In this document: piece by piece, positions 1-64,000 of the stretch | How positions within the stretch are numbered: position 1 is the first letter of the stretch | Layout of the letters: the number at the start of each line of letters is the position of its first letter | From: Cytobacillus oceanisediminis | Lineage (GTDB): Bacteria > Bacillota > Bacilli > Bacillales > Cytobacillaceae | NCBI RefSeq assembly: GCF_004366035.1 | Contig: NZ_SOEE01000008.1 | Span: 133,989 to 197,988, forward strand | Length of the DNA stretch: 64,000 bases | Direction of reading: 5' to 3' | The notes under the pieces: model-generated | The model's input: only the letters and a program-made list of their open reading frames with translations | Told to the model about the DNA's origin: nothing | Database searches by the model: none | Translations under genes and position numbers: made by a program

Positions 1-199
1 CGACAAGTTCATGAAATATAGCATCTTTGCTTTCAAAGTACAGGTAAAAAGAAGGCTGTGTCAGATTTGCCTTTTTCACAATCTCGCTTATTTTTGTATG
101 AAAATAGCCCTTCTGTGCAAATTCCTCCGCAGCAATTTCAAGAAGCAGTGCACGGCTCTGCTCCCCGCAGGCCCCTTTTTTCCGTCCTCTATGTCCCAT
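1..199 (-). CDS. TetR-family transcriptional regulator, N-terminal part (cut by window edge)
   Basis: Reading the minus strand gives the DNA-binding half of a TetR-type repressor: basic start (GHRGRKKG), a helix with LLLEIAAEEFAQKGY, then the helix-turn-helix stretch ISEIVKKANLTQPSFYLYF that is diagnostic of the family. The gene runs off the window at position 1, so the ligand-binding domain is not visible. Three in-frame ATGs exist (220, 208, 199); I chose 199 because GGAG lies nine bases upstream of it. What it regulates is unknown. Palindromes of the size TetR proteins bind occur elsewhere in the window (see 4732, 45012, 62372), but any link is speculative. Confidence 0.85.
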   Translation of the reverse strand, partial: MGHRGRKKGACGEQSRALLLEIAAEEFAQKGYFHTKISEIVKKANLTQPSFYLYFESKDAIFHELV

Positions 200-441
200 A
201 AATAACATCTCCGTCTGCATTATATTACTCACAAGTATTATCCACTATCACTATTGGGAAAGTCAATTAATTATCTGAATTTTTTACTAATAAATAAAAA
301 AATTATGTTAAAGCCAAAAAAAGGAACATATATTCTTATTCTACACTGGGGGATGTGAAATGGAAAGTTATCGGAAGTACAATTTAAAGGAGAAATAGAA
401 AACTTTTTGAGGAAGAAAGTTTAAAAAAAGACAATAAAAAA

Positions 442-463
442 CCACCAAATATGTATTTGGTGG
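442..463 (-). terminator. ssrA terminator sharing its stem with the tmRNA 3' end
   Basis: On the minus strand the inverted repeat CCACCAAATA / TATTTGGTGG is followed by TTTTTTATT and, a little later, a second T run. The first half of the stem is the CCACCA that ends the mature tmRNA. Confidence 0.8.
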
Positions 464-817
464 AGACGGAGGGAGTCGAACCCTCGTCCAGAAATATCGG
501 CACTTAAGCTTCTACGAGTGTAGTCGATATATTCGCGGTTCGCTGATCCTTATGCCTATCGACGGGCGTCCGGCCAGCTAGCCTGGTTGTTCTCTTCCTT
601 CATCCTCAGGCGGTGAAATCCGGCGTAGCCCACTAAAAGTGAGTCCGCTACCCTACCACATGGGCGATGGAGGGGCGAACCGCTAAAGGCCTATTAGGCA
701 GCTAAAGCGAAGTTGTTTTGAGTTTTGCCAGTTATTGGCTTTGACGTTTTAACGAGGCCGATCCCCTCGACTCGCAACCTAAGCTCGAACTATCCCTGTC
801 GAATCCGTAGCGTCCCC
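458..817 (-). ncRNA. ssrA: transfer-messenger RNA (tmRNA)
   Basis: The 5' end (GGGGACGCTACGGATTCGAC) and the 3' end (GGTTCGACTCCCTCCGTCTCCACCA, with encoded CCA) are those of one-piece tmRNA, 360 nt in all. It carries alanine to stalled ribosomes, then serves as mRNA for a degradation tag. The tag frame runs from the resume codon GGC at 729-727 to TAA at 696-694 and encodes GKTQNNFALAA, so the appended tag is (A)GKTQNNFALAA, ending in the LAA recognised by ClpXP. This resembles published tags of Bacillus species. Its protein partner smpB lies 144 bases upstream on the same strand. Processing at the 5' side by RNase P is expected. Confidence 0.97.
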
Positions 818-917
818 ATTATAATAGGTCTGCGTCGAATCTTATTCAGCACGCTGACGTTCGGATAAGCTCGAAATAGATGAGCTAAAGATTGTGTCAC
901 TCGCTGTGACAATTACT

Positions 918-945
918 ATTATAGCACACTGAGCTAATTTTTCAA
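918..945 (-). promoter_or_regulatory. sigma-A promoter for ssrA
   Basis: Minus strand: -35 TTGAAA (945-940), 16-base spacer, extended -10 TGC-TATAAT (923-918). Initiation near 911 gives a precursor with a leader of about 95 nt before the mature 5' end at 817. A hairpin (TTGTCAC / GTGACACAA) lies in that leader at about 893-913. Confidence 0.7.
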
Positions 946-961
946 TTGTAAGGTTCTGGAT

Positions 962-1429
962 TTACATTTTCTGCCTTTCGCGGAAAGCACGCTCTACTTC
1001 ACGCTTGGCTTCTTTCTTCTTCAGATCCTCCCGCTTGTCATATCTCTTTTTACCCCTTGCCAGGCCAATTAAAACTTTTGCATAACCATTTTTGAGGTAC
1101 ATTTTTAATGGAACGATCGAGTAGCCGACTTCCTTAGACTCACCAATCAGCTTGCTGATTTCTTTTCTATGCAAAAGAAGCTTTCTTGTCCTTAGCGGAT
1201 CGTGATTGTAGCGGTTTCCCTGCTCATAAGGACTGACATGCATGCCGAAAAGATAGATTTCATTGTTTTGAATTCTGGCATATGAATCCTTCAGATTCAC
1301 CTTTCCTGCACGGATTGATTTAATTTCCGTCCCCTGCAGAACAATACCCGCTTCGTATGTTTCTTCTATAGCATAGTCATGATAGGCCTTTTTATTTTGC
1401 GCAACCATTTTGCCAGTTCCTTTTGGCAT
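962..1429 (-). CDS. smpB: SsrA-binding protein SmpB
   Basis: 155-residue protein that binds tmRNA and delivers it to stalled ribosomes for trans-translation. Family hallmarks are visible: the start [15 protein letters not shown], the core [26 protein letters not shown], and the basic C-terminal tail [33 protein letters not shown] that enters the decoding centre. The open frame extends 64 codons further upstream into the end of rnr, but the family length and the GGGGGATT ribosome site just before 1429 fix this start. It sits between rnr and ssrA, the usual Bacillus order, and could share transcripts with rnr and est. Confidence 0.97.
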
Positions 1430-1583
1430 ATTGAATCCCCCTTTGCTCCTCTTTCCTGATAACAGGAAATGCAGCCTCCGTTCTATAGCGGTCTCTCTAT
1501 TATAGCAAAATTGCATGACCTTCTCAACGAGGAGCCCTGCTGTGAAGGGAAAGAGAGAGCCTTCTAGGCCCTCCCCATTTTCT

Positions 1584-3908
1584 TTACCGCTTCTTTTTCT
1601 TCCGCTTTGCTTTTGGCGCATTTTCGAAATGCTTTTTCTCTTTTTTCTTTCTCGGGCCGCCTGAACTGTTTCCTTTTCCCTGGTCAGACTTGCCTCTGCG
1701 CGGCTTTTTCTCGGTGCTGCCTGTCTTGAACACCTTTGGCGCTTCTCTTGATTCCCGTCTGCGGGTTCCCTTCATGCCGACGATTTCAAAATCAATCGAG
1801 CGTTCGTCTTTATTTACATTGACGACACGAACAGTGATCTCGTCGCCTATGCGGAACACATTTCCTGTACGCTCGCCAATCATCGCCATCTGGCGCTCGT
1901 CATAGCGGTAATAATCGTCCGTCATATAGCTGACATGAATAAGGCCTTCGATCGTGTTTGGAAGCTCGACAAACATTCCAAAATTCGTAACAGAACTGAT
2001 GATGCCATCATATTCTTCGCCAATTTTATCAGCCATGTATTCCGCTTTCTTAAGCTCATCTGTTTCGCGTTCCGCTTCCACTGCACGGCGCTCCATATTG
2101 GAAGAATGCTCAGCAATATCAGGAAGCTGTACGTTCCACTTTTCCCTTGTCGCCTGATCCAGCTTGCCTTCAATTAAATAGGTGCGGATTAGTCTGTGGA
2201 CAATTAAGTCCGGGTAACGGCGAATCGGTGATGTGAAGTGTGTGTAAAACTCTGTTGATAACCCGAAATGGCCTAGGCTCTCTTCATAATATTTCGCCTG
2301 CTGCATGGAGCGGAGCATCACTGTGGATATAACCATTTCTTCCGGCTTTCCCTGAACCTCTTCAATGATTTCCTGGAGAGCACGCGGATGAACGGAATTG
2401 GCTGTTCCTTTTACAATATAGCCAAAGTTCGTGATAAACTCGAAAAATCTTCTCAGCTTATCTTCCTTCGGATCTTCATGGATGCGGTAAATGAAAGGTA
2501 CATCCATCCAATGGAAGTGCTCAGCAACGGTTTCATTGGCTGCGAGCATAAACTCTTCAATCAGACGCTCCGCAATCGAGCGTTCGCGCAATGCCACTTC
2601 TGTCGGATTGCCCTCTTCATCCACAATGACCTTCGCTTCTTTAAAATCAAAGTCGATAGCTCCGCGATGCATTCTCTTTTTACGCAAAATCAGAGAAAGC
2701 TCCTTCATCAGCTCGAACATCGGCACAAGCGGTTGATACCTGTTGATAAGTTCTTCGTCCTGCTCTTCCAAAATCTTATTCACATCTGAATAAGTCATCC
2801 GTTCCGTTGTTTTGATCACACTCTGGAAAATCTCATGATTCACCACTTCCCCGTCCGGTGTGATTTCCATCTCACAAGAAAGGGTAAGACGGTCCACTTT
2901 CGGATTCAAAGAGCAGATGCCGTTTGATAAGCGATGCGGAATCATCGGGATCACCCTGTCCACTAAATACACGGAGGTTGCCCGCTCCTCGGCCTCCCGG
3001 TCGATTGGTGAGTCTTCGCCTACATAATAAGTAACATCGGCAATATGGACACCCAGTCTGTAATGGCCGTTTTCAAGCTTTTGGACCATTACTGCGTCAT
3101 CAAGGTCTTTCGCATCAGCACCGTCAATGGTAACGATGACTTCGTCTCTAAGATCCCGGCGGTTTTCCAGTTCACTTGGATCAATCGTATCCGGCGTTTC
3201 CTCGGCCTGCTTAAGCACCTCATCCGGAAACTCAAGCGGAAGGCCATGCTTGTGAATAACAGATAGAATATCCACACCCGGGTCATTTTTATGGCCGAGT
3301 ATGTCAATAACTTCTCCCTCTGCGCTCTTTCTGCCTTCTGGATAAGTGGTCAGTTTTACAACGACCTTGTGCCCTTCAACAGCACCTTTTGATGCTGCTT
3401 TGGGGATAAAAATATCACTGGCAAACTTTTTGTCATCCGGGATAACAAATCCAAAATGCTTGCTTTCCGTATAGGTTCCGACAATTTGTGTAACACCGCG
3501 TTCTAAGATGCGGACAATTGTACCTTCCCGCCTCTGTCCTGAACTCTCAGTCGTCACACGCGCAAGAACGATATCGCCATTTAAGGCATTATTTGTTTCA
3601 TTGGGTGGGATAAAAATATCATCCATTCCCTGCTCTTCCGGAATGACAAAGGCAAACCCCTTTGCGTGGCCGGAAAGCTTGCCGCGGATAAGATTCATTT
3701 TTTCCGGCAAGCCGTAGCGATTGCTTCTCGTCCTGACGACAAGCCCTTTTTCCTCCATGACAACAAGTGCCTTGACGAAATCTTTGAAGCCAGTGGAATC
3801 CTCTATTCCAAACGCTGATTCCAGCTCCTGAACCGTCAATGGCTTATACGCTTCATCTTTCATATAATGAAGCAGCTTGTCGATCAGTTGTTGTATATTA
3901 TTTTCCAT
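1584..3908 (-). CDS. rnr: ribonuclease R
   Basis: 3'-to-5' processive exoribonuclease of the RNB family, 774 residues, which degrades structured RNA and defective mRNA on tmRNA-rescued ribosomes. Order of domains: N-terminal winged helix (about 1-65), two cold-shock OB folds (about 70-220), the RNB catalytic domain beginning near [25 protein letters not shown] with the metal-binding aspartates of [11 protein letters not shown], then an S1 domain ([20 protein letters not shown]) and a lysine/arginine-rich tail. The ATG at 3908 is preceded by AAGGAGGG. Length fits the family. It is coupled in context to smpB and ssrA, consistent with ribosome rescue. Confidence 0.97.
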
Positions 3909-3944
3909 ATCTTCATCCCTCCTTGGGGAGTTTTTCTTCTGGTA

Positions 3945-4691
3945 TTATTCTTCCCAATCAAGCTTTTCTAAAAACGCATACACATCTTCATGCAGCTGGT
4001 CGCGCTCTTTATCGAGAGTAATCACGTGCCCGGATTCTTCGTACCACGTCAGCTTCTTTAAGTCATTCTCCACTTCATTAAAAATGATATTAGCACTGTC
4101 CGTGTTGATCATATGGTCATGTCGTGCCTGTACAACAAATGTTGGGGAGTAAATCATATCCACATGATTGCGCACATCCGCGATCAGCTCCTGGAGTGCC
4201 TTTAATGTATTCATCGGTGTTTTTTGGAACTCTTCCATTTCCTGTTTAATTTGATCTTCCGGCTTTCCTTCAAGTCTCTTATATTCTCTTGCGTAGCTCA
4301 GAATTCCTTCATACATGACTTCTTCGCTTTTTATGTACATAGGTGCGCACATCGGAATAATACCCTTTACAGGTACAGTGTAACCCAATTTAAGGGAAAA
4401 TACGCCGCCAAGAGAAAGTCCAGCCACTGCAATTTCTTTATGTCCCTTGTTTTTTAGAAATTCGTACCCTTCCATCACATCTTTCCACCAGTCTTCCGGG
4501 CCTGTATGAACAAGCTCTTCCGGCGGAACTCCATGTCCCTTATACTGCGGTGCATGACAGGTATAACCCTTTGTTTCAAGAAATCTTGCCATCATTCTTA
4601 CATCTGCTGTATTTCCGGTAAAACCATGCAGCAGCAGGACTGCTCTTTTTCCATTTCCAAATGTAAACGGTTTTGGCGCAACAACTCTCAT
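3945..4691 (-). CDS. est: carboxylesterase (Est30/YvaK family)
   Basis: 248-residue alpha/beta hydrolase that cleaves short-chain carboxyl esters. Seen: LLLHGFTGN oxyanion-hole region, nucleophile elbow GLSLGG (Ser about 93), an acidic residue in ARHDHMI and the catalytic histidine in ESGHVITLD. Size and sequence match the thermophilic Est30 type esterases of bacilli. The open frame starts earlier, but AAAGGAG ahead of 4691 and the family start MRVVAPKPF decide it. It precedes rnr by 36 bases. Its own promoter overlaps a 20-bp palindrome, so it is probably controlled by a dedicated repressor. Confidence 0.93.
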
Positions 4692-4710
4692 TGATAAAAC
4701 TCCTTTTACC

Positions 4711-4751
4711 TTTATAATTCCTATATTTTTATTAATCAAACGTTTGATTAA
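4711..4751 (-). promoter_or_regulatory. est promoter overlapped by a 20-bp palindromic operator candidate
   Basis: Minus strand: -35 TTGATT (4739-4734), 17-base spacer, -10 TATAAA (4716-4711). The perfect palindrome TTAATCAAACGTTTGATTAA occupies 4732-4751 and contains the -35 element, the typical place for a repressor site. The same core occurs at three other intergenic places in the window. Confidence 0.65.
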
Positions 4752-4854
4752 ATCTGCATTCCTTATTTTTAACAAACAGTGGGGCAACATGCCAATAAAA
4801 AAGCTTTCTTATGTAAAAAATGTGAACGTTAGCCAAAATAGGCAAATGTACAGA

Positions 4855-4890
4855 GCCAAAAATAAAAGCCTGACCTTCTGAAGGCCAGGC
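4855..4890 (-). terminator. secG terminator
   Basis: Minus strand hairpin GCCTGGCCTTC / GAAGGTCAGGC followed by TTTTATTTTT, just downstream of secG; it separates secG from est. Confidence 0.85.
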
Positions 4891-4901
4891 GCTGCACTCA
4901 T

Positions 4902-5135
4902 TTATATCGCAAAATAAGAAACTAAAACAGTAAGGATAAAGAATAAAACAGAAAGAACGATCGTGATGCGGTGAAGAATCAGATCAATTCCGCGTGCCTT
5001 TTGCTTTCCAAAAAGCTGCTCAGCTCCCCCTGAAATGGCACCGGAAAGACCTGCGCTTTTACCAGACTGAAGGAGTACAACTACAATAAGGCCAATCGAA
5101 ACTATGACTAAAAGGGTAATCAATAATGTATGCAT
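4902..5135 (-). CDS. secG: preprotein translocase subunit SecG
   Basis: 77-residue membrane protein of the SecYEG export channel. Two membrane helices are visible (about 4-22 and 53-75) joined by the family loop [29 protein letters not shown]. Length is normal. GGGAGGTGG precedes the ATG. A terminator follows, so it is probably transcribed alone. Its location beside est and rnr is the Bacillus order. Confidence 0.95.
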
Positions 5136-5282
5136 GAAGCCACCTCCCGAAAACGTACAATCACATTATTCTTAATTTATCACATTTTTATTGTATAAAC
5201 AATAAGATTTTGGCAGGACCTGTTAGTTGGAAGGACTTTTATAGCAGTTGAGAGAATCTATATTTTGAAAGGACTGATGCCA

Positions 5283-6209
5283 TTGATCATAAAAGAGCGT
5301 AAGATAACAAATTTTATCCTAAGCATGAATGCCTTAATGAGAAGACTGCCGCTATAACATCCGAAAGTGATTTAACGAAGCGAAAAGCAGGTATTCGCGG
5401 AGAAGAAGCTGTGGATTACTTATTAAAAGATTTACCTGAGTTCATAATCCTTAAAGATATTCGGCTTTCCAATGGAAACAGCGACTTCTATCAAATCGAT
5501 GTGCTGCTCCTATGTTCAAACTTCCTTCTTATCCTCGAAATTAAGAATATCTCCGGCACTTTTTGACCCCGCATTTAACCAGCTGATTCAGAGCAAGCAA
5601 GAAAATGAAAGAGGTTTTCTTGATCCTTTAATACAAGCTAAAAGGCAGCAAAAGGAACTTGCAAAATGGCTAGCTGATCGAAAGATTCATACACCCAGCA
5701 ATCTTTCTACTTTTATCAAGACTTCCTCTTATCACAAATTGGCCTTAGAAAAGGTGCTGCATGCGGGCCATCTGATAGAAAGGATTGATAAACTAAAGGA
5801 GAAATATCCGGTAGGGAAATTAACAGACAGAGGGATCAGAAAGTTAAGCAGAGCTATTACAAAAAAGCATATCCCTGCGAATTACAATTTCCTAAAATAC
5901 TATGAAATTGATATAAAAGAGATTATTACCGGCATTCAATGTCCTGCCTGCAGCAGATTTTCAATGAAAAGGGTGCGGGGCACCTGGAAATGCAGAAGTT
6001 GCCATACTGCAGATAAGGAAGCACATATTAGAACACTCCATGATTACCTTCTTTTGATTAGTTCCTCTATTACAAATCAACAATTTCGGGAATTCACCCA
6101 TTTATCTTCCTCAAATATTGCAAAAAAGCTGCTGACTGCGCTGAAACTTCCCTACACCGGAGAAAAAAAGAGCAGGATCTATCAGTTACCGAAGGATCTT
6201 TTTAAGTAA
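5283..6209 (+). pseudogene. NERD-domain protein with C-terminal zinc ribbon, broken by two frameshifts
   Basis: Three consecutive frames together spell one nuclease-related-domain protein of about 300 residues. Frame one starts at TTG 5283 after AAAGGA (LIIKERKITNFILSMNALMRRLP) and stops at 5355; the second runs from about 5345 (RGEEAVDYLLKDLPEF, QIDVLLLCSNFLLILEIKN) to a stop at 5564; the third continues from about 5565 (FDPAFNQLIQ) to 6209. The second shift lies in a short T run. The EIKN motif is the NERD nuclease-like core, and CPACSRF with WKCRSCH near the end forms a zinc ribbon. A few residues also seem to be missing around residue 115. Function of such Bacillus proteins is unknown; this copy looks dead unless the shifts are sequencing errors. 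Confidence 0.8.
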
Positions 6210-6221
6210 ATATGCCTGACA

Positions 6222-6312
6222 TTATCGGTCAAAAATGAACAGTTATCGGCCAAATAAGGATGTTTATCGGCCAAATCCAAAGTTTTAACGGCCATGCAGC
6301 GATTTTAAGGAT
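6222..6312 (+). repeat. short direct repeat, 21-bp period
   Basis: The word TTATCGGyCAAA starts at 6222, 6243 and 6264, followed by degenerate units TTAACGGCCA at 6285 and TTAAGGATT near 6305. The spacing is 21, 21, 21 and 20 bases. It fills the gap between the NERD pseudogene and the eno terminator. Confidence 0.75.
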
Positions 6313-6321
6313 TTGAACCTT

Positions 6322-6352
6322 ACAAAAACAGCCGCCCCACCCGGGACGGCTG
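6322..6352 (-). terminator. eno (glycolytic operon) terminator
   Basis: Minus strand GC-rich stem CAGCCGTCCC / GGGGCGGCTG with loop GGGT, followed by TTTTTG. Confidence 0.9.
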
Positions 6353-6363
6353 CACAAGCAAGA

Positions 6364-7686
<1,323 letters not shown>

Positions 7687-7700
7687 TTATTTCAGTAAAG

Positions 7701-10035
<2,335 letters not shown>

Positions 10036-10055
10036 TTAACAGCCCGGGTAATAAA

Positions 10056-11240
10056 TTATTTATCGTTTAAAGCCACTACGCCAGGCAGAGCCTTTCCTTC
10101 CATAAACTCAAGGGAAGCGCCGCCCCCTGTTGAGATATGGCTCATGCGGTCAGCAAGATGGAACTTCTCAACTGCAGCTGCAGAATCCCCGCCGCCGATG
10201 ACTGAATATGTATCATTTGCTTCTGCTAAAGCCTCAGCCACAGCTCTTGTGCCGCCAGCGAATTTTTTCAATTCGAACACACCCATTGGGCCGTTCCAGA
10301 TTACAAGCTTTGAATTCTGGATTACATCGCTGTAGATTTCACCCGTTTTAGGTCCGATATCAAGGGCTTCCCAGTCAGAAGGAATTTCTTCAATTGCTAC
10401 TGTCTTAATATTGGCTTCTTCGGAAAAATCGTCTGCTACCACAACATCAACAGGCATATAGAAGTTCACGCCTTTTTCTTTTGCTTTTTCCATAAACGAT
10501 TTTGCAAGGTCAATCTTATCTTCTTCCAATAGAGATTTCCCTACTTCATGGCCCTGTGCTTTTACAAATGTATAGGCCAGTCCGCCGCCAATGATCAGGT
10601 TGTCTACCTTTTCAAGAAGGTTTTCTATTACGCCGATCTTATCTTTAACCTTTGCGCCGCCGATAATGGCTGTAAATGGACGCTCAGGATTTGAAAGAGC
10701 TTTTCCAAGTACATCAAGTTCTTTTTCCATTAATAGTCCTGATACTGCAGGAAGATGATGCGCAATTCCTTCCGTTGAGGCATGTGCACGGTGTGCTGCA
10801 CCAAAGGCATCGTTCACATATACGTCAGCAAGCTCAGCAAATGCCTTTGCAAGTTCAGAATCATTCTTTTCCTCTCCAGGATAGAAACGCACGTTTTCAA
10901 GAAGAAGAACATCCCCTTCACTTAGCGTGTCAGCCATTGCTTTTACAGAATCGCCATATGCTTCATCGGCCTTCTTCACTTCTTTGCCAAGAAGCTCGGA
11001 CAAACGCTTTGCTACTGGTGTTAAACGCAATTCTTCAACAACTGAACCCTTCGGACGGCCCAAATGGCTTGCTAAGATTACTTTAGCACCCTGGTTAGTC
11101 AAATACTCAATTGTTGGAAGAGCTGCACGGATACGGGTTTCGTCTGTAACCTGTCCATCCTTCATAGGTACGTTGAAATCAACGCGGCAAAAAACTCGCT
11201 TACCTTTTAACTCCACATCTTTTACGCTTTTTTTGTTCAC
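10056..11240 (-). CDS. pgk: phosphoglycerate kinase
   Basis: 394-residue kinase making ATP and 3-phosphoglycerate from 1,3-bisphosphoglycerate. Both Rossmann-like halves are visible: substrate side [21 protein letters not shown] and SHLGRPKG, and nucleotide side with [20 protein letters not shown] and [11 protein letters not shown]. The start is a GTG at 11240, chosen because AAGGAGGTCC lies at ideal distance and no ATG is near. The gapA-pgk gap holds a hairpin and a repeat, so pgk expression may differ from gapA. Confidence 0.97.
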
Positions 11241-11261
11241 AGCAAAAGGACCTCCTTACTA

Positions 11262-11323
11262 GAAAAGCGGAAGCGCCTTGCCCGGCGGCTAATAACTTGA
11301 GCCTCCAGGTTCCGGAGCTAAAC
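11262..11323 (+). repeat. short member of the GCGGAAGCGCCTT intergenic repeat family
   Basis: Begins GAAAAGCGGAAGCGCCTTG and ends near GGAGCTAAACA, sharing both ends with the longer elements at 44717 and 54056 but without their structured core. Lies between gapA and pgk. Confidence 0.5.
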
Positions 11324-11349
11324 ACCATCCAGTTAAATATTTTTACTTT

Positions 11350-11396
11350 TTGCTTTAAAACAAAAGGGAGAGGGATTGTTTCCCTGCTCCCCTTTT
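11350..11396 (-). terminator. terminator or processing hairpin downstream of gapA
   Basis: Minus strand inverted repeat AAAGGGGAGCAGGGA / TCCCTCTCCCTTT with loop AACAA, followed by TGTTTT. In B. subtilis the gapA part of this operon is also more abundant than the rest; a partial terminator or processing site here would do the same. Confidence 0.65.
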
Positions 11397-11520
11397 ACCC
11401 TTATCCATTATAGACGTTAGCGATTTTAATATCCAACAAGATGAGGTATTTTTTTAGAGAAAAAATTCACCTTGAGAATGCTTCGCAAAACGAATATTTT
11501 TCTGGTAAAGATTTATTGTA

Positions 11521-12555
<1,035 letters not shown>

Positions 12556-12574
12556 TTAAATATTTGAAAAGGGA

Positions 12575-13597
12575 TTACCCTTTTAACAACTGTTTTGCTG
12601 CACCTTCATCTGTCACTAAAATGGTAGAGGATGGTGCCCGTTTCATGTATGCCGCAATGGCTTTTGCCTTTGATGAGCCGCCTGCCACTGCAATGACATG
12701 TTCAATATGGGATAGGTCATCCAGCTGAAGGCCGATGGTCTGAACCTTATGTACAACCTCGCCGCCTTCATTGAAGTAATAGCCAAAGGATTCTCCTACT
12801 GCTTGGGCATGCTTGATTTTAACAAAATCTTCTTCACTGGTTTTGCGGCGTTCCGCCATTGTAATAGCGTCCCCAATCCCGTGTAAAACCATGCTTGCAG
12901 ATTTGATCTGAGTGATTACTTCTTTAATATTGGGTTCTTTAATGATGCTTTCATACATCTCCCTGCTCACCTGGTCCGGTACATAAAGGACGCGGTGTCT
13001 GGAATCTGTATGATCAGCCATTTTTGCACAAATGGTGTTAGCCTGATTTTTAACATCTTCCCCAATTCCGCCCCGTGCCGGCACAAACAGCCAATCCCGT
13101 TCAGCAAGATCAGGGGTTAGCATCTCTGCTACGGCTGCCATTGTGGATCCGCCGGTAACTGCGATGATATTTTTGCCTTTGAGCCTTGATTTCATACACA
13201 TCGCTGTGGCCCTGCCAAGCTCCTGCTTCACCCATGGAGATTCATCGCTGTTTCCGGAAACAATAATCGCCTGGCGAATGCCAAGTTTTCGGGATAATTT
13301 CTGCTCCATTACGGCTATACCCGATATATCCCTCATTATTCCTTCAAGAGCTTCAAGCAAATCCTTGCCATCGGCAGAAAGGCTCATTCCCGTACTTGAA
13401 ATGCGGATCAGGTTCTGGTCTTTTAAAAATTCAACCTCACTTCTCAGCACTCTTTCCGTCAGGCCCAAACTTACTGCAAGGCTCCTTCTTCCAACCGGCT
13501 CCATCAGCCCTATATAATGAAGGATCCCATGGCGCTTCTGCATAACCGCAAGCATATCAGGCAATAATCTTTTTTGAATATCAATTAGTGAGTACAT
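12575..13597 (-). CDS. cggR: central glycolytic genes regulator CggR
   Basis: 340-residue repressor of the SorC/DeoR type. An N-terminal helix-turn-helix (PVGRRSLAVSLGLTERVLRSEVEFLKDQNLIRIS, about 35-70) is followed by a sugar-isomerase-like effector domain that binds fructose 1,6-bisphosphate (ITGGSTMAAVAEML region, GIGDA, AGGSSKAKAIAAYMK). The frame opens ten codons earlier, but AAGGAG eight bases ahead of 13597 and the B. subtilis length of 340 fix the start. It represses its own operon through the operator at 13623-13658; fructose bisphosphate relieves this (established for B. subtilis). Confidence 0.97.
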   Translation of the reverse strand: MYSLIDIQKRLLPDMLAVMQKRHGILHYIGLMEPVGRRSLAVSLGLTERVLRSEVEFLKDQNLIRISSTGMSLSADGKDLLEALEGIMRDISGIAVMEQKLSRKLGIRQAIIVSGNSDESPWVKQELGRATAMCMKSRLKGKNIIAVTGGSTMAAVAEMLTPDLAERDWLFVPARGGIGEDVKNQANTICAKMADHTDSRHRVLYVPDQVSREMYESIIKEPNIKEVITQIKSASMVLHGIGDAITMAERRKTSEEDFVKIKHAQAVGESFGYYFNEGGEVVHKVQTIGLQLDDLSHIEHVIAVAGGSSKAKAIAAYMKRAPSSTILVTDEGAAKQLLKG

Positions 13598-13622
13598 CCG
13601 GAAAGCTCCTTCATCATATGTG

Positions 13623-13658
13623 GTCATTTTTTGTCCCGCATAGACATATTATGTCCCA
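13623..13658 (-). promoter_or_regulatory. CggR operator
   Basis: Minus strand shows two tandem half-sites with the established layout: TGGGAC, six bases, TGTC, four bases, CGGGAC, six bases, TGAC. It lies between the transcription start and the cggR start codon, as in B. subtilis. Confidence 0.9.
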
Positions 13659-13666
13659 CTTACCAC

Positions 13667-13708
13667 AAAAAAAATCACCCTTGCTTCTCTTTCATAATAG
13701 CAAGAGTG
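13667..13708 (-). terminator. terminator of the rpoN-glutaredoxin unit
   Basis: Minus strand stem CACTCTTGCT / AGCAAGGGTG (ten pairs, one G-U) with a 13-base loop, followed by ATTTTTTTT. The cggR -10 box spans the end of the left arm and the loop. Confidence 0.75.
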
Positions 13709-13722
13709 AGTATTGAAATCAA
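13694..13722 (-). promoter_or_regulatory. sigma-A promoter of the cggR operon
   Basis: Minus strand: -35 TTGATT (13722-13717), 17-base spacer, extended -10 TGC-TATTAT (13699-13694). Start expected near 13687, about 30 bases before the CggR operator. Confidence 0.8.
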
Positions 13723-13732
13723 CTGATTAATC

Positions 13733-13981
13733 TCAGTTTTTTTCTGTAAGCGCTTCACTTAACGTAATGACATCAATATTCCCGAACTGCACTTCATCCC
13801 CATCAATTTCAACAACCGGGATCATGAGCCCATACTTCTCTGTCAGTTCACCGCTCCCGTCAATGTCTTTCTCAATTAAGTTAAAATCGTACTCTTTCTT
13901 TAATTCCATTATTACATCCTTGGCTTTATCACACAGCGGGCATCTGCTGCGTGTATAAAACACGACCTCTGGCTGTTTCAA
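13733..13981 (-). CDS. glutaredoxin-family thiol-disulfide protein
   Basis: 82-residue thioredoxin-fold protein of the DUF836 type. The redox motif CPLC lies at about residue 14 (VVFYTRSRCPLCDKAKDVI), followed by the cis-proline strand MIPVVEIDGDEVQFG. Substrate unknown. It starts 18 bases after rpoN and ends in front of the cggR promoter, so it is read with rpoN. Homologues occupy the same place upstream of cggR in other bacilli. Confidence 0.88.
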   Translation of the reverse strand: MKQPEVVFYTRSRCPLCDKAKDVIMELKKEYDFNLIEKDIDGSGELTEKYGLMIPVVEIDGDEVQFGNIDVITLSEALTEKN

Positions 13982-13998
13982 TCAGCAAATCTCCTTTG

Positions 13999-15330
13999 TC
14001 AGTCATACCTTTTCCGTTTAGATGATGATGGGATGCCCAGCTGATCCCGATATTTTGCAATCGTCCTTCTGCTGACAACCATCCCCTCTTCTTCCTTCAG
14101 CAGCTTCACAAGCTCCTGATCGGATAAAGGCTTTTGCTTATTTTCCTTTTCTATCATTTTACCAATAATCGTCTTGACCTGCTGTGAAGACGTATTTTCA
14201 TCGGATGTAGTTTTAATCGTGCTTGAGAAGAACGACCTGAGCTCATACGTCCCATATGGCGTTTGCGCATATTTTTCACGGACAGCACGGCTGACAGTTG
14301 ATTCATGAATATCGAGCTCATCTGATATTTCCTTCATGGTCATCGGCTTCAGATGTGAAGGTCCTTTTATAAAAAAGTCCTGCTGTTTTTCAACGATTTT
14401 AAGGGTCACATTCGCAAGAGTCTCTTTTCTCTGCTCTATGCTCCTCATGATCCATTGATAATCCTGCTGCTTTTCCTGAAGAAAGCGGCTGACATTCCGG
14501 TCTCCAGAGGCCGCAAACTTTTTATAATAACCTTCATTAAAACTGATTTTAGGAAGCACTTCATCAAAAACACTTACAGAAAAAGAGCTTCCATCCCACT
14601 GAATTATCACGTCCGGTGTTATATATGCGGATTTCTCACTTTGGAAGGATGAAGCCGGCCGTGGATTCAAGGTCTGCACGAGGTCGAATACCTCCTGAAT
14701 CTCTTTTAGCTCCACACCAAGCTGCCTGGCAATCTCTTTCCATTTCTTCTCCGCAAAAAAGGTAAAGTATTCATCTATAATGATTTCAGCCAGTTCATTT
14801 CTCTCTGGCAATCTCTTAATCTGCAGGGAAAGGCACTCCTGAAGATTCCTGGCGCCAACACCAGCAGGCTCGAGTTCCTGCAATTCTTCAAGCATCTGTT
14901 CCATATTTACAAGAGGCATCTGGAGAGCCTTGGCGGCTGTCTGTAAGTCTGCTCGCAAGTAACCGTTTTCATCAAGGCTCTCAATAAGATGCTCAATTAC
15001 TTTTTGTTCGTCCTTGTTTAATTTCAAATGAAGCTGCGACTTCAAATATTCATCCAGCATCATCGTCTTTCCGCAGCCAATCTGCTCAATCCAATTAATT
15101 TTATCTTTTTCGACTTTTATTCTTGTCGGTTTGACACGGTCATAACGTGGATCCATCGTCTGGACTTGACCGGACTCTACTTTTAAAAGGGGATTTTCAA
15201 GTGCCTTGCTTTCCAAAAAAGCAGAAAGCTCCTGTGTGCTGTATTGCAGAAGGGCAATCGCCTGCGTCAGCTCCTGTGTCATTGTTAATTTCATTGTCTG
15301 CTGCTGCCATAACCCAGCTTTCAAATTCAT
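13999..15330 (-). CDS. rpoN: RNA polymerase sigma-54 factor (SigL)
   Basis: 443-residue alternative sigma factor that recognises -24/-12 promoters and needs an AAA+ activator. Order: glutamine-rich region I (WQQQTMKLTMTQELTQAIALLQYS), an acidic linker, core-binding domain, the helix-turn-helix MKEISDELDIHESTVSRAVREKY, and the RpoN box SRRTIAKYRDQLGIPSS near the end. The frame opens 24 codons earlier; GGGGG ahead of the MNLKAG start decides it (the ATG one codon upstream is equally possible). Within this window its clients are the two -24/-12 promoters at 31202 and 33010. Confidence 0.96.
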   Translation of the reverse strand: MNLKAGLWQQQTMKLTMTQELTQAIALLQYSTQELSAFLESKALENPLLKVESGQVQTMDPRYDRVKPTRIKVEKDKINWIEQIGCGKTMMLDEYLKSQLHLKLNKDEQKVIEHLIESLDENGYLRADLQTAAKALQMPLVNMEQMLEELQELEPAGVGARNLQECLSLQIKRLPERNELAEIIIDEYFTFFAEKKWKEIARQLGVELKEIQEVFDLVQTLNPRPASSFQSEKSAYITPDVIIQWDGSSFSVSVFDEVLPKISFNEGYYKKFAASGDRNVSRFLQEKQQDYQWIMRSIEQRKETLANVTLKIVEKQQDFFIKGPSHLKPMTMKEISDELDIHESTVSRAVREKYAQTPYGTYELRSFFSSTIKTTSDENTSSQQVKTIIGKMIEKENKQKPLSDQELVKLLKEEEGMVVSRRTIAKYRDQLGIPSSSKRKRYD

Positions 15331-15485
15331 CATACATTCCCCCTGTCCCCATTTTACAATATTCCCGGTAAATGTTGTATGGAAATATCTTGGCAAATAC
15401 AATCACACCGGCACTTCTCCATCTTTCTGAATACTTCACAATATGCATGGAAGAGGGAAGAATATTCATTTTTCATGGTGAAAAC

Positions 15486-15637
15486 TGCGGATTTTAAGGA
15501 TTTTTTTGAAATTCAGGCTTAAATTTAGGAAGTTTTTTAGATTTATGTGCGGATAGATGAATTTTATTTGCGGATAAGGCCCATTTTCTTGCGGATAAAT
15601 TTTTTTATGTGCGCATAGCTGAATTTATTTACGGAAA
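15486..15637 (+). repeat. TGCGGATA repeat with 20-21 bp period
   Basis: TGCGGATA begins at 15548, 15569 and 15590, with variants TGCGCATA at 15610 and TACGGAAA at 15630; an outlier TGCGGATT at 15486 is 62 bases upstream, three periods away. Spacing is 21, 21, 20, 20. The stretch is AT-rich and noncoding, between rpoN and tRNA-Arg. Confidence 0.65.
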
Positions 15638-15640
15638 GCG

Positions 15641-15682
15641 AAAAAAGTAAAAACTCCCTGTCCAAATCAGACAAGGAGTTTT
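15641..15682 (-). terminator. tRNA-Arg terminator
   Basis: Minus strand stem AACTCCTTGTC / GACAGGGAGTT followed by TTTACTTTTTT. Confidence 0.85.
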
Positions 15683-15687
15683 GGCAG

Positions 15688-15759
15688 CGCCCTCGGCAGG
15701 AATCGAACCCACATCTTAAGAACCGGAATCTCACGTGCTATCCGTTGCACCACGAGGGC
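15688..15759 (-). tRNA. tRNA-Arg (anticodon CCG)
   Basis: Full cloverleaf on the minus strand: acceptor GCCCTCG / CGAGGGC, D arm GTGC-AACGGATA-GCAC, anticodon loop TTCCGGT giving CCG (reads CGG), T arm with GTTCGATTC. CCA is not encoded. A tRNA-Arg at the rpoN-clpP border is also found in B. subtilis. Confidence 0.95.
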
Positions 15760-15807
15760 AGTATTTTTATAGCTGGCTGACCAAGCGCTCAGCCGCTACG
15801 ATAACTA

Positions 15808-15836
15808 ATTATATGATATGTTTATTCACTTTGCAA
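15808..15836 (-). promoter_or_regulatory. sigma-A promoter for tRNA-Arg
   Basis: Minus strand: -35 TTGCAA (15836-15831), 17-base spacer, -10 TATAAT (15813-15808). A small hairpin GGCTGA / TCAGCC lies in the precursor leader. Confidence 0.75.
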
Positions 15837-15941
15837 GTCTCCTTTTAGTTTAAAAATTGGAACAATGGGTATCATGGAATGAGATAGCACAGCACAGAAA
15901 AAAAGTGTCGAACGAATCAGACACGATTTCCATGCGATTTG

Positions 15942-15971
15942 TTTGACCTTAATTGACCATCAGTGTATCAT
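15942..15971 (+). promoter_or_regulatory. clpP promoter with CtsR operator
   Basis: -35 TTGACC (15943-15948), 17-base spacer, -10 TATCAT (15966-15971). Read on the minus strand, 15958-15942 is GGTCAAT-TAA-GGTCAAA, the direct heptad repeat bound by CtsR, and it covers the -35 element. The 300-base gap between tRNA-Arg and clpP holds this and the tRNA promoter; I see nothing else in it. Confidence 0.85.
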
Positions 15972-16064
15972 GATAATACATAGGAGTTAAAGAATTTTCT
16001 TTACTTGGAAGAACATGCTTGATCATCTTGTGTGATGACCTTATCTTGAAGGAGGAATTGGAAA

Positions 16065-16670
16065 ATGAACCTAATCCCTACAGTTATTGAACAAACAAAC
16101 CGCGGGGAGCGCGCTTATGATATTTACTCCCGCCTTTTAAAAGACCGCATCATTATGCTGGGAAGCGCAATCGATGACAATGTGGCAAACTCAATTGTTG
16201 CCCAGCTTTTATTCCTTGAAGCTGAAAACCCTGAAAAAGATATATCCATTTACATTAATAGCCCAGGCGGAAGCATTACGGCTGGTATGGCTATTTATGA
16301 TACGATGCAATTCATCAAGCCAAAGGTACAAACCATCTGTATCGGAATGGCAGCATCCATGGGTGCTTTTCTTCTTGCTGCTGGTGAGAAAGGCAAGCGT
16401 TTTGCCCTTCCAAACAGTGAAGTCATGATTCATCAGCCGCTAGGCGGAGCCCAGGGACAGGCGACTGAAATCGAAATCGCTGCAAAGCGCATTCTTTTCC
16501 TTCGCGAAAAACTAAACACAATTCTTTCAGAGCGCACTGGACAGCCGCTTGAAGTCATTGCGAAAGACACTGACCGCGATAACTTTATGACAGCTGAGAG
16601 AGCTCTTGAATACGGTTTGGTTGACCAAATCATTACAAGAAACTCTTTGGATGAGAAGAAAGACAAATAA
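16065..16670 (+). CDS. clpP: ATP-dependent Clp protease proteolytic subunit
   Basis: 201-residue serine protease that forms the two-ring barrel fed by ClpX, ClpC or ClpE. The catalytic triad is complete: Ser98 (GMAASMG), His123 (MIHQPLGG), Asp172 (DTDRDN). GSAIDD and the oxyanion loop SPGGS are present. AAGGAGG precedes the ATG. A CtsR operator over its promoter means heat and protein-damage induction. ClpXP is the protease expected to destroy proteins carrying the LAA tag encoded by ssrA at 458-817. Confidence 0.98.
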
Positions 16671-16681
16671 AAAGAATAAAA

Positions 16682-16714
16682 AAACAACTCGCATCTTCCC
16701 GATGCGAGTTGTTT
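16682..16714. terminator. bidirectional terminator between clpP and crh
   Basis: Perfect 14-pair stem AAACAACTCGCATC / GATGCGAGTTGTTT with loop TTCCC, with T runs on both sides. It serves the two convergent genes. Confidence 0.9.
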
Positions 16715-16971
16715 TAGTTTTCCTTTTGAATATAGTTCGCAAGTGCCTCAAGAGCTTCGTTTTCGTCGTTCCCTTCGGCCTTGAGGGTAATGACTGATCC
16801 TGAGCTTACAGCCAGGCTCATCAGCCCCATTATGCTTTTGGCATTTACCTTCTTACCGTCCTTCTCCAGAAATATATCGGATGAGAACCGATTGGCCTCC
16901 TGTACGAACAATGCAGCCGGACGTGCCTGTAATCCTGTTTTCAGCTTAACCTCAACCTGTTTTTCCGCCAT
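16714..16971 (-). CDS. crh: Crh, catabolite-repression HPr-like protein
   Basis: 85-residue HPr fold. The PTS phosphorylation site His15 of true HPr is replaced by Gln15 (TGLQARPAALF), while the regulatory Ser46 is kept (VNAKSIMGLMSL). That combination defines Crh: it cannot carry phosphate in the PTS but, once phosphorylated on Ser46 by HprK, acts as corepressor of CcpA. HprK is encoded at 45051. It is the last gene of the whiA-yvcK-rapZ unit here, 29 bases after whiA. Confidence 0.96.
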   Translation of the reverse strand: MAEKQVEVKLKTGLQARPAALFVQEANRFSSDIFLEKDGKKVNAKSIMGLMSLAVSSGSVITLKAEGNDENEALEALANYIQKEN

Positions 16972-17000
16972 TGTTTATCTCCTCCCTGCTGATCCCTCTG

Positions 17001-17951
17001 TCAGTGAGCATCTATAGTGTCGCCCACCCGGAGTTTCTCAGCGATTTCATCTATTTTTCTTAATCTGTGATTAATACCCGATTTACTGATATTCCCGCCT
17101 GAGACCATTTCCCCAAGCTCTTTTAAAGTGACATCCTGGTAAGCTACACGCAATTCAGCAATTTCCCGCAGTTTGTCAGGCAGAACCTGAAGTCCGACAG
17201 TTTGATCGATGAACCGGATATTTTCCACCTGGCGCAGGGCAGCTCCGATTGTTTTGTTTAAGTTCGCTGTTTCACAATTTACGAGTCGATTGACCGAGTT
17301 TCGCATATCGCGGACAATCCGGATATCTTCAAATCGGAGCAGAGCTGCGTGTGCACCAATAATATTTAGGAACTCCGTTATTTTTTCGGCTTCCTTTAAA
17401 TACGTGATATAGCCTTTTTTCCGTTCAAGCGTTTTGCTGTTCAGCCCGAACGTATTCATCAGTTCACACAGGGAGTCATTATGCTCCTTGTAAAGTGAAA
17501 ATATCTCCAGATGATAGGAGGAGGTCTCCGGATTATTTACCGATCCCCCGGCAAGGAATGCACCGCGCAGATAAGAACGCTTACAGCATTTCTTTTTAAT
17601 GAGCTCCTTGGAAATATCGTGTGTAAATACGAATCCCTCACTTAGAATTTTCAGATCATCCAGAATCATGCTGGCCTGTTCCGTTAGCCTGACAATATAA
17701 ACATTGTTCTTTTTCAGCCGCATTTTTTTCCGGACCAGGAGCTCGACCTGAACGTTGTAATTCCTTTTAATCAGAGTGTAAATCCTTCTTGCAATTGCTG
17801 CATTCTCCGTCTGAATATCCACAATCAATTTCCGGCTGGAAAAAGAAAGTGAACCATTCATCCTGATCAAGGCGGACAATTCCGCTTTGCCGCAGCAGTC
17901 TTTTATTTCCAGGTTCGTCAATTCTTTTTTCGTTTCCGAAGCGAAAGACAT
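17001..17951 (-). CDS. whiA: WhiA-family DNA-binding protein
   Basis: 316 residues, the family length, starting [11 protein letters not shown] after GGGGGTGAAGGG; a 20-codon upstream extension is rejected. N-terminal region is a degenerate LAGLIDADG homing-endonuclease fold (about 10-210, with [15 protein letters not shown]), followed by a C-terminal helix-turn-helix ([27 protein letters not shown]). In Streptomyces it drives sporulation division genes; in Bacillus it affects division and chromosome segregation. It sits between yvcK and crh as in B. subtilis. Confidence 0.96.
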
Positions 17952-18069
17952 CCCTTCACCCCCTATCCGCAAAAGCGCTAAGCCAGTAGCATATAAAAAG
18001 ATATTCTTCACTAAGCAAACGTATGCACAGTTTATTTTTTACCGGCAAAAGCCCTTTCACACCTGTATA

Positions 18070-19047
18070 TTACGCGTTAAAACGCCTATTGGTTTCATGT
18101 AAAAGTAAATTATATAGCATTTGGGCAACTTCTTTTGTATCATGGCGAATGATCCCGCCTTCGTGGCTGACAATTTCACCGTGTATAATTTCAAGGCCCA
18201 GTTCCGTAAGAGCGCCTGTATCATATACAACAGGCTTCGCCATTTCCTCGCTGTACCGCTCCTGAATATGGGCAGGAATTTCCTCATTGTTTACCAGAAT
18301 GGTATTGATAAAAGCACAGTCCATATGATCATACAGTGCTTTTACATGATTACTTGCCGTATAATCGAGCGTCTCTCCTGCCTGAGTCATTAAATTGCAT
18401 ATATACACCTTTTTCGCTTTAGAATGACAGACTTCACGTCCCAGTCTAGGGACAAGCAGGTTTGGAAGAATACTGGTATATAAGCTTCCTGGCCCTATGA
18501 TGATCATATCAGCCTGTCTGATTGCCTGCAGTGATTCTGGCAGGGCTTTAATATTTTTAGGCGTTAAAAATACCCGTTTAATTTTTTTGCCGGAATAAGG
18601 AATCTTTGATTCTCCCGATACTATGGTCCCGTCTTCCATTTCGGCATGAAGGACCACACTCTGGTTGGCAGCCGGCAATACCTTTCCCCTTACGTTTAAC
18701 ACCTTGCTCATCTCCTGAATTGCATGAACAAAGTTTCCTGTAATCGAGGTCATGGCCGCCAGAATTAAATTGCCAAGCGAATGCCCGGATAACTCATTGG
18801 ATGTCGCAAAGCGGTGCTGGAACATCTCCTCAATAAGCGGCTCCACGTCAGAAAGAGCTGCCAGCACATTTCGGATGTCACCGGGCGGCGGGATATGAAG
18901 ATCATTTCTCAATCTTCCTGAACTGCCGCCATCATCGGCAACTGTCACAATGGCAGTAATATCAACAGGGTATTGTTTCAATCCCCTTAAGAGGACAGGA
19001 AGCCCTGTTCCTCCACCGATGATGACGATTCTTGGCTGTCGGTTCAT
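18070..19047 (-). CDS. yvcK: YvcK/GluP-family gluconeogenesis and cell-shape factor
   Basis: 325-residue protein of the CofD-like fold that binds UDP-GlcNAc in B. subtilis and is needed for growth and normal shape on gluconeogenic carbon. Seen: [20 protein letters not shown] at the start, [39 protein letters not shown] and [10 protein letters not shown]. Start overlaps the end of rapZ (ATGA type), so the two are translationally coupled. Length is typical. Confidence 0.96.
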
Positions 19048-19937
19048 TTGATGTTTTCCTTTCTCCTCTCGATGTCACGGTGCGTGATTGCCGTATGGTA
19101 ATCCTTGCTGAAGTGGTCAGCAATATATTCTGTCAGCGCCACCGAGCGATGCTGGCCTCCCGTACAGCCGATTGCAACGACCAATTGAGCTTTCCCTTCC
19201 CGTTTATAATGCGGAAGCATGAAGCTCAGCAGCTCCGTAACCTTTTCGAGAAATTTACTTGTTTCGGTCCATTTCAGCACATAGCTGGATACCTCTTCAT
19301 CTAATCCTGTCTTCGGCCTCATATGCTCAATATAATGCGGATTCGGAAGGAACCGGACATCGAATACCAGGTCGGCATCAATTGGAATTCCATGCTTAAA
19401 GCCAAAAGACATGACATTAACCGTAAATATAGTTTTTCTATTCAATGAGAATTCCGTTAGAATTTTCTCGCGCAATTCCCTTGGTTTCATTTGTGATGTG
19501 TTATAAATAAGCTGGGCCCTGCCTTTTAATTCTTCAAGCAGCTCCCGTTCAAGCTTTATGCCTTCAAGAGGCAATCCTGATGGTGCAAGGGGATGGAATC
19601 GTCTTGTTTCTTTATATCTTCTGACGAGTGTCGAATCATCTGCATCAAGATATAAAATTTGCGGGGTGACCCAGGATGTCTCGGATAATTCATCCAGCGC
19701 TTTAAATAAGTGGTCAAAAAATTCACGGCCGCGTAAATCCATCACCAATGCCACCTTATTCATTTTATTCCCTGATTCCTTCATAAGTTCAAGGAATTTC
19801 GGCAGCAGAGTCGGCGGCAAGTTATCTACACAGAAGAAGCCAAGATCTTCAAAGCTTTGGATTGCTACTGTTTTCCCTGCCCCTGACATCCCCGTAATAA
19901 TCACCATTTGAGTATCATTAACTGCACCCGTACTCAT
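19044..19937 (-). CDS. rapZ: RapZ/YvcJ nucleotide-binding protein
   Basis: 297-residue P-loop protein. Walker A GMSGAGKT lies near residue 15, [12 protein letters not shown] follows, and the C-terminal half contains [16 protein letters not shown] and [11 protein letters not shown]. In E. coli RapZ is an RNA-binding adaptor controlling glmS through small RNAs; in B. subtilis YvcJ hydrolyses GTP and affects competence, so the role here is not certain. Twenty-eight bases after the nudix gene and overlapping yvcK. Confidence 0.94.
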
Positions 19938-19965
19938 TCATAATTTCCCCCTGTATCTGTCAAAT

Positions 19966-20427
19966 TCAGCTTGGATCCAGCCTGTAACTAAGCAGTTCAA
20001 AATCAGGCGTATACGTAAACGTTCCATAAATCATGCCCTGTCCATGAATCATATACTCCAAAATATGTGAATCTCCGGCAGCCATCGGCAGATTCTTAAT
20101 CTCTGAAAACGGATGCCAGCGAAGCTTGCCTTCCTCTGATTCATCCAGGTTCAGCCCATCAGAAGCTGTAGCAAGGAAAGTAAACATCATCCACTCCTGT
20201 ACAACCTTATCGCCATCCTTCATGATGAACGTGAAAATGCCTTTAATATTCGGATTGCGCAGATAAATGCCTGTTTCTTCCCTGAACTCACGGATGCACG
20301 AGTCCCTCACTGATTCACCCGGCTCCATCTTTCCGCCCGGAGCCACCCACCAGCCTCTTCTCGGCTTCTGTAAAAGCAATACTTTATCGTCTTTCAGTAA
20401 CACACAGTTCGTGACTCGCTGCAACAC
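19966..20427 (-). CDS. yvcI: NUDIX hydrolase (YvcI type, 8-oxo-dGTP diphosphatase family)
   Basis: 153 residues with the NUDIX box GGKMEPGESVRDSCIREFREETGI near residues 31-54, including the metal-binding REEtG glutamates. The preceding RRGWWVAPGG strand is typical of MutT-like members. Substrate is unproven. Start is GTG at 20427 after GAGGTGAAAT; no ATG is in range. First gene of a unit with rapZ, yvcK, whiA and crh. Confidence 0.9.
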   Translation of the reverse strand: MLQRVTNCVLLKDDKVLLLQKPRRGWWVAPGGKMEPGESVRDSCIREFREETGIYLRNPNIKGIFTFIMKDGDKVVQEWMMFTFLATASDGLNLDESEEGKLRWHPFSEIKNLPMAAGDSHILEYMIHGQGMIYGTFTYTPDFELLSYRLDPS

Positions 20428-20522
20428 ATTTCACCTCGAATTTTCCGAAATCATACCGCTGCCGCCTTTTCATGAAATCGCTTAAAGTAAGGGCTGGCTA
20501 ACGTTCTTTTCTTATTCATTTC

Positions 20523-20551
20523 ATTATACTATTTTTGTCTTAGAGCCACAA
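20523..20551 (-). promoter_or_regulatory. sigma-A promoter of the yvcI-rapZ-yvcK-whiA-crh unit
   Basis: Minus strand: -35 TTGTGG (20551-20546), 17-base spacer, -10 TATAAT (20528-20523). Confidence 0.65.
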
Positions 20552-20596
20552 TGAATACAGGTTTCCAAAAAACATTCTTCAAAACATACTGTTACG

Positions 20597-20627
20597 CAAA
20601 AAAAGAGCACAGGCATGTGCCTGTGCT
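20597..20627 (-). terminator. terminator downstream of trxB
   Basis: Minus strand perfect stem AGCACAGGCA / TGCCTGTGCT followed by CTTTTTTTG. The 445-base gap between yvcI and trxB holds this, a second hairpin, a repeat element and the yvcI promoter. Confidence 0.85.
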
Positions 20628-20767
20628 TTAAAAGGATTATATCTTTAAAAGGGGGTCAATTTCTATTCCTATATTACCCGAAATTTATTTCATGAAGGTT
20701 ACAGGAGAATTAAAACCGCATGACTTTTTGTAAATCTTTTCAACCAGTGGCTATTTTTTCTAAGAAA

Positions 20768-20827
20768 CAAAAGCAGAAGCGCCTTGCCCACCCCCGACAC
20801 CTCGAGGGGGCAGGCGCTGAGCTGGAC
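20768..20827 (+). repeat. short member of the GCGGAAGCGCCTT intergenic repeat family, hairpin-forming
   Basis: Starts AAAAGCAGAAGCGCCTTG and ends GGCGCTGAGCTGGAC. Internally AGCGCCT pairs with AGGCGCT and CCCCCG with CGAGGGGG, so the whole element folds into one long hairpin. Confidence 0.55.
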
Positions 20828-20865
20828 GTAAATAAAAGGCATACAGCCCATAGGACCATATGCCT
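20828..20865 (-). terminator. trxB terminator
   Basis: Minus strand stem AGGCATA / TATGCCT with a 15-base loop followed by TTTTATTT, immediately after trxB. Confidence 0.65.
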
Positions 20866-20872
20866 GCTAACA

Positions 20873-21829
<957 letters not shown>

Positions 21830-21952
21830 TCACTCCTTCAGTAATCAGAAATCCTGTATTTTAAATAAAATACTCTATAAATACGCATATTATAGTATGA
21901 CCTTCTTACTGTTATCCTATAAAATTGGCGCGTGTTTCGTCCAAACATCTGC

Positions 21953-23452
21953 TCACTGAAGGCGGTCGTTCACCGATTTTACATATTTGCCCATCGTCGA
22001 AGCGGAAATGCCGTATCTCCCTGCAATTTTTGATTGGGAAACCTTTTCGTTTCGAAGCTTATGCCAGACATACTCAATGGCTGCAGCCCAGGCCTTATTG
22101 TTTTTTATATTCTGGCGGTTATTTGTCAATTCAGCAAAAATGGTAAACCACATTAAATATAGGCCGGCCTCCACTGTGCCGATCGGATGGTAGTTTTCAT
22201 AAAACAGTTCAGCTGTCTCATGCGCAGCCTGAACCTGTGCAGGCACTTTCCGGTCTGTTTTCACAAAAGAAAGGTATTCCTTCTCCATAGCAGAAAACTT
22301 ATTGTTTCGTACAATTGCTTCAGAGATCAAAATTTCATCTCTTCTGCTGGATACTGACGTAAGGAAAAGGCCGAATAGCCGCTCCTCGATATAGTCGCTT
22401 TCCAGCTTTTTTAGAATGGAAGAATAATGATCTTCAAAGCCGCTGCTGGTCACTTTTTCATCGTTCCAGGGCTCAAAGCCTTCTTTTTCCGGATTAATCT
22501 CGATGGCTTTCTTCCAAGCTGTTTTCGCCATCTCTTCACGGCCGGTGAAATATGCGGAATAGGATAGCCAGTAATAAAACGGCCCGTCCCCTTCAAAGCC
22601 TTTCTTTTGAAGCTTGCGAAGCCATGCGAAGGCAGCCTCATACTCGCCGGTCAAGGCAAAGGTGGCACCAAGCTTGAACTGATGTTCAATTGAAAGCGGC
22701 TTAATTTTTTTCAGGGCCTCTTTCAACAAGCGCACATGCCTGAAATCCCGCTCGTAAAAAGCAAAGACAAGCTTGTTGCACAGAGCGTGGAGATTACCCG
22801 GATTTTCTTCCAGCACCTTCTCTAAAATATCTGCTGCCTTTTGAACTTCTCCAAGGTAAAAATACGCCAGGGCCAAATTGTTGTATGCGGACCAATACTC
22901 CGGATACTCATCAATAACAGAGTTCAGGATCTCAACCGCTTTTGGAAAATGACCGGACTCCAGCAATTCCCGTGCGTGTTCCTGCTTCGTAATCAGGTCA
23001 TCCTGCTCGTAGAGCTCCTCATCCAAATCTTCCGCTTCAAGCGTCAGAAGTTCCAGCAGATCCTCTGTATCTTCCGTAAACTCTCCGTCCCGATCCAAAT
23101 CCAGATACGTGTTTGCATGCGTGTAAGCATCCTTGAAAAGACCCATATGAGCATAGTTGTTGGCAAGGAAATAATGGCATTCCACCATATCCTCATCAAG
23201 CTCTTCCAATATCATATGAAGCAGCTGATTCGACTCCTGATACTCACCCATTTCTGAATGAACAATCGCAAGCTGGCAGATAATCATCGGTTCACCCGGC
23301 TCAAGCTGCATCGCCCGCATTAAATATTTCTTTGCTTTATGAAAATCCCTGCGGTGGTACGCCTTAACCCCTTTGGAAAAGTAGTACTCACCATTCGGGA
23401 TAAATGACAGTAATTTTCCCTTTTGGTGTCTAGCTTTAGAGTCTTTACTCAT
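21953..23452 (-). CDS. yvcD: TPR-repeat protein (YvcD-like)
   Basis: 499 residues composed largely of tetratricopeptide repeats (for example GVKAYHRRDFHKAKKYLMRAMQLEP, LARELLESGHFPKAVEILNSVIDEYPEYWSAYNNLALAYFYLGE, NPGNLHALCNK), a scaffold fold for protein binding. The C-terminal 90 residues end in a helix-turn-helix-like stretch (SQSKIAGRYGISASTMGKYVKSV). Partner and role are unknown. GGAGGATTTC fixes the ATG at 23452. No signal peptide or membrane segment. Confidence 0.88.
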   Translation of the reverse strand: MSKDSKARHQKGKLLSFIPNGEYYFSKGVKAYHRRDFHKAKKYLMRAMQLEPGEPMIICQLAIVHSEMGEYQESNQLLHMILEELDEDMVECHYFLANNYAHMGLFKDAYTHANTYLDLDRDGEFTEDTEDLLELLTLEAEDLDEELYEQDDLITKQEHARELLESGHFPKAVEILNSVIDEYPEYWSAYNNLALAYFYLGEVQKAADILEKVLEENPGNLHALCNKLVFAFYERDFRHVRLLKEALKKIKPLSIEHQFKLGATFALTGEYEAAFAWLRKLQKKGFEGDGPFYYWLSYSAYFTGREEMAKTAWKKAIEINPEKEGFEPWNDEKVTSSGFEDHYSSILKKLESDYIEERLFGLFLTSVSSRRDEILISEAIVRNNKFSAMEKEYLSFVKTDRKVPAQVQAAHETAELFYENYHPIGTVEAGLYLMWFTIFAELTNNRQNIKNNKAWAAAIEYVWHKLRNEKVSQSKIAGRYGISASTMGKYVKSVNDRLQ

Positions 23453-23796
23453 GAAATCCTCCATAAATGTTAGTAACTAAAGTAGTATATCACACGAACA
23501 AGCCTGTGGAGAAGGGAAGAAATGACAATACTATTTCCCATCGGAATTTTTTATTGGAAATCTTATCGCGATTATGTTTTAAAGGGCTGCTGCGGTGATT
23601 TAATAGTGGAGTTAAATTCGGAGATTAACTGGTAGTTTCGAGGCGGGTGATAGCAGCGGACTTTGTTGGTGCCGGTGTGGGGGAGGCTGAGGAATCTAAT
23701 AATCTTCTGGATATATGAGGAGATTTTAGTTGAAAGAACTTCCAAAAATCCTTATTTGTAATCAAAATCTGTAAGTAGGTTTAGGATCCAGCTTAT
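23453..23796. other. noncoding stretch without recognised content
   Basis: Between the yvcD-like gene and the terminator of the amino-acid catabolic operon. A weak -10-like TATACT for yvcD lies at 23484-23489 on the minus strand. The segment around 23640-23725 is richer in G than its surroundings and can be read as a short open stretch (RVIAADFVGAGVGEAEES), perhaps a gene remnant, but I recognise no family. Confidence 0.4.
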
Positions 23797-23877
23797 GAAA
23801 ATAAAAGTGGTGACAGCCTGCAGTACTGGCTGCTTCCTAAATTGGGCTCCAGTAGTTGGTGATGAGGCTGCCACCAC
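23797..23877 (-). terminator. large terminator hairpin of the 31161-23939 operon
   Basis: Minus strand outer stem GTGGTGGCAGCC / GGCTGTCACCAC (one G-U pair), an inner imperfect stem around CCAGTA, then TTTTATTTTC. Confidence 0.8.
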
Positions 23878-23938
23878 ATGCAAAAAGGATTTTAGAATTA
23901 AAAGCGGGAAATGTTCTCCGTTTCCGGCTACATTTCTC

Positions 23939-25402
23939 TTAAATAACCTTCTTGCCTTTTGAATTGCTTTCTTTCACTTTCTCCTCCCAAAAATCAGCAC
24001 CTTTAATGCCAAGTTTAACAGGATCGAAGACTGGTTCAATGCCCGCTTTCTTCTGTTCTTCATAATCTTTAAACACTTTTAAGGCTGTTTTAGTCAGGAA
24101 TAGAATAGCGACTAAGTTAAGCCAGGCCATACTTCCGAAGCCAAAGTCTCCGAGCGCCCATAATAGGGATGCATTTTCGACACTTCCTAAATAGATCATT
24201 CCCAAGAAAACAATCATTAAGCCTGTTTTTAGCCCTTTTAGATTTCTCTTTCTGCCAAGGTAAACGAGGGTTGTTTCAGAAATATAGTAGTAAGCCATCA
24301 GAGTTGTGAAGGCAAAGAAGAAGATAGCAATTGCAACAAACAAACCGCCAAACCCAGGGATAACGCTCTCAACGGCCGCCTGTGTCCACATTGGTCCAGC
24401 TTCTACACCTTGGATGTTTTCAACAATCGGCTGCTTTCCTTCTGGCGTAACGCTATACATGCCGGTAATTAGAATCATAAGTGCAGTAGCTGTACAAACA
24501 ATGATGGTATCAATATAAACTGAGAATCCTTGAACAAGACCTTGTTTTGCCGGATGGGATACATCTGCTGCGGCTGAACTATAAGTTCCTTCCCCTACAC
24601 CAGCAACGTTAGAGAATACTGCTCTCTTAACGCCCCATGCAATCGCTGCACCGAAAATACCGCCAAACATTTCGTTTGCACCAAATGCACTTGAAATAAT
24701 CAGCCAAAGCATTGCTGGAATTTCTGCTGCATTTGCAAATAAAAGAACGAAAGTGATAACCACATACCCTAAGGCCATAAAAGGGACAACTTTTTCCGCA
24801 ACAGTAGCAATTCGCTTAACGCCGCCAAAAATAATGATGCCAAGTAATACAACAAGAATGATTCCAGTGATGCTTTTATGGAGACCAATTGTATTTTCGA
24901 AACCAACAGCAATCGTATTGGCCTGAATCCCAGGTACTAAGATTCCGTAGCAGAGGGTAACAACAATCGCAACAAACACCGCAAACCATTTCATATTTAA
25001 ACCTTTTTCAATAAAATAAGGTGTTCCACCCCGGTACTGCTTACCATCTTTTACTTTATAAACCTGAGCAAGAGTGGATTCAATAAAGGCACTTGCTCCT
25101 CCTAATAAGGCCATGACCCACATCCAGAAAACCGCTCCCGGACCGCCAAATGCAATCGCAGTAGCAACCCCAGCTATATTTCCAATACCGACCCGGCCGG
25201 CTAAAGCCATTGAAAACGCCTGGAAAGAGGACACACCCGACTCTGGGTTACCCTTTTCTAAAAGAAGCTTAATCATTTCCTTGAAATATCTAAATTGCAC
25301 AAAACGTGTCATAATAGAAAAAAACAATCCAGCGCCAAGCGCGAACGCTACCAGTCCAAGACTCCAAACCATCCCCGACGCTTTATTCACTAATTCTTCC
25401 AT
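23939..25402 (-). CDS. sodium:alanine symporter family (AGCS) transporter
   Basis: 487-residue polytopic membrane protein with about ten or eleven helices. AGCS hallmarks: FQAFSMALAGRVGIGNIAGVATAIAFGGPGAVFWMWVMALLG near residue 65, GVKRAVFSNVAGVGEGTYSSAAAD in the middle, and TLMAYYYISETTLVYLGRKR. Members import small neutral amino acids with sodium or protons. Its place at the end of the hydroxyproline-type operon suggests it brings in hydroxyproline or proline (inference). AGGAGG precedes the ATG at 25402; an upstream in-frame start is discarded. C-terminal tail is lysine-rich and cytoplasmic. Confidence 0.9.
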   Translation of the reverse strand: MEELVNKASGMVWSLGLVAFALGAGLFFSIMTRFVQFRYFKEMIKLLLEKGNPESGVSSFQAFSMALAGRVGIGNIAGVATAIAFGGPGAVFWMWVMALLGGASAFIESTLAQVYKVKDGKQYRGGTPYFIEKGLNMKWFAVFVAIVVTLCYGILVPGIQANTIAVGFENTIGLHKSITGIILVVLLGIIIFGGVKRIATVAEKVVPFMALGYVVITFVLLFANAAEIPAMLWLIISSAFGANEMFGGIFGAAIAWGVKRAVFSNVAGVGEGTYSSAAADVSHPAKQGLVQGFSVYIDTIIVCTATALMILITGMYSVTPEGKQPIVENIQGVEAGPMWTQAAVESVIPGFGGLFVAIAIFFFAFTTLMAYYYISETTLVYLGRKRNLKGLKTGLMIVFLGMIYLGSVENASLLWALGDFGFGSMAWLNLVAILFLTKTALKVFKDYEEQKKAGIEPVFDPVKLGIKGADFWEEKVKESNSKGKKVI

Positions 25403-25558
25403 CTTATTCCTCCTATTCAAACCTAAGTAGTTAGTTCCTTTTTATTTGTAATATTAATAATTTTCAGACATACAAGAGTATAAATGGGACAATGGAACAA
25501 AACGCTGCCCCACTCCCATCCAATTACACAGGATTGATTGTCCAATTGTTCCTTATAA

Positions 25559-27055
25559 TTACTCACCATGCCTGATGTTAACAAATACACTTTTCACTTC
25601 CGTATAATTTTGCAGGCCATATTCTCCGCCCATTTCGCGGCCAATTCCTGATTGTTTGTAGCCGCCGAAAGGCATAGTTTCCCATTCAAGACCAAAATCA
25701 TTAATCCAGACTGTACCTGATTGCATCTTGCTTGCAATATAATGTCCCTTTTTCATATTTTCTGTCCAGATACTTGCAGCTAAGCCATAGTCACTATCGT
25801 TCGCCCGTTTAATGACCTCTTCAATCGTATCGAAAACGAAAATGGACATGACTGGTCCAAAGATTTCTTCACGCGCAATAACCATATGATCTTGTACATC
25901 AGCAAAAATGGTTGGCTGTACAAAATATCCTTTTTCAAATCCTTTTTCACCCCCTGCCACGAGGCGCGCACCTTCTTTCTTCCCATGTTGAATATAATTA
26001 AGAACAGTTTGATGCTGTTTTGCTGAAACAAGCGGGCCCATTTCCGTTTCGGGGTTCATTCCATCACCTAACTTCAATGCTTTCGCCCGTTCCGCTAAGG
26101 CTTTTACTACATGATCATAGATGTTTCTTTGTACAAATACACGTGTACAGGCACTACAGTTTTGCCCATGATTGTACATCGTTCCGTTAAATACCCCTTC
26201 AATTGCTTCCTCAAGATTAGCATCCTCTAAAACAATGGCTGGAGATTTTCCGCCAAGCTCCAGCGTAACATCTTTAATTTGATCTGCAGCTTTTTTCATT
26301 ACTTCTTTCCCGACAGCAGTTGATCCTGTGAATGCTACCTTATCGATATCTTTATGTGCAGTGATTGCTTCTCCCGCAATCCTTCCCGTTCCTGGCACAA
26401 TATTTACAACACCATCCGGGAACCCGGCTTCTTTGAATAGCCTTCCTGCGTAAAGAAGAGATAATGGTGTTTCAGTTGCCGGCTTAATCACAACCGTACA
26501 GCCGACTGCAAGTGCAGATCCGAGCTTCCAGGCTGCCATGGCAAGCGGGAAGTTCCAAGGAATAATTTGGCCTGCTACCCCAACCGGCTCGTGTACTGTA
26601 TAGGTTACATAATTCTTTGAAACCTGAGTTGTCATGCCAATTATTTTCGTGGCCCAGCCCGCATAATATCTAAAATGCTGGATTGTTCCGTCGATATCAT
26701 CTGCCAAGGCTACCTTGTAAGGCTTTCCGTTATCCAATGATTCCAGTTGTGCAAGTTCCTCTCGATTTTCTTCTAAGAGATCCGCAAATTTATAGATTAG
26801 ATGGGAGCGTTCTGCGGCATCCATTTTTGTCCATTCGCCTTCATCAAATGCCTTTCTTGCAGCAGCTACCGCAGCATTAATATCTTCCTCTTGCGCTTCA
26901 CTTACTTTTGCAATCACCTCTTCGTTTGCAGGATTAACAACGGAAAATGTTTTGCCGCTGATTGCCGGTACATAGTTACCGTTAATGTATAATCCTTTCA
27001 CACCCTCCAAGAATTCTTGAACTTTCGGTTTTAAATTGTAATTTGTTGCTTGCAT
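25559..27055 (-). CDS. aldehyde dehydrogenase, likely 2-oxoglutarate semialdehyde dehydrogenase
   Basis: 498-residue NAD(P)-dependent aldehyde dehydrogenase. Seen: IIPWNFPLAMAAWKLGSALAVGCTVVIKPATETPLS, cofactor motif FTGSTAVGKEV, general base glutamate in LELGGKSP, catalytic cysteine in NHGQNCSACTRVF, and EEIFGPVMSIF. Sequence alone does not fix the substrate; the neighbours (epimerase, dehydrogenase, deaminase) point to 2-oxoglutarate semialdehyde, the last step of hydroxyproline breakdown. ATG 27055 is chosen over an earlier GTG because GAGGAG lies eight bases before it. It follows the deaminase gene by 19 bases. Confidence 0.88.
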   Translation of the reverse strand: MQATNYNLKPKVQEFLEGVKGLYINGNYVPAISGKTFSVVNPANEEVIAKVSEAQEEDINAAVAAARKAFDEGEWTKMDAAERSHLIYKFADLLEENREELAQLESLDNGKPYKVALADDIDGTIQHFRYYAGWATKIIGMTTQVSKNYVTYTVHEPVGVAGQIIPWNFPLAMAAWKLGSALAVGCTVVIKPATETPLSLLYAGRLFKEAGFPDGVVNIVPGTGRIAGEAITAHKDIDKVAFTGSTAVGKEVMKKAADQIKDVTLELGGKSPAIVLEDANLEEAIEGVFNGTMYNHGQNCSACTRVFVQRNIYDHVVKALAERAKALKLGDGMNPETEMGPLVSAKQHQTVLNYIQHGKKEGARLVAGGEKGFEKGYFVQPTIFADVQDHMVIAREEIFGPVMSIFVFDTIEEVIKRANDSDYGLAASIWTENMKKGHYIASKMQSGTVWINDFGLEWETMPFGGYKQSGIGREMGGEYGLQNYTEVKSVFVNIRHGE

Positions 27056-27074
27056 ATTCCCACTCCTCACTATT

Positions 27075-27968
27075 TTAGTTTTTTACTGTCTCTAAACTTG
27101 CAAGCAGGTCTTTTAGCTTTTGATCTTCCTCAGGTGATAGGCCTAAACGAGGATAACGTGCAGGTCCGCCAGCCTGGCCAGTTAATTCCATGGCTCTCTT
27201 CACAATTTGCACATACTTTCCAGATCCTTCAAGAAACGCACACAGTGGTAAAATACGATCATTGATGGACCAAGCTTCTTCAAGCTCACCGTTTTGGAAA
27301 TGGTTATACATGTCTGTAACCAGCTTTGGCACAATATTTCCTGCAACAGAAATCCATCCAGTTGCTCCAACTAAATAAGACTCCATTACAAGCTCTTCAG
27401 CACCGCAGAATACTTCAAAGTCTCCTTTTCCTTTTCTTGCAAGATCCCTTACCTTGCCAATTTCACCGCTTGATTCCTTAATGTGAGTTACATTTTCACA
27501 ATCCTTGCCAATCTGAAGCATTAAATCTGCGCTCATATTAACGCCGGAAGTAAATGGGTTGTTATAAAGCATGATTGGAAGATTAACACTGTCAGATACT
27601 TCTTTGAAATGATGGTAGATTTCATTTTCCTTTGGTTTCATGTAAAAAGGATTAATGATTAGAGCACCATCCGCTCCATGTACTTCAGCTTGCTTTGTAT
27701 ACTCGATTGTTTCCCTTGTTGTTTCAGCAGCAGTACCCACAATAACAGGGATGCGTCCGCCTGCTTCCTTCATAACAGTTTCTACCATCTGGTATTTTTC
27801 TTCTCTTGATAGACTGACAAATTCACCAGTACTCCCATTGATGACAATTCCTGCCACACCTTGATCCACAAAGTAATTGACATTATTCTTTACTCCGCCC
27901 CAATCAATTTCCTGCTCCTGTGTCATCGGTGTAATTAATACTGGATAAGCTCCTCTAATTGTAGTCAT
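27075..27968 (-). CDS. DHDPS-family lyase, likely delta1-pyrroline-4-hydroxy-2-carboxylate deaminase
   Basis: 297-residue class I aldolase-type TIM barrel of the dihydrodipicolinate synthase family. The Schiff-base lysine is in THIKESSG, the tyrosine of the proton relay in MLYNNPF, and GSTGEFVSLSREE is the carboxylate-binding loop. The window's lysine genes are elsewhere, so this is not DapA by context: beside a hydroxyproline epimerase and a D-amino-acid dehydrogenase it matches the deaminase that turns pyrroline-4-hydroxy-2-carboxylate into 2-oxoglutarate semialdehyde (LhpC/HypD-type). GGGGAGG precedes the ATG. Confidence 0.85.
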   Translation of the reverse strand: MTTIRGAYPVLITPMTQEQEIDWGGVKNNVNYFVDQGVAGIVINGSTGEFVSLSREEKYQMVETVMKEAGGRIPVIVGTAAETTRETIEYTKQAEVHGADGALIINPFYMKPKENEIYHHFKEVSDSVNLPIMLYNNPFTSGVNMSADLMLQIGKDCENVTHIKESSGEIGKVRDLARKGKGDFEVFCGAEELVMESYLVGATGWISVAGNIVPKLVTDMYNHFQNGELEEAWSINDRILPLCAFLEGSGKYVQIVKRAMELTGQAGGPARYPRLGLSPEEDQKLKDLLASLETVKN

Positions 27969-27998
27969 TTTAATTTCCTCCCCATATTTATTAGTTTC

Positions 27999-28952
27999 TT
28001 ATTTTAATAAAAACCCTGCGAATAATGGATCTGCCGGGTCTAATACATATGTCTGCATACCCGTAATAAATCCGCGGGCTGAAAAACTAAACTCGTAACC
28101 GGCTTCAAATTGTGCTGAAAGCCCGGCTGTCAATTTCCCGTTAAAAATGCTCTCATTTTCAATTAGGCTTCCTGCAGATATATCGCCATTTCTTAATAAA
28201 TAGGTAATGCAGGCAGCTAGAGTGCCAAATCCCGGAGAACGTACAATATACCGATCCGGACGGAAGGTTACCGTTTTGATTTTGCCTTCACTTTTTTGCG
28301 AATGATCCATCAAGATTACTCTGCTGAAAGCATGTTTGCCTTCTAAGGCGTCAATCGCCTTTTGCCCCCACTGATTAATGACTGGAAGATCCTCCATCTC
28401 AATCTCAAAAGGCAGCTGCGCTTTATCAAAAATCGCATATTGATGGTCGGCTTGGACCAGGGATACTTCTGCCTTTAAATCTAAATAGGACACTGGCATA
28501 TTGGTTTGTACAACCTGAAATGGCTCGCTTTTTAATTTAACTAATTTCACTTCATCATCTTTCATAGTTGCAGTAACAGCAACAACACCGCTGATTGTTT
28601 CAATTCTGTATTCACCTGAAAATTTGGCCTTTAATTGGCCGCACTCTAACAATGCAGTTATGACAGCAACAATTCCGCCATATTGCATCGATACGGTTCC
28701 GTTATGATCGAAAAAGATGACAGCTGCATCGGCATCGCTTTTAAAAGGCGGAAAAACCAAACAACCCATCAGTCCAGCAAATCCGCGTGGCTCATTTAAA
28801 AGAAGTTTAATTTCCTCCTCATAGGCAAGAAAAATTTGCTCATTCAGCTCCTGTATACTTTGATAATGAATTAATGGTCCATCCTTAACAATACGATAAG
28901 CCTGACCTGCTACATGTACATCGGTTGCTGTATAGGTCTTTTGAATTATCAT
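27999..28952 (-). CDS. proline racemase-like protein lacking both catalytic cysteines
   Basis: 317 residues with the proline racemase fold over its length (LLNEPRGFAGLMG, SLIENESIFNGKLTAG, GFITGMQTYVLDPADPLFAGF) but the active site is gone. Aligned with the neighbour at 28949-29986, its first catalytic Cys91 (PMCGHDTIG) corresponds to Gln90 (SMQYGGIVA), and the second, Cys254 (DRSPCGTG), to Gly241 (VRSPGFG); the acidic Asp250 becomes Val237. It cannot use the two-thiol mechanism of proline racemases or hydroxyproline epimerases, nor the Cys/Thr chemistry of 3-hydroxyproline dehydratases. Its ATG overlaps the stop of the true epimerase by four bases, so the two are made together. A regulatory or structural partner is possible; the reading frame is intact and shows no decay. 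Confidence 0.82.
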   Translation of the reverse strand: MIIQKTYTATDVHVAGQAYRIVKDGPLIHYQSIQELNEQIFLAYEEEIKLLLNEPRGFAGLMGCLVFPPFKSDADAAVIFFDHNGTVSMQYGGIVAVITALLECGQLKAKFSGEYRIETISGVVAVTATMKDDEVKLVKLKSEPFQVVQTNMPVSYLDLKAEVSLVQADHQYAIFDKAQLPFEIEMEDLPVINQWGQKAIDALEGKHAFSRVILMDHSQKSEGKIKTVTFRPDRYIVRSPGFGTLAACITYLLRNGDISAGSLIENESIFNGKLTAGLSAQFEAGYEFSFSARGFITGMQTYVLDPADPLFAGFLLK

Positions 28953-29986
28953 TTCACATCCTCCATTTCATGTTCCATTGGGGGAATAAGCAAGAAGCCT
29001 TCTTTAAGCGGATCTTCCTCGTTATAAAAGAACCGGTGCATACCCATTAGCCATGCAGAACCAGTGATTCTTGTAATAACAGCCTCCACACCCTGGACAT
29101 CTGCTGTTTCAAGGACTTGTCCGCGGAATAAAGAGCCGACAATACTCTCATGTACAAATTCTTCATTGATACCTATCTCCTTTTTGGCATAGAGGACAGA
29201 TAATTTGGCCGATGTACCTGTACCGCATGGTGAACGATCTATCCCGCCTGGAGGGACAACAACTGTATTTTTCACATCTGCTTCTTCATGGGTCGGCACA
29301 GTAAAAAACTCAATATGGGTCAAACCGCGAATAAATGGATATTGGGGATGAACGACCTCTGTTTTTTCGTTAATCGTATTTCTAATTTTGATTGCTTTTT
29401 CAATGATTTCTGAGGCATTCTCCGGTTTCAGTTCTAATCCAGCAGATTGGGCATCAATAATTCCATAGAAATTGCCGCCATAAGCAATATCTGCATCAAT
29501 GATTCCAATTCCCTCAACCTCTACAGAGACACTTTTTAACAGAAATGCTGGGACATTACAGAAGGAAACCTCTTTTGCTTTGCCGTTCTCTACCTTAATC
29601 TCAGCCATAACAAGGCCTGCTGGTGTATCAATTTTGATTGAAGTAACTGGCTCTTGAACAGGGAATAGCCCCGCTTCAACTAATGCTGTACACACCCCGA
29701 TTGTGTCATGACCGCACATTGGCAAATATCCGCCGGTTTCGATATATATAACACCGATATCTGCTTCCGGATGGCATGGATCTGTTAAAAGTACTCCTGA
29801 CATTACATCATGCCCTCTTGGTTCATTCATCAGGAGCTTACGAACCCAATCATATTCCTTTTGCATATGAAGCATTTTTTCGGCCATTGTCGCTCCTTTT
29901 AGTACCGGGAGTCCGCTAATCAATGTCCTTGTCGGATTTCCGCCCGTGTGTGTATCAATGGTTGTAAAAACTCGATTGGCTTTCAT
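28949..29986 (-). CDS. proline racemase-family epimerase, likely 4-hydroxyproline 2-epimerase
   Basis: 345-residue, cofactor-free PLP-independent epimerase. Both catalytic cysteines are present: Cys91 in GYLPMCGHDTIG and Cys254 in GGIDRSPCGTGTSA, with Asp250 kept. Two-base proton exchange at C2 converts trans-4-hydroxy-L-proline to cis-4-hydroxy-D-proline, which the neighbouring dehydrogenase could oxidise. Proline racemase activity cannot be excluded from sequence. The start overlaps the stop of the FAD enzyme upstream by one base (TGATG), and its own stop overlaps the racemase-like gene. The context of deaminase and semialdehyde dehydrogenase supports hydroxyproline. Confidence 0.88.
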   Translation of the reverse strand: MKANRVFTTIDTHTGGNPTRTLISGLPVLKGATMAEKMLHMQKEYDWVRKLLMNEPRGHDVMSGVLLTDPCHPEADIGVIYIETGGYLPMCGHDTIGVCTALVEAGLFPVQEPVTSIKIDTPAGLVMAEIKVENGKAKEVSFCNVPAFLLKSVSVEVEGIGIIDADIAYGGNFYGIIDAQSAGLELKPENASEIIEKAIKIRNTINEKTEVVHPQYPFIRGLTHIEFFTVPTHEEADVKNTVVVPPGGIDRSPCGTGTSAKLSVLYAKKEIGINEEFVHESIVGSLFRGQVLETADVQGVEAVITRITGSAWLMGMHRFFYNEEDPLKEGFLLIPPMEHEMEDVK

Positions 29987-31161
29987 CAGGTTCCCACCCT
30001 TTCCTTAAATCGAGAATATCTCAGCGGTTCAATTGGAATGCAAGTATCCTTCTCATTAAGCATTTCCTCTATCACTTTTCCAGTGACAGCGGCAAGACTA
30101 ATTCCGTCTCCCTCATGACCGGCTGCAATATAATAGTTAGGAATTCCTTCCACTTCTGACACAATTGGCAAGTGATCCTCCGTCCAGGGCCGCAAACCAG
30201 CATAGGAACGTATGACCATCATGTCAGCCATTCTCGGATAAAATCTAATGGCCCGATTGGCAATGCATTTAATAATTTCATTATTAATCTTTGTATTAAA
30301 TCCAACAAATTCACGGCTGCTTCCAATCAGGAAGTTTTGACTTTCAGTTGGTTCAAAAACAAGGGCTACTCCGTATTTTTCAGTAATCGGATCAACCTGG
30401 CGCTTGCCGCCAAATTTTGATATTAAGTAGCCAAACTCCATCACTTTTCTCGGCCCTACAAAGTCCTGGCGTGAAGCGACAATAATGTGGCCTTTTCTTG
30501 GTTTAATCGGGATGGACAAGTCCAGCATTTCACCAATATATGGAGCCCATACACCTGCCGCATTAATGACATAGTCAGCGGTGAAAGTCCCATTGGATGT
30601 TTCAACGATAAATGCACCGTCCGTCTTCCTTCTCATTCCAGTAACCTCAGTTTGTTTATGGGCTTTAGCGCCCATCTCCTTTGCCCCCTCAAGAAGGTTA
30701 AAGGCAAGAAGATATGGATTAACTGTTGAATCTGTTGCACACTCTAAGCCGCCCAATAAATCATCAGCAAAATATTTGGAATCCTGGCGAATGTCCTGTC
30801 TGTCCAGCATCCTGAACGGCAAGCCGGCCTCCCTCTGCCGGTCAACCCATTTTTGTGCGGCTTCCATTTCTTCTTCTGTCTCGCAGACAAGGATGCTTCC
30901 AGGAGCACGATATTCAAAAGGCTGTTTCAATTCTCTGCTTAATTCATCTACTAATTTCTGACTGACAAGTGACATTTGACTATCGAAGCCAGGATCTTTA
31001 TCAATAGCTAAAATATTTCCGTCACAGCGGGATGACGTGCCACTGACAAATTCACCTTTTTCAATAACTGTTACATTTCTTCCAGATTTAGAAGTATAAT
31101 AGGCAATTGCACAGCCTATGATTCCCCCGCCTATAACCAAAACGTCACAATGATATCTCAC
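29986..31161 (-). CDS. FAD-dependent D-amino-acid dehydrogenase subunit (DAO family, HcnC/LhpB-like)
   Basis: 391 residues. The dinucleotide-binding motif VLVIGGGIIGCAIAYYTSKSG followed by VIEKG opens the protein; ATDSTVNPYLLAFNLLEGA and the C-terminal HLPIVSEVEGIPNYYIAAGHEGDGISLAAVTGKVI are typical of the DadA/glycine-oxidase family. In multi-subunit D-amino-acid dehydrogenases this is the catalytic beta subunit; its partners (BFD, 2Fe-2S and second FAD subunits) are encoded at 33064-34899 on the other strand. GTG start at 31161 with AAGGGAAG before it. First gene of the minus-strand operon behind a sigma-54 promoter. Expected substrate: cis-4-hydroxy-D-proline (inference). Confidence 0.86.
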   Translation of the reverse strand: MRYHCDVLVIGGGIIGCAIAYYTSKSGRNVTVIEKGEFVSGTSSRCDGNILAIDKDPGFDSQMSLVSQKLVDELSRELKQPFEYRAPGSILVCETEEEMEAAQKWVDRQREAGLPFRMLDRQDIRQDSKYFADDLLGGLECATDSTVNPYLLAFNLLEGAKEMGAKAHKQTEVTGMRRKTDGAFIVETSNGTFTADYVINAAGVWAPYIGEMLDLSIPIKPRKGHIIVASRQDFVGPRKVMEFGYLISKFGGKRQVDPITEKYGVALVFEPTESQNFLIGSSREFVGFNTKINNEIIKCIANRAIRFYPRMADMMVIRSYAGLRPWTEDHLPIVSEVEGIPNYYIAAGHEGDGISLAAVTGKVIEEMLNEKDTCIPIEPLRYSRFKERVGT

Positions 31162-31201
31162 AAAATCAACTTCCCTTCGTCTTGTTACATCATTTTATTA
31201 A

Positions 31202-31217
31202 TGCAATTAACATGCCA
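31202..31217 (-). promoter_or_regulatory. sigma-54 promoter of the catabolic operon
   Basis: Minus strand TGGCATGTTAATTGCA: -24 element TGGCAT, five bases, -12 element TTGCA. It fits the consensus TGGCAC-N5-TTGCA closely. Start near 31190, about 30 bases before the GTG of the FAD gene. Confidence 0.88.
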
Positions 31218-31240
31218 ACTTTTGTAACCTTACACAGAAA

Positions 31241-31300
31241 TAAGAACATTCTAACAACTTTGCTGATAACCCAAATATAGATTTTTTCGACATGTTCTTA
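31241..31300. promoter_or_regulatory. candidate activator-binding inverted repeat
   Basis: TAAGAACAT at 31241-31249 and ATGTTCTTA at 31292-31300 are perfect inverse copies with centres 51 bp apart. They lie upstream of the -24/-12 element, at the distance expected for an enhancer of an AAA+ activator, between the two divergent genes. Confidence 0.5.
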
Positions 31301-31376
31301 ATTGTCAAAAAATTTGATAAAATTGTGTATAAAATATTAAACAGTGTATAAAAAAATTTACATTCAGGAGGCTGTC

Positions 31377-32987
31377 ATGTTTGAATTACCGTCAGTCAAA
31401 GAAATAATTGAAAGTAATTTAATCTGTCTGAACCAAGTTAATAAGAGCACTTTATCAAGGGTTTATTGGGATGATTCTTTTGCTGCATTAGCTGATGCCT
31501 GCAAGCGCTATGCAGCCGTTGCCGTTGTAAATTCAAGCGGCGAAGTACTTGGCTGCATTACAAATGAACAAATCATTGATTTTTTGCATGATTCCTACAA
31601 TCAATTAAAGGCTTTCTATGAAGCTGTCATCAAAACATCGGATGCTTCAGTCACAGTGATTGATGCTGATGAACGTGTCCGCACATGGACAGAGGGAGCT
31701 GAAAAAATTTTCTCTGTCAAAAAAGATGAGATTGTGGGCAAACCAATTATAGAATTCTTTGAACATCAGAATCTGCAAATATTAGAATCCTTGTACAAAG
31801 GAAAAAGAATCCGGGGAAAGCATCACCAGCCAAGATCTGATCTATTTGTCCTAATAAATTCAAACCCTGTTTACTTTAATGGACGCATTATCGGTGCAGT
31901 TGTATCGGAAACTGATGTGACAAGCCAGGTAGTTCTTAATGAAAAATTATTTAATATGTCGACTGAGGTTCACCGTTTAGAACAGGAGATGGCGAAATAC
32001 AGACCTTCAGACCCCTTTAGATACATTAAAGGGAAAAGCGCTGTAATGGAAAAGACAGTGCAAATGGCGAAAAAGGTGTGCTCTGTCCGATCAACTGTAT
32101 TGATCTTAGGAGAAAGCGGAGTCGGCAAGGAGGTCTTTGCCAAATCCATTCATGAGGCAACTGAAGGATCTGAAGCACCCTTTATTTCAATTAACTGCGG
32201 GGCTATTCCAGCTTCATTATTCGAAAGCGAATTATTTGGCTATGAACGCGGAGCCTTTTCCGGTGCAGACCATAGAGGAAAAAAAGGAAAAATTGGGCTT
32301 GCTAAAGGGGGCACTCTTTTTCTGGATGAAATTGGCGAAATGCCTTTAGAAATGCAGGTCAAGATGCTTCGTGTGCTTCAAGAAAGAAAATATTACAAGG
32401 TTGGCGGTGAAAAAGAAATTGAGGCTGATTTCCGGGTAATTGCTGCAACAAATAGGGATTTAAAAGAATTAATAAAAGAAGGCCAATTCCGGGAGGATTT
32501 ATATTATCGGCTAAATGTTGTCAGTTTAAAAATTCCTCCTTTAAAAGAACGCTGTGAGGATATCGTTGAACTAATTCATTACTTTTTAAATGATTTTTCA
32601 CTTCGCTATCAGCGGCCGATCCATCATTTTTCACAGGAAGTTATGCAAGAGATGCTTCAATATGATTGGCCGGGCAATGTTCGGGAACTTCGTAATGTCG
32701 TTGAACGTCTGGTTGTTTTTGCAACAGATGGAGTCATTCGAAAAGAATATTTGCCATTTCACTCAGTAATGAGCTATTCACCTGCATCTGACACGGACCT
32801 TCCGGAAAATAACATAGAAATGAAAACGGCCATTGTGCCACTTCAGGAGGAAATGGATCAGCACGAAAAGAAGGTGCTCGAAAAAGCATTGGCATTAACT
32901 AAAGGCAACAAATTAGAATGCTCGAGAAAACTGGGAATCACCCGAGCGACCCTTTACAATCGTTTAAAACGTCTTGGCTTAAGCTGA
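31377..32987 (+). CDS. sigma-54-dependent activator with CBS-like and PAS domains
   Basis: 536-residue enhancer-binding protein. Order: an N-terminal CBS-like region (about 15-80), a PAS domain (about 85-200, FYEAVIKTSDASVTVIDADERVRTWTEGAEKIF), the AAA+ ATPase (about 222-450) with Walker A GESGVGKE, Walker B GGTLFLDEIGE and the sigma-contact loop GAFSGA, and a C-terminal Fis-type helix-turn-helix (GNKLECSRKLGITRATLYNRLKRLG). The usual loop sequence is GAFTGA; Ser for Thr is a conservative change. AGGAGG fixes the ATG at 31377. Divergent from the catabolic operon and upstream of the dehydrogenase subunits; it probably senses the substrate and activates both sigma-54 promoters. Confidence 0.93.
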   Translation: MFELPSVKEIIESNLICLNQVNKSTLSRVYWDDSFAALADACKRYAAVAVVNSSGEVLGCITNEQIIDFLHDSYNQLKAFYEAVIKTSDASVTVIDADERVRTWTEGAEKIFSVKKDEIVGKPIIEFFEHQNLQILESLYKGKRIRGKHHQPRSDLFVLINSNPVYFNGRIIGAVVSETDVTSQVVLNEKLFNMSTEVHRLEQEMAKYRPSDPFRYIKGKSAVMEKTVQMAKKVCSVRSTVLILGESGVGKEVFAKSIHEATEGSEAPFISINCGAIPASLFESELFGYERGAFSGADHRGKKGKIGLAKGGTLFLDEIGEMPLEMQVKMLRVLQERKYYKVGGEKEIEADFRVIAATNRDLKELIKEGQFREDLYYRLNVVSLKIPPLKERCEDIVELIHYFLNDFSLRYQRPIHHFSQEVMQEMLQYDWPGNVRELRNVVERLVVFATDGVIRKEYLPFHSVMSYSPASDTDLPENNIEMKTAIVPLQEEMDQHEKKVLEKALALTKGNKLECSRKLGITRATLYNRLKRLGLS

Positions 32988-33009
32988 TTTAAAATACAGG
33001 CTTCAAAGT

Positions 33010-33025
33010 TGGTACGATTTTTGCA
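33010..33025 (+). promoter_or_regulatory. sigma-54 promoter of the dehydrogenase-subunit operon
   Basis: TGGTACGATTTTTGCA: -24 element TGGTAC, five bases, -12 element TTGCA. It lies 22 bases after the activator's stop codon and 39 before the first gene. Confidence 0.87.
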
Positions 33026-33063
33026 TTATATTTTTACATATAACTGAAGAGGAGGATTTCCAA

Positions 33064-33339
33064 ATGAATAACAATGAGGCCCTTGTGATCTGCCGTTGTG
33101 AAGAGGTTACCTATGGGCAGGTTTTTGCAACAGCCAAAGAACATCAATGTACATCCAGGGAGCTGAAGCTTAGAACAAGAGCTGGAATGGGGTTTTGTGG
33201 AGGACGCACTTGCAGGGTCATGGTCGATCGGATTATTGAAAGTATCGTACCTAATACAGGAGAAGGTGAAATTCCTTTAAAATATCAGCCTCCAATTCGC
33301 CCTATAACTTTTGGAACGGCAGGTGAAAAAAATGACTAG
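33064..33339 (+). CDS. BFD-like [2Fe-2S] protein, dehydrogenase subunit
   Basis: 91-residue bacterioferritin-associated-ferredoxin-type domain. Four cysteines in the family spacing bind a 2Fe-2S cluster: CRC near residues 10-12 (VICRCEEVTYGQV) and C-x4-C near 46-51 (GFCGGRTCR). In Pseudomonas HcnB/LhpE-type enzymes this domain is fused to the end of the alpha subunit; here it stands alone. AGAGGAGG precedes the ATG, and its stop overlaps the next gene by eight bases. Predicted role: electron relay between the two FAD subunits. Confidence 0.88.
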   Translation: MNNNEALVICRCEEVTYGQVFATAKEHQCTSRELKLRTRAGMGFCGGRTCRVMVDRIIESIVPNTGEGEIPLKYQPPIRPITFGTAGEKND

Positions 33340-33664
33340 AATTATAGATCATCCGGTTTTAGGCAAATTAAATGATAGAAAAAAGATTCCATTCACTTTT
33401 GATGGAAAAGAATATGAAGCATATGAAAATGAAACAATCGCGGCAGCTCTGCTCGCAAACGGAGTGAGGACACTGCGTGTTCATGAGGAAAGTGGAACAC
33501 CAAGAGGGTTTTATTGCAATATCGGCCACTGTATGGAGTGCCGAGTAAATGTTAATGGGCAGTCCAATATAAGAGCCTGTTTAACTCTTGTAAAGGAAAA
33601 TATGGTTGTTGAAAGAGGAAAACAGCATCCTAATATTGTTAAAAGGATGGTGGAGAATCCATGA
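33332..33664 (+). CDS. ferredoxin-like 2Fe-2S subunit (HcnA/LhpF-like)
   Basis: 110-residue plant-type 2Fe-2S domain (Fer2_4 type): FTFDGKEYEAYENETIAAALLANGV followed by the cluster cysteines in YCNIGHCMECRVNVNGQSNIRACL. This is the small gamma subunit of multi-subunit amino-acid dehydrogenases. Start at 33332 rather than the longer frame, as it overlaps the upstream stop in the usual coupled manner and matches family length. Its stop overlaps the next ATG (ATGA). Confidence 0.87.
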   Translation: MTRIIDHPVLGKLNDRKKIPFTFDGKEYEAYENETIAAALLANGVRTLRVHEESGTPRGFYCNIGHCMECRVNVNGQSNIRACLTLVKENMVVERGKQHPNIVKRMVENP

Positions 33665-34899
33665 TAGATGTAATTGTAATTGGAGCTGGACCAGCCGGCT
33701 TAGCTGGTGCCATAACCTGTGCTGAATATGGCTTACAAGTAACCGTTATTGATGAATTTGTCAGGCCAGGCGGAAGATTAATCGGTCAATTGCACCAGGA
33801 ACCGTCTGGAGAATGGTGGAACGGAATAAAAGAATCATCTCGTATGCACAACGAAGCACAGAAACGATCAGTAGATATCCGCTGCGGCGTTTCTGTATAT
33901 AACCTTGAAAAAGATAAGGATTGCTGGAATGTTCATACTAATATAGGAACACTGATAGCTCCTTATGTGCTGGTAGCAACTGGTGCAGCTGAATTCCCAA
34001 TTCCTGTTCCAGGCTGGACTCTTCCAGGTGTAATGTCCATCGGGGCTGCACAGGTCATGACGAATGTTCATCGTGTTGAGGTTGGCAAAAAAGGCATCAT
34101 CATTGGTGCTAACATTTTAGCATTTGCGATTTTAAACGAGCTCCAAATAGCAGGAATTAATGTGGAACATATTGTGCTGCCAGAAAAGAGTCCGCTTAGC
34201 CAAAGTGCCGGAGAACCAGAGGAAGTCCTGAAGTCACTTCTAAATGCTTCCCATCTTGCCCCGTCCCCAATCCTGCGTTTCGGCAGTCGCTTTATGAAAA
34301 ATAAAGGCTTCCGTAAATTAGGAATGAAATTTTATCCTAAAAGAGGCGTTAAGGTGAATGGAACACCATTGCAGCTTAGAAAAGCAGCACTTGAAATTCT
34401 TGGAAAGGATCAGGTAGAAGGCGTACTCACTGCAGAAATTGATGCGAGTGGAAACGTAATCAAAGGTACGGAAAAAATTTACGAAGCAGATTTCGTGTGT
34501 ATCGCAGGTGGCTTGTATCCGTTAGCAGAGCTTACAGCAGTTGCCGGCTGTCCATTCCAATACGTCCCAGAACTTGGGGGACATGTTCCCCTTCATTCTG
34601 AAAAAATGGAAACCCCGCTCGAAGGATTATTTGTTGCCGGGAACATCACCGGCATTGAAAGCGGAAAAATCGCCATGGCCCAAGGAACAACAGCAGGTAT
34701 TTCGATCGCTAAACACGCAGGAAAAGGCAGCACTGACATCAACAAGAAGCTTGATCAGGCATTGAAAAACGTTCATACTGTCCGTCAAAACGCTGCCATC
34801 CAATTCAACCCTGAAATTGCAAACGGCCGGAGGAGAATCTATGAACTTTGGAACGATCTTTATGGGAAAAGGCAGGACTCTTTACAGGAAATTGGATAA
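33661..34899 (+). CDS. FAD/NAD(P)-binding dehydrogenase alpha subunit (HcnB/LhpE-like)
   Basis: 412 residues. N-terminal FAD site VIVIGAGPAGLAGAITCAEYGLQVTVIDE, a second nucleotide-binding motif around GKKGIIIGANILAFAILNEL, and the C-terminal FVAGNITGIESGKIAMAQGTTAGISIA. This is the pyridine-nucleotide-disulfide-type alpha subunit of opine, cyanide-forming and D-hydroxyproline dehydrogenases. It lacks the C-terminal BFD domain of the Pseudomonas homologue, which is instead the separate gene at 33064. Start overlaps the gamma gene by four bases. It converges on hisIE. Confidence 0.88.
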   Translation: MIDVIVIGAGPAGLAGAITCAEYGLQVTVIDEFVRPGGRLIGQLHQEPSGEWWNGIKESSRMHNEAQKRSVDIRCGVSVYNLEKDKDCWNVHTNIGTLIAPYVLVATGAAEFPIPVPGWTLPGVMSIGAAQVMTNVHRVEVGKKGIIIGANILAFAILNELQIAGINVEHIVLPEKSPLSQSAGEPEEVLKSLLNASHLAPSPILRFGSRFMKNKGFRKLGMKFYPKRGVKVNGTPLQLRKAALEILGKDQVEGVLTAEIDASGNVIKGTEKIYEADFVCIAGGLYPLAELTAVAGCPFQYVPELGGHVPLHSEKMETPLEGLFVAGNITGIESGKIAMAQGTTAGISIAKHAGKGSTDINKKLDQALKNVHTVRQNAAIQFNPEIANGRRRIYELWNDLYGKRQDSLQEIG

Positions 34900-34928
34900 T
34901 ATGATGCTGATCCACAAGCAAATTTTCG

Positions 34929-34962
34929 TAAAAAAACCGCCCTCCCTATTCGGAGGCCGGTT
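34929..34962 (-). terminator. his operon terminator
   Basis: Minus strand stem ACCGGCCTCC / GGGAGGGCGGT around a GAATA loop, followed by a run of T. It includes the hisIE stop codon. Confidence 0.85.
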
Positions 34963-35590
34963 CATTTTTCTTTTCATGCCGTTTATTAAGTACTTTCAAG
35001 ACTTCGCTAAAAGGCAGTTCCTGCTCCCGCAGCAGCACCATCAAATGATAAATCAGGTCGGCCGCTTCCCATTTCAGTTCGTCCTTGTCACGGTTTTTCG
35101 CAGCGATGATGACTTCTGCGGATTCTTCGCCGACCTTCTTCAGGATTTTATCCACACCTTTTTCAAAAAGATACGTCGTGTACGCTCCTTCAGGGCGTGT
35201 CTGTTCGCGTTCTTCAATGACTTTTTCAAGTGTATAAAGGATTTCGTAGTCAGATAAGCCGCCTGACTCTTCCCCGTATACTCTTTCCTCAAAGCAGCTG
35301 AATGTTCCATTGTGGCAGGCAGGACCTGCTGGTTCAACCAGAACCACAATGGCATCCTGGTCACAGTCAAGCTTCATTTCAACAATTTTCTGTGTGTTAC
35401 CGCTTGTTGCCCCTTTGTGCCATAGCTCTTTGCGGGAACGGCTGAAAAACCAGGTCTCACCTGTTTCCGCCGATTTTAAAAGGGATTCCCGATTCATATA
35501 AGCTAACGTTAATACTTCTTTTGTTTTCATATCTTGCACTATTGCAGGGATCAGTCCCTTTTCATCGAACTTTACACTTTCAATATTCAT
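34946..35590 (-). CDS. hisIE: bifunctional phosphoribosyl-AMP cyclohydrolase / phosphoribosyl-ATP diphosphatase
   Basis: 214 residues joining the second and third steps of histidine synthesis. HisI part (about 1-110): [31 protein letters not shown] with the Zn-binding region, CHNGTFSCF. HisE part (about 115-205): [26 protein letters not shown] and [13 protein letters not shown], an all-helical diphosphatase. Last gene of the operon; it overlaps hisF by four bases. Confidence 0.97.
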
Positions 35591-36345
35591 CGGACAACCA
35601 CCCCTTTTTCCTCAATATATGACTTCACTTCAGCAACAGACGTTTCTTTATAGTGAAAAATCGATGCAGCCAATGCGGCATCCGCTTTTCCATCGATAAA
35701 TGCTTCAGCAAAGTGATCAGCATTTCCCGCACCTCCTGAAGCAATAACCGGAATCGAAACTGCCTCGCTGACTGCTTTTGTCAGCTTGATATCAAAGCCT
35801 TTCTTCTCACCGTCAGAGTCCATGCTTGTCAGTAAAATTTCTCCAGCCCCGCGCTCCGCTGCTTCCTGGGCCCAAGCGATGACCTCAAGATCAGTCGGTG
35901 TCCGTCCGCCATGTGTGTGCACGCGCCAAGAACCAAGCTCTTCATCGTATTTTGCATCAATCGCAACAACGATGCACTGTGATCCGAAGAAATTTGCCCC
36001 TTCTGTAATTAGACCAGGATTGTTTACGGCAGCTGTATTGAGAGAAACCTTATCAGCCCCTGCCCGCAAAATTCGTTTCATATCTTCCAGTGCGTTTATC
36101 CCGCCGCCGACTGTAAATGGAATGGCCAGCTCAGACGCAACAGCCTTAACAACCTCAACCATTGTTTTCCGGCCTTCATGTGAAGCTGAGATATCAAGGA
36201 AGACCAGCTCGTCAGCTCCCTGCCCATCATAAAAGCGGGCAAGCTCAACCGGGTCACCTGCATCACGCAGCTGCACGAATTGCACCCCTTTTACCACACG
36301 GCCGTCTTTTACATCCAGACAGGGAACGATGCGTTTCGTCAGCAT
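35587..36345 (-). CDS. hisF: imidazole glycerol phosphate synthase, cyclase subunit
   Basis: 252-residue TIM barrel that, with HisH, makes imidazole glycerol phosphate and AICAR. Catalytic aspartates lie in [13 protein letters not shown] (near residue 11) and [11 protein letters not shown] (near 130); phosphate loops VGGGINA and ASGGAGN are present. Overlaps hisA by seven bases. Confidence 0.97.
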
Positions 36346-37076
36346 GATTCCTTCACCTCTTTCAGAGCTTCCGCCACGGTAAACCGGCCTTCATAAATGG
36401 CCTTTCCGACGATGGCGCCAGCAACACCTTCAGAAGCATACTCCCTCAGCTTCGCCAAATCAGCCAGCTGGCTGACGCCGCCAGATGCAATAACACTTTT
36501 CCCGGTATCCCCTGCAAGCAGACGAACCGCTTCAATATTTGGCCCCGATAGCATTCCGTCTGTTGCGATATCTGTAAAAATAAATGTTTCCGCACCTGCG
36601 TCGGCAAATCGCCTGCCTAAGTCAACTGCCTTCAATTCAGACGTTTCCAGCCAGCCATGTGTGGCCACAAAGCCATTTTTCGCATCAAGGCCGACTGCAA
36701 TGGCTTTGCCGTATTTGCGGATCATTTCAATAGCAAACTCAGGATTGGAGACAGCGATACTTCCAATGATTACGCGTGTTACACCATTATCCAGGTAATG
36801 CAGGATGTCTTCTTCCGTACGGATCCCCCCGCCGATCTGGACGGAGACGCTAAGCTCGCGGGCAGCCTGGATGACATATTGATCATTAACCCGCTTCCCA
36901 TCCTTTGCTCCGTCTAGATCTACCATATGAATCCAGTCTGCTCCTTCATCAGCAAACTTTTTGGCCATATCAAAAGGAGAGTCGCCATACACCGTTTCCT
37001 TATCGTAATCCCCCTGCAGCAGCCGGACGCACTTGCCGCCTCTCATATCGATTGCCGGATAGATCGTAAAACTCAT
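36339..37076 (-). CDS. hisA: ProFAR isomerase
   Basis: 245-residue TIM barrel that isomerises ProFAR to [22 protein letters not shown] holds the first catalytic aspartate, [15 protein letters not shown] the second, with [11 protein letters not shown] and ASGGVS as phosphate-binding turns. Overlaps hisH by four bases and hisF by seven. Confidence 0.97.
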
Positions 37077-37711
37077 TTCACAGACATCCTTTCTTCAACC
37101 AGCTCGGTAAAATTGCGTAAAAGCGCCATGCCGAGCGAACTGCTTTTTTCAGGGTGGAACTGCATGCCGAACACATTACCCCTTCCAACAACTGCCGGCA
37201 CTTCTACCTCATACATACTTCTGCTGATAACTACTTCTCTATCTTCTGTATCTACAAAGTAGGAGTGAACGAAATAGACATAATCTTCATCAAGCCCTTT
37301 TAAAATCGGCGAACCCTGTAAGAATTCGAGACGGTTCCAGCCCATATGCGGAACTTTATACGTTTCGCCTTCTGCTGTCGCACCGGGAAAACGCCTTACA
37401 TGGCCGGGGAGAAGCTGAAGGCCTTCCGTCATGCCATTCTCTTCGCTATCTTCAAATAAAAGCTGCATGCCAAGGCAAATGCCAAGGAGCGGCTTGCCTG
37501 TATCAGCAAACTCCTTTACCAGATTTGCCAGACCTGTAGAATTTAAGATGGTCATGGCATCTTTGAAAGAGCCGACACCCGGCAGAATCAAGGCGTCTGC
37601 TTTCAGGAGCTCGTCTTTATTTTCAGAAAGGAAATAAGGAACCTCCAACCGTTCAAGTGCTTTACTGACGCTGAACAAATTCCCCATTCCGTAATCGATG
37701 ATGCCGATCAT
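37073..37711 (-). CDS. hisH: imidazole glycerol phosphate synthase, glutamine amidotransferase subunit
   Basis: 212-residue class I glutaminase that feeds ammonia to HisF. Nucleophile cysteine in [15 protein letters not shown], oxyanion PGVGSF, and the His-Glu pair in [10 protein letters not shown]. Stop abuts hisA with ATGA overlap; it begins right after hisB. Confidence 0.97.
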
Positions 37712-38299
37712 TTACAACATCCCTTTCGTTGATGGAACTCCCTTAATCCTTGGGTCAATCGTTGTTGCCTCATCAAGCGCACGAGCGAGTGCTTTGAAAA
37801 TCGCTTCGATTATGTGGTGTGTATTCTGTCCATAGTGAACGATGACATGCAGGTTCATTCTTGCTTCAAGCGCGAGCTTCCAAAGGAACTCATGAACAAG
37901 CTCGGTATCAAATGTACCGACTTTTTGGCTCGGGAACTCAGCGCGCATCTCCAAGTGAGGGCGATTGCTGAGGTCAACTGCAACTTGGGCCAATGCTTCG
38001 TCCATCGGAACGAAAGCATTTCCATAGCGCTTAATGCCTTTCTTATCACCTAAAGCGTCCTTCAGCACCTGGCCTAAGCAGATGCCAATGTCCTCTGTTG
38101 TGTGGTGGTCATCCACATCTGTATCGCCATTTGCAACGATGTTCATGTCAAATTGTCCGTGCTTGGCAAACAAGTCCAGCATATGCGTCATAAAAGGCAC
38201 GCCTGTTTCCAGATCGCTTTTGCCTTCGCCGTCTATATTTAAGGATAGAGTGATATTCGTTTCATTGGTTTTACGTGAAATTTCAGCAGTTCTGGCCAT
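37712..38299 (-). CDS. hisB: imidazoleglycerol-phosphate dehydratase
   Basis: 195-residue manganese enzyme. The two metal-binding [10 protein letters not shown] and [15 protein letters not shown] motifs and [12 protein letters not shown] are all visible. Monofunctional, without the phosphatase domain of enterobacterial HisB, as usual in bacilli. Confidence 0.97.
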
Positions 38300-38314
38300 G
38301 ATTATTCCTCCAGC

Positions 38315-39586
38315 TTATTTTCTTAGTCTTGTTTCAATGGATCTGGCATGGGCTTCAAGGCCTTCCATACGCGCGAAGGCCGCTATTTTTTCGCCATTAT
38401 CCTTTAATGCTTTTTCACTGTATAAAAGAATGCTTGATTTCTTTTGAAAATCCTCCACATTAAGCGGACTTGAGAAACGGGCCGTTCCGTTTGTCGGAAG
38501 GACGTGATTCGGGCCGGCAAAATAGTCACCGACCGGTTCAGGGCTAAATCTCCCGAGGAAGATTGCTCCGGCGTGACGAATCCGTCCGAGAAGCTCCATC
38601 GGATTTTCCGTTAAAATCTCCAGATGCTCAGGAGCCAGACTATTCACCGTTTCAATAGCTTCATCCATGTTTTCTGCTACATAGACCGCACCATAGTTTT
38701 CGATTGATTGAAAAGCAATTTCCTGCCTTGGCAGCTCAGCCAGCTGGCGGTCAACTTCTGCTGAGACCTGTTCTGCAAGCGCGTATGATGTTGTCACAAG
38801 GACTGCACTTGCCATCGGGTCGTGTTCGGCCTGTGATAAAAGATCTGAAGCCACTTCATCCGCGTGTGCCGTATTATCGGCTAAAATCGCAATCTCACTG
38901 GGGCCTGCGATCATATCAATATCAACATCCCCGAAAACTTCACGCTTGGCAAGAGCGACAAAGATATTTCCGGGACCTGTAATTTTATCAACAGGAGCTA
39001 TGGTTTCCGTTCCATATGCAAGAGCGGCAATTGCCTGGGAACCGCCTGCTTTATAAATTTCTTCAGCCCCTGCAATTTTGGCCGCAGCAAGGACCGCAGG
39101 AGGCAGCTTTCCAGTCTTTTTATCGGGAGGAGAGGTGATGACAATCCGTTTGACCCCCGCAACCTTTGCCGGGATTACATTCATAAGGACTGATGATGGA
39201 TAGGCAGCCGTACCGCCTGGGACATACAGGCCGACTGAATCAAGCGGTGTGATCTTTTGGCCAAGCACTGTGCCATTTTCTTCTGTTGTCATCCAGGAAG
39301 GACGCAGCTGCTTTTCATGAAAAGACCGGATATTATCGGCAGCTTCTTTAATGATCTCAAGGATTTTTCCATCCACTTGACCCAAAGCTTCTTCTATTTC
39401 AGCCTGCGATACCTTGAAATCATCCAGGGATATGCCATCATATTTTTCAGTGTAATCTTTTAATGCCTGATCTCCGTTTTGGCGGACTGATTCAATAATA
39501 TCTTTCACAATCGCCCGCTGTTGTTCTGTTCCGTTATCAACAGACCGTTTAATTGAAATCTGGTCATTTACTTTTAAAATTTTCAT
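38315..39586 (-). CDS. hisD: histidinol dehydrogenase
   Basis: 423-residue zinc enzyme that oxidises histidinol to histidine in two NAD-dependent steps. Seen: [41 protein letters not shown], the conserved [21 protein letters not shown] with a zinc ligand and the catalytic EHLEI and NHVLPT segments. Length is typical. Confidence 0.97.
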
Positions 39587-39601
39587 AGACCTCTACATCC
39601 T

Positions 39602-40246
39602 TTAAGAACGAATTTCTTCTCCAGCTATTACTTCCGTAAGACGTCCAACCAGCTCGCTTATGCGTTCATCCTTCATGCGGTAGCTGACAGGATTGACAAT
39701 CAATCTTGAAGTGATGCCGACGATGGTTTCATATTCAACGAGCCCGTTCTCTTTTAGCGTTCGGCCGGTTGATACGATGTCCACGATCCGGTCTGCTAGC
39801 CCGATCATAGGCGCAAGCTCTATGGATCCGTTCAATTTAATGATTTCCACCTGTTCCCCCTGCTCGCGGAAATACGCTGCCGCAATCTGCGGATACTTTG
39901 TAGCAATTTTAGGAGCAACATCATTCAGCCTGGTATTTGGCAGTCCTGCAACAGCGAGATAGCATGCGCTGATTTTTAAATCAAGAAGCTCATAAACATC
40001 TCGCTCTTCTTCAAGCATTACGTCTTTCCCGGCAATCCCAAGGTCTGCTACACCATGTTCTACATAGGTTGGCACATCCATCGGCTTTGCAAGGATAAAG
40101 CGGAAATTCTCTTCCGGAACATCTATAATCAATTTACGTGAATCATCAAATTCCGGCGGCAATTGAAAGCCTGCCTGGCGGAGCAATTCAGCTGCTTCTT
40201 CAAAAATGCGGCCCTTTGGCATCGCAATCGTTAAAACATCACTCAT
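39602..40246 (-). CDS. hisG: ATP phosphoribosyltransferase, short form catalytic subunit
   Basis: 214 residues, the short HisG type that lacks the C-terminal regulatory domain and needs His[20 protein letters not shown] opens the protein and [14 protein letters not shown] is the PRPP-binding loop. HisZ is the gene immediately upstream with a four-base overlap, which agrees. Confidence 0.97.
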
Positions 40247-41427
40247 TTTATGGTCTCCTTTCCAGCTTTTCCGACTAAAAAGGTAATATCCTCATAGCTG
40301 CTGGTGCAGGCATCGATGTCCTTGACACCGCTAATATCCTGCAGAACCACTTTCTTTCCGGCAGAACGTTCTTTCTTCGCAAAATCGAATGCCTCTTTGC
40401 GGCGTTCCGGGCTGTATAAAACGCAGTACACAGGTTCAGCCGCATTGCTGTCTTCCAGAGCTTCCAGCAGGCGGTCCATTCTGATGGCAAAGCCGGTTGC
40501 TCCCGTATCTTTTCCGAACTTTTGGAGCAGCAAATCATAGCGGCCGCCATTTCCGATCGGGAAACCAACATTTCCTGCATATACTTCAAAAAGAATTCCC
40601 GTGTAGTAGCTCATATGGCTGACGAGCGTTAAATCAAATTTAACTGTGCCTTCCTGGCCGTAGTCCTGCATAATGCCCCAAAGCTGTTCGAGCTCGGCCA
40701 ATGCTTTTTTTCCTGTGCCGTTTTCCAGAAGGCCATAAGCAATCTCAATGACTTCTTCCCCGCCTCTTAATTTTAGGAAATCGAGAAGCCTTTGTTTATC
40801 AATGGATGAAAGAGCCAGGCTCTTTACATGTTCCCTGTACCCGACATAATTTTTCTCATATAAAAATCTTGTCAGGTTTTCCACTCTTTCTTCCGTTCCT
40901 AAAATCTGCTGGAAGAAATCCCGGACAAAGCCGATATGGCCGGCTGAAAGCTGGAAATTCTGAAGCCCAGCTTCTTTTAGAGCAGAGATCATCATCGCCA
41001 TCCCTTCGCCATCCGCACTGATCGTATGGTCACCAATGCATTCAACCCCGATCTGCTCAAATTCAGCCGGCCTGCCGCCCTCCCGCTGCTGAGCGCGGTA
41101 TACATTGGCAGAATAGGCAAGCCTGATCGGCAGATCGTCTTTTAAAAGACGGGATGCAGCCACCCTTGCGATCGGCGCTGTCATATCCGGACGCAGCACA
41201 AGGGTGTGGCCCTGCTGATCAAGCAGCTTGAACAGCTGCTGATCAAGTATTGCTGACGCCGCTCCAACTGTTTCGTAATATTCGAGTGCAGGCGTTTCGA
41301 TAAACTGATAGCCCCAGCGTTTCATTTCCCCCTGGATGGAAGACCGGACTGCTGCCTTTCTTTCATACAAATCAGGTAATGTATCTCTCATGCCTAACGG
41401 CTTTTCAAACATAAATAATCGGCTCAA
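40243..41427 (-). CDS. hisZ: ATP phosphoribosyltransferase regulatory subunit HisZ
   Basis: 394-residue class II histidyl-tRNA synthetase-like protein without synthetase function that makes short HisG active and histidine-sensitive. Motif 2-like [15 protein letters not shown] and [24 protein letters not shown], and the [12 protein letters not shown] motif, are visible. A TTG start at 41427 has GAGGTGAA at good distance; the ATG five codons later has none. First gene of the his operon. Confidence 0.93.
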
Positions 41428-41502
41428 AAGTATTCACCTCTATGACTTAAAAATTCCGAATCCTTTAGTTCGCTAATATGGTAGCAAATTGAAGTTATAT
41501 GT

Positions 41503-41531
41503 AGTTTAACGTGCAAACTCCATGCCGTCAA
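41503..41531 (-). promoter_or_regulatory. his operon promoter
   Basis: Minus strand: -35 TTGACG (41531-41526), 17-base spacer, -10 TAAACT (41508-41503). The leader to hisZ is only about 70 nt, too short for a T-box. Confidence 0.7.
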
Positions 41532-41539
41532 CCAAAAGG

Positions 41540-41586
41540 AGCAGAAAAATAAAAAAGACTCCCTTTTTTAAAAAGGAGCTTTCTTA
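41540..41586 (-). terminator. second terminator ahead of the his operon
   Basis: Minus strand AAAGCTCCTTTTT / AAAAAGGGAGTCTTT followed by TTTATTTTT; insulates the his promoter from the yvoF unit together with the hairpin at 41695. Confidence 0.7.
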
Positions 41587-41694
41587 TAGTCTGTACTTTT
41601 TTGGAAATGTTATTTAAGTTAAGGACTTTCATCTAAAAATATCTAGGATCTCTTGTTTTTAATCCAGCATGTTTCGAAATATATCTAACATCTC

Positions 41695-41739
41695 AATTAT
41701 AGAAAAAACCCCGACAGCTCTAGGCAAACGGAGTTTTTT
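41695..41739 (-). terminator. yvoF unit terminator
   Basis: Minus strand stem AAAAAACTCCG / CGGGGTTTTTT; the loop contains the yvoF stop codon. Confidence 0.75.
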
Positions 41740-42271
41740 CTTTATTAACACCATATATCGGATCATCCGCCCAGCGTGCGGCAAGTTCTTCCTTTGTATA
41801 GATGACACGCATCGGATTGCCGCCAACAAAAGCTCCAGATGGGACATCTTTATGGACAAGCGTTCCAGCTGAAACAATCGCACCATCTCCGATCGTGACG
41901 CCGGGAAGAATGGTTGAATTGGCGCCAATCATGACTTCGCTGCCAATTTCAACCCTGCCGAGGCGATATTCCTTAATCAAATATTCATGGGCGAGGATCG
42001 TAGTGTTGTATCCGATGACCGTGTTGCGGCCAACACTGATTTTTTCCGGGAACATGACATCCAGCATAACCATGAGTGCGAATGATGTCTGATCCCCCAC
42101 CTTCATTCTCAGGAAATTACGATAGAGCCAATTTTTCATGCCCAGAAATGGCGTGTAGCGCGCAAGCTGGATCACAATAAAGTTTTTGACCACCTTCAAG
42201 AACGGAACCGTTTTGTACACATGCCAGAGAGAATTGCCTCCCTCTACCGGAAAACGCTCCGTTTTTCTCAT
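41720..42271 (-). CDS. yvoF: acyltransferase of the left-handed beta-helix (hexapeptide) family
   Basis: 183 residues. The middle holds hexapeptide repeats ([53 protein letters not shown]), forming a prism-like acyl- or acetyl-CoA-using enzyme; [14 protein letters not shown] ends the domain. Substrate is unknown. ATG overlaps the ppaX stop (ATGA), so it belongs to the hprK-lgt-yvoD-ppaX-yvoF series. Confidence 0.88.
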
Positions 42272-42915
42272 TGGTTTTCTGCCTCAAGAATATCGATCAG
42301 GTCTGCCATATTGTCCAGCATATAATCCGGTTCAAAGCGCGCGAGGAAATCCCGGCCTTTCGCTGTCCAGGCAACTCCAGCCGTTTTCGTGCCGGCGTTT
42401 TTTCCGCCATCGATATCGTGCGAATTATCTCCGACCATAATTGCTTCTTCCGGCTTCGCATCCAGCAGGCTCAATGCCTTCAAGATTGGCTCCGGATCGG
42501 GCTTTGGCTTATCAACATGGTCGAGCGTAACAACCACGTCGAAAAACTGGTCAAGATTTGTCAGCTTTAAGCCCTTTTCAACTACATTGGAAACTTTCGT
42601 CGTAACAATGCCCAGTTTATATCCCGATTCTTTTAAAGTCCGAATCGTTTCAAACACACCATCAAATTCCTTCACAAGCACGTCGTGGTTCTTAATATTA
42701 TACTCCCGGTAAACCGAGATCATCTCCTCCACTTTTTCCGAGTTGATGGACTCGAAGGTTTCATGCAGGGTCGGCCCCATGAACGGGAGAACATCTTCCC
42801 GCTGATAGCTGTCTGGATAATATTTTCCCAGCGTATGCAAAAACGAGGAAATAATCAATTCGTTTGTGTCGATCAATGTTCCATCTAAGTCAAATAATAA
42901 TGTGTTAATGCTCAT
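42268..42915 (-). CDS. ppaX: pyrophosphatase PpaX (HAD family)
   Basis: 215-residue HAD hydrolase: motif [14 protein letters not shown], motif [10 protein letters not shown], motif III lysine in KPKPDPEPI and motif [18 protein letters not shown]. PpaX hydrolyses pyrophosphate produced when HprK/P dephosphorylates P-Ser-HPr by phosphorolysis, and its linkage to hprK here fits. Start at 42915 (AGGAAG upstream) overlaps the end of yvoD by eleven bases. Confidence 0.92.
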
Positions 42916-43852
42916 ATGTTGCTTCCTTTCTTTTTGCCAGATCAGCACGCTTCCAGATCGCTGCCACTGCCAATGTCAGGATAATTGCCACACCCAGGCG
43001 GATCAGCAGTAGCGGTAATACCGGAATGCCAAGCGGCACAAAAATTAAAGTATCTTCGACGACTGCGTGGCAGGCAACGAGGAAAATAAATGCGATCGTT
43101 ACGTCTCGTCTGCTGACCCCATCTTCCTCTACTGCCTGAATCATGACACCTGCCCCGTAGGCAAGGCCAATCAGCAAGCCGGCTGCAAGAGTTGTAGACG
43201 TATTTTCTTTCATTCCAAGTGCCCTGGTCACAGGCGCCATCCATTTTGAAAAAACAGCAAGCCATTGCTTATCTTTTAAGATTTGAATAATAATCATCAG
43301 CGGAATGACGATGATGGCAAGCTGGAGAATCCCGAGCAAAGCAGTCTGCAGTGCATCCTGCAGGATTGGCAATGCACCGGATACCTGCTCTTCTTTTGCC
43401 GGAATAAATCCGTACTTAGCAGTTTCGGATCCACCCTGCCAAACAAGGTTGATGACAATCGCGCTTAAAAGCGCCAGTCCAATGCGTACCGCCAGAACGA
43501 CCCAAAGCTTAACGCCGACCTTCAATGCCACTCCGGTTTCAATCAGCATATTATGGGAAAAAGACAGCATGACGGCAATAATAAATACTTCTTTTACCGA
43601 GAGATCGAGCGTTAAAATGGCTCCAATCCCCGCATACAAATTTAAGAAGTTCCCCAATACAAGTGGTATGGCTGCATCTCCTGACAGCCCAATCAGATTC
43701 ATAAGGGGCGTGATCAGCTTGATAACCCATGGAAGCACTGGCGTATGCTGCAGCAGTGCCACAATCAGCGTGACCGGGAATATGACTTTCCCTAGTGTCC
43801 ATGTTGTCTTTAAGCCGGCCATCAGCCCCCTTTTGCAAGATTCAACCAGCAT
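42905..43852 (-). CDS. yvoD: nucleoside-recognition (Gate) domain membrane protein YvoD
   Basis: 315-residue polytopic protein with two Gate domains ([26 protein letters not shown] and [40 protein letters not shown]), each with several helices. Similar to SpoIIM/YjiH-type gate proteins; transport substrate unknown. ATG at 43852 follows GGGGAGAG; a longer upstream frame is discarded. Lies between lgt and ppaX as in B. subtilis. Confidence 0.87.
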
Positions 43853-43871
43853 TTCTACTCTCCCCTGTCCG

Positions 43872-44696
43872 TTATTTCCCCTCGGCTTTATCCAAATAAC
43901 GAGCTTTGGCAAGACCCTCTGCTCTTCGATAAAAAATCAGGACTAGCGCTACAATAATAAGAACTATAGATATCGTCTGAGCAATCCTTAAATTCTCAGT
44001 AAGCATCAGGCTGTCGGTCCGCAGGCCTTCTACGAAGAAACGGCCGATCGAATACCAGATTACATACGAGAGGAAAAGCTCCCCGCGCCTTAAGTTTGCT
44101 CTTCTTAATAAGATAAGGATGATAAATCCAATGATATTCCAAATTGATTCATATAAAAACGTCGGATGATAATAGGCTCCGTTAATATACATCTGGTCAA
44201 TGATAAATTCAGGCAATTGCATATTTTCCAGGAATGCCCGGCTGACTTCCCTGCCATGAGCCTCCTGGTTCATGAAGTTGCCCCAGCGCCCGATTGCCTG
44301 CCCCAAAATGATACTTGGCGCTGCGATATCGGCCAGTTTCCAGAACGATATCTTCCTTTTCTTTGCAAAAACATAAGCGGTGATGACAGAACCAATCAAG
44401 GCTCCATGAATGGCAATTCCGCCATTCCATATTTTGATGATTTCACCCGGATTCTGTGAGTAAAAATCCCATTGAAAAATAACGTAATAGATTCTTGCGG
44501 AAATAATCGCAATGGGAATAGCCCACAGCATCAAATCGGCAAAGATATCTTTAGGGAGTCCCCTTCTCTCCCCTTCTCTCATCGCGATAATGAGTGCCAG
44601 TGCAATGCCAACACCGATAATCAGGCCGTACCAGTGGACCTGAATCGGCCCAAGGGATATGGCAATCGGATCTAACGGCTGAATACTTTTTTCCAT
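43872..44696 (-). CDS. lgt: prolipoprotein diacylglyceryl transferase
   Basis: 274-residue membrane enzyme transferring diacylglyceryl from phosphatidylglycerol to the lipobox cysteine of prelipoproteins. About seven helices; the catalytic signature [17 protein letters not shown] is intact (around residue 130), with the conserved [14 protein letters not shown] 44696 has GGAG nine bases upstream. Unlike in B. subtilis, 354 bases including a repeat separate it from hprK. Confidence 0.96.
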
Positions 44697-44716
44697 GATC
44701 ACTTCTCCTTCTCACC

Positions 44717-44899
44717 GAAAAGCGCAAGGCGCCCGCTTAAAAAGAACGCAGACTAAAACCGCCACGTCCTGTGGCAACGTCTGCATGACCCGCATCCTGC
44801 GGGCCTCAAGCATAAGACAAGCCGGCATGAAGGTTGTTCTTTAACCTTTGTGACGGATTGGCTTAGACCCGAGAGCCGATGGCGCCTGGAGCTAGACAG
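44717..44899 (+). repeat. structured intergenic repeat, copy A
   Basis: Begins GAAAAGCG and ends GGAGCTAGACAG. A 65-base core (44744-44808) matches copy B (54084-54148) at 60 of 65 positions. The core folds into nested stems GCAGAC / GTCTGC with GCCAC / GTGGC inside, then CCCGCA / TGCGGG. It lies between hprK and lgt. Confidence 0.8.
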
Positions 44900-44945
44900 T
44901 TATCTAATTTCAAAGATATAAATTCTATTATTGCAAGTAAAGCAC

Positions 44946-44978
44946 AAGCGCCTCTGCGTTGTTTTTTGCCGCAGGCGC
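44946..44978 (-). terminator. possible hprK terminator hairpin
   Basis: Minus strand stem GCGCCTGCG / CGCAGAGGCGC; the following sequence TTGTGCTTTACTT is only moderately T-rich. Confidence 0.45.
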
Positions 44979-45011
44979 ATCTGCTATTCTTCAACCAGTC
45001 AGGCTTATCAG

Positions 45012-45037
45012 CTTTCAATCAAACGTTTGATTGAAAG
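45012..45037. promoter_or_regulatory. 26-bp perfect palindrome (operator candidate)
   Basis: Centred on the core AATCAAACGTTTGATT also found over the est promoter, with the palindrome extended by CTTTC / GAAAG on the flanks. It starts 14 bases after the hprK stop. No T run follows, so it does not look like a terminator. Confidence 0.55.
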
Positions 45038-45050
45038 TGTTTTGCCCTCT

Positions 45051-45986
45051 TTAACGATCATCATGGTCTCCGTCCTCAATCACATCCGACAGGCGGTTCG
45101 TGAACTGTTCCGCTGCATTCATCCCCATTCTCTTTAAGCGGAAGTTCATGGCAGCCACTTCAATGATGACTGCCAGGTTTCGTCCGGGTCTTACCGGAAT
45201 GGTCAGCTTTGTAACTTCTGTATCGATGATTTTCATCTTTTCTTCATCAAGGCCAAGACGATCGTACTGCTTTTTCGGATCCCACAGCTCCAAATTCATG
45301 ACCACAGAGATTTTCTTATAGCTGCGGACTGCACCAGCACCAAACAGGGTCATGACATTGATGATGCCGAGGCCGCGGATTTCAAGCAGATGTTCGATCA
45401 ATTCCGGTGAGTTTCCGACCAGATAATCTTCATCTTCCTGTCTGATCTCCACGCAGTCATCTGCAACAAGGCGATGTCCCCGCTTAACAAGCTCAAGCGC
45501 CGTCTCGCTCTTACCAACTCCGCTTTTTCCAGTTATCAGTACCCCTACCCCATAAATATCGACAAGGACGCCATGTACGGCCGTGGTTGGAGCAAGCTTG
45601 CTTTCCAAAAAGTTGGTCAGCAAACTGGAAAAACGGGTCGTTTTCTGTTTGGAGCGGAGCAGCGGAACCGATTCTCTCTCTGCCGCTTCAATCAGTTCGT
45701 CAGGTATATCGAGTCCTCTTGTGACGATTATGCCGGGTGTAATATCTGTACAGAGCCGTTCAAGCCGGATCTCCCGCTCGGAATTATTTAACTTTTCAAC
45801 GAAAGACAGCTCGGTTTTTCCGACCAACTGAATACGTTCAGCCGGATAGTAATCAAAATAACCAGCCATCTCCAGGCCCGGACGGGAAATATCACTCGTC
45901 GTAATCGGCCGGTTAATGCCTTCCTCTCCGGCAATCAATTCGAGCCCAAATTTTTCTATAATATCTTTTGTGCGCACTTTTACCAA
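45051..45986 (-). CDS. hprK: HPr kinase/phosphorylase
   Basis: 311-residue bifunctional enzyme that phosphorylates Ser46 of HPr and Crh with ATP or pyrophosphate and removes the phosphate again, controlling CcpA-dependent repression. P-loop [11 protein letters not shown] near residue 155, signature [12 protein letters not shown], and C-terminal region [29 protein letters not shown] start at 45986 has AAAGGAGG eight bases upstream and gives the family length; an earlier ATG is rejected. Crh at 16714 is a substrate. Confidence 0.96.
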
Positions 45987-46077
45987 AATAGGTTCCTCCT
46001 TTAATGCTGGCACTTCTGGATGATCTCTTTATATGTAACTTATAATTTCTAAAAAATTCACTCTGAAGTTTCACTCT

Positions 46078-46105
46078 ATTTTAGCACTTTTTAACGCAGA
46101 ACCAA
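46078..46105 (-). promoter_or_regulatory. putative hprK promoter
   Basis: Minus strand: -35 TTGGTT (46105-46100), 16-base spacer, extended -10 TGC-TAAAAT (46083-46078). Confidence 0.55.
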
Positions 46106-46229
46106 ATTTCTGAAAACGATTTTTACAAAATTAACACTAGGCCCATATACTTAATCCTTCTCGATAGGGACAATTTCCAGGGATGTTCCGCGTATAAATA
46201 TGATGATATGCCATTTATAAAAATATTCA

Positions 46230-46265
46230 GATGGTATAGACAACTATACTAAACCTTGGTAATAT
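46230..46265 (+). promoter_or_regulatory. murP promoter with NagR-type operator
   Basis: ATGGTATAGACAACT (46231-46245) matches the NagR (YvoA) site of B. subtilis. Its TAGACA (46237-46242) doubles as the -35 element, 17 bases before -10 TAATAT (46260-46265). The same layout recurs before nagA. Confidence 0.82.
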
Positions 46266-46269
46266 GATT

Positions 46270-46286
46270 ATGTAAGCGAATTCATT
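46270..46286 (+). promoter_or_regulatory. catabolite-responsive element (cre)
   Basis: ATGTAAGCGAATTCATT satisfies every position of the consensus WTGNAARCGNWWWCAWW and lies over the expected murP start site, where CcpA would block transcription. The 358-base gap between hprK and murP holds this, the NagR site and both promoters. Confidence 0.88.
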
Positions 46287-46344
46287 TACATTTTTTAGCT
46301 TTTATTACGTTCATTCATTTTTAAAAAAAGAGGGGGAAAAACTC

Positions 46345-47727
46345 ATGCGTAAAGAAGAACGCTTGGCGAAAGAGATTACGGAGCAGTTGGGCGGCACCGG
46401 CAATATCGCGGAACTGGCCTCCTGCATGACCCGCCTTCGCGTGAAGCCGGTCGATGAAAGCAAAGTCAACCTGAATGGCATCAAGGATATTGATGGCGTT
46501 ATGGGAGTGGTGGAAGCAGAAACACTCCAAATCATCCTCGGACCTGGGATCGTCACCAAAGTAGCTGACGAAGTTTCCAGGATGACAGGCAAAAATGTTT
46601 CATCCGTTGATGATGATGACGAAGAGATTGACACTTCATTGGAAGGACTGGCAGCCCGGACGAAAGCCGGACTCAATGAGAAAAACGCTACTCCTTTCAA
46701 GTTATTTTTAAGAAAAATTGCCAGTATCTTTATCCCGCTGATTCCAGCTATCGTTGCTTCTGGTTTGATTGCAGGCATCAATAATGTAATCATCAAATCA
46801 GGCGGAGATCCGGAATCCACGCTCGTTCAAATGCTTGATTTGATTGGCTGGGGTTTATTCGGTTACCTTGGCGTATTTGTAGGTATTAACACAGCGAAGG
46901 AGTTTGGAGGGTCTCCTGCTCTGGGCGGTGCAGCCGGTATTCTATTAATCAACCCTGGCCTTGCCAATATAACTCTTTTCGGTGAAGCATTGGTGCCAGG
47001 CCGGGGCGGCTTGATTGGAGTCATGCTCGCCGCTGCGCTAGTGGCCTTTTTGGAAAAAAGAATCCGCAAAGTCGTTCCATCAGCAATTGATATTATCGTA
47101 ACACCGACACTGGCATTATTAATTACAGGCTTTGCGACATTCTTTGTCCTGCAGCCTGTTGGCGGATTCCTTTCTGACATTATCACAAAAGGTCTCCTTG
47201 GCGTTCTAGATGTTGGCGGCATCCTGGCTGGCTTAGTACTTGCCGGAACCTTCCTTCCGCTTGTTGTAACTGGGCTGCATCAAGGTTTAACTCCTGTTCA
47301 TATGGAATTGATTAACTCAATCGGCGACGATCCGCTCCTGCCGATTCTTGCAATGGGAGGCGCCGGCCAGGTAGGTGCGGCATTCGCCATCTACTTCAAA
47401 ACAAAAAATGCCCGTCTGAAGAAAGTGATTAAAGGCGGACTTCCGGTAGGAATGCTCGGTATTGGTGAACCGCTTATTTTCGGGGTTACGCTGCCGCTGG
47501 GACGTCCTTTCTTAACAGCATGTCTAGGAGCTGCTGTGGGCGGTGCTTTCCAGGCGTTCTTCAAGATTGCTACAGTAGCCATCGGGGTTTCCGGCATACC
47601 GCTTGCCTTCCTCGTTCACACAAATCAAATCGTACTGTATCTGATCGGCCTGTTAATTGCCTATGCGTTTGGATTCCTGTTCACATGGATGTTCGGATTC
47701 AAAGAGGAAATGGCTAAAAACATATAA
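46345..47727 (+). CDS. murP: PTS transporter, N-acetylmuramic acid-type EIIBC
   Basis: 460 residues. An EIIB domain (1-85) carries the phosphorylated cysteine in LASCMTRLRV, then a linker, then the EIIC domain (about 110-455) with some ten helices and the motif GMLGIGEPLIFGVTLPLGRPFLTACLGAAVGGAF. Sequence type is the glucose/sucrose superfamily; the downstream murQ and mupG genes point to N-acetylmuramic acid or its disaccharide. No EIIA domain or gene is adjacent, so a shared EIIA must serve it. AGAGGGGG precedes the ATG. Confidence 0.88.
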   Translation: MRKEERLAKEITEQLGGTGNIAELASCMTRLRVKPVDESKVNLNGIKDIDGVMGVVEAETLQIILGPGIVTKVADEVSRMTGKNVSSVDDDDEEIDTSLEGLAARTKAGLNEKNATPFKLFLRKIASIFIPLIPAIVASGLIAGINNVIIKSGGDPESTLVQMLDLIGWGLFGYLGVFVGINTAKEFGGSPALGGAAGILLINPGLANITLFGEALVPGRGGLIGVMLAAALVAFLEKRIRKVVPSAIDIIVTPTLALLITGFATFFVLQPVGGFLSDIITKGLLGVLDVGGILAGLVLAGTFLPLVVTGLHQGLTPVHMELINSIGDDPLLPILAMGGAGQVGAAFAIYFKTKNARLKKVIKGGLPVGMLGIGEPLIFGVTLPLGRPFLTACLGAAVGGAFQAFFKIATVAIGVSGIPLAFLVHTNQIVLYLIGLLIAYAFGFLFTWMFGFKEEMAKNI

Positions 47728-47814
47728 TAAAACAAGGAGAAGGAGGAGCCATTCCTCCTTCTTTACTTATGAAATCACATTTTTGAAAAATTCAGACTTA
47801 TAGAGGTGACCATG

Positions 47815-48888
47815 ATGCTTGGAATATCAGTTTATCTATCAGAAGAGCGCCAGCTTCAAAATGCAAAATGGATTGAACGGGCCGCTTCTCACGGCCTCAC
47901 ATCAATCTTCACTTCCCTTCATATTCCCGAAGATGACCACAGCACATATAAACAATTGCTTCAGAACCTCGGTGCTCTTGCAAAGCAGCATCAAATGGAA
48001 CTCCTCGCCGACGTTTCCCCTCAATCCTTGGACCATCTAGGATTGGACTGGGAATCGCTCGATACTCTTCTTGAATGGGGTCTCTCCGGAATCCGGGCAG
48101 ACTATGGCTTTACTTCTGAACAGATTGTTGAACTCTCTAAAAAAATGAAACTTGGAATCAATGCGAGTACTATCTCTGCTGCAGAACTGCAGGAGTGGAT
48201 GGAACTGGGCTTAAACGCCCATAATGTTGAAGCCTGGCATAATTTTTATCCCCGGCCTGAAACGGGTTTGGATAAAGACTTTTTTATAGAGCGAAATCGG
48301 TTCCTTAAAAGCGTGGGGATAACCACCATGGCGTTTGTGCCTGGTGACGCTGAACTTCGCGGGCCCATTTTTGCAGGGCTTCCTACCCTTGAGAAACATC
48401 GGGGCTGTCCACCCGCTGCTGCGGCGGCTGAATTGATGAACAGCTGCTATACAGACAAGGTGCTGATCGGTGACAATTCGGTAAAAGAAGAGACTCTTGC
48501 GCAACTGAAAAAAATCGCCAAGGGTCCTGTACCTCTCCGAATCGAGCTGATTGGCGGACAAATTTATAAGGAGCTTTTTAACAAACCTCATACAAATCGG
48601 ATGGATCCTGCCCGGGATGTTGTAAGGTCAGTGGAATCAAGGTCATATGCTGGGCAGGGATCAAATAAATGGGAACCTCTGAACCAGCTGGAACGTAAAA
48701 AAGGCAGTGTCACAGCTGATAATATCCTATATGGCCGATACGCAGGCGAGATGCAGATTACTTTAACAGATCTGCCCCGGGATGAACGCGTGAATGTGAT
48801 TGCAAGAGTTATAGATGAGGATCTGCCGCTTCTTGACCAGATCAAGGCAGGAACTAAATTTCAATTAATAGTGAGGGATGAACAATGA
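47815..48888 (+). CDS. mupG: MupG-type TIM-barrel glycosidase (DUF871)
   Basis: 357 residues of the DUF871 family: N-terminal TIM barrel starting MLGISVYLSEE, with HIPEDD, DVSPQSLDHLG and HNFYPRPETGLD, and a small C-terminal cyclophilin-like domain (DNILYGRYAGEMQITLTDL). In Staphylococcus aureus MupG splits MurNAc-6-phosphate-GlcNAc; between murP and murQ the same job fits. Two adjacent ATGs (47812, 47815) follow AGAGGTGA; the second is better spaced. It overlaps murQ by four bases. Confidence 0.87.
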   Translation: MLGISVYLSEERQLQNAKWIERAASHGLTSIFTSLHIPEDDHSTYKQLLQNLGALAKQHQMELLADVSPQSLDHLGLDWESLDTLLEWGLSGIRADYGFTSEQIVELSKKMKLGINASTISAAELQEWMELGLNAHNVEAWHNFYPRPETGLDKDFFIERNRFLKSVGITTMAFVPGDAELRGPIFAGLPTLEKHRGCPPAAAAAELMNSCYTDKVLIGDNSVKEETLAQLKKIAKGPVPLRIELIGGQIYKELFNKPHTNRMDPARDVVRSVESRSYAGQGSNKWEPLNQLERKKGSVTADNILYGRYAGEMQITLTDLPRDERVNVIARVIDEDLPLLDQIKAGTKFQLIVRDEQ

Positions 48889-49790
48889 ATATTACAAAGC
48901 TAAATACCGAGCAGCGAAACCCAAAAACAATGGAAATAGATTTAATGACAACCGAAGAAATTATTACAATCATCAACCAGGAAGATACGATTGTTCCTAA
49001 TGCGATTGCAAGAGAAATCCCTCACATTGTCAACGTGGTGGATAAAATTACGGATAGTTTTAAAAAAGGAGGCCGCTTGATTTACGTTGGAGCTGGCACC
49101 TCAGGACGCCTTGGCATTATTGATGCTTCAGAATGTCCGCCAACTTATGGAACGGACCCGGAAATGGTTGTCGGCATTATTGCCGGCGGCAAAGAAGCCA
49201 TGACCGAGGCAGTTGAAGGCGCCGAGGATGACAGTGAACAGGGACGCCAGGATGTCGCAGATATTCAATTATCGGACAAGGATGTGCTTGTAGGCATTGC
49301 AGCGAGCGGCCGTACGCCGTATACGATCGGAGCTCTTCAATATGGAAATGAAGTCGGTGCTGTTACTGTTGCTGTTGCCTGCACTAAAGACTCCGAAATG
49401 GGGAGAGTCGCAAAATACACGATAGCTCCTATTACAGGTCCCGAGGTTGTTACAGGCTCTACAAGAATGAAAGCAGGCACTGCACAAAAGCTCGTCCTGA
49501 ACATGTTAACAACAGCTTCCATGATCAAACTCGGAAAAGTATACGGCAATCTGATGGTAGATGTGCAGATGACAAATGAGAAGCTGTTTAAACGTGCTGA
49601 AAATATCGTCAAAATGGCTACAGGTGCATCTGATGAAGAAGCCCAGGGCGCTCTCAAAGATCAAAACCATAATACAAAGGCTGCGATTCTTCAAATTTTA
49701 ACAGGATTAAAAGGTGAAGCAGCCGCCTGGCTTCTGAAAAAGCATAATGGCTATTTACGGGAAGCCATTGCGGAATATCATACTAAATAA
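48885..49790 (+). CDS. murQ: N-acetylmuramic acid 6-phosphate etherase
   Basis: 301-residue SIS-domain lyase that removes the lactyl ether from MurNAc-6P to give GlcNAc-6P and D-lactate. Signature GAGTSGRLGIIDASECPPTYG near residue 65 and VGIAASGRTPYTIGAL; VTGSTRMKAGTAQKLVLNM is also conserved. Product feeds NagA, encoded next. ATGA overlap with mupG. Confidence 0.96.
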   Translation: MNITKLNTEQRNPKTMEIDLMTTEEIITIINQEDTIVPNAIAREIPHIVNVVDKITDSFKKGGRLIYVGAGTSGRLGIIDASECPPTYGTDPEMVVGIIAGGKEAMTEAVEGAEDDSEQGRQDVADIQLSDKDVLVGIAASGRTPYTIGALQYGNEVGAVTVAVACTKDSEMGRVAKYTIAPITGPEVVTGSTRMKAGTAQKLVLNMLTTASMIKLGKVYGNLMVDVQMTNEKLFKRAENIVKMATGASDEEAQGALKDQNHNTKAAILQILTGLKGEAAAWLLKKHNGYLREAIAEYHTK

Positions 49791-49912
49791 ATAATCATAT
49801 ATATTGTATGAAATTCCCTTTAAACTTAAATTAATAGGATAGAAAGCGCCCACCTGCCTTCTATCCTATTTTAGTTGTATAGACCAAAGCATCAGAGTGA
49901 GTTAATTCTTTC

Positions 49913-49949
49913 AACTGGTATAGACATCTAAATCCAAACCTTTTATAAT
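49913..49949 (+). promoter_or_regulatory. nagA promoter with NagR-type operator
   Basis: AACTGGTATAGACATCT (49913-49929) contains -35 TAGACA (49921-49926), 17 bases before -10 TATAAT (49944-49949), the same layout as at murP. A further half-match, AGTTGTATAGACCA, lies at 49873-49886. Confidence 0.85.
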
Positions 49950-49982
49950 AAAAGTATCATTCAAACGGAGATGAACTAAAAA

Positions 49983-51173
49983 ATGAGCCGTCTATTACTG
50001 AAAAACGCTAGAATTATTCTGGAAAACAGCATGATCGATCAAGGGTTTATTCTAATAGAAAAAGACCGAATCTTAAAAACTGGAACTTTGGAGGAGCTTC
50101 CTGCCATCGGCCAGGATACAGAAATCATAGAACTTTCCCCTGAGCATACAATCAGTCCGGGGTTTATTGATGTTCACATTCACGGCGCTGGCGGTGCCGA
50201 TACAATGGATGCAACATTTGATGCACTTAACACGATGGGCACCGTGTTGCCTGAGGAAGGGACCACCAGCTTCCTGGCCACGACTATCACACAGGAAAAG
50301 GAAAAAATAGAAGCCGCACTGGTCAATGCAGCTCACTTTCAAAAAGAACAAAATACTCCTGGACAGGCGGAAGTAATCGGAATCCACCTGGAGGGCCCAT
50401 TTATTAACGAAGCAAGAGGCGGAGCCCAGCCGAAGGATCATATACTCGAGCCCGATATTGAACTTTTTAAGCGCTGGCAGGAAGCAGCAAATGGAACCAT
50501 CAAGCTGATTACACTTGCACCTGAGAAAGCAAATGGCTATGAATTTATCCGGTACTTAAGTGAAAACGGTGTTGTCCCATCAATCGGCCATAGCGATGCC
50601 ATTTTTACAGAAATGGAGAAAGCAGTTCAGGCGGGAGCTAAGCAGGTTACTCACCTTTTTAACGGAATGAGAGGCATGCATCACCGTGAACCTGGAGTAG
50701 CCGGCGCTTCACTTTTATTCAAGGAATTGATAGTTGAAATGATTGCTGATGGAATTCATGTCCGGCCTGAGATGATCAAGCTTGCACTGAACGCCAAGGG
50801 CCCGGATGGAATGATCCTGATAACGGATTCCATGAGAGCAAAATGCCTGAAAAATGGCCATTATGATCTTGGCGGACAGGATGTAAAGGTTGAAAATGGC
50901 CAGGCACTGCTTGCTGACGGCACACTGGCTGGAAGTATTTTGAAAATGAAAGATTCCATAAAGAATATGATTGATTTTACTGATATTGGGCTGTCTGAAG
51001 CTGTCCAGCTTGCGAGCAGCAACCCTGCAAGACAGCTCAATATGTATAACCGGAAAGGCAGCATTTCGGAAGGAAAGGATGCCGACCTGGTTGTACTCGA
51101 TGAGAACCTTGAGGTTGCCATGACTTTCTGCAGAGGCGTCAAAGCCTTTGAACGCGAGGTGAAAACACTTTGA
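49983..51173 (+). CDS. nagA: N-acetylglucosamine-6-phosphate deacetylase
   Basis: 396-residue amidohydrolase-fold enzyme giving glucosamine-6P and acetate. Metal and substrate motifs: FIDVHIHGAGGADTMDAT, GIHLEGPFINEARGGAQ, IGHSDA, VTHLFNGMRGMHHREPG and the catalytic aspartate in LITDSM. Own promoter with a NagR site. Its stop overlaps the nagB start. Confidence 0.96.
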   Translation: MSRLLLKNARIILENSMIDQGFILIEKDRILKTGTLEELPAIGQDTEIIELSPEHTISPGFIDVHIHGAGGADTMDATFDALNTMGTVLPEEGTTSFLATTITQEKEKIEAALVNAAHFQKEQNTPGQAEVIGIHLEGPFINEARGGAQPKDHILEPDIELFKRWQEAANGTIKLITLAPEKANGYEFIRYLSENGVVPSIGHSDAIFTEMEKAVQAGAKQVTHLFNGMRGMHHREPGVAGASLLFKELIVEMIADGIHVRPEMIKLALNAKGPDGMILITDSMRAKCLKNGHYDLGGQDVKVENGQALLADGTLAGSILKMKDSIKNMIDFTDIGLSEAVQLASSNPARQLNMYNRKGSISEGKDADLVVLDENLEVAMTFCRGVKAFEREVKTL

Positions 51174-51913
51174 AGATCATTCGGACAGCCGATTATAACC
51201 ATATGAGCCAAAAAGCGGCCCAGCTGATGATTGAAAAAATTCGGCAGCAGCCGGGTATGACATTAGGGCTTGCAACCGGAAGCACACCAAAAGGAGTTTA
51301 TGCCGAACTGATTAAAGATCATCAAGAGAATGGCACTTCTTATGAAAAAATAACGACGATTAATTTGGATGAATATATCGGCCTGCTTCCTTCTGACCCT
51401 AATAGCTACAGGCATTTCATGAATAGTGAACTATTTGATCACCTGGACATCCGGCTGGAACACACGCACCTTCCAAATGGAGCAGCAGAAGATATGCCAC
51501 AGGAGTCCGAACGGTATGAGCAGCTGATCAAGGATTTGGCAAATATCGATCTGCAGCTGCTGGGAATTGGACGCAATGGTCATATCGGCTTCAACGAACC
51601 CGGCACGTCTTTTCACAGCCGTACGCATATCGTGGACCTGGCGGAAAGTACACGTAAGGCGAACGCAAGGTTTTTCAATTCTATTGAAGACGTTCCAGCC
51701 CAAGCGATTACTATGGGAATCGCTTCGATTCTTGATAGCCGGGAAATCCTCCTGCTCGCTTCAGGTTCAGCCAAGGCAGAAGCTATCAGGCAGCTGGTTT
51801 ATGGAGAACCTGATGAACAGTTTCCCGCATCAGCTTTGAAGCTGCATGAGAATGTGACAATCATAGCCGATGAAAAAGCACTTAGTCTTGTCAGTAAGGA
51901 TGAGCACTACTAA
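51170..51913 (+). CDS. nagB: glucosamine-6-phosphate deaminase
   Basis: 247-residue enzyme converting glucosamine-6P to fructose-6P and ammonia. LGLATGSTPKGVYAELI, TINLDEYIGL (catalytic Asp), and GIGRNGHIGFNEPGTSFHSRTH are the family motifs. TTG start overlaps the nagA stop, with GAGGTGAA upstream. It joins the recycling route to glycolysis. Confidence 0.96.
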   Translation: MKIIRTADYNHMSQKAAQLMIEKIRQQPGMTLGLATGSTPKGVYAELIKDHQENGTSYEKITTINLDEYIGLLPSDPNSYRHFMNSELFDHLDIRLEHTHLPNGAAEDMPQESERYEQLIKDLANIDLQLLGIGRNGHIGFNEPGTSFHSRTHIVDLAESTRKANARFFNSIEDVPAQAITMGIASILDSREILLLASGSAKAEAIRQLVYGEPDEQFPASALKLHENVTIIADEKALSLVSKDEHY

Positions 51914-51932
51914 TAGTGATAGGAGAATTCCC

Positions 51933-52664
51933 ATGATCGATAAGCAATCACCCATCCCGATATATCACCAATTGGAAGAGTATATTAAACAATTAATAGA
52001 AAGCGGCATATTAAAGCCTGATGAAGCAATCCCTTCTGAGCGTGAGTATTCTGAGCAATACCAGATTAGCCGCATGACAGTCAGACAGGCCTTAAACAAC
52101 CTTGTCAACGATGGCTATCTATACAGGCAAAAAGGACGCGGAACTTTCGTCAACAAGCAGAAGGTCGAACAAAAGCTTCAGGGATTGACCAGCTTTACCG
52201 AAGATATGAAAGAGCGCGGCCTTGTGCCGAGCAGCCGTCTCATTTCATTTGAAATCATCCCGGCCGAGCCGCAGCTGGCGAGAAAGCTTGATATAAAAGA
52301 AAATACACCTGTTTATGAAATTAAACGTGTGCGGATGGCAGATAATCTGCCAATGGCGCTGGAAACCACCTGCCTGCCTGCTAATCTCGTTAAAGGGCTT
52401 ACGGAAGAAATCATCAACAAGTCCCTTTACCAGCATATTGAAGAAAAATTGTCTCTGACCATCAGTGAAGCAACCCAGCAAATTGAAGCCTCCATCGCTA
52501 AGGAAACGGAAGTAAACCACTTGCAGGTCGAATCTGGGTCGCCTGTACTGCTTATTGTCCGAACTTCCTTTTTAGAGGACGGCACGCCTTTTGAGCTTGT
52601 CAAATCAGCATACCGCGCAGACCGCTATAAATTTGTTCATACGATGCAGCGTGCTACAAAATAG
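51933..52664 (+). CDS. nagR: GntR/HutC-family repressor NagR
   Basis: 243 residues, identical in length to B. subtilis YvoA/NagR. N-terminal winged helix (PIYHQLEEYIKQLIESGILKPDEAIPSEREYSEQYQISRMTVRQALNNLV, about 10-65) and a chorismate-lyase-fold effector domain (about 85-240) that binds glucosamine-6P or GlcNAc-6P. A longer upstream frame is rejected on GGAGAATTCCC before 51933. It likely represses through the sites at 46230 and 49913. Confidence 0.95.
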   Translation: MIDKQSPIPIYHQLEEYIKQLIESGILKPDEAIPSEREYSEQYQISRMTVRQALNNLVNDGYLYRQKGRGTFVNKQKVEQKLQGLTSFTEDMKERGLVPSSRLISFEIIPAEPQLARKLDIKENTPVYEIKRVRMADNLPMALETTCLPANLVKGLTEEIINKSLYQHIEEKLSLTISEATQQIEASIAKETEVNHLQVESGSPVLLIVRTSFLEDGTPFELVKSAYRADRYKFVHTMQRATK

Positions 52665-52699
52665 GAGAAAGCCCATCAGGGTTTTCTCCTATTTTCATT
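52658..52699 (+). terminator. nagR terminator
   Basis: Stem AAAATAGGAGAAA / TTTCTCCTATTTT around GCCCATCAGGG, ending in TTTTCATTTT. Confidence 0.9.
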
Positions 52700-52773
52700 T
52701 TACCATGTCCTTTTGGAAGGTTCGTCCATATTATATACATGAGAATATTTTTTTAGTTGAAAGGAGCGATTAG

Positions 52774-53439
52774 ATGAAAATCATACTGGATGCCGGGCAT
52801 GGATTCAGTACTTCAGGCAAACGGAGCCCTAACGGAATGAGAGAATATGAATTCAATCGCGCTGTTGCAGAACTAGCGAAGGAGATGCTGGAAAGCTATC
52901 AAAACACAGTGGTGTCCTTTGCACACTCGGATATACGGGACGTGCCGCTTGCCGAAAGGACTGCACTGGCAAATAAACAAAACGCGGACTGCTATTTGTC
53001 CATCCATGCCAATGCTTTCGGAACGGGCGGATGGAACAGTGCAGGCGGAATTGAAACATATGTCTACCCTTCCAAACCTCGGGAAGCGCTGGCATTAGCC
53101 CAAAAGATACAGCGAAACTTAATCAGTTCTACAGGCTTGCGGGATCGGGGAGTCAAAACAGCTGATTTCCAGGTTCTTCGCGAGACAAAAATGACTGCTG
53201 TCCTTGTGGAATGCGGGTTTATGACCAATAAAGAAGAAGCTTCCCTTCTCCGAACCCCTCTCTATCAAAAACGCTGTGCACAAGCTATTGTAAAAGCAAT
53301 CGCTGAACAATACGGCTTAAGAAAAAATGATAAAATCAAACAATATAAAGTTCAAGTTGCATTTTCAGAAAAGCAGCTTGCCGAGAAACTTGCCGGGAAT
53401 CTGAAGAAAGACGGCTTTAATGCTACCATCATTGAATAG
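52774..53439 (+). CDS. N-acetylmuramoyl-L-alanine amidase with C-terminal SPOR-like domain
   Basis: 221 residues. Amidase_3 domain (1-175): zinc ligands in ILDAGHGFS (His9), the REYEFN glutamate and SIHANA histidine, and the catalytic glutamate in LVECGFMTN. A short SPOR-like tail (YKVQVAFSEKQLAEKLAGNLKKDGFNATII) may bind glycan strands. No signal peptide, so it either acts inside the mother cell or after lysis, like phage or spore amidases. AAAGGAG precedes the ATG. Neighbourhood with MurNAc recycling genes suggests muropeptide trimming, but it has its own transcript. Confidence 0.88.
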   Translation: MKIILDAGHGFSTSGKRSPNGMREYEFNRAVAELAKEMLESYQNTVVSFAHSDIRDVPLAERTALANKQNADCYLSIHANAFGTGGWNSAGGIETYVYPSKPREALALAQKIQRNLISSTGLRDRGVKTADFQVLRETKMTAVLVECGFMTNKEEASLLRTPLYQKRCAQAIVKAIAEQYGLRKNDKIKQYKVQVAFSEKQLAEKLAGNLKKDGFNATIIE

Positions 53440-53440
53440 A

Positions 53441-53472
53441 AAAAATCCAGCATCACTGATGCTGGATTTTTA
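53441..53472. terminator. bidirectional terminator, amidase / yvlD
   Basis: AAAAATCCAGCATCA / TGATGCTGGATTTTT, a near-perfect stem with T runs on both strands. Confidence 0.92.
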
Positions 53473-53478
53473 GCGCAT

Positions 53479-53838
53479 TTATTTTTCCTTCGCCGGTTCA
53501 AGAATCGCTTTTTGAATGACAAGATTAACTATTGACATAATCACAGATACAAGAATCGCTGTGCCAAACCCGGCAATTTCAAATGAATCCCCCATAAAGC
53601 CATCTGTAATCATTAACGTAACAGCATTGATGACGAACAAAAACAGACCGAGCGTTAAAACAGTGACTGGCAGAGTTAATATAATCAGGATTGGTTTCAC
53701 GAGTATGTTCAGGATGGAAAGCATGAAGCTGGCACCGATGGCAGCCCCAAATCCTGATAAGTAAAACGAATCCTTAAAAAAGCCGGCGATCGCTACAAAT
53801 AGGACCGCATTAATCAAAATGCCCAGAATCCATCTCAT
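53479..53838 (-). CDS. yvlD: phage holin family 4-type membrane protein YvlD
   Basis: 119 residues with four hydrophobic helices (IAGFF region 10-30, 32-50, 57-82 and 90-112). Member of the mycobacterial phage-holin IV superfamily, of unknown function. Three bases after yvlC. In B. subtilis it ends the sigma-W-controlled yvlABCD operon. Confidence 0.88.
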   Translation of the reverse strand: MRWILGILINAVLFVAIAGFFKDSFYLSGFGAAIGASFMLSILNILVKPILIILTLPVTVLTLGLFLFVINAVTLMITDGFMGDSFEIAGFGTAILVSVIMSIVNLVIQKAILEPAKEK

Positions 53839-53841
53839 TTC

Positions 53842-54036
53842 TTACAGCACCTCTTCATTCGGAAGCACGAACACAAGCAGAGCATAAATGAGTGTCATTG
53901 GAAAAACGCCTGTTGTAAATAATAAAACAATGAAGATCACCCTGAGTATGGCAGAATCTATACCAATCGATTTTGATAAGCCGCCCAATACCCCCGCTAA
54001 TTTTCGGTTGCTGCGGGAGCGAACCAATTTATTCAC
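53842..54036 (-). CDS. yvlC: PspC-domain membrane protein YvlC
   Basis: 64-residue PspC family protein: basic start RSRSNRKLAGVLGGLSKSIGIDSAILRVIFIVLLF, then a second hydrophobic stretch. Linked with phage-shock-like envelope stress. GTG start with AGGAGGG upstream. Separated from yvlB by 249 bases containing repeat copy B. Confidence 0.9.
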   Translation of the reverse strand: MNKLVRSRSNRKLAGVLGGLSKSIGIDSAILRVIFIVLLFTTGVFPMTLIYALLVFVLPNEEVL

Positions 54037-54055
54037 AATGAATCCCTCCTATCAA

Positions 54056-54237
54056 GAAAAGCGGAAGCCCCTTGCCCTCGAAGGAACGCAGACTAAGAAC
54101 GCCACGTCCTGTGGCAACGTCTGCATGACCCCCATCCTAGGGGCCTCACCTCTAGGGGGTAGGCGCTCCTCCTAAAGCTAGCGCTTTTAGCCGTGCGATG
54201 ATAAAGCTGTCGAAGCGTTCCTTGTGGAGCTAGACAG
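54056..54237 (+). repeat. structured intergenic repeat, copy B
   Basis: Begins GAAAAGCGGAAG and ends GGAGCTAGACAG. Core 54084-54148 equals copy A (44744-44808) at 60 of 65 bases; one of the changes is compensatory within the stem CCC(G/C) / (C/G)GGG. It splits yvlB from yvlC. Confidence 0.8.
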
Positions 54238-54285
54238 TAATGTTCAAAATTTTATACTATCTATCAAAAGCCTATTTCTTAGGCT

Positions 54286-55395
54286 TTACCAGGCTGTTGA
54301 CCGTTTGATCGTGATCGTACCTGTTTTTGAGTCAGCCCTCAGCTTAAGTCCGCTGCCGCTTTCTTTTACAGACTTGAAGCGCAGCATTTTCTGAATCACT
54401 TCGCTCTTTTCTTCTATTACTTCAATACCCTCAATATCAGGGTGGAAACTGCCCAGATTGGTGCGAAGCTCTCCGCTGACAGCAGCAAAATCCGGTACAA
54501 ACAGGTCGATGCTGCCCGTTGCTGCCTTTGCTTCGATCCATTCGCAGCGTTCATTTTCTGCCCTGCATGTTACATTGCCATTAAAAGATTGGAGTTCGGC
54601 TTTTTTGAAGTCTCCTTCAGCTAGAATAGCACCATTTAACGTTTCGGCTTCTACATGATCGATTCGGCTTTTTTGAATGGTAATCTGCCCGTTAGCTGTT
54701 TCAGCCTCAACATTTTTACTGTTTAAATCACTAACCATAATCTTTCCATTGGCCGTTTTCGCTTTAAAGTTTTCCACTGTTAAGTTTTGACTTTCAATCG
54801 GGCCATTAAACATGCGGATTTTCACATTTTCATATTCAGATCTGGGAATATAGATGACCGCTTCAAGCTTCATCCACTTTTGCTGACTGGAAAATCTAAG
54901 CTTCTGCCCTTCAATGGCAAAAATAACATCCTTCAGGAAATTTCTGCGTGCTTCATCCTGATTATCCACACGATAGACTTTAGCTTTGCATTCAACGCGG
55001 ACATCACTTTGCTCCCATGGAATCACCTTAACTGTCCCATTGGCAACATCAATGTCCAGATCTTTTAAGTATGCGTCTGCATGCTGAAATATATGAGAGA
55101 TCTCAACACTTTTCCCAAAATTAAAATCAAGATCCAGATCCTTCACTTTCTTAAAGGCAGAATCTACAAAATCAATGATTTTTTCCTTGGCACTTTGATG
55201 CTTTGAGCTGTATGGCTCACCCTTTTTAGCTTCTTCAAACTTAACCTCAGCAGAAAGCTCCTTAATTAAATCCTCCTGCTTCTGTTCCATCGTCTGATTT
55301 GTTTTTTCAAGCTGCTCCAGCAGAGTTAAAGCTTCCTCTACAGTAAGCTTTCCATCTTCGACCATTTTTAAAATACGTTTGCGTTCCTCTTTCAT
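54286..55395 (-). CDS. yvlB: YvlB/LiaX-like DUF4097 beta-helical protein
   Basis: 369 residues. An N-terminal short helical domain (ERKRILKMVEDGKLTVEEALTLLEQLEK) typical of YvlB and LiaX, a charged linker, then a repetitive beta region of the putative-adhesin DUF4097 type (VENFKAKTANGKIMVSDLNSKNVEAETANGQITI, VEAETLNGAILAEG). LiaX in enterococci senses cell-wall antibiotics, so an envelope-stress role is plausible. No signal peptide. AGGAGGG before the ATG. Confidence 0.88.
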   Translation of the reverse strand: MKEERKRILKMVEDGKLTVEEALTLLEQLEKTNQTMEQKQEDLIKELSAEVKFEEAKKGEPYSSKHQSAKEKIIDFVDSAFKKVKDLDLDFNFGKSVEISHIFQHADAYLKDLDIDVANGTVKVIPWEQSDVRVECKAKVYRVDNQDEARRNFLKDVIFAIEGQKLRFSSQQKWMKLEAVIYIPRSEYENVKIRMFNGPIESQNLTVENFKAKTANGKIMVSDLNSKNVEAETANGQITIQKSRIDHVEAETLNGAILAEGDFKKAELQSFNGNVTCRAENERCEWIEAKAATGSIDLFVPDFAAVSGELRTNLGSFHPDIEGIEVIEEKSEVIQKMLRFKSVKESGSGLKLRADSKTGTITIKRSTAW

Positions 55396-55419
55396 TTCTT
55401 TGGCCCTCCTCTATTATTT

Positions 55420-55734
55420 CTATTCTTCTATCAGGACTTTTACCCCTTTAATGATATTCCAGATAAGTACAATCAATAGCAGAATGATTGTGATGCCGAC
55501 AGCTGCAAGAAAAAATACCGGGATTTCCTGACCATTTACAATGAACTGGGTTACACCAGCAAAAACAATAAACGGAACAGGAACCAGCGGAATCAAATGT
55601 GATAGGAATGCACTCTTGGCATGCCGCTTCACTTCCGTGTCTTCTGATGCAAAAAATACAATGAGCGGAAAAATAAATCCTGCGAACATAATGCTAAAAT
55701 AGCTTAAGGCAGACAGAACCTTTCTTGTTTCCAT
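55420..55734 (-). CDS. yvlA: DUF4870-type membrane protein YvlA
   Basis: 104 residues, three hydrophobic helices (about 10-30, 42-68, 78-100) with the FASEDTEVKRHAKSAFLSHLIPL motif between the first two. Function unknown. AAAGGAG upstream. First gene of the yvlABCD set, directly behind a sigma-W promoter. Confidence 0.85.
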   Translation of the reverse strand: METRKVLSALSYFSIMFAGFIFPLIVFFASEDTEVKRHAKSAFLSHLIPLVPVPFIVFAGVTQFIVNGQEIPVFFLAAVGITIILLLIVLIWNIIKGVKVLIEE

Positions 55735-55758
55735 TGTTTTCAGCTCCTTTATCTGTCA

Positions 55759-55785
55759 TACGGAAATGGAGCGCTAAAAGTTTCA
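55759..55785 (-). promoter_or_regulatory. sigma-W (ECF) promoter of yvlABCD
   Basis: Minus strand: -35 TGAAAC (55785-55780), 17-base spacer, -10 CGTA (55762-55759), an exact match to the sigma-W consensus. yvlABCD is a known sigma-W operon in B. subtilis. Confidence 0.88.
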
Positions 55786-55896
55786 GCCTCTTCTTCATTA
55801 TAGAAAATCAAAGGGGGATTTTCCTCCATATTTCTAAAAATACATCTGCAGGCTGAGGGGTTCCATAGCCTCAAGTCGCATAGCTTTTTCTATAAT

Positions 55897-55926
55897 AAAA
55901 ACCGCCTTTCTTGTAAAGACGGTTTT
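55897..55926 (-). terminator. terminator of the coiled-coil gene
   Basis: Minus strand stem AAAACCGTCTTT / AAAGGCGGTTTT followed by TATTATA. Confidence 0.85.
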
Positions 55927-55937
55927 ATGGATGAGTC

Positions 55938-56282
55938 CTATTTATAGGCAGCTGCCAGGTCAGTGCGAGGCGCTTCCTTCTTTTTCACTTCGTCGATTTT
56001 ATTGACAAACATTTGGAATACTTTTCGTTTTTCATCCAAATCACGTATGTATTCTTTCAATTCGTTATACTTCTCTTCGAAAGGCTTATGATACATTTCG
56101 CGGATATTATCAATAATCTCTTCGTTCACAGTAGACTGGATAACCTGCTTTGTAATTCCATATTTGTAGGAATATACTTTAAGCTCTTTTTTAACATCCT
56201 CATATTCATTATTAATCTGATCCAAAACCTCAGAAATATCTTCTTTCCATTCTTCCAGAGACTTCTCTAAATAATCCTCCAT
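55938..56282 (-). CDS. hypothetical coiled-coil protein
   Basis: 114 residues, almost entirely charged amphipathic helix (EKSLEEWKEDISEVLDQINNEYEDVKKELKVYSYKYGI, EEKYNELKEYIRDLDEKRKVFQMFVNKIDEVKKK). No signal peptide, membrane segment or recognised domain. GGGGAGG precedes the ATG and a good terminator follows, so it is a genuine single-gene unit. I do not recognise the family. Confidence 0.75.
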   Translation of the reverse strand: MEDYLEKSLEEWKEDISEVLDQINNEYEDVKKELKVYSYKYGITKQVIQSTVNEEIIDNIREMYHKPFEEKYNELKEYIRDLDEKRKVFQMFVNKIDEVKKKEAPRTDLAAAYK

Positions 56283-56420
56283 AATGACCTCCCCTTCTGT
56301 TTCCAGGCAATAGCTTCCCTTATATAGGAGTATAACGCTGCTTGGTTACATCGATTTTGCTGGAACATTACATTGTGTTATCAATTAATAGAAGGGGAGG
56401 CAAAATAAATGGCCAACAAA

Positions 56421-57134
56421 CTAAAATGAGTAATTATCTATAATCTTATCAGCAATCAGCTCATATCCCTTTCCGTTCGGATGAAGGGAATCAGCGAAGT
56501 ACTGTTTCTTGTTTTTTCCCTTGAACAGTTCATTGGTAGAAACGTAGGTGATCTTTTTATCTTCCGCTGCTTTTTTTCTTATGGATTTGTTCCAATGATC
56601 AATATATTTTTCAATTTGGTCGCCGTCCGGGTAGGGATTGTATAGTCCGAGCAGGATAACAGGTGCATCACGGTTGGCGGTTTCCAGTGTTTCCAGGATT
56701 CCATTCAGTTTATCCTCATATATGTCTTTAGCTTCAACCAGTTTTTCGTGATGGAGCGGATACAGGTCCCCGCCGTTGCTTTTCAGCAAATCGTTTGTGC
56801 CAATATATACGATAAACATATCTGCATTTTTGATATCCTGTGCCACTTTCGGTTTGAGCATTTGCTGGAGGACATCAGAAGATTTATAGCCATAGACTCC
56901 ATGATTTGTTATTTTATAATTCTTATCCGGAAATGTCCGATCTAGTTTGCTCTGCAGCCTGCCAATGTATCCCTCTTCCGTTTCATCTCCATATCCGTAG
57001 GTAAGCGAATCCCCAAAAGCTACTATCGTTTGACTGCTTTCAGCCTTTTTCTCTTCTCCCAGAAATGTGATGGTTAGATAGATGCCGAATCCAAGCAATA
57101 TAAGGCCTGCCAAAAGGCAGATTTTATTTTTCAT
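56421..57134 (-). CDS. SGNH/GDSL hydrolase, membrane-anchored or secreted
   Basis: 237 residues. An N-terminal hydrophobic segment (KICLLAGLILLGFGIYLTITFLG) serves as signal anchor. Catalytic blocks of SGNH esterases follow: Ser in AFGDSLTYGYGD, Gly in TNHGVYGYKSSDV, Asn in IVYIGTNDLLKSNGG, and Asp-His in FADSLHPNGKGY. Lipase or acyl-esterase activity outside the membrane is likely; substrate unknown. AAAGGAAC before 57134; a longer frame is rejected. Confidence 0.9.
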   Translation of the reverse strand: MKNKICLLAGLILLGFGIYLTITFLGEEKKAESSQTIVAFGDSLTYGYGDETEEGYIGRLQSKLDRTFPDKNYKITNHGVYGYKSSDVLQQMLKPKVAQDIKNADMFIVYIGTNDLLKSNGGDLYPLHHEKLVEAKDIYEDKLNGILETLETANRDAPVILLGLYNPYPDGDQIEKYIDHWNKSIRKKAAEDKKITYVSTNELFKGKNKKQYFADSLHPNGKGYELIADKIIDNYSF

Positions 57135-57224
57135 AGTGTATGTTCCTTTCTTGGTTGAGATTATTGAAGGTAGCTGCAGACGCATGTTCTATACCCCTCA
57201 TCCCGGAGAATTAATCTCTTCTAC

Positions 57225-57260
57225 ATAAAAAGAAGCAGTACCAAAACGGTACTGCTTCTT
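57225..57260 (-). terminator. uvrA terminator
   Basis: Minus strand perfect stem AAGAAGCAGTACC / GGTACTGCTTCTT with loop GTTTT, followed by TTTATG. Confidence 0.92.
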
Positions 57261-57265
57261 CCTAA

Positions 57266-60142
57266 TTAAGCGTTTGTCACGCCCTCTTTTTCTTCAATTT
57301 GCTGTTTCATCCTCAGGCGGTCTCTTTCCAGGATCGGTTTGAGGTATTTGCCTGTATAGGATTCCGGAACTTCGGCAATTTTTTCCGGTGTACCGGCTGC
57401 TAAGATGGTACCTCCCTTATCTCCGCCTTCAGGTCCAAGGTCAACGATATAGTCGGCTGCCTTGATGACATCAAGATTATGCTCAATAACCAGTACGGTG
57501 TCTCCATTTTCAACAAGACGCTGAAGGACCACGAGCAGTCTTGAGATATCATCAACATGGAGGCCAGTTGTCGGTTCATCAAGAATGTACAGGGAGCGGC
57601 CCGTTGAACGGCGGTGCAATTCGGAAGCAAGTTTGACACGCTGCGCTTCACCGCCGGACAATGTTGTCGCAGGCTGTCCCAAAGTGATATAGCCCAAGCC
57701 AACATCATAAATCGTCTGCAGCTTGCGGCGGATTTTAGGAATATTTTCGAAAAACTCCAATGCATCTTCCACTGTCATTTCGAGAATCTCCGAAATATTC
57801 TTCCCTTTATACTTCACTTCAAGCGTTTCCCTGTTATAGCGTTTGCCATGACACACTTCACATGGCACATACACATCCGGCAGGAAGTGCATTTCAATCT
57901 TGATGATCCCGTCCCCGCGGCATGCTTCACATCGTCCGCCTTTTACATTGAAGCTGAAGCGCCCCTTTTTGTAGCCGCGAACTTTTGCTTCATTAGTTGA
58001 AGCAAATACATCCCGAATATCATCAAACACTCCGGTGTATGTTGCCGGGTTGGAACGAGGTGTCCGCCCGATTGGGGATTGATCGATATCAATGACTTTG
58101 TCGAGGTGATCCACACCTTTAATTTCTTTATGCTCACCCGGCTTTGCTTTGGCTCTATGAAGCTTTTGCGCAAGCCCTTTATGCAGAATTTCATTGATTA
58201 ACGTACTTTTTCCTGAACCGGATACGCCAGTAACGGAAATAAAAGTGCCGAGCGGGAACTTAACGTTCACATTTTTAAGATTGTTTTCTTTAGCCCCTTT
58301 AATTTCGATAAAACGCCCGTCGTTCTTGCGGCGCTCGATTGGCAGCGGAATAAATTTCCTGCCGGACAGATATTGACCTGTCAGAGAGTTCGGATCATCC
58401 ATGACTTCCTGAGGGGTACCAGCTGAAACGATTTGTCCGCCATGAACCCCCGCTCCCGGTCCTACATCGATTAAATAGTCGGCTGCCACCATCGTATCTT
58501 CATCGTGTTCTACCACGATCAGGGTGTTGCCGATATCTCTCATATTTTTCAGTGTATCAATCAAACGGTCATTATCACGCTGATGGAGACCAATCGAAGG
58601 CTCATCCAGAATGTAGAGTACACCTGTCAGGCGCGAACCGATTTGTGTGGCCAGGCGGATACGCTGTGCTTCACCGCCGGACAAAGTTCCCGCAGCCCGG
58701 CTTAATGTCAGGTAATCCAGCCCGACATTAATGAGGAAGCCTAGCCTCTCCTTAATCTCACGGAAAATGAGGTTGGCAATCTTCATTTCTTTTTCAGACA
58801 GTGTCAGATTTTCAAAGAAGCTGAATGCTTCCTCAATCGAATATTCTGTGACATGGCCGATATGTTTTCCAGATACAAGCACCGCAAGCGTTTCCGGCTT
58901 CAGACGGTAGCCTTTACAGGAAGGACATGGATGCTGGGCCATGTATTTTTCCATTTGCTCCCTGATGTAATCAGAGCTTGTTTCTTTATAGCGGCGCTCC
59001 ACATTGCGGATGACACCTTCAAAATGGATATAATTCTCCCTTACCTGGCCAAAATCGTTTTCATATCGGAAATAAATGCTGTCCTTGGGGGATCCGTATA
59101 AAACCTTATCAAGCAAGTGTTCAGGAATCTCCTTAACCGGCATGTCCATATCAATTCCATAATGATTGCAGACCGCCTCCAGCAGCTGAGGATAATATTG
59201 AGAGCTGGTCGGCTCCCATGGCGCAATGGCATTTTGCTTTAATGAAAGATCCTTATTGGGTATGACCAGATCAATATCTACCTCCAGCTTTGAGCCCAAT
59301 CCGTCACATTCCGTACAAGCACCAAACGGACTATTAAAAGAGAACATTCTTGGCTCAAGTTCGCCGATTGAAAATCCGCATTGAGGGCAGGCGTGGTTCT
59401 CGCTGAACAGCAGTTCCTCTTCCCCAATTACATCCACCAGCACCTTGCCATTGCCCAGATTCAACGCGGTTTCCAATGAATCAGCCAGCCGCGGAGCTAC
59501 CCCTTCTTTTACGACAATCCGGTCGATTACTACTTCTATAGAGTGCTTTTTGTTTTTTTCCAGCTCAATCTCATCACCGAGATCCATCATTTCTCCGTCG
59601 ACACGGACACGGACAAACCCCTGCTTTTTGACATCCTCAAACACTTTTACATGTGTCCCTTTTCGGCCGGATACAAGCGGAGCCATAACCTGGAGTTTTG
59701 TTCTTTCTGGGTACTCCATAATCCGGTCAACCATTTGCTCAATGGTCTGTGAGGAGATTTCAATGTTGTGAATCGGACAGGTTGGACGCCCCACCCGTGC
59801 AAATAATAATCGCAGATAATCATAAATTTCTGTCACCGTTCCCACTGTGGAACGAGGATTTCTGCTTGTCGTCTTTTGGTCAATTGAAATGGCAGGAGAC
59901 AGCCCCTCTATCGCATCCACGTCAGGCTTATCCATCTGGCCGAGGAATTGCCGGGCATAAGCAGATAATGATTCCACATAGCGGCGCTGCCCTTCTGCAT
60001 AAATTGTATCAAATGCCAGTGAGGACTTTCCTGAACCTGAAAGTCCTGTCAGGACGACAAGCTTATCTCTCGGAATGGTGACATCTATATTTTTCAGGTT
60101 ATGGGCTCTGGCACCCTTTACAATCAGTTTATCCATCGCCAT
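57266..60142 (-). CDS. uvrA: excinuclease ABC subunit UvrA
   Basis: 958-residue dimeric ABC ATPase that finds DNA damage and loads UvrB. Two ATPase cassettes: Walker [13 protein letters not shown] and [15 protein letters not shown] signatures [13 protein letters not shown] and [13 protein letters not shown], Walker [13 protein letters not shown] and [12 protein letters not shown]. Zinc modules CPQC...CTEC and CEAC...CEVC are intact. Length is typical. Seven bases after uvrB; same SOS-controlled operon. Confidence 0.98.
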
Positions 60143-60149
60143 TTTTACG

Positions 60150-62129
60150 TCATCCTTCCGCTTTCAGCTCTAATATTAAATCACGAAGCTCGGCAGCCCT
60201 TTCGAAATTCAGGGATTTGGCCGCTTCCTTCATTTCTTTTTCCATATCGCCTATCAGCTTCTCCCGCTCTTTCTTGTTCAGCTTGCCGAGCTTTGCTGAC
60301 GGCTGGTATTCTTCTTGCTCTTCTGCCGCATGGGTTGCACGGATTGAATCGCGTATATCCTTCTGTATAGTCATTGGCGTGATGCCATGCTTCTCATTGT
60401 ACTCTTTCTGAATGGACCGGCGGCGCTTTGTTTCACTGATGGCTTTTTCCATGCTGTCTGTAATCCGGTCTGCGTACATAACGACATGGCCATTCGAATT
60501 ACGCGCTGCACGTCCAATCGTCTGGATGAGTGAACGTTCTGAACGGAGGAAACCTTCCTTATCTGCATCAAGTATGGTAACGAGAGACACTTCAGGTATA
60601 TCCAGCCCCTCTCTCAGAAGGTTGATCCCAACCAGCACATCATACTTGCCAAGACGGAGCTCGCGGATAATTTCAATCCGCTCGAGCGTTTTTACCTCCG
60701 AGTGCAGATACTGCACTTTAATGCCGATTTCTTTTAAGTAATCTGTCAAGTCCTCAGACATTTTCTTTGTTAATGTAGTAACAAGCACACGTTCATTTTT
60801 CTGAATGCGATCCTGGATTTCGCCGATGAGGTCATCAATTTGTCCTTCGATTGGACGGACATCAATAGTAGGATCAAGCAAACCGGTTGGGCGGATAATT
60901 TGCTCAATCATTTCCGGTGTATGCTCAAGCTCATAAGGACCAGGTGTTGCCGAAACAAAGACAGCCTGTTTCACATGCTTTTCGAACTCGGTAAACGTAA
61001 GCGGTCTGTTATCCATGGCTGAAGGCAAACGGAAGCCATGGTCCACAAGCACGGATTTTCTTGCCTGGTCACCATTGAACATACCGCGGATTTGCGGCAG
61101 AGTTACGTGCGACTCATCAATCACAATTAGAAAGTCTTCCGGAAAGTAATCCAGAAGGGTATACGGTGTTGAACCAGGCGGCCTTAATGTAAGGTGGCGG
61201 GAGTAGTTTTCAATGCCGGAACAAAACCCCATCTCCCTCATCATCTCAAGGTCATAGCGGGTCCGCTGCTCGAGGCGCTGGGCTTCAAGAAGCTTATCGT
61301 TTTCTCTTAATTCAGCAAGGCGCACTTCCAGTTCTTTTTCAATGTTCTGGATGGCGATCCGCATTTTTTCTTCACGCGTTACGAAGTGGGATGCCGGGAA
61401 GATCGCAACATGCTCACGTTCACCCATAATTTCTCCGGTGAGGGCATCTACTTCACGGATCCGGTCTATCTCATCCCCGAAAAACTCTACACGGATACAA
61501 TGCTCATCCCGTGATGCCGGGAAAATCTCTACTACATCCCCGCGTACACGGAAGGTACCGCGCTGGAAGTCGATATCATTGCGCTCATACTGAATGTCAA
61601 CGAGCCTGTGAAGAAGCTGGTTCCTCTCAATCTCCATGCCGGTTCTGAGGGATAGCACCATTTCACTGTATTCTTCAGGAGAACCCAAACCATATATACA
61701 AGACACACTGGCAATAATAATGACATCTTTGCGCTCAAATAATGAAGAAGTCGCCGAGTGGCGGAGCTTATCAATTTCATCATTGATGCTTGCATCTTTT
61801 TCAATAAAGGTATCTGTAGAAGGCACATACGCCTCCGGCTGATAGTAGTCATAATAGCTGACAAAATACTCAACAGCATTGTTTGGAAAAAAGTCCTTAA
61901 ATTCACTGTATAACTGCCCAGCAAGTGTCTTATTATGGGCAATGACAAGCGTCGGCTTGTTAACCTCTTGTATAACATTTGAAACCGTGAAGGTTTTTCC
62001 CGTTCCTGTTGCACCCAAAAGCGTCTGGTGCTTCTTGCCGGCATTAATTCCCTCCACAATTTTTTTGATTGCCCCAGGCTGATCGCCCTGAGGGGAATAT
62101 TTTGAAACTAATTCAAATTGATCCTTCAC
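60150..62129 (-). CDS. uvrB: excinuclease ABC subunit UvrB
   Basis: 659-residue helicase-like damage-verification subunit. Walker [12 protein letters not shown], the beta-hairpin [30 protein letters not shown] motif II, and [19 protein letters not shown] motif VI; a C-terminal UVR domain ([19 protein letters not shown]) contacts UvrC. First gene of the operon. A LexA-type box at 62289-62302 lies upstream. Confidence 0.98.
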
Positions 62130-62250
62130 CTATAAGCCTCCCGTTCAAATTACTTTTATCTATATATTAATCACAAACCAGCATTGAAAGAATTTAAGAT
62201 CCGGGATGCATGGCTGATTTGTCAGTTTTTTACTCAAAACTCATATCATC

Positions 62251-62302
62251 ATTCTACCACAAAGAGCCTAAAACAAACCAACAATATGCGAACGGATATT
62301 CG
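62251..62302 (-). promoter_or_regulatory. uvrBA promoter region with LexA (SOS) box
   Basis: CGAACGGATATTCG (62289-62302) fits the Bacillus LexA site CGAACnnnnGTTYG with one mismatch. A -10 candidate TAGAAT lies at 62256-62251 on the minus strand; the -35 is weak. Leader to uvrB is about 115 nt. Confidence 0.6.
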
Positions 62303-62371
62303 TTTTTTTAATTTGCCGAGAAAATATTGCTTGGGAAATATGCCGAATTTTTGAGGGAGATGTCGAAGCAA

Positions 62372-62422
62372 GGTTAATCAATCGTTTGATTAACCCCCTG
62401 AAATTAAATCAATCGTTTGATT
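62372..62422. promoter_or_regulatory. tandem palindromes, operator candidates
   Basis: Two copies of AATCAATCGTTTGATT, at 62376-62391 (within the longer inverted repeat GGTTAATCAA / TTGATTAACC) and 62407-62422. Their starts are 31 bp apart, three helical turns. The 393-base gap between uvrB and csbA holds these, the LexA box and the csbA terminator. Confidence 0.6.
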
Positions 62423-62478
62423 GATATTGATTAATAGCTGATTTTACGCAGGCATTAATGCAGCTGAAATTACATTAA

Positions 62479-62513
62479 GCAAAAAACCTGTCGATGCGTT
62501 TATTCGACAGGTT
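62479..62513 (-). terminator. csbA terminator
   Basis: Minus strand stem AACCTGTCGA / TCGACAGGTT followed by TTTTGC. Confidence 0.9.
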
Positions 62514-62522
62514 CCGCAAAAA

Positions 62523-62759
62523 TTATTCCGCACTTGGCTTTGTTTTGGGCTTCAGTTTTTGAGCGTACCAAAACCCGACAGTCAATGAAAGTGCGTCTAT
62601 AACAATCAAGGCAAAAGAATTTGTATACCCTTTATAGACAGAAGCCGCAATCAGTCCCACCGTCAATACAAGCCCAATCACACGATTATAGCTTACTCTC
62701 GTAAAGAGCAATACCAGCAGGCCAGGCAGCAGCAGAGCTGACAAGTACTTTAATGCCAA
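62523..62759 (-). CDS. csbA: CsbA-family small membrane protein
   Basis: 78 residues with three hydrophobic stretches: LSALLLPGLLVLLFTRVSYN, VIGLVLTVGLIAASVYKGYTN and FALIVIDALSLTVGFWYAQ, matching B. subtilis CsbA in size, sequence and position next to uvrB. In B. subtilis it belongs to the sigma-B general stress regulon; function unknown. I chose the TTG at 62759 because AGAAGGTG precedes it; a GTG nine codons earlier is possible. Confidence 0.8.
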   Translation of the reverse strand: MALKYLSALLLPGLLVLLFTRVSYNRVIGLVLTVGLIAASVYKGYTNSFALIVIDALSLTVGFWYAQKLKPKTKPSAE

Positions 62760-62870
62760 CCAAAACACCTTCTTTTGTTTATTCACAAAAATTTAAGGTT
62801 TCTATCATTAGAATAGCTTTTCATAAGCAGATGTACAAGTTTTTTCAGGGTTATTCCCTCTGTTCTTTCA

Positions 62871-62877
62871 CATAATA
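62871..62877 (+). promoter_or_regulatory. possible forespore (sigma-G) -10 element
   Basis: CATAATA 32 bases before the SASP start resembles the sigma-G -10 CATACTA; the upstream half (around GTTAT, 62850) is a weak match. Confidence 0.35.
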
Positions 62878-62908
62878 AGAAAAAGTACTTATTATGGAGG
62901 AATGCATC

Positions 62909-63184
62909 ATGGCAAGAAGAAAAAAACGCCCGCTTGTGCCGGATTCAAGAGCGGCATTAGACCAGCTGAAAAATCAGGTAATGGCAAACCAGGGATACCA
63001 TGTTGACAGTGAAAATCCAGATGGCGTGAAATATGAAATTGCCGAGGAGGCCGGTGTGCCATTGAAGCCGGGCTATAACGGCCGTCTTACATCCAAACAG
63101 GCAGGAACAGTTGGCGGGAAGATTGGCGGAAGTATGGTGAAGGAGCTTATTCGAATGGCACAGGAACGGATGAAGGAACAGTAG
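62909..63184 (+). CDS. alpha/beta-type small acid-soluble spore protein
   Basis: 91 residues. The C-terminal 50 (KYEIAEEAGVPLKPGYNGRLTSKQAGTVGGKIGGSMVKELIRMAQ) is the DNA-coating SASP domain with the germination-protease site region EIAEE and the second helix after TVGG. These proteins saturate spore DNA and protect it from UV and heat, then serve as amino-acid store. Unusual is the basic N terminus ARRKKRPLVPDSR and total length, longer than the common 65-75. GGAGGAATGCATC fixes the start. Confidence 0.9.
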   Translation: MARRKKRPLVPDSRAALDQLKNQVMANQGYHVDSENPDGVKYEIAEEAGVPLKPGYNGRLTSKQAGTVGGKIGGSMVKELIRMAQERMKEQ

Positions 63185-63302
63185 GAAATCGCGAACTTTT
63201 GGAAAAGCATTATGAAATTGAGGCAATTAATTGGAGGAGAAGAATCAGCATTTTGGGGCCGAACAACACTCCAATTTGAGGAAATGACTCACTAAAATAA
63301 GG

Positions 63303-63331
63303 AAAAGCTATCCCGCAAAAGGATAGCTTTT
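63303..63331. terminator. bidirectional terminator, SASP / amidohydrolase
   Basis: AAAAGCTATCC / GGATAGCTTTT with loop CGCAAAA and T-rich flanks. Confidence 0.9.
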
Positions 63332-63335
63332 ATTC

Positions 63336-64000
63336 TTATTCAGCAGCCTTCCGCTCTAGAAATTCCTGTTTAACGGATTTTAGCAGCTCTGGGTCCGTTA
63401 CCAGCTGGAAGGCAGTGAGTGCGAGCCCTTTTGCCCCGGTTATCAGTGCTTCGTCTCCTTTTACAGATGCTGCAGCCTCACGAAACGGAACGGTATGGGC
63501 AACAAGATCATCAGCACCAATTTTAATATAAGGATGAATGGTTGGCACCACCTGGCTGATGTTGCCTGCATCCGTCGAGCCGATTCCATCTCTGTCCCCT
63601 TCCACGACCGTTTCTCCCAGGTCTTCAATCACTTCTTTAAACACTTGGTCATATGTCTTGTTTAACAGCAGGTTATCAACTTCATTTTGAAAAGCAATGA
63701 CATTGAGCTTTGCTCCTGTTGCCAATGCGGCGCCTTCGGCGACAGCTTTAACCTTCCGTGTTACCTCATTAAGACTGGTTCTGGTTGAAGCACGGATGAA
63801 GAATCTGGCTTTTGCATACTCAGGGATAATATTTGGAGCATCCCCGCCATGAGTAATAATGCCATGGATTCGCACATCATCCTTTAATTGCTGACGAAGA
63901 GCATTAATTCCGTTAAACAGCTGAATAACTGCATCAAGGGCATTGATTCCTTCCTCCGGTGAAGCCGCCGCATGGGCAGGCTTGCCGATAAACTCGAAGT
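63336..64000 (-). CDS. M20-family amidohydrolase, C-terminal part (cut by window edge)
   Basis: The minus-strand frame is open to the window end, so at least 221 residues of the C-terminal part are seen. FIGKPAHAAASPEEGINALDAVIQLFNGI is the dimerisation domain start of M20 peptidases, DGIGSTDAGNISQVVPTIHPYIKIG holds metal and substrate residues, and HTVPFREAAASVKGDEAL the last ligand region. AbgB-like or N-acyl amino-acid hydrolases are closest in appearance; the exact substrate is unknown. The 5' end lies outside. Confidence 0.88.
   Translation of the reverse strand, partial: FEFIGKPAHAAASPEEGINALDAVIQLFNGINALRQQLKDDVRIHGIITHGGDAPNIIPEYAKARFFIRASTRTSLNEVTRKVKAVAEGAALATGAKLNVIAFQNEVDNLLLNKTYDQVFKEVIEDLGETVVEGDRDGIGSTDAGNISQVVPTIHPYIKIGADDLVAHTVPFREAAASVKGDEALITGAKGLALTAFQLVTDPELLKSVKQEFLERKAAE

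Follow-up and report, generated by a model that had tools for sequence, protein, structure and literature searches.

A racemase-family gene pair in a putative hydroxyproline operon

The window analysed here, a 64,000-nucleotide stretch of the Cytobacillus oceanisediminis genome, contains two adjacent genes of the proline racemase family. One encodes an intact Cys/Cys epimerase (EPI), the other a family member which has lost its catalytic residues and is called PSE, for pseudoenzyme. A search of the host genome found EPI and PSE as its only PF05544 proteins. On the minus strand the gene order is DAO-family FAD oxidoreductase, EPI, PSE, DHDPS-family protein, aldehyde dehydrogenase and Na/alanine symporter; the divergent genes encode a sigma-54 activator, a 2Fe-2S protein and a pyridine nucleotide-disulphide oxidoreductase (Table 1).

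Table 1. Genes and sites of the EPI/PSE region, in window coordinates
Feature	Position	Strand	Remarks
Sodium:alanine symporter family transporter (AgcS)	23939..25420	-	profile match
Aldehyde dehydrogenase, probable alpha-ketoglutarate semialdehyde dehydrogenase	25559..27070	-	profile match
DHDPS-family protein, probable hydroxy-pyrroline-carboxylate deaminase	27075..27968	-	profile match
PSE, proline-racemase-family pseudoenzyme	27999..28952	-	317 aa; Q90, G92, V237 and G241 replace Cys, His, Asp and Cys
ATGA stop/start overlap EPI/PSE	28949..28952	-	EPI stop TGA and PSE ATG share 4 bases
EPI, predicted 4-hydroxyproline 2-epimerase, intact Cys/Cys	28949..29986	-	345 aa; function predicted from operon
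DAO-family FAD oxidoreductase, probable D-hydroxyproline dehydrogenase subunit	29986..31161	-	listed GTG start, putative
Sigma-54 -24/-12 type site TGGCATGTTAATTGCA	31202..31217	-	exact pattern match; 41 bases upstream of listed DAO start
Sigma-54-dependent activator with PAS domain (PrdR/SoxR-like)	31344..32987	+	profile match
Sigma-54 -24/-12 type site TGGTACGATTTTTGCA	33010..33025	+	one mismatch; upstream of 2Fe-2S gene
2Fe-2S (Fer2_4) protein, probable dehydrogenase subunit	33311..33664	+	profile match
Pyridine nucleotide-disulphide oxidoreductase family protein, probable dehydrogenase subunit	33661..34899	+	profile match

According to Zhao et al., enzymes of the DAO, DHDPS and aldehyde dehydrogenase families accompany 4-hydroxyproline epimerases (PMC4113996). 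Judged by the profile matches in the operon and the published pathway, every pathway step appears to have an enzyme here, and from the operon content we infer that EPI acts on 4-hydroxyproline. Matches to the -24/-12 pattern were only mildly more frequent in the window than expected by chance (27 found, 18 expected), so it is the position of the site upstream of the DAO gene, rather than the number of matches, that serves as evidence. For the B. thuringiensis sox operon the site is tabled at -41, and TGGTACGATTTTTGCA is comparable to the TTGGCATGATTTTTGCA given for that organism (PMC4428206). A sigma-54 activator frame of at least 500 aa was found in 76 of the 80 named EPI loci, which are the best 80 of 194.

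The first-pass annotation of this DNA had described PSE as a clean reading frame whose start overlaps the stop of the active epimerase by four bases. Both statements hold: the minus-strand frame runs uninterrupted through 317 codons from an ATG, and the two genes share the sequence ATGA, which suggests that their translation may be coupled. Among 71 related junctions, for which the start codon nearest to the EPI stop was taken as the presumed start, the exact four-base overlap occurs in 44 and any overlap in 45.

The catalytic set of EPI is complete (Cys91, His93, Asp250, Cys254). The same four residues recur without exception in the 85 unique EPI sequences scored from loci L052-L151 and the window, and the second Cys is kept in 99% of a larger set of 115 rows. 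In genome G563 one epimerase copy (L212:4914-6067, minus strand) is split over two overlapping frames and looks broken or mis-assembled.

PSE is a full-length member of the same family. The PF05544 profile covers the whole protein, residues 11-314 aligning with profile positions 3-324 of 325, and scores 116.8 bits against a cut-off of 27. With the NCBIfam enzyme models PSE stayed far below the equivalog cut-off, the best score being 101.1 bits against 376. The catalytic pairs known in the family are Cys/Cys, Ser/Cys, Cys/Thr and Ser/Thr, and a His and an Asp hold the proline nitrogen (PMC4113996). In PSE the two-base pair (Cys/Cys or Ser/Cys) is missing, its positions being occupied by Gln90 and Gly241; the nitrogen-holding His and Asp are replaced by Gly92 and Val237. 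Gln90, Gly241 and Val237 had already been named in the first reading of the sequence, and all three were confirmed by position.

Conservation of the losses, selection and predicted fold

The losses were followed through an alignment of 88 unique PSE sequences, each of at least 286 residues. Both cysteines are absent from all 88 orthologues, but the Gln/Gly pair as such is conserved only in its second half. Position 241 is Gly in 87 sequences and Asn in one, whereas position 90 varies (His 27, Lys 27, Gln 23, Asn 3, Leu 2, Ser 2, Ala 2, Arg 1, Met 1). The enzyme His at position 92 is found in none of the orthologues, and position 237, the place of the enzyme Asp, is Val in 55, Leu in 27 and Asp in one, five other residues occurring once each. 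The sequence with Asp237 (L018, genome G002) still has none of Cys, His and Cys at positions 90, 92 and 241, respectively. The variability of position 90 rules out that Gln90 is a catalytic residue newly gained and conserved, and the residue counts of the 88 orthologues rule out a switch to a dehydratase of the Ser/Thr or Cys/Thr type.

Outside these positions much is retained: Arg20, Glu54, Arg56 and Arg238 in 88/88 orthologues, His13 in 86 and Pro240 in 85. When 77 PSE sequences, 18 relatives and 115 EPI sequences were compared, the residues common to all three groups at 95% or more included D11, H13, G16, R20, E54, P55, R56, G57, R238, S239 and P240. At twelve positions PSE is conserved to 90% or more with a residue which is not the commonest one in EPI or in the relatives: V14, A18, L52, F81, H83, Y91, Y115, E118, F230, G241, N266 and F270. 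Of these, Y115 and N266 are present in all 88 orthologues, H83 and E118 in 86 and Y91 in 83; Y91 and G241 fall within the two lost catalytic motifs. The twelve fixed positions argue that PSE gained a conserved signature of its own, beyond mere release from constraint.

The ratio of nonsynonymous to synonymous change, proposed earlier as a check, was estimated by the Nei-Gojobori method for up to 19 loci, using pairs with dS between 0.1 and 1.2. It indicates purifying selection on PSE, with a median dN/dS of 0.222 (32 pairs, range 0.109-0.351). The neighbours gave lower medians, 0.076 for EPI (41 pairs), 0.059 for DAO (35 pairs) and 0.075 for DHDPS (41 pairs), and PSE exceeded EPI in all 27 pairs usable for both.

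The claim that the signatures of the family fold are kept agrees with the full-length profile match and with a confident predicted racemase fold. The AlphaFold2 model of PSE had a mean pLDDT of 89.0 and a pTM of 0.88, that of EPI 90.1 and 0.87. In the PSE model two helices, residues 91-103 and 242-254, begin right after the two former catalytic positions. A Foldseek search with the model returned proline racemase superfamily structures as the first 38 of the 50 PDB rows listed, led by 6r76, the family rows having TM values by query of 0.71-0.88. DAP epimerases appeared lower in the list, among them the E. coli RppH-DapF complex 6d13, a reminder of the ability of this fold to bind other proteins. 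In a mirror-tree comparison over 62 loci, which looked for co-evolution specific to EPI, the partial correlation of PSE was 0.29 with EPI but 0.32 with DHDPS.

Linkage to EPI, distribution and origin

In the genus, PSE was found at 45% identity or more in 21 of 36 genomes, and in the family in 42 of 193; EPI directly adjoins it in 42/42. Two weaker matches in the family set, at 28-29% identity in G042 and G131, belong to other members of the protein family and are not counted among the 42. EPI itself was detected at E 1e-120 or better in 43 family genomes, the one genome with EPI and without PSE being G131, in which an intact relative fills the slot. In a sample of 398 genomes of the class, PSE (at least 250 bits) was present in seven, that of the window included, and EPI adjoins it in all seven. 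EPI matches at E 1e-80 or better were found in 44 genomes of this sample, 38 of them at E 2e-120 or better (at least 55% identity). PSE is absent from 31 of these 38, and for 20 of the 38 the wider neighbourhood was examined. No orphan PSE, lacking EPI, was found in the 193 family and 398 class genomes; in some genomes only part of the candidates was scored (e.g. 5 of 13), so an orphan may have been missed. A second class-wide search added no genomes to those already counted.

In 71 of the 80 named EPI loci PSE lies directly downstream of EPI (one of them, L102, is cut by the contig end). In two, L142 and L148, an intact second family member takes this place, and in seven (L129, L135, L146, L147, L149, L150, L151) there is no family member directly behind EPI. 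Among the genomes of these nine loci only that of L142, Bacillus sp. UNC438CL73TsuS30 (G129), has PSE elsewhere: it carries two operons, L109/L065 with the dead partner and L142/L053 with an intact C/H/D/C partner. The Brevibacillus loci L147, L149, L150 and L151 have the DHDPS and aldehyde dehydrogenase genes and no PSE; in these, as in L203 and L204 of the same class, the order DAO-EPI-DHDPS-aldehyde dehydrogenase is followed at the operon end by an intact second proline-racemase-family enzyme. L213 and L214 have DAO, EPI, DHDPS and aldehyde dehydrogenase, with neither PSE nor an intact relative in view. Because loci with the pathway genes occur without PSE, the pathway can apparently run without it, and PSE is an accessory which is not required everywhere. 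The proposed linkage of the orthologous group to the Cys/Cys enzyme thus stood in one direction: every PSE copy in the family and class searches has its EPI, whereas EPI without PSE does occur. Absence from relatives that keep the pathway, named beforehand as an observation which would speak against PSE being maintained, was partly borne out, in 7 of the 80 loci (four of them with DHDPS and aldehyde dehydrogenase) and in the 31 class genomes.

EPI/PSE pairs were also seen on plasmids, in L221 (Priestia megaterium ATCC 14581 pBMV_2) and L222 (Bacillus badius pPM400), and the operon may therefore move between species. In the plasmid records examined the PSE-type genes bear the label 'proline racemase family protein', which for PSE is misleading. 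The B. cereus group is represented neither among the 80 named loci nor among the plasmid records listed (20 of 385 and 40 of 228).

A family tree of 66 rows, with SH-aLRT as its only support measure, placed 35 PSE sequences in one clade (support 100), which is joined with 17 relatives (99). W195, G196 and D233 are among the residues that these relatives share, and 15 of the 17 carry the C/H and D/C motifs. Within the relatives the placement of PSE has support of 91 and below and its stem is long (2.12 changes per column); the tree tool warned that the long branches of L114 and L144 adjoin, and the exact sister of PSE is weakly supported. The tree points to a single origin of PSE within a lineage of mostly intact, operon-linked second racemase-family enzymes. 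Such intact relatives fill the slot directly behind EPI in L052, L053/L142, L148 and L209. In a tree of 98 EPI rows the presence of PSE needs 3 changes, against a mean of 22.5 after shuffling, as one gain with a small number of losses could produce.

The remaining two of the 17 relatives, L215:4197-5237 (minus strand, genome G219) and L216:5847-6887 (plus strand, genome G346), lie directly behind EPI; their cysteines are replaced by Ser and Gly, while His and Asp are kept. These half-dead members form their own branch outside the PSE clade and so possibly represent a second, independent loss. In L222 the gene at 3-896, truncated where the locus ends, encodes a C/H/D/C relative of PSE. Its neighbour at 965-1942 is of the ornithine cyclodeaminase family, a hint that the intact group may serve 3-hydroxyproline metabolism.

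Possible roles of PSE and comparison with known systems

Catalytic residues lost across the orthologous group, purifying selection and an intact predicted fold make the pseudoenzyme status of PSE well supported. The earlier view, that PSE is maintained as a pseudoenzyme and is not decaying, is upheld by the complete lack of Cys at both sites in 88 orthologues, a dN/dS of about 0.22, the confident fold and the EPI gene beside every PSE copy in the family and class searches. As to its role, we favour, by a slight preponderance of belief, that PSE is most likely a non-catalytic partner which stabilises or tunes EPI. The tandem arrangement with one epimerase subtype, the purifying selection, the signature of its own and the lack of an evident missing step in the pathway argue for such an accessory subunit.

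PSE would most simply have descended from a once-catalytic second racemase or epimerase linked to the same hydroxyproline operon; the two cysteines, together with the His and the Asp that hold the substrate nitrogen, would have disappeared in one ancestor. We infer that the present protein lacks catalysis altogether and binds EPI, stabilising it or tuning its activity, and its altered pocket perhaps binds a carboxylate metabolite of the pathway as the sensed ligand. Since the nitrogen ligands were lost while the two helices were kept, one may speculate that any such ligand has a carboxylate but no secondary amine, e.g. the imine product or a keto acid. The B. cereus-type cluster-4 4HypE proteins, whose epimerase Zhao et al. 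tie to trans-4-hydroxyproline, proved insoluble and for this reason could not be purified (PMC4113996), as would be expected were a partner missing. Such insolubility has many possible causes, and the cluster-4 enzyme is of the EPI type only as judged by operon content.

A more specific proposal, which we regard as doubtful, is that Bacilli turn the second racemase of an operon into a dead regulatory subunit. 4-Hydroxyproline epimerase would then be a heteromer, and its PSE half, whose altered pocket can no longer accommodate a secondary amine, would respond to the imine or keto acid formed and act as the gate to the pathway. If true, it would explain the insolubility of the Bacillus-type epimerase when handled alone, and the catalytic, half-dead and fully dead partners would show this conversion at different stages, or repeated.

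The main rival of a non-catalytic partner is new chemistry. PSE would then be an enzyme which has kept the fold and carries out a different reaction, independent of the two thiols, whose substrate might be the cyclic imine product or a related imino acid. The residues conserved specifically in PSE could equally mean this: Y115, N266, H83, E118 and Y91, the last adjoining the lost first Cys, are fixed only in the PSE group, and at position 90 just three residues, His, Lys and Gln, account for 77 of the 88 orthologues. Zhao et al. also state that members with differing residues could have new functions and describe active Ser/Cys and Ser/Thr members (PMC4113996). We nevertheless consider it unlikely, because position 90 also accommodates Leu, Ala and Met and is thus hardly catalytic, the nitrogen-holding His and Asp have disappeared too, the pathway appears enzymatically complete, and the searched genomes yielded no PSE without EPI.

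PSE might instead act apart from EPI, as a soluble metabolite-binding protein or sensor that buffers the unstable imine or signals to the PAS-containing sigma-54 activator. The two helices kept in the model, together with R238 (88/88), P240 (85/88) and G241 (87/88), fit a binding site of this kind, and the activator frame accompanies most named loci (76/80). In the proline racemase family the helix starts at the catalytic positions hold the acid group of the substrate, and a passage in PMC4113996 points the same way. With the linkage of PSE confined to one epimerase subtype and a PAS domain already present in the regulator, we rate a free sensor as rather improbable.

Still weaker is the case for a residual enzyme, performing a weak reaction of the family through other residues. 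Its predicted fold is kept and R20, E54 and R56 are invariant, with H13 in 86/88, but no member of the group retains either acid/base residue or, the single Asp excepted, a nitrogen ligand, and the score of PSE lies far below the cut-off of every NCBIfam enzyme model matched (at best 101 bits against 376), which leaves little likelihood for it. Decay of a functionless duplicate, to which the roughly threefold faster evolution of PSE relative to its operon neighbours and its absence from some relatives might point, deserves almost no credence and is ruled out by a dN/dS of about 0.22 and the breadth of orthologues, dozens of species having an uninterrupted frame; the single origin and the confident predicted fold speak against it too.

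Co-expression of both genes is worth trying when a Bacillus 4-hydroxyproline epimerase is to be produced. Many Bacillus-type bacteria seemingly equipped for hydroxyproline breakdown keep PSE directly behind a working epimerase gene. Living relatives in several states (intact, Ser/Gly and fully dead) stand behind one epimerase type, and this gradation makes the change from enzyme to subunit testable.

Among known systems PSE is closest to the proline racemase superfamily itself (proline racemase, 4-hydroxyproline 2-epimerase, trans-3-hydroxyproline dehydratase), which it resembles in fold and in the full-length profile match; its nearest solved relatives include 6r76 and the T. cruzi proline racemase. 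It differs from these enzymes in having none of the named catalytic pairs and neither the nitrogen-holding His nor the Asp. Family clusters without one or both cysteines were already noted by Zhao et al. in 2014, who did not decide whether such clusters have new functions; the PSE clade, its slot behind EPI, its origin and its new residues are not identified in the passages of that paper on which we draw (PMC4113996). Among the open-licence PMC papers retrieved on the subject, no title or abstract start describes a dead partner of the proline racemase family. A pseudoenzyme of the PSE type is thus apparently undescribed in the literature searched, while dead-paralogue partners as a kind are already known.

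The sox operon of B. thuringiensis HD73 (soxB-E-F-G-H-I) is like that of the window in its gene order, with soxF in the slot of PSE, and is sigma-54 dependent. The soxF gene (HD73_3144, 'hypothetical protein') is co-transcribed with its neighbours according to RT-PCR (PMC4941409), and between wild type and sigL mutant soxF differed 32-fold and soxE 35-fold (PMC4428206). Through soxB and soxR mutants the operon has been tied to sarcosine use, for which it is described as needed (PMC4941409, PMC4428206); soxF is likened to PSE by position only.

The trypanosome AdoMetDC prozyme and the inactive deoxyhypusine synthase paralogue are dead copies that activate an active enzyme (PMC5201418, PMC3663545). 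As in these reports, a dead paralogue is here paired with an active enzyme, and the genomic coupling of the two was found in all 42 family and all seven class genomes; the enzymes and organisms are different, and a heteromer has been shown for the prozyme systems, whereas here the comparison concerns the genes alone.

The window itself holds another operonic dead-enzyme partner, at 39602-41427 on the minus strand, where HisG and its regulatory subunit HisZ are encoded. HisZ is a dead relative of histidyl-tRNA synthetase which serves as regulatory subunit of HisG (ATP phosphoribosyltransferase). Dead paralogues that regulate an active sibling are best known from eukaryotes, and PSE would provide a widespread bacterial case in a well-studied family of cofactor-free racemases. 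HisZ/HisG and PSE/EPI are alike in being bacterial and operonic, and they differ in that HisZ derives from another enzyme and not from its partner.
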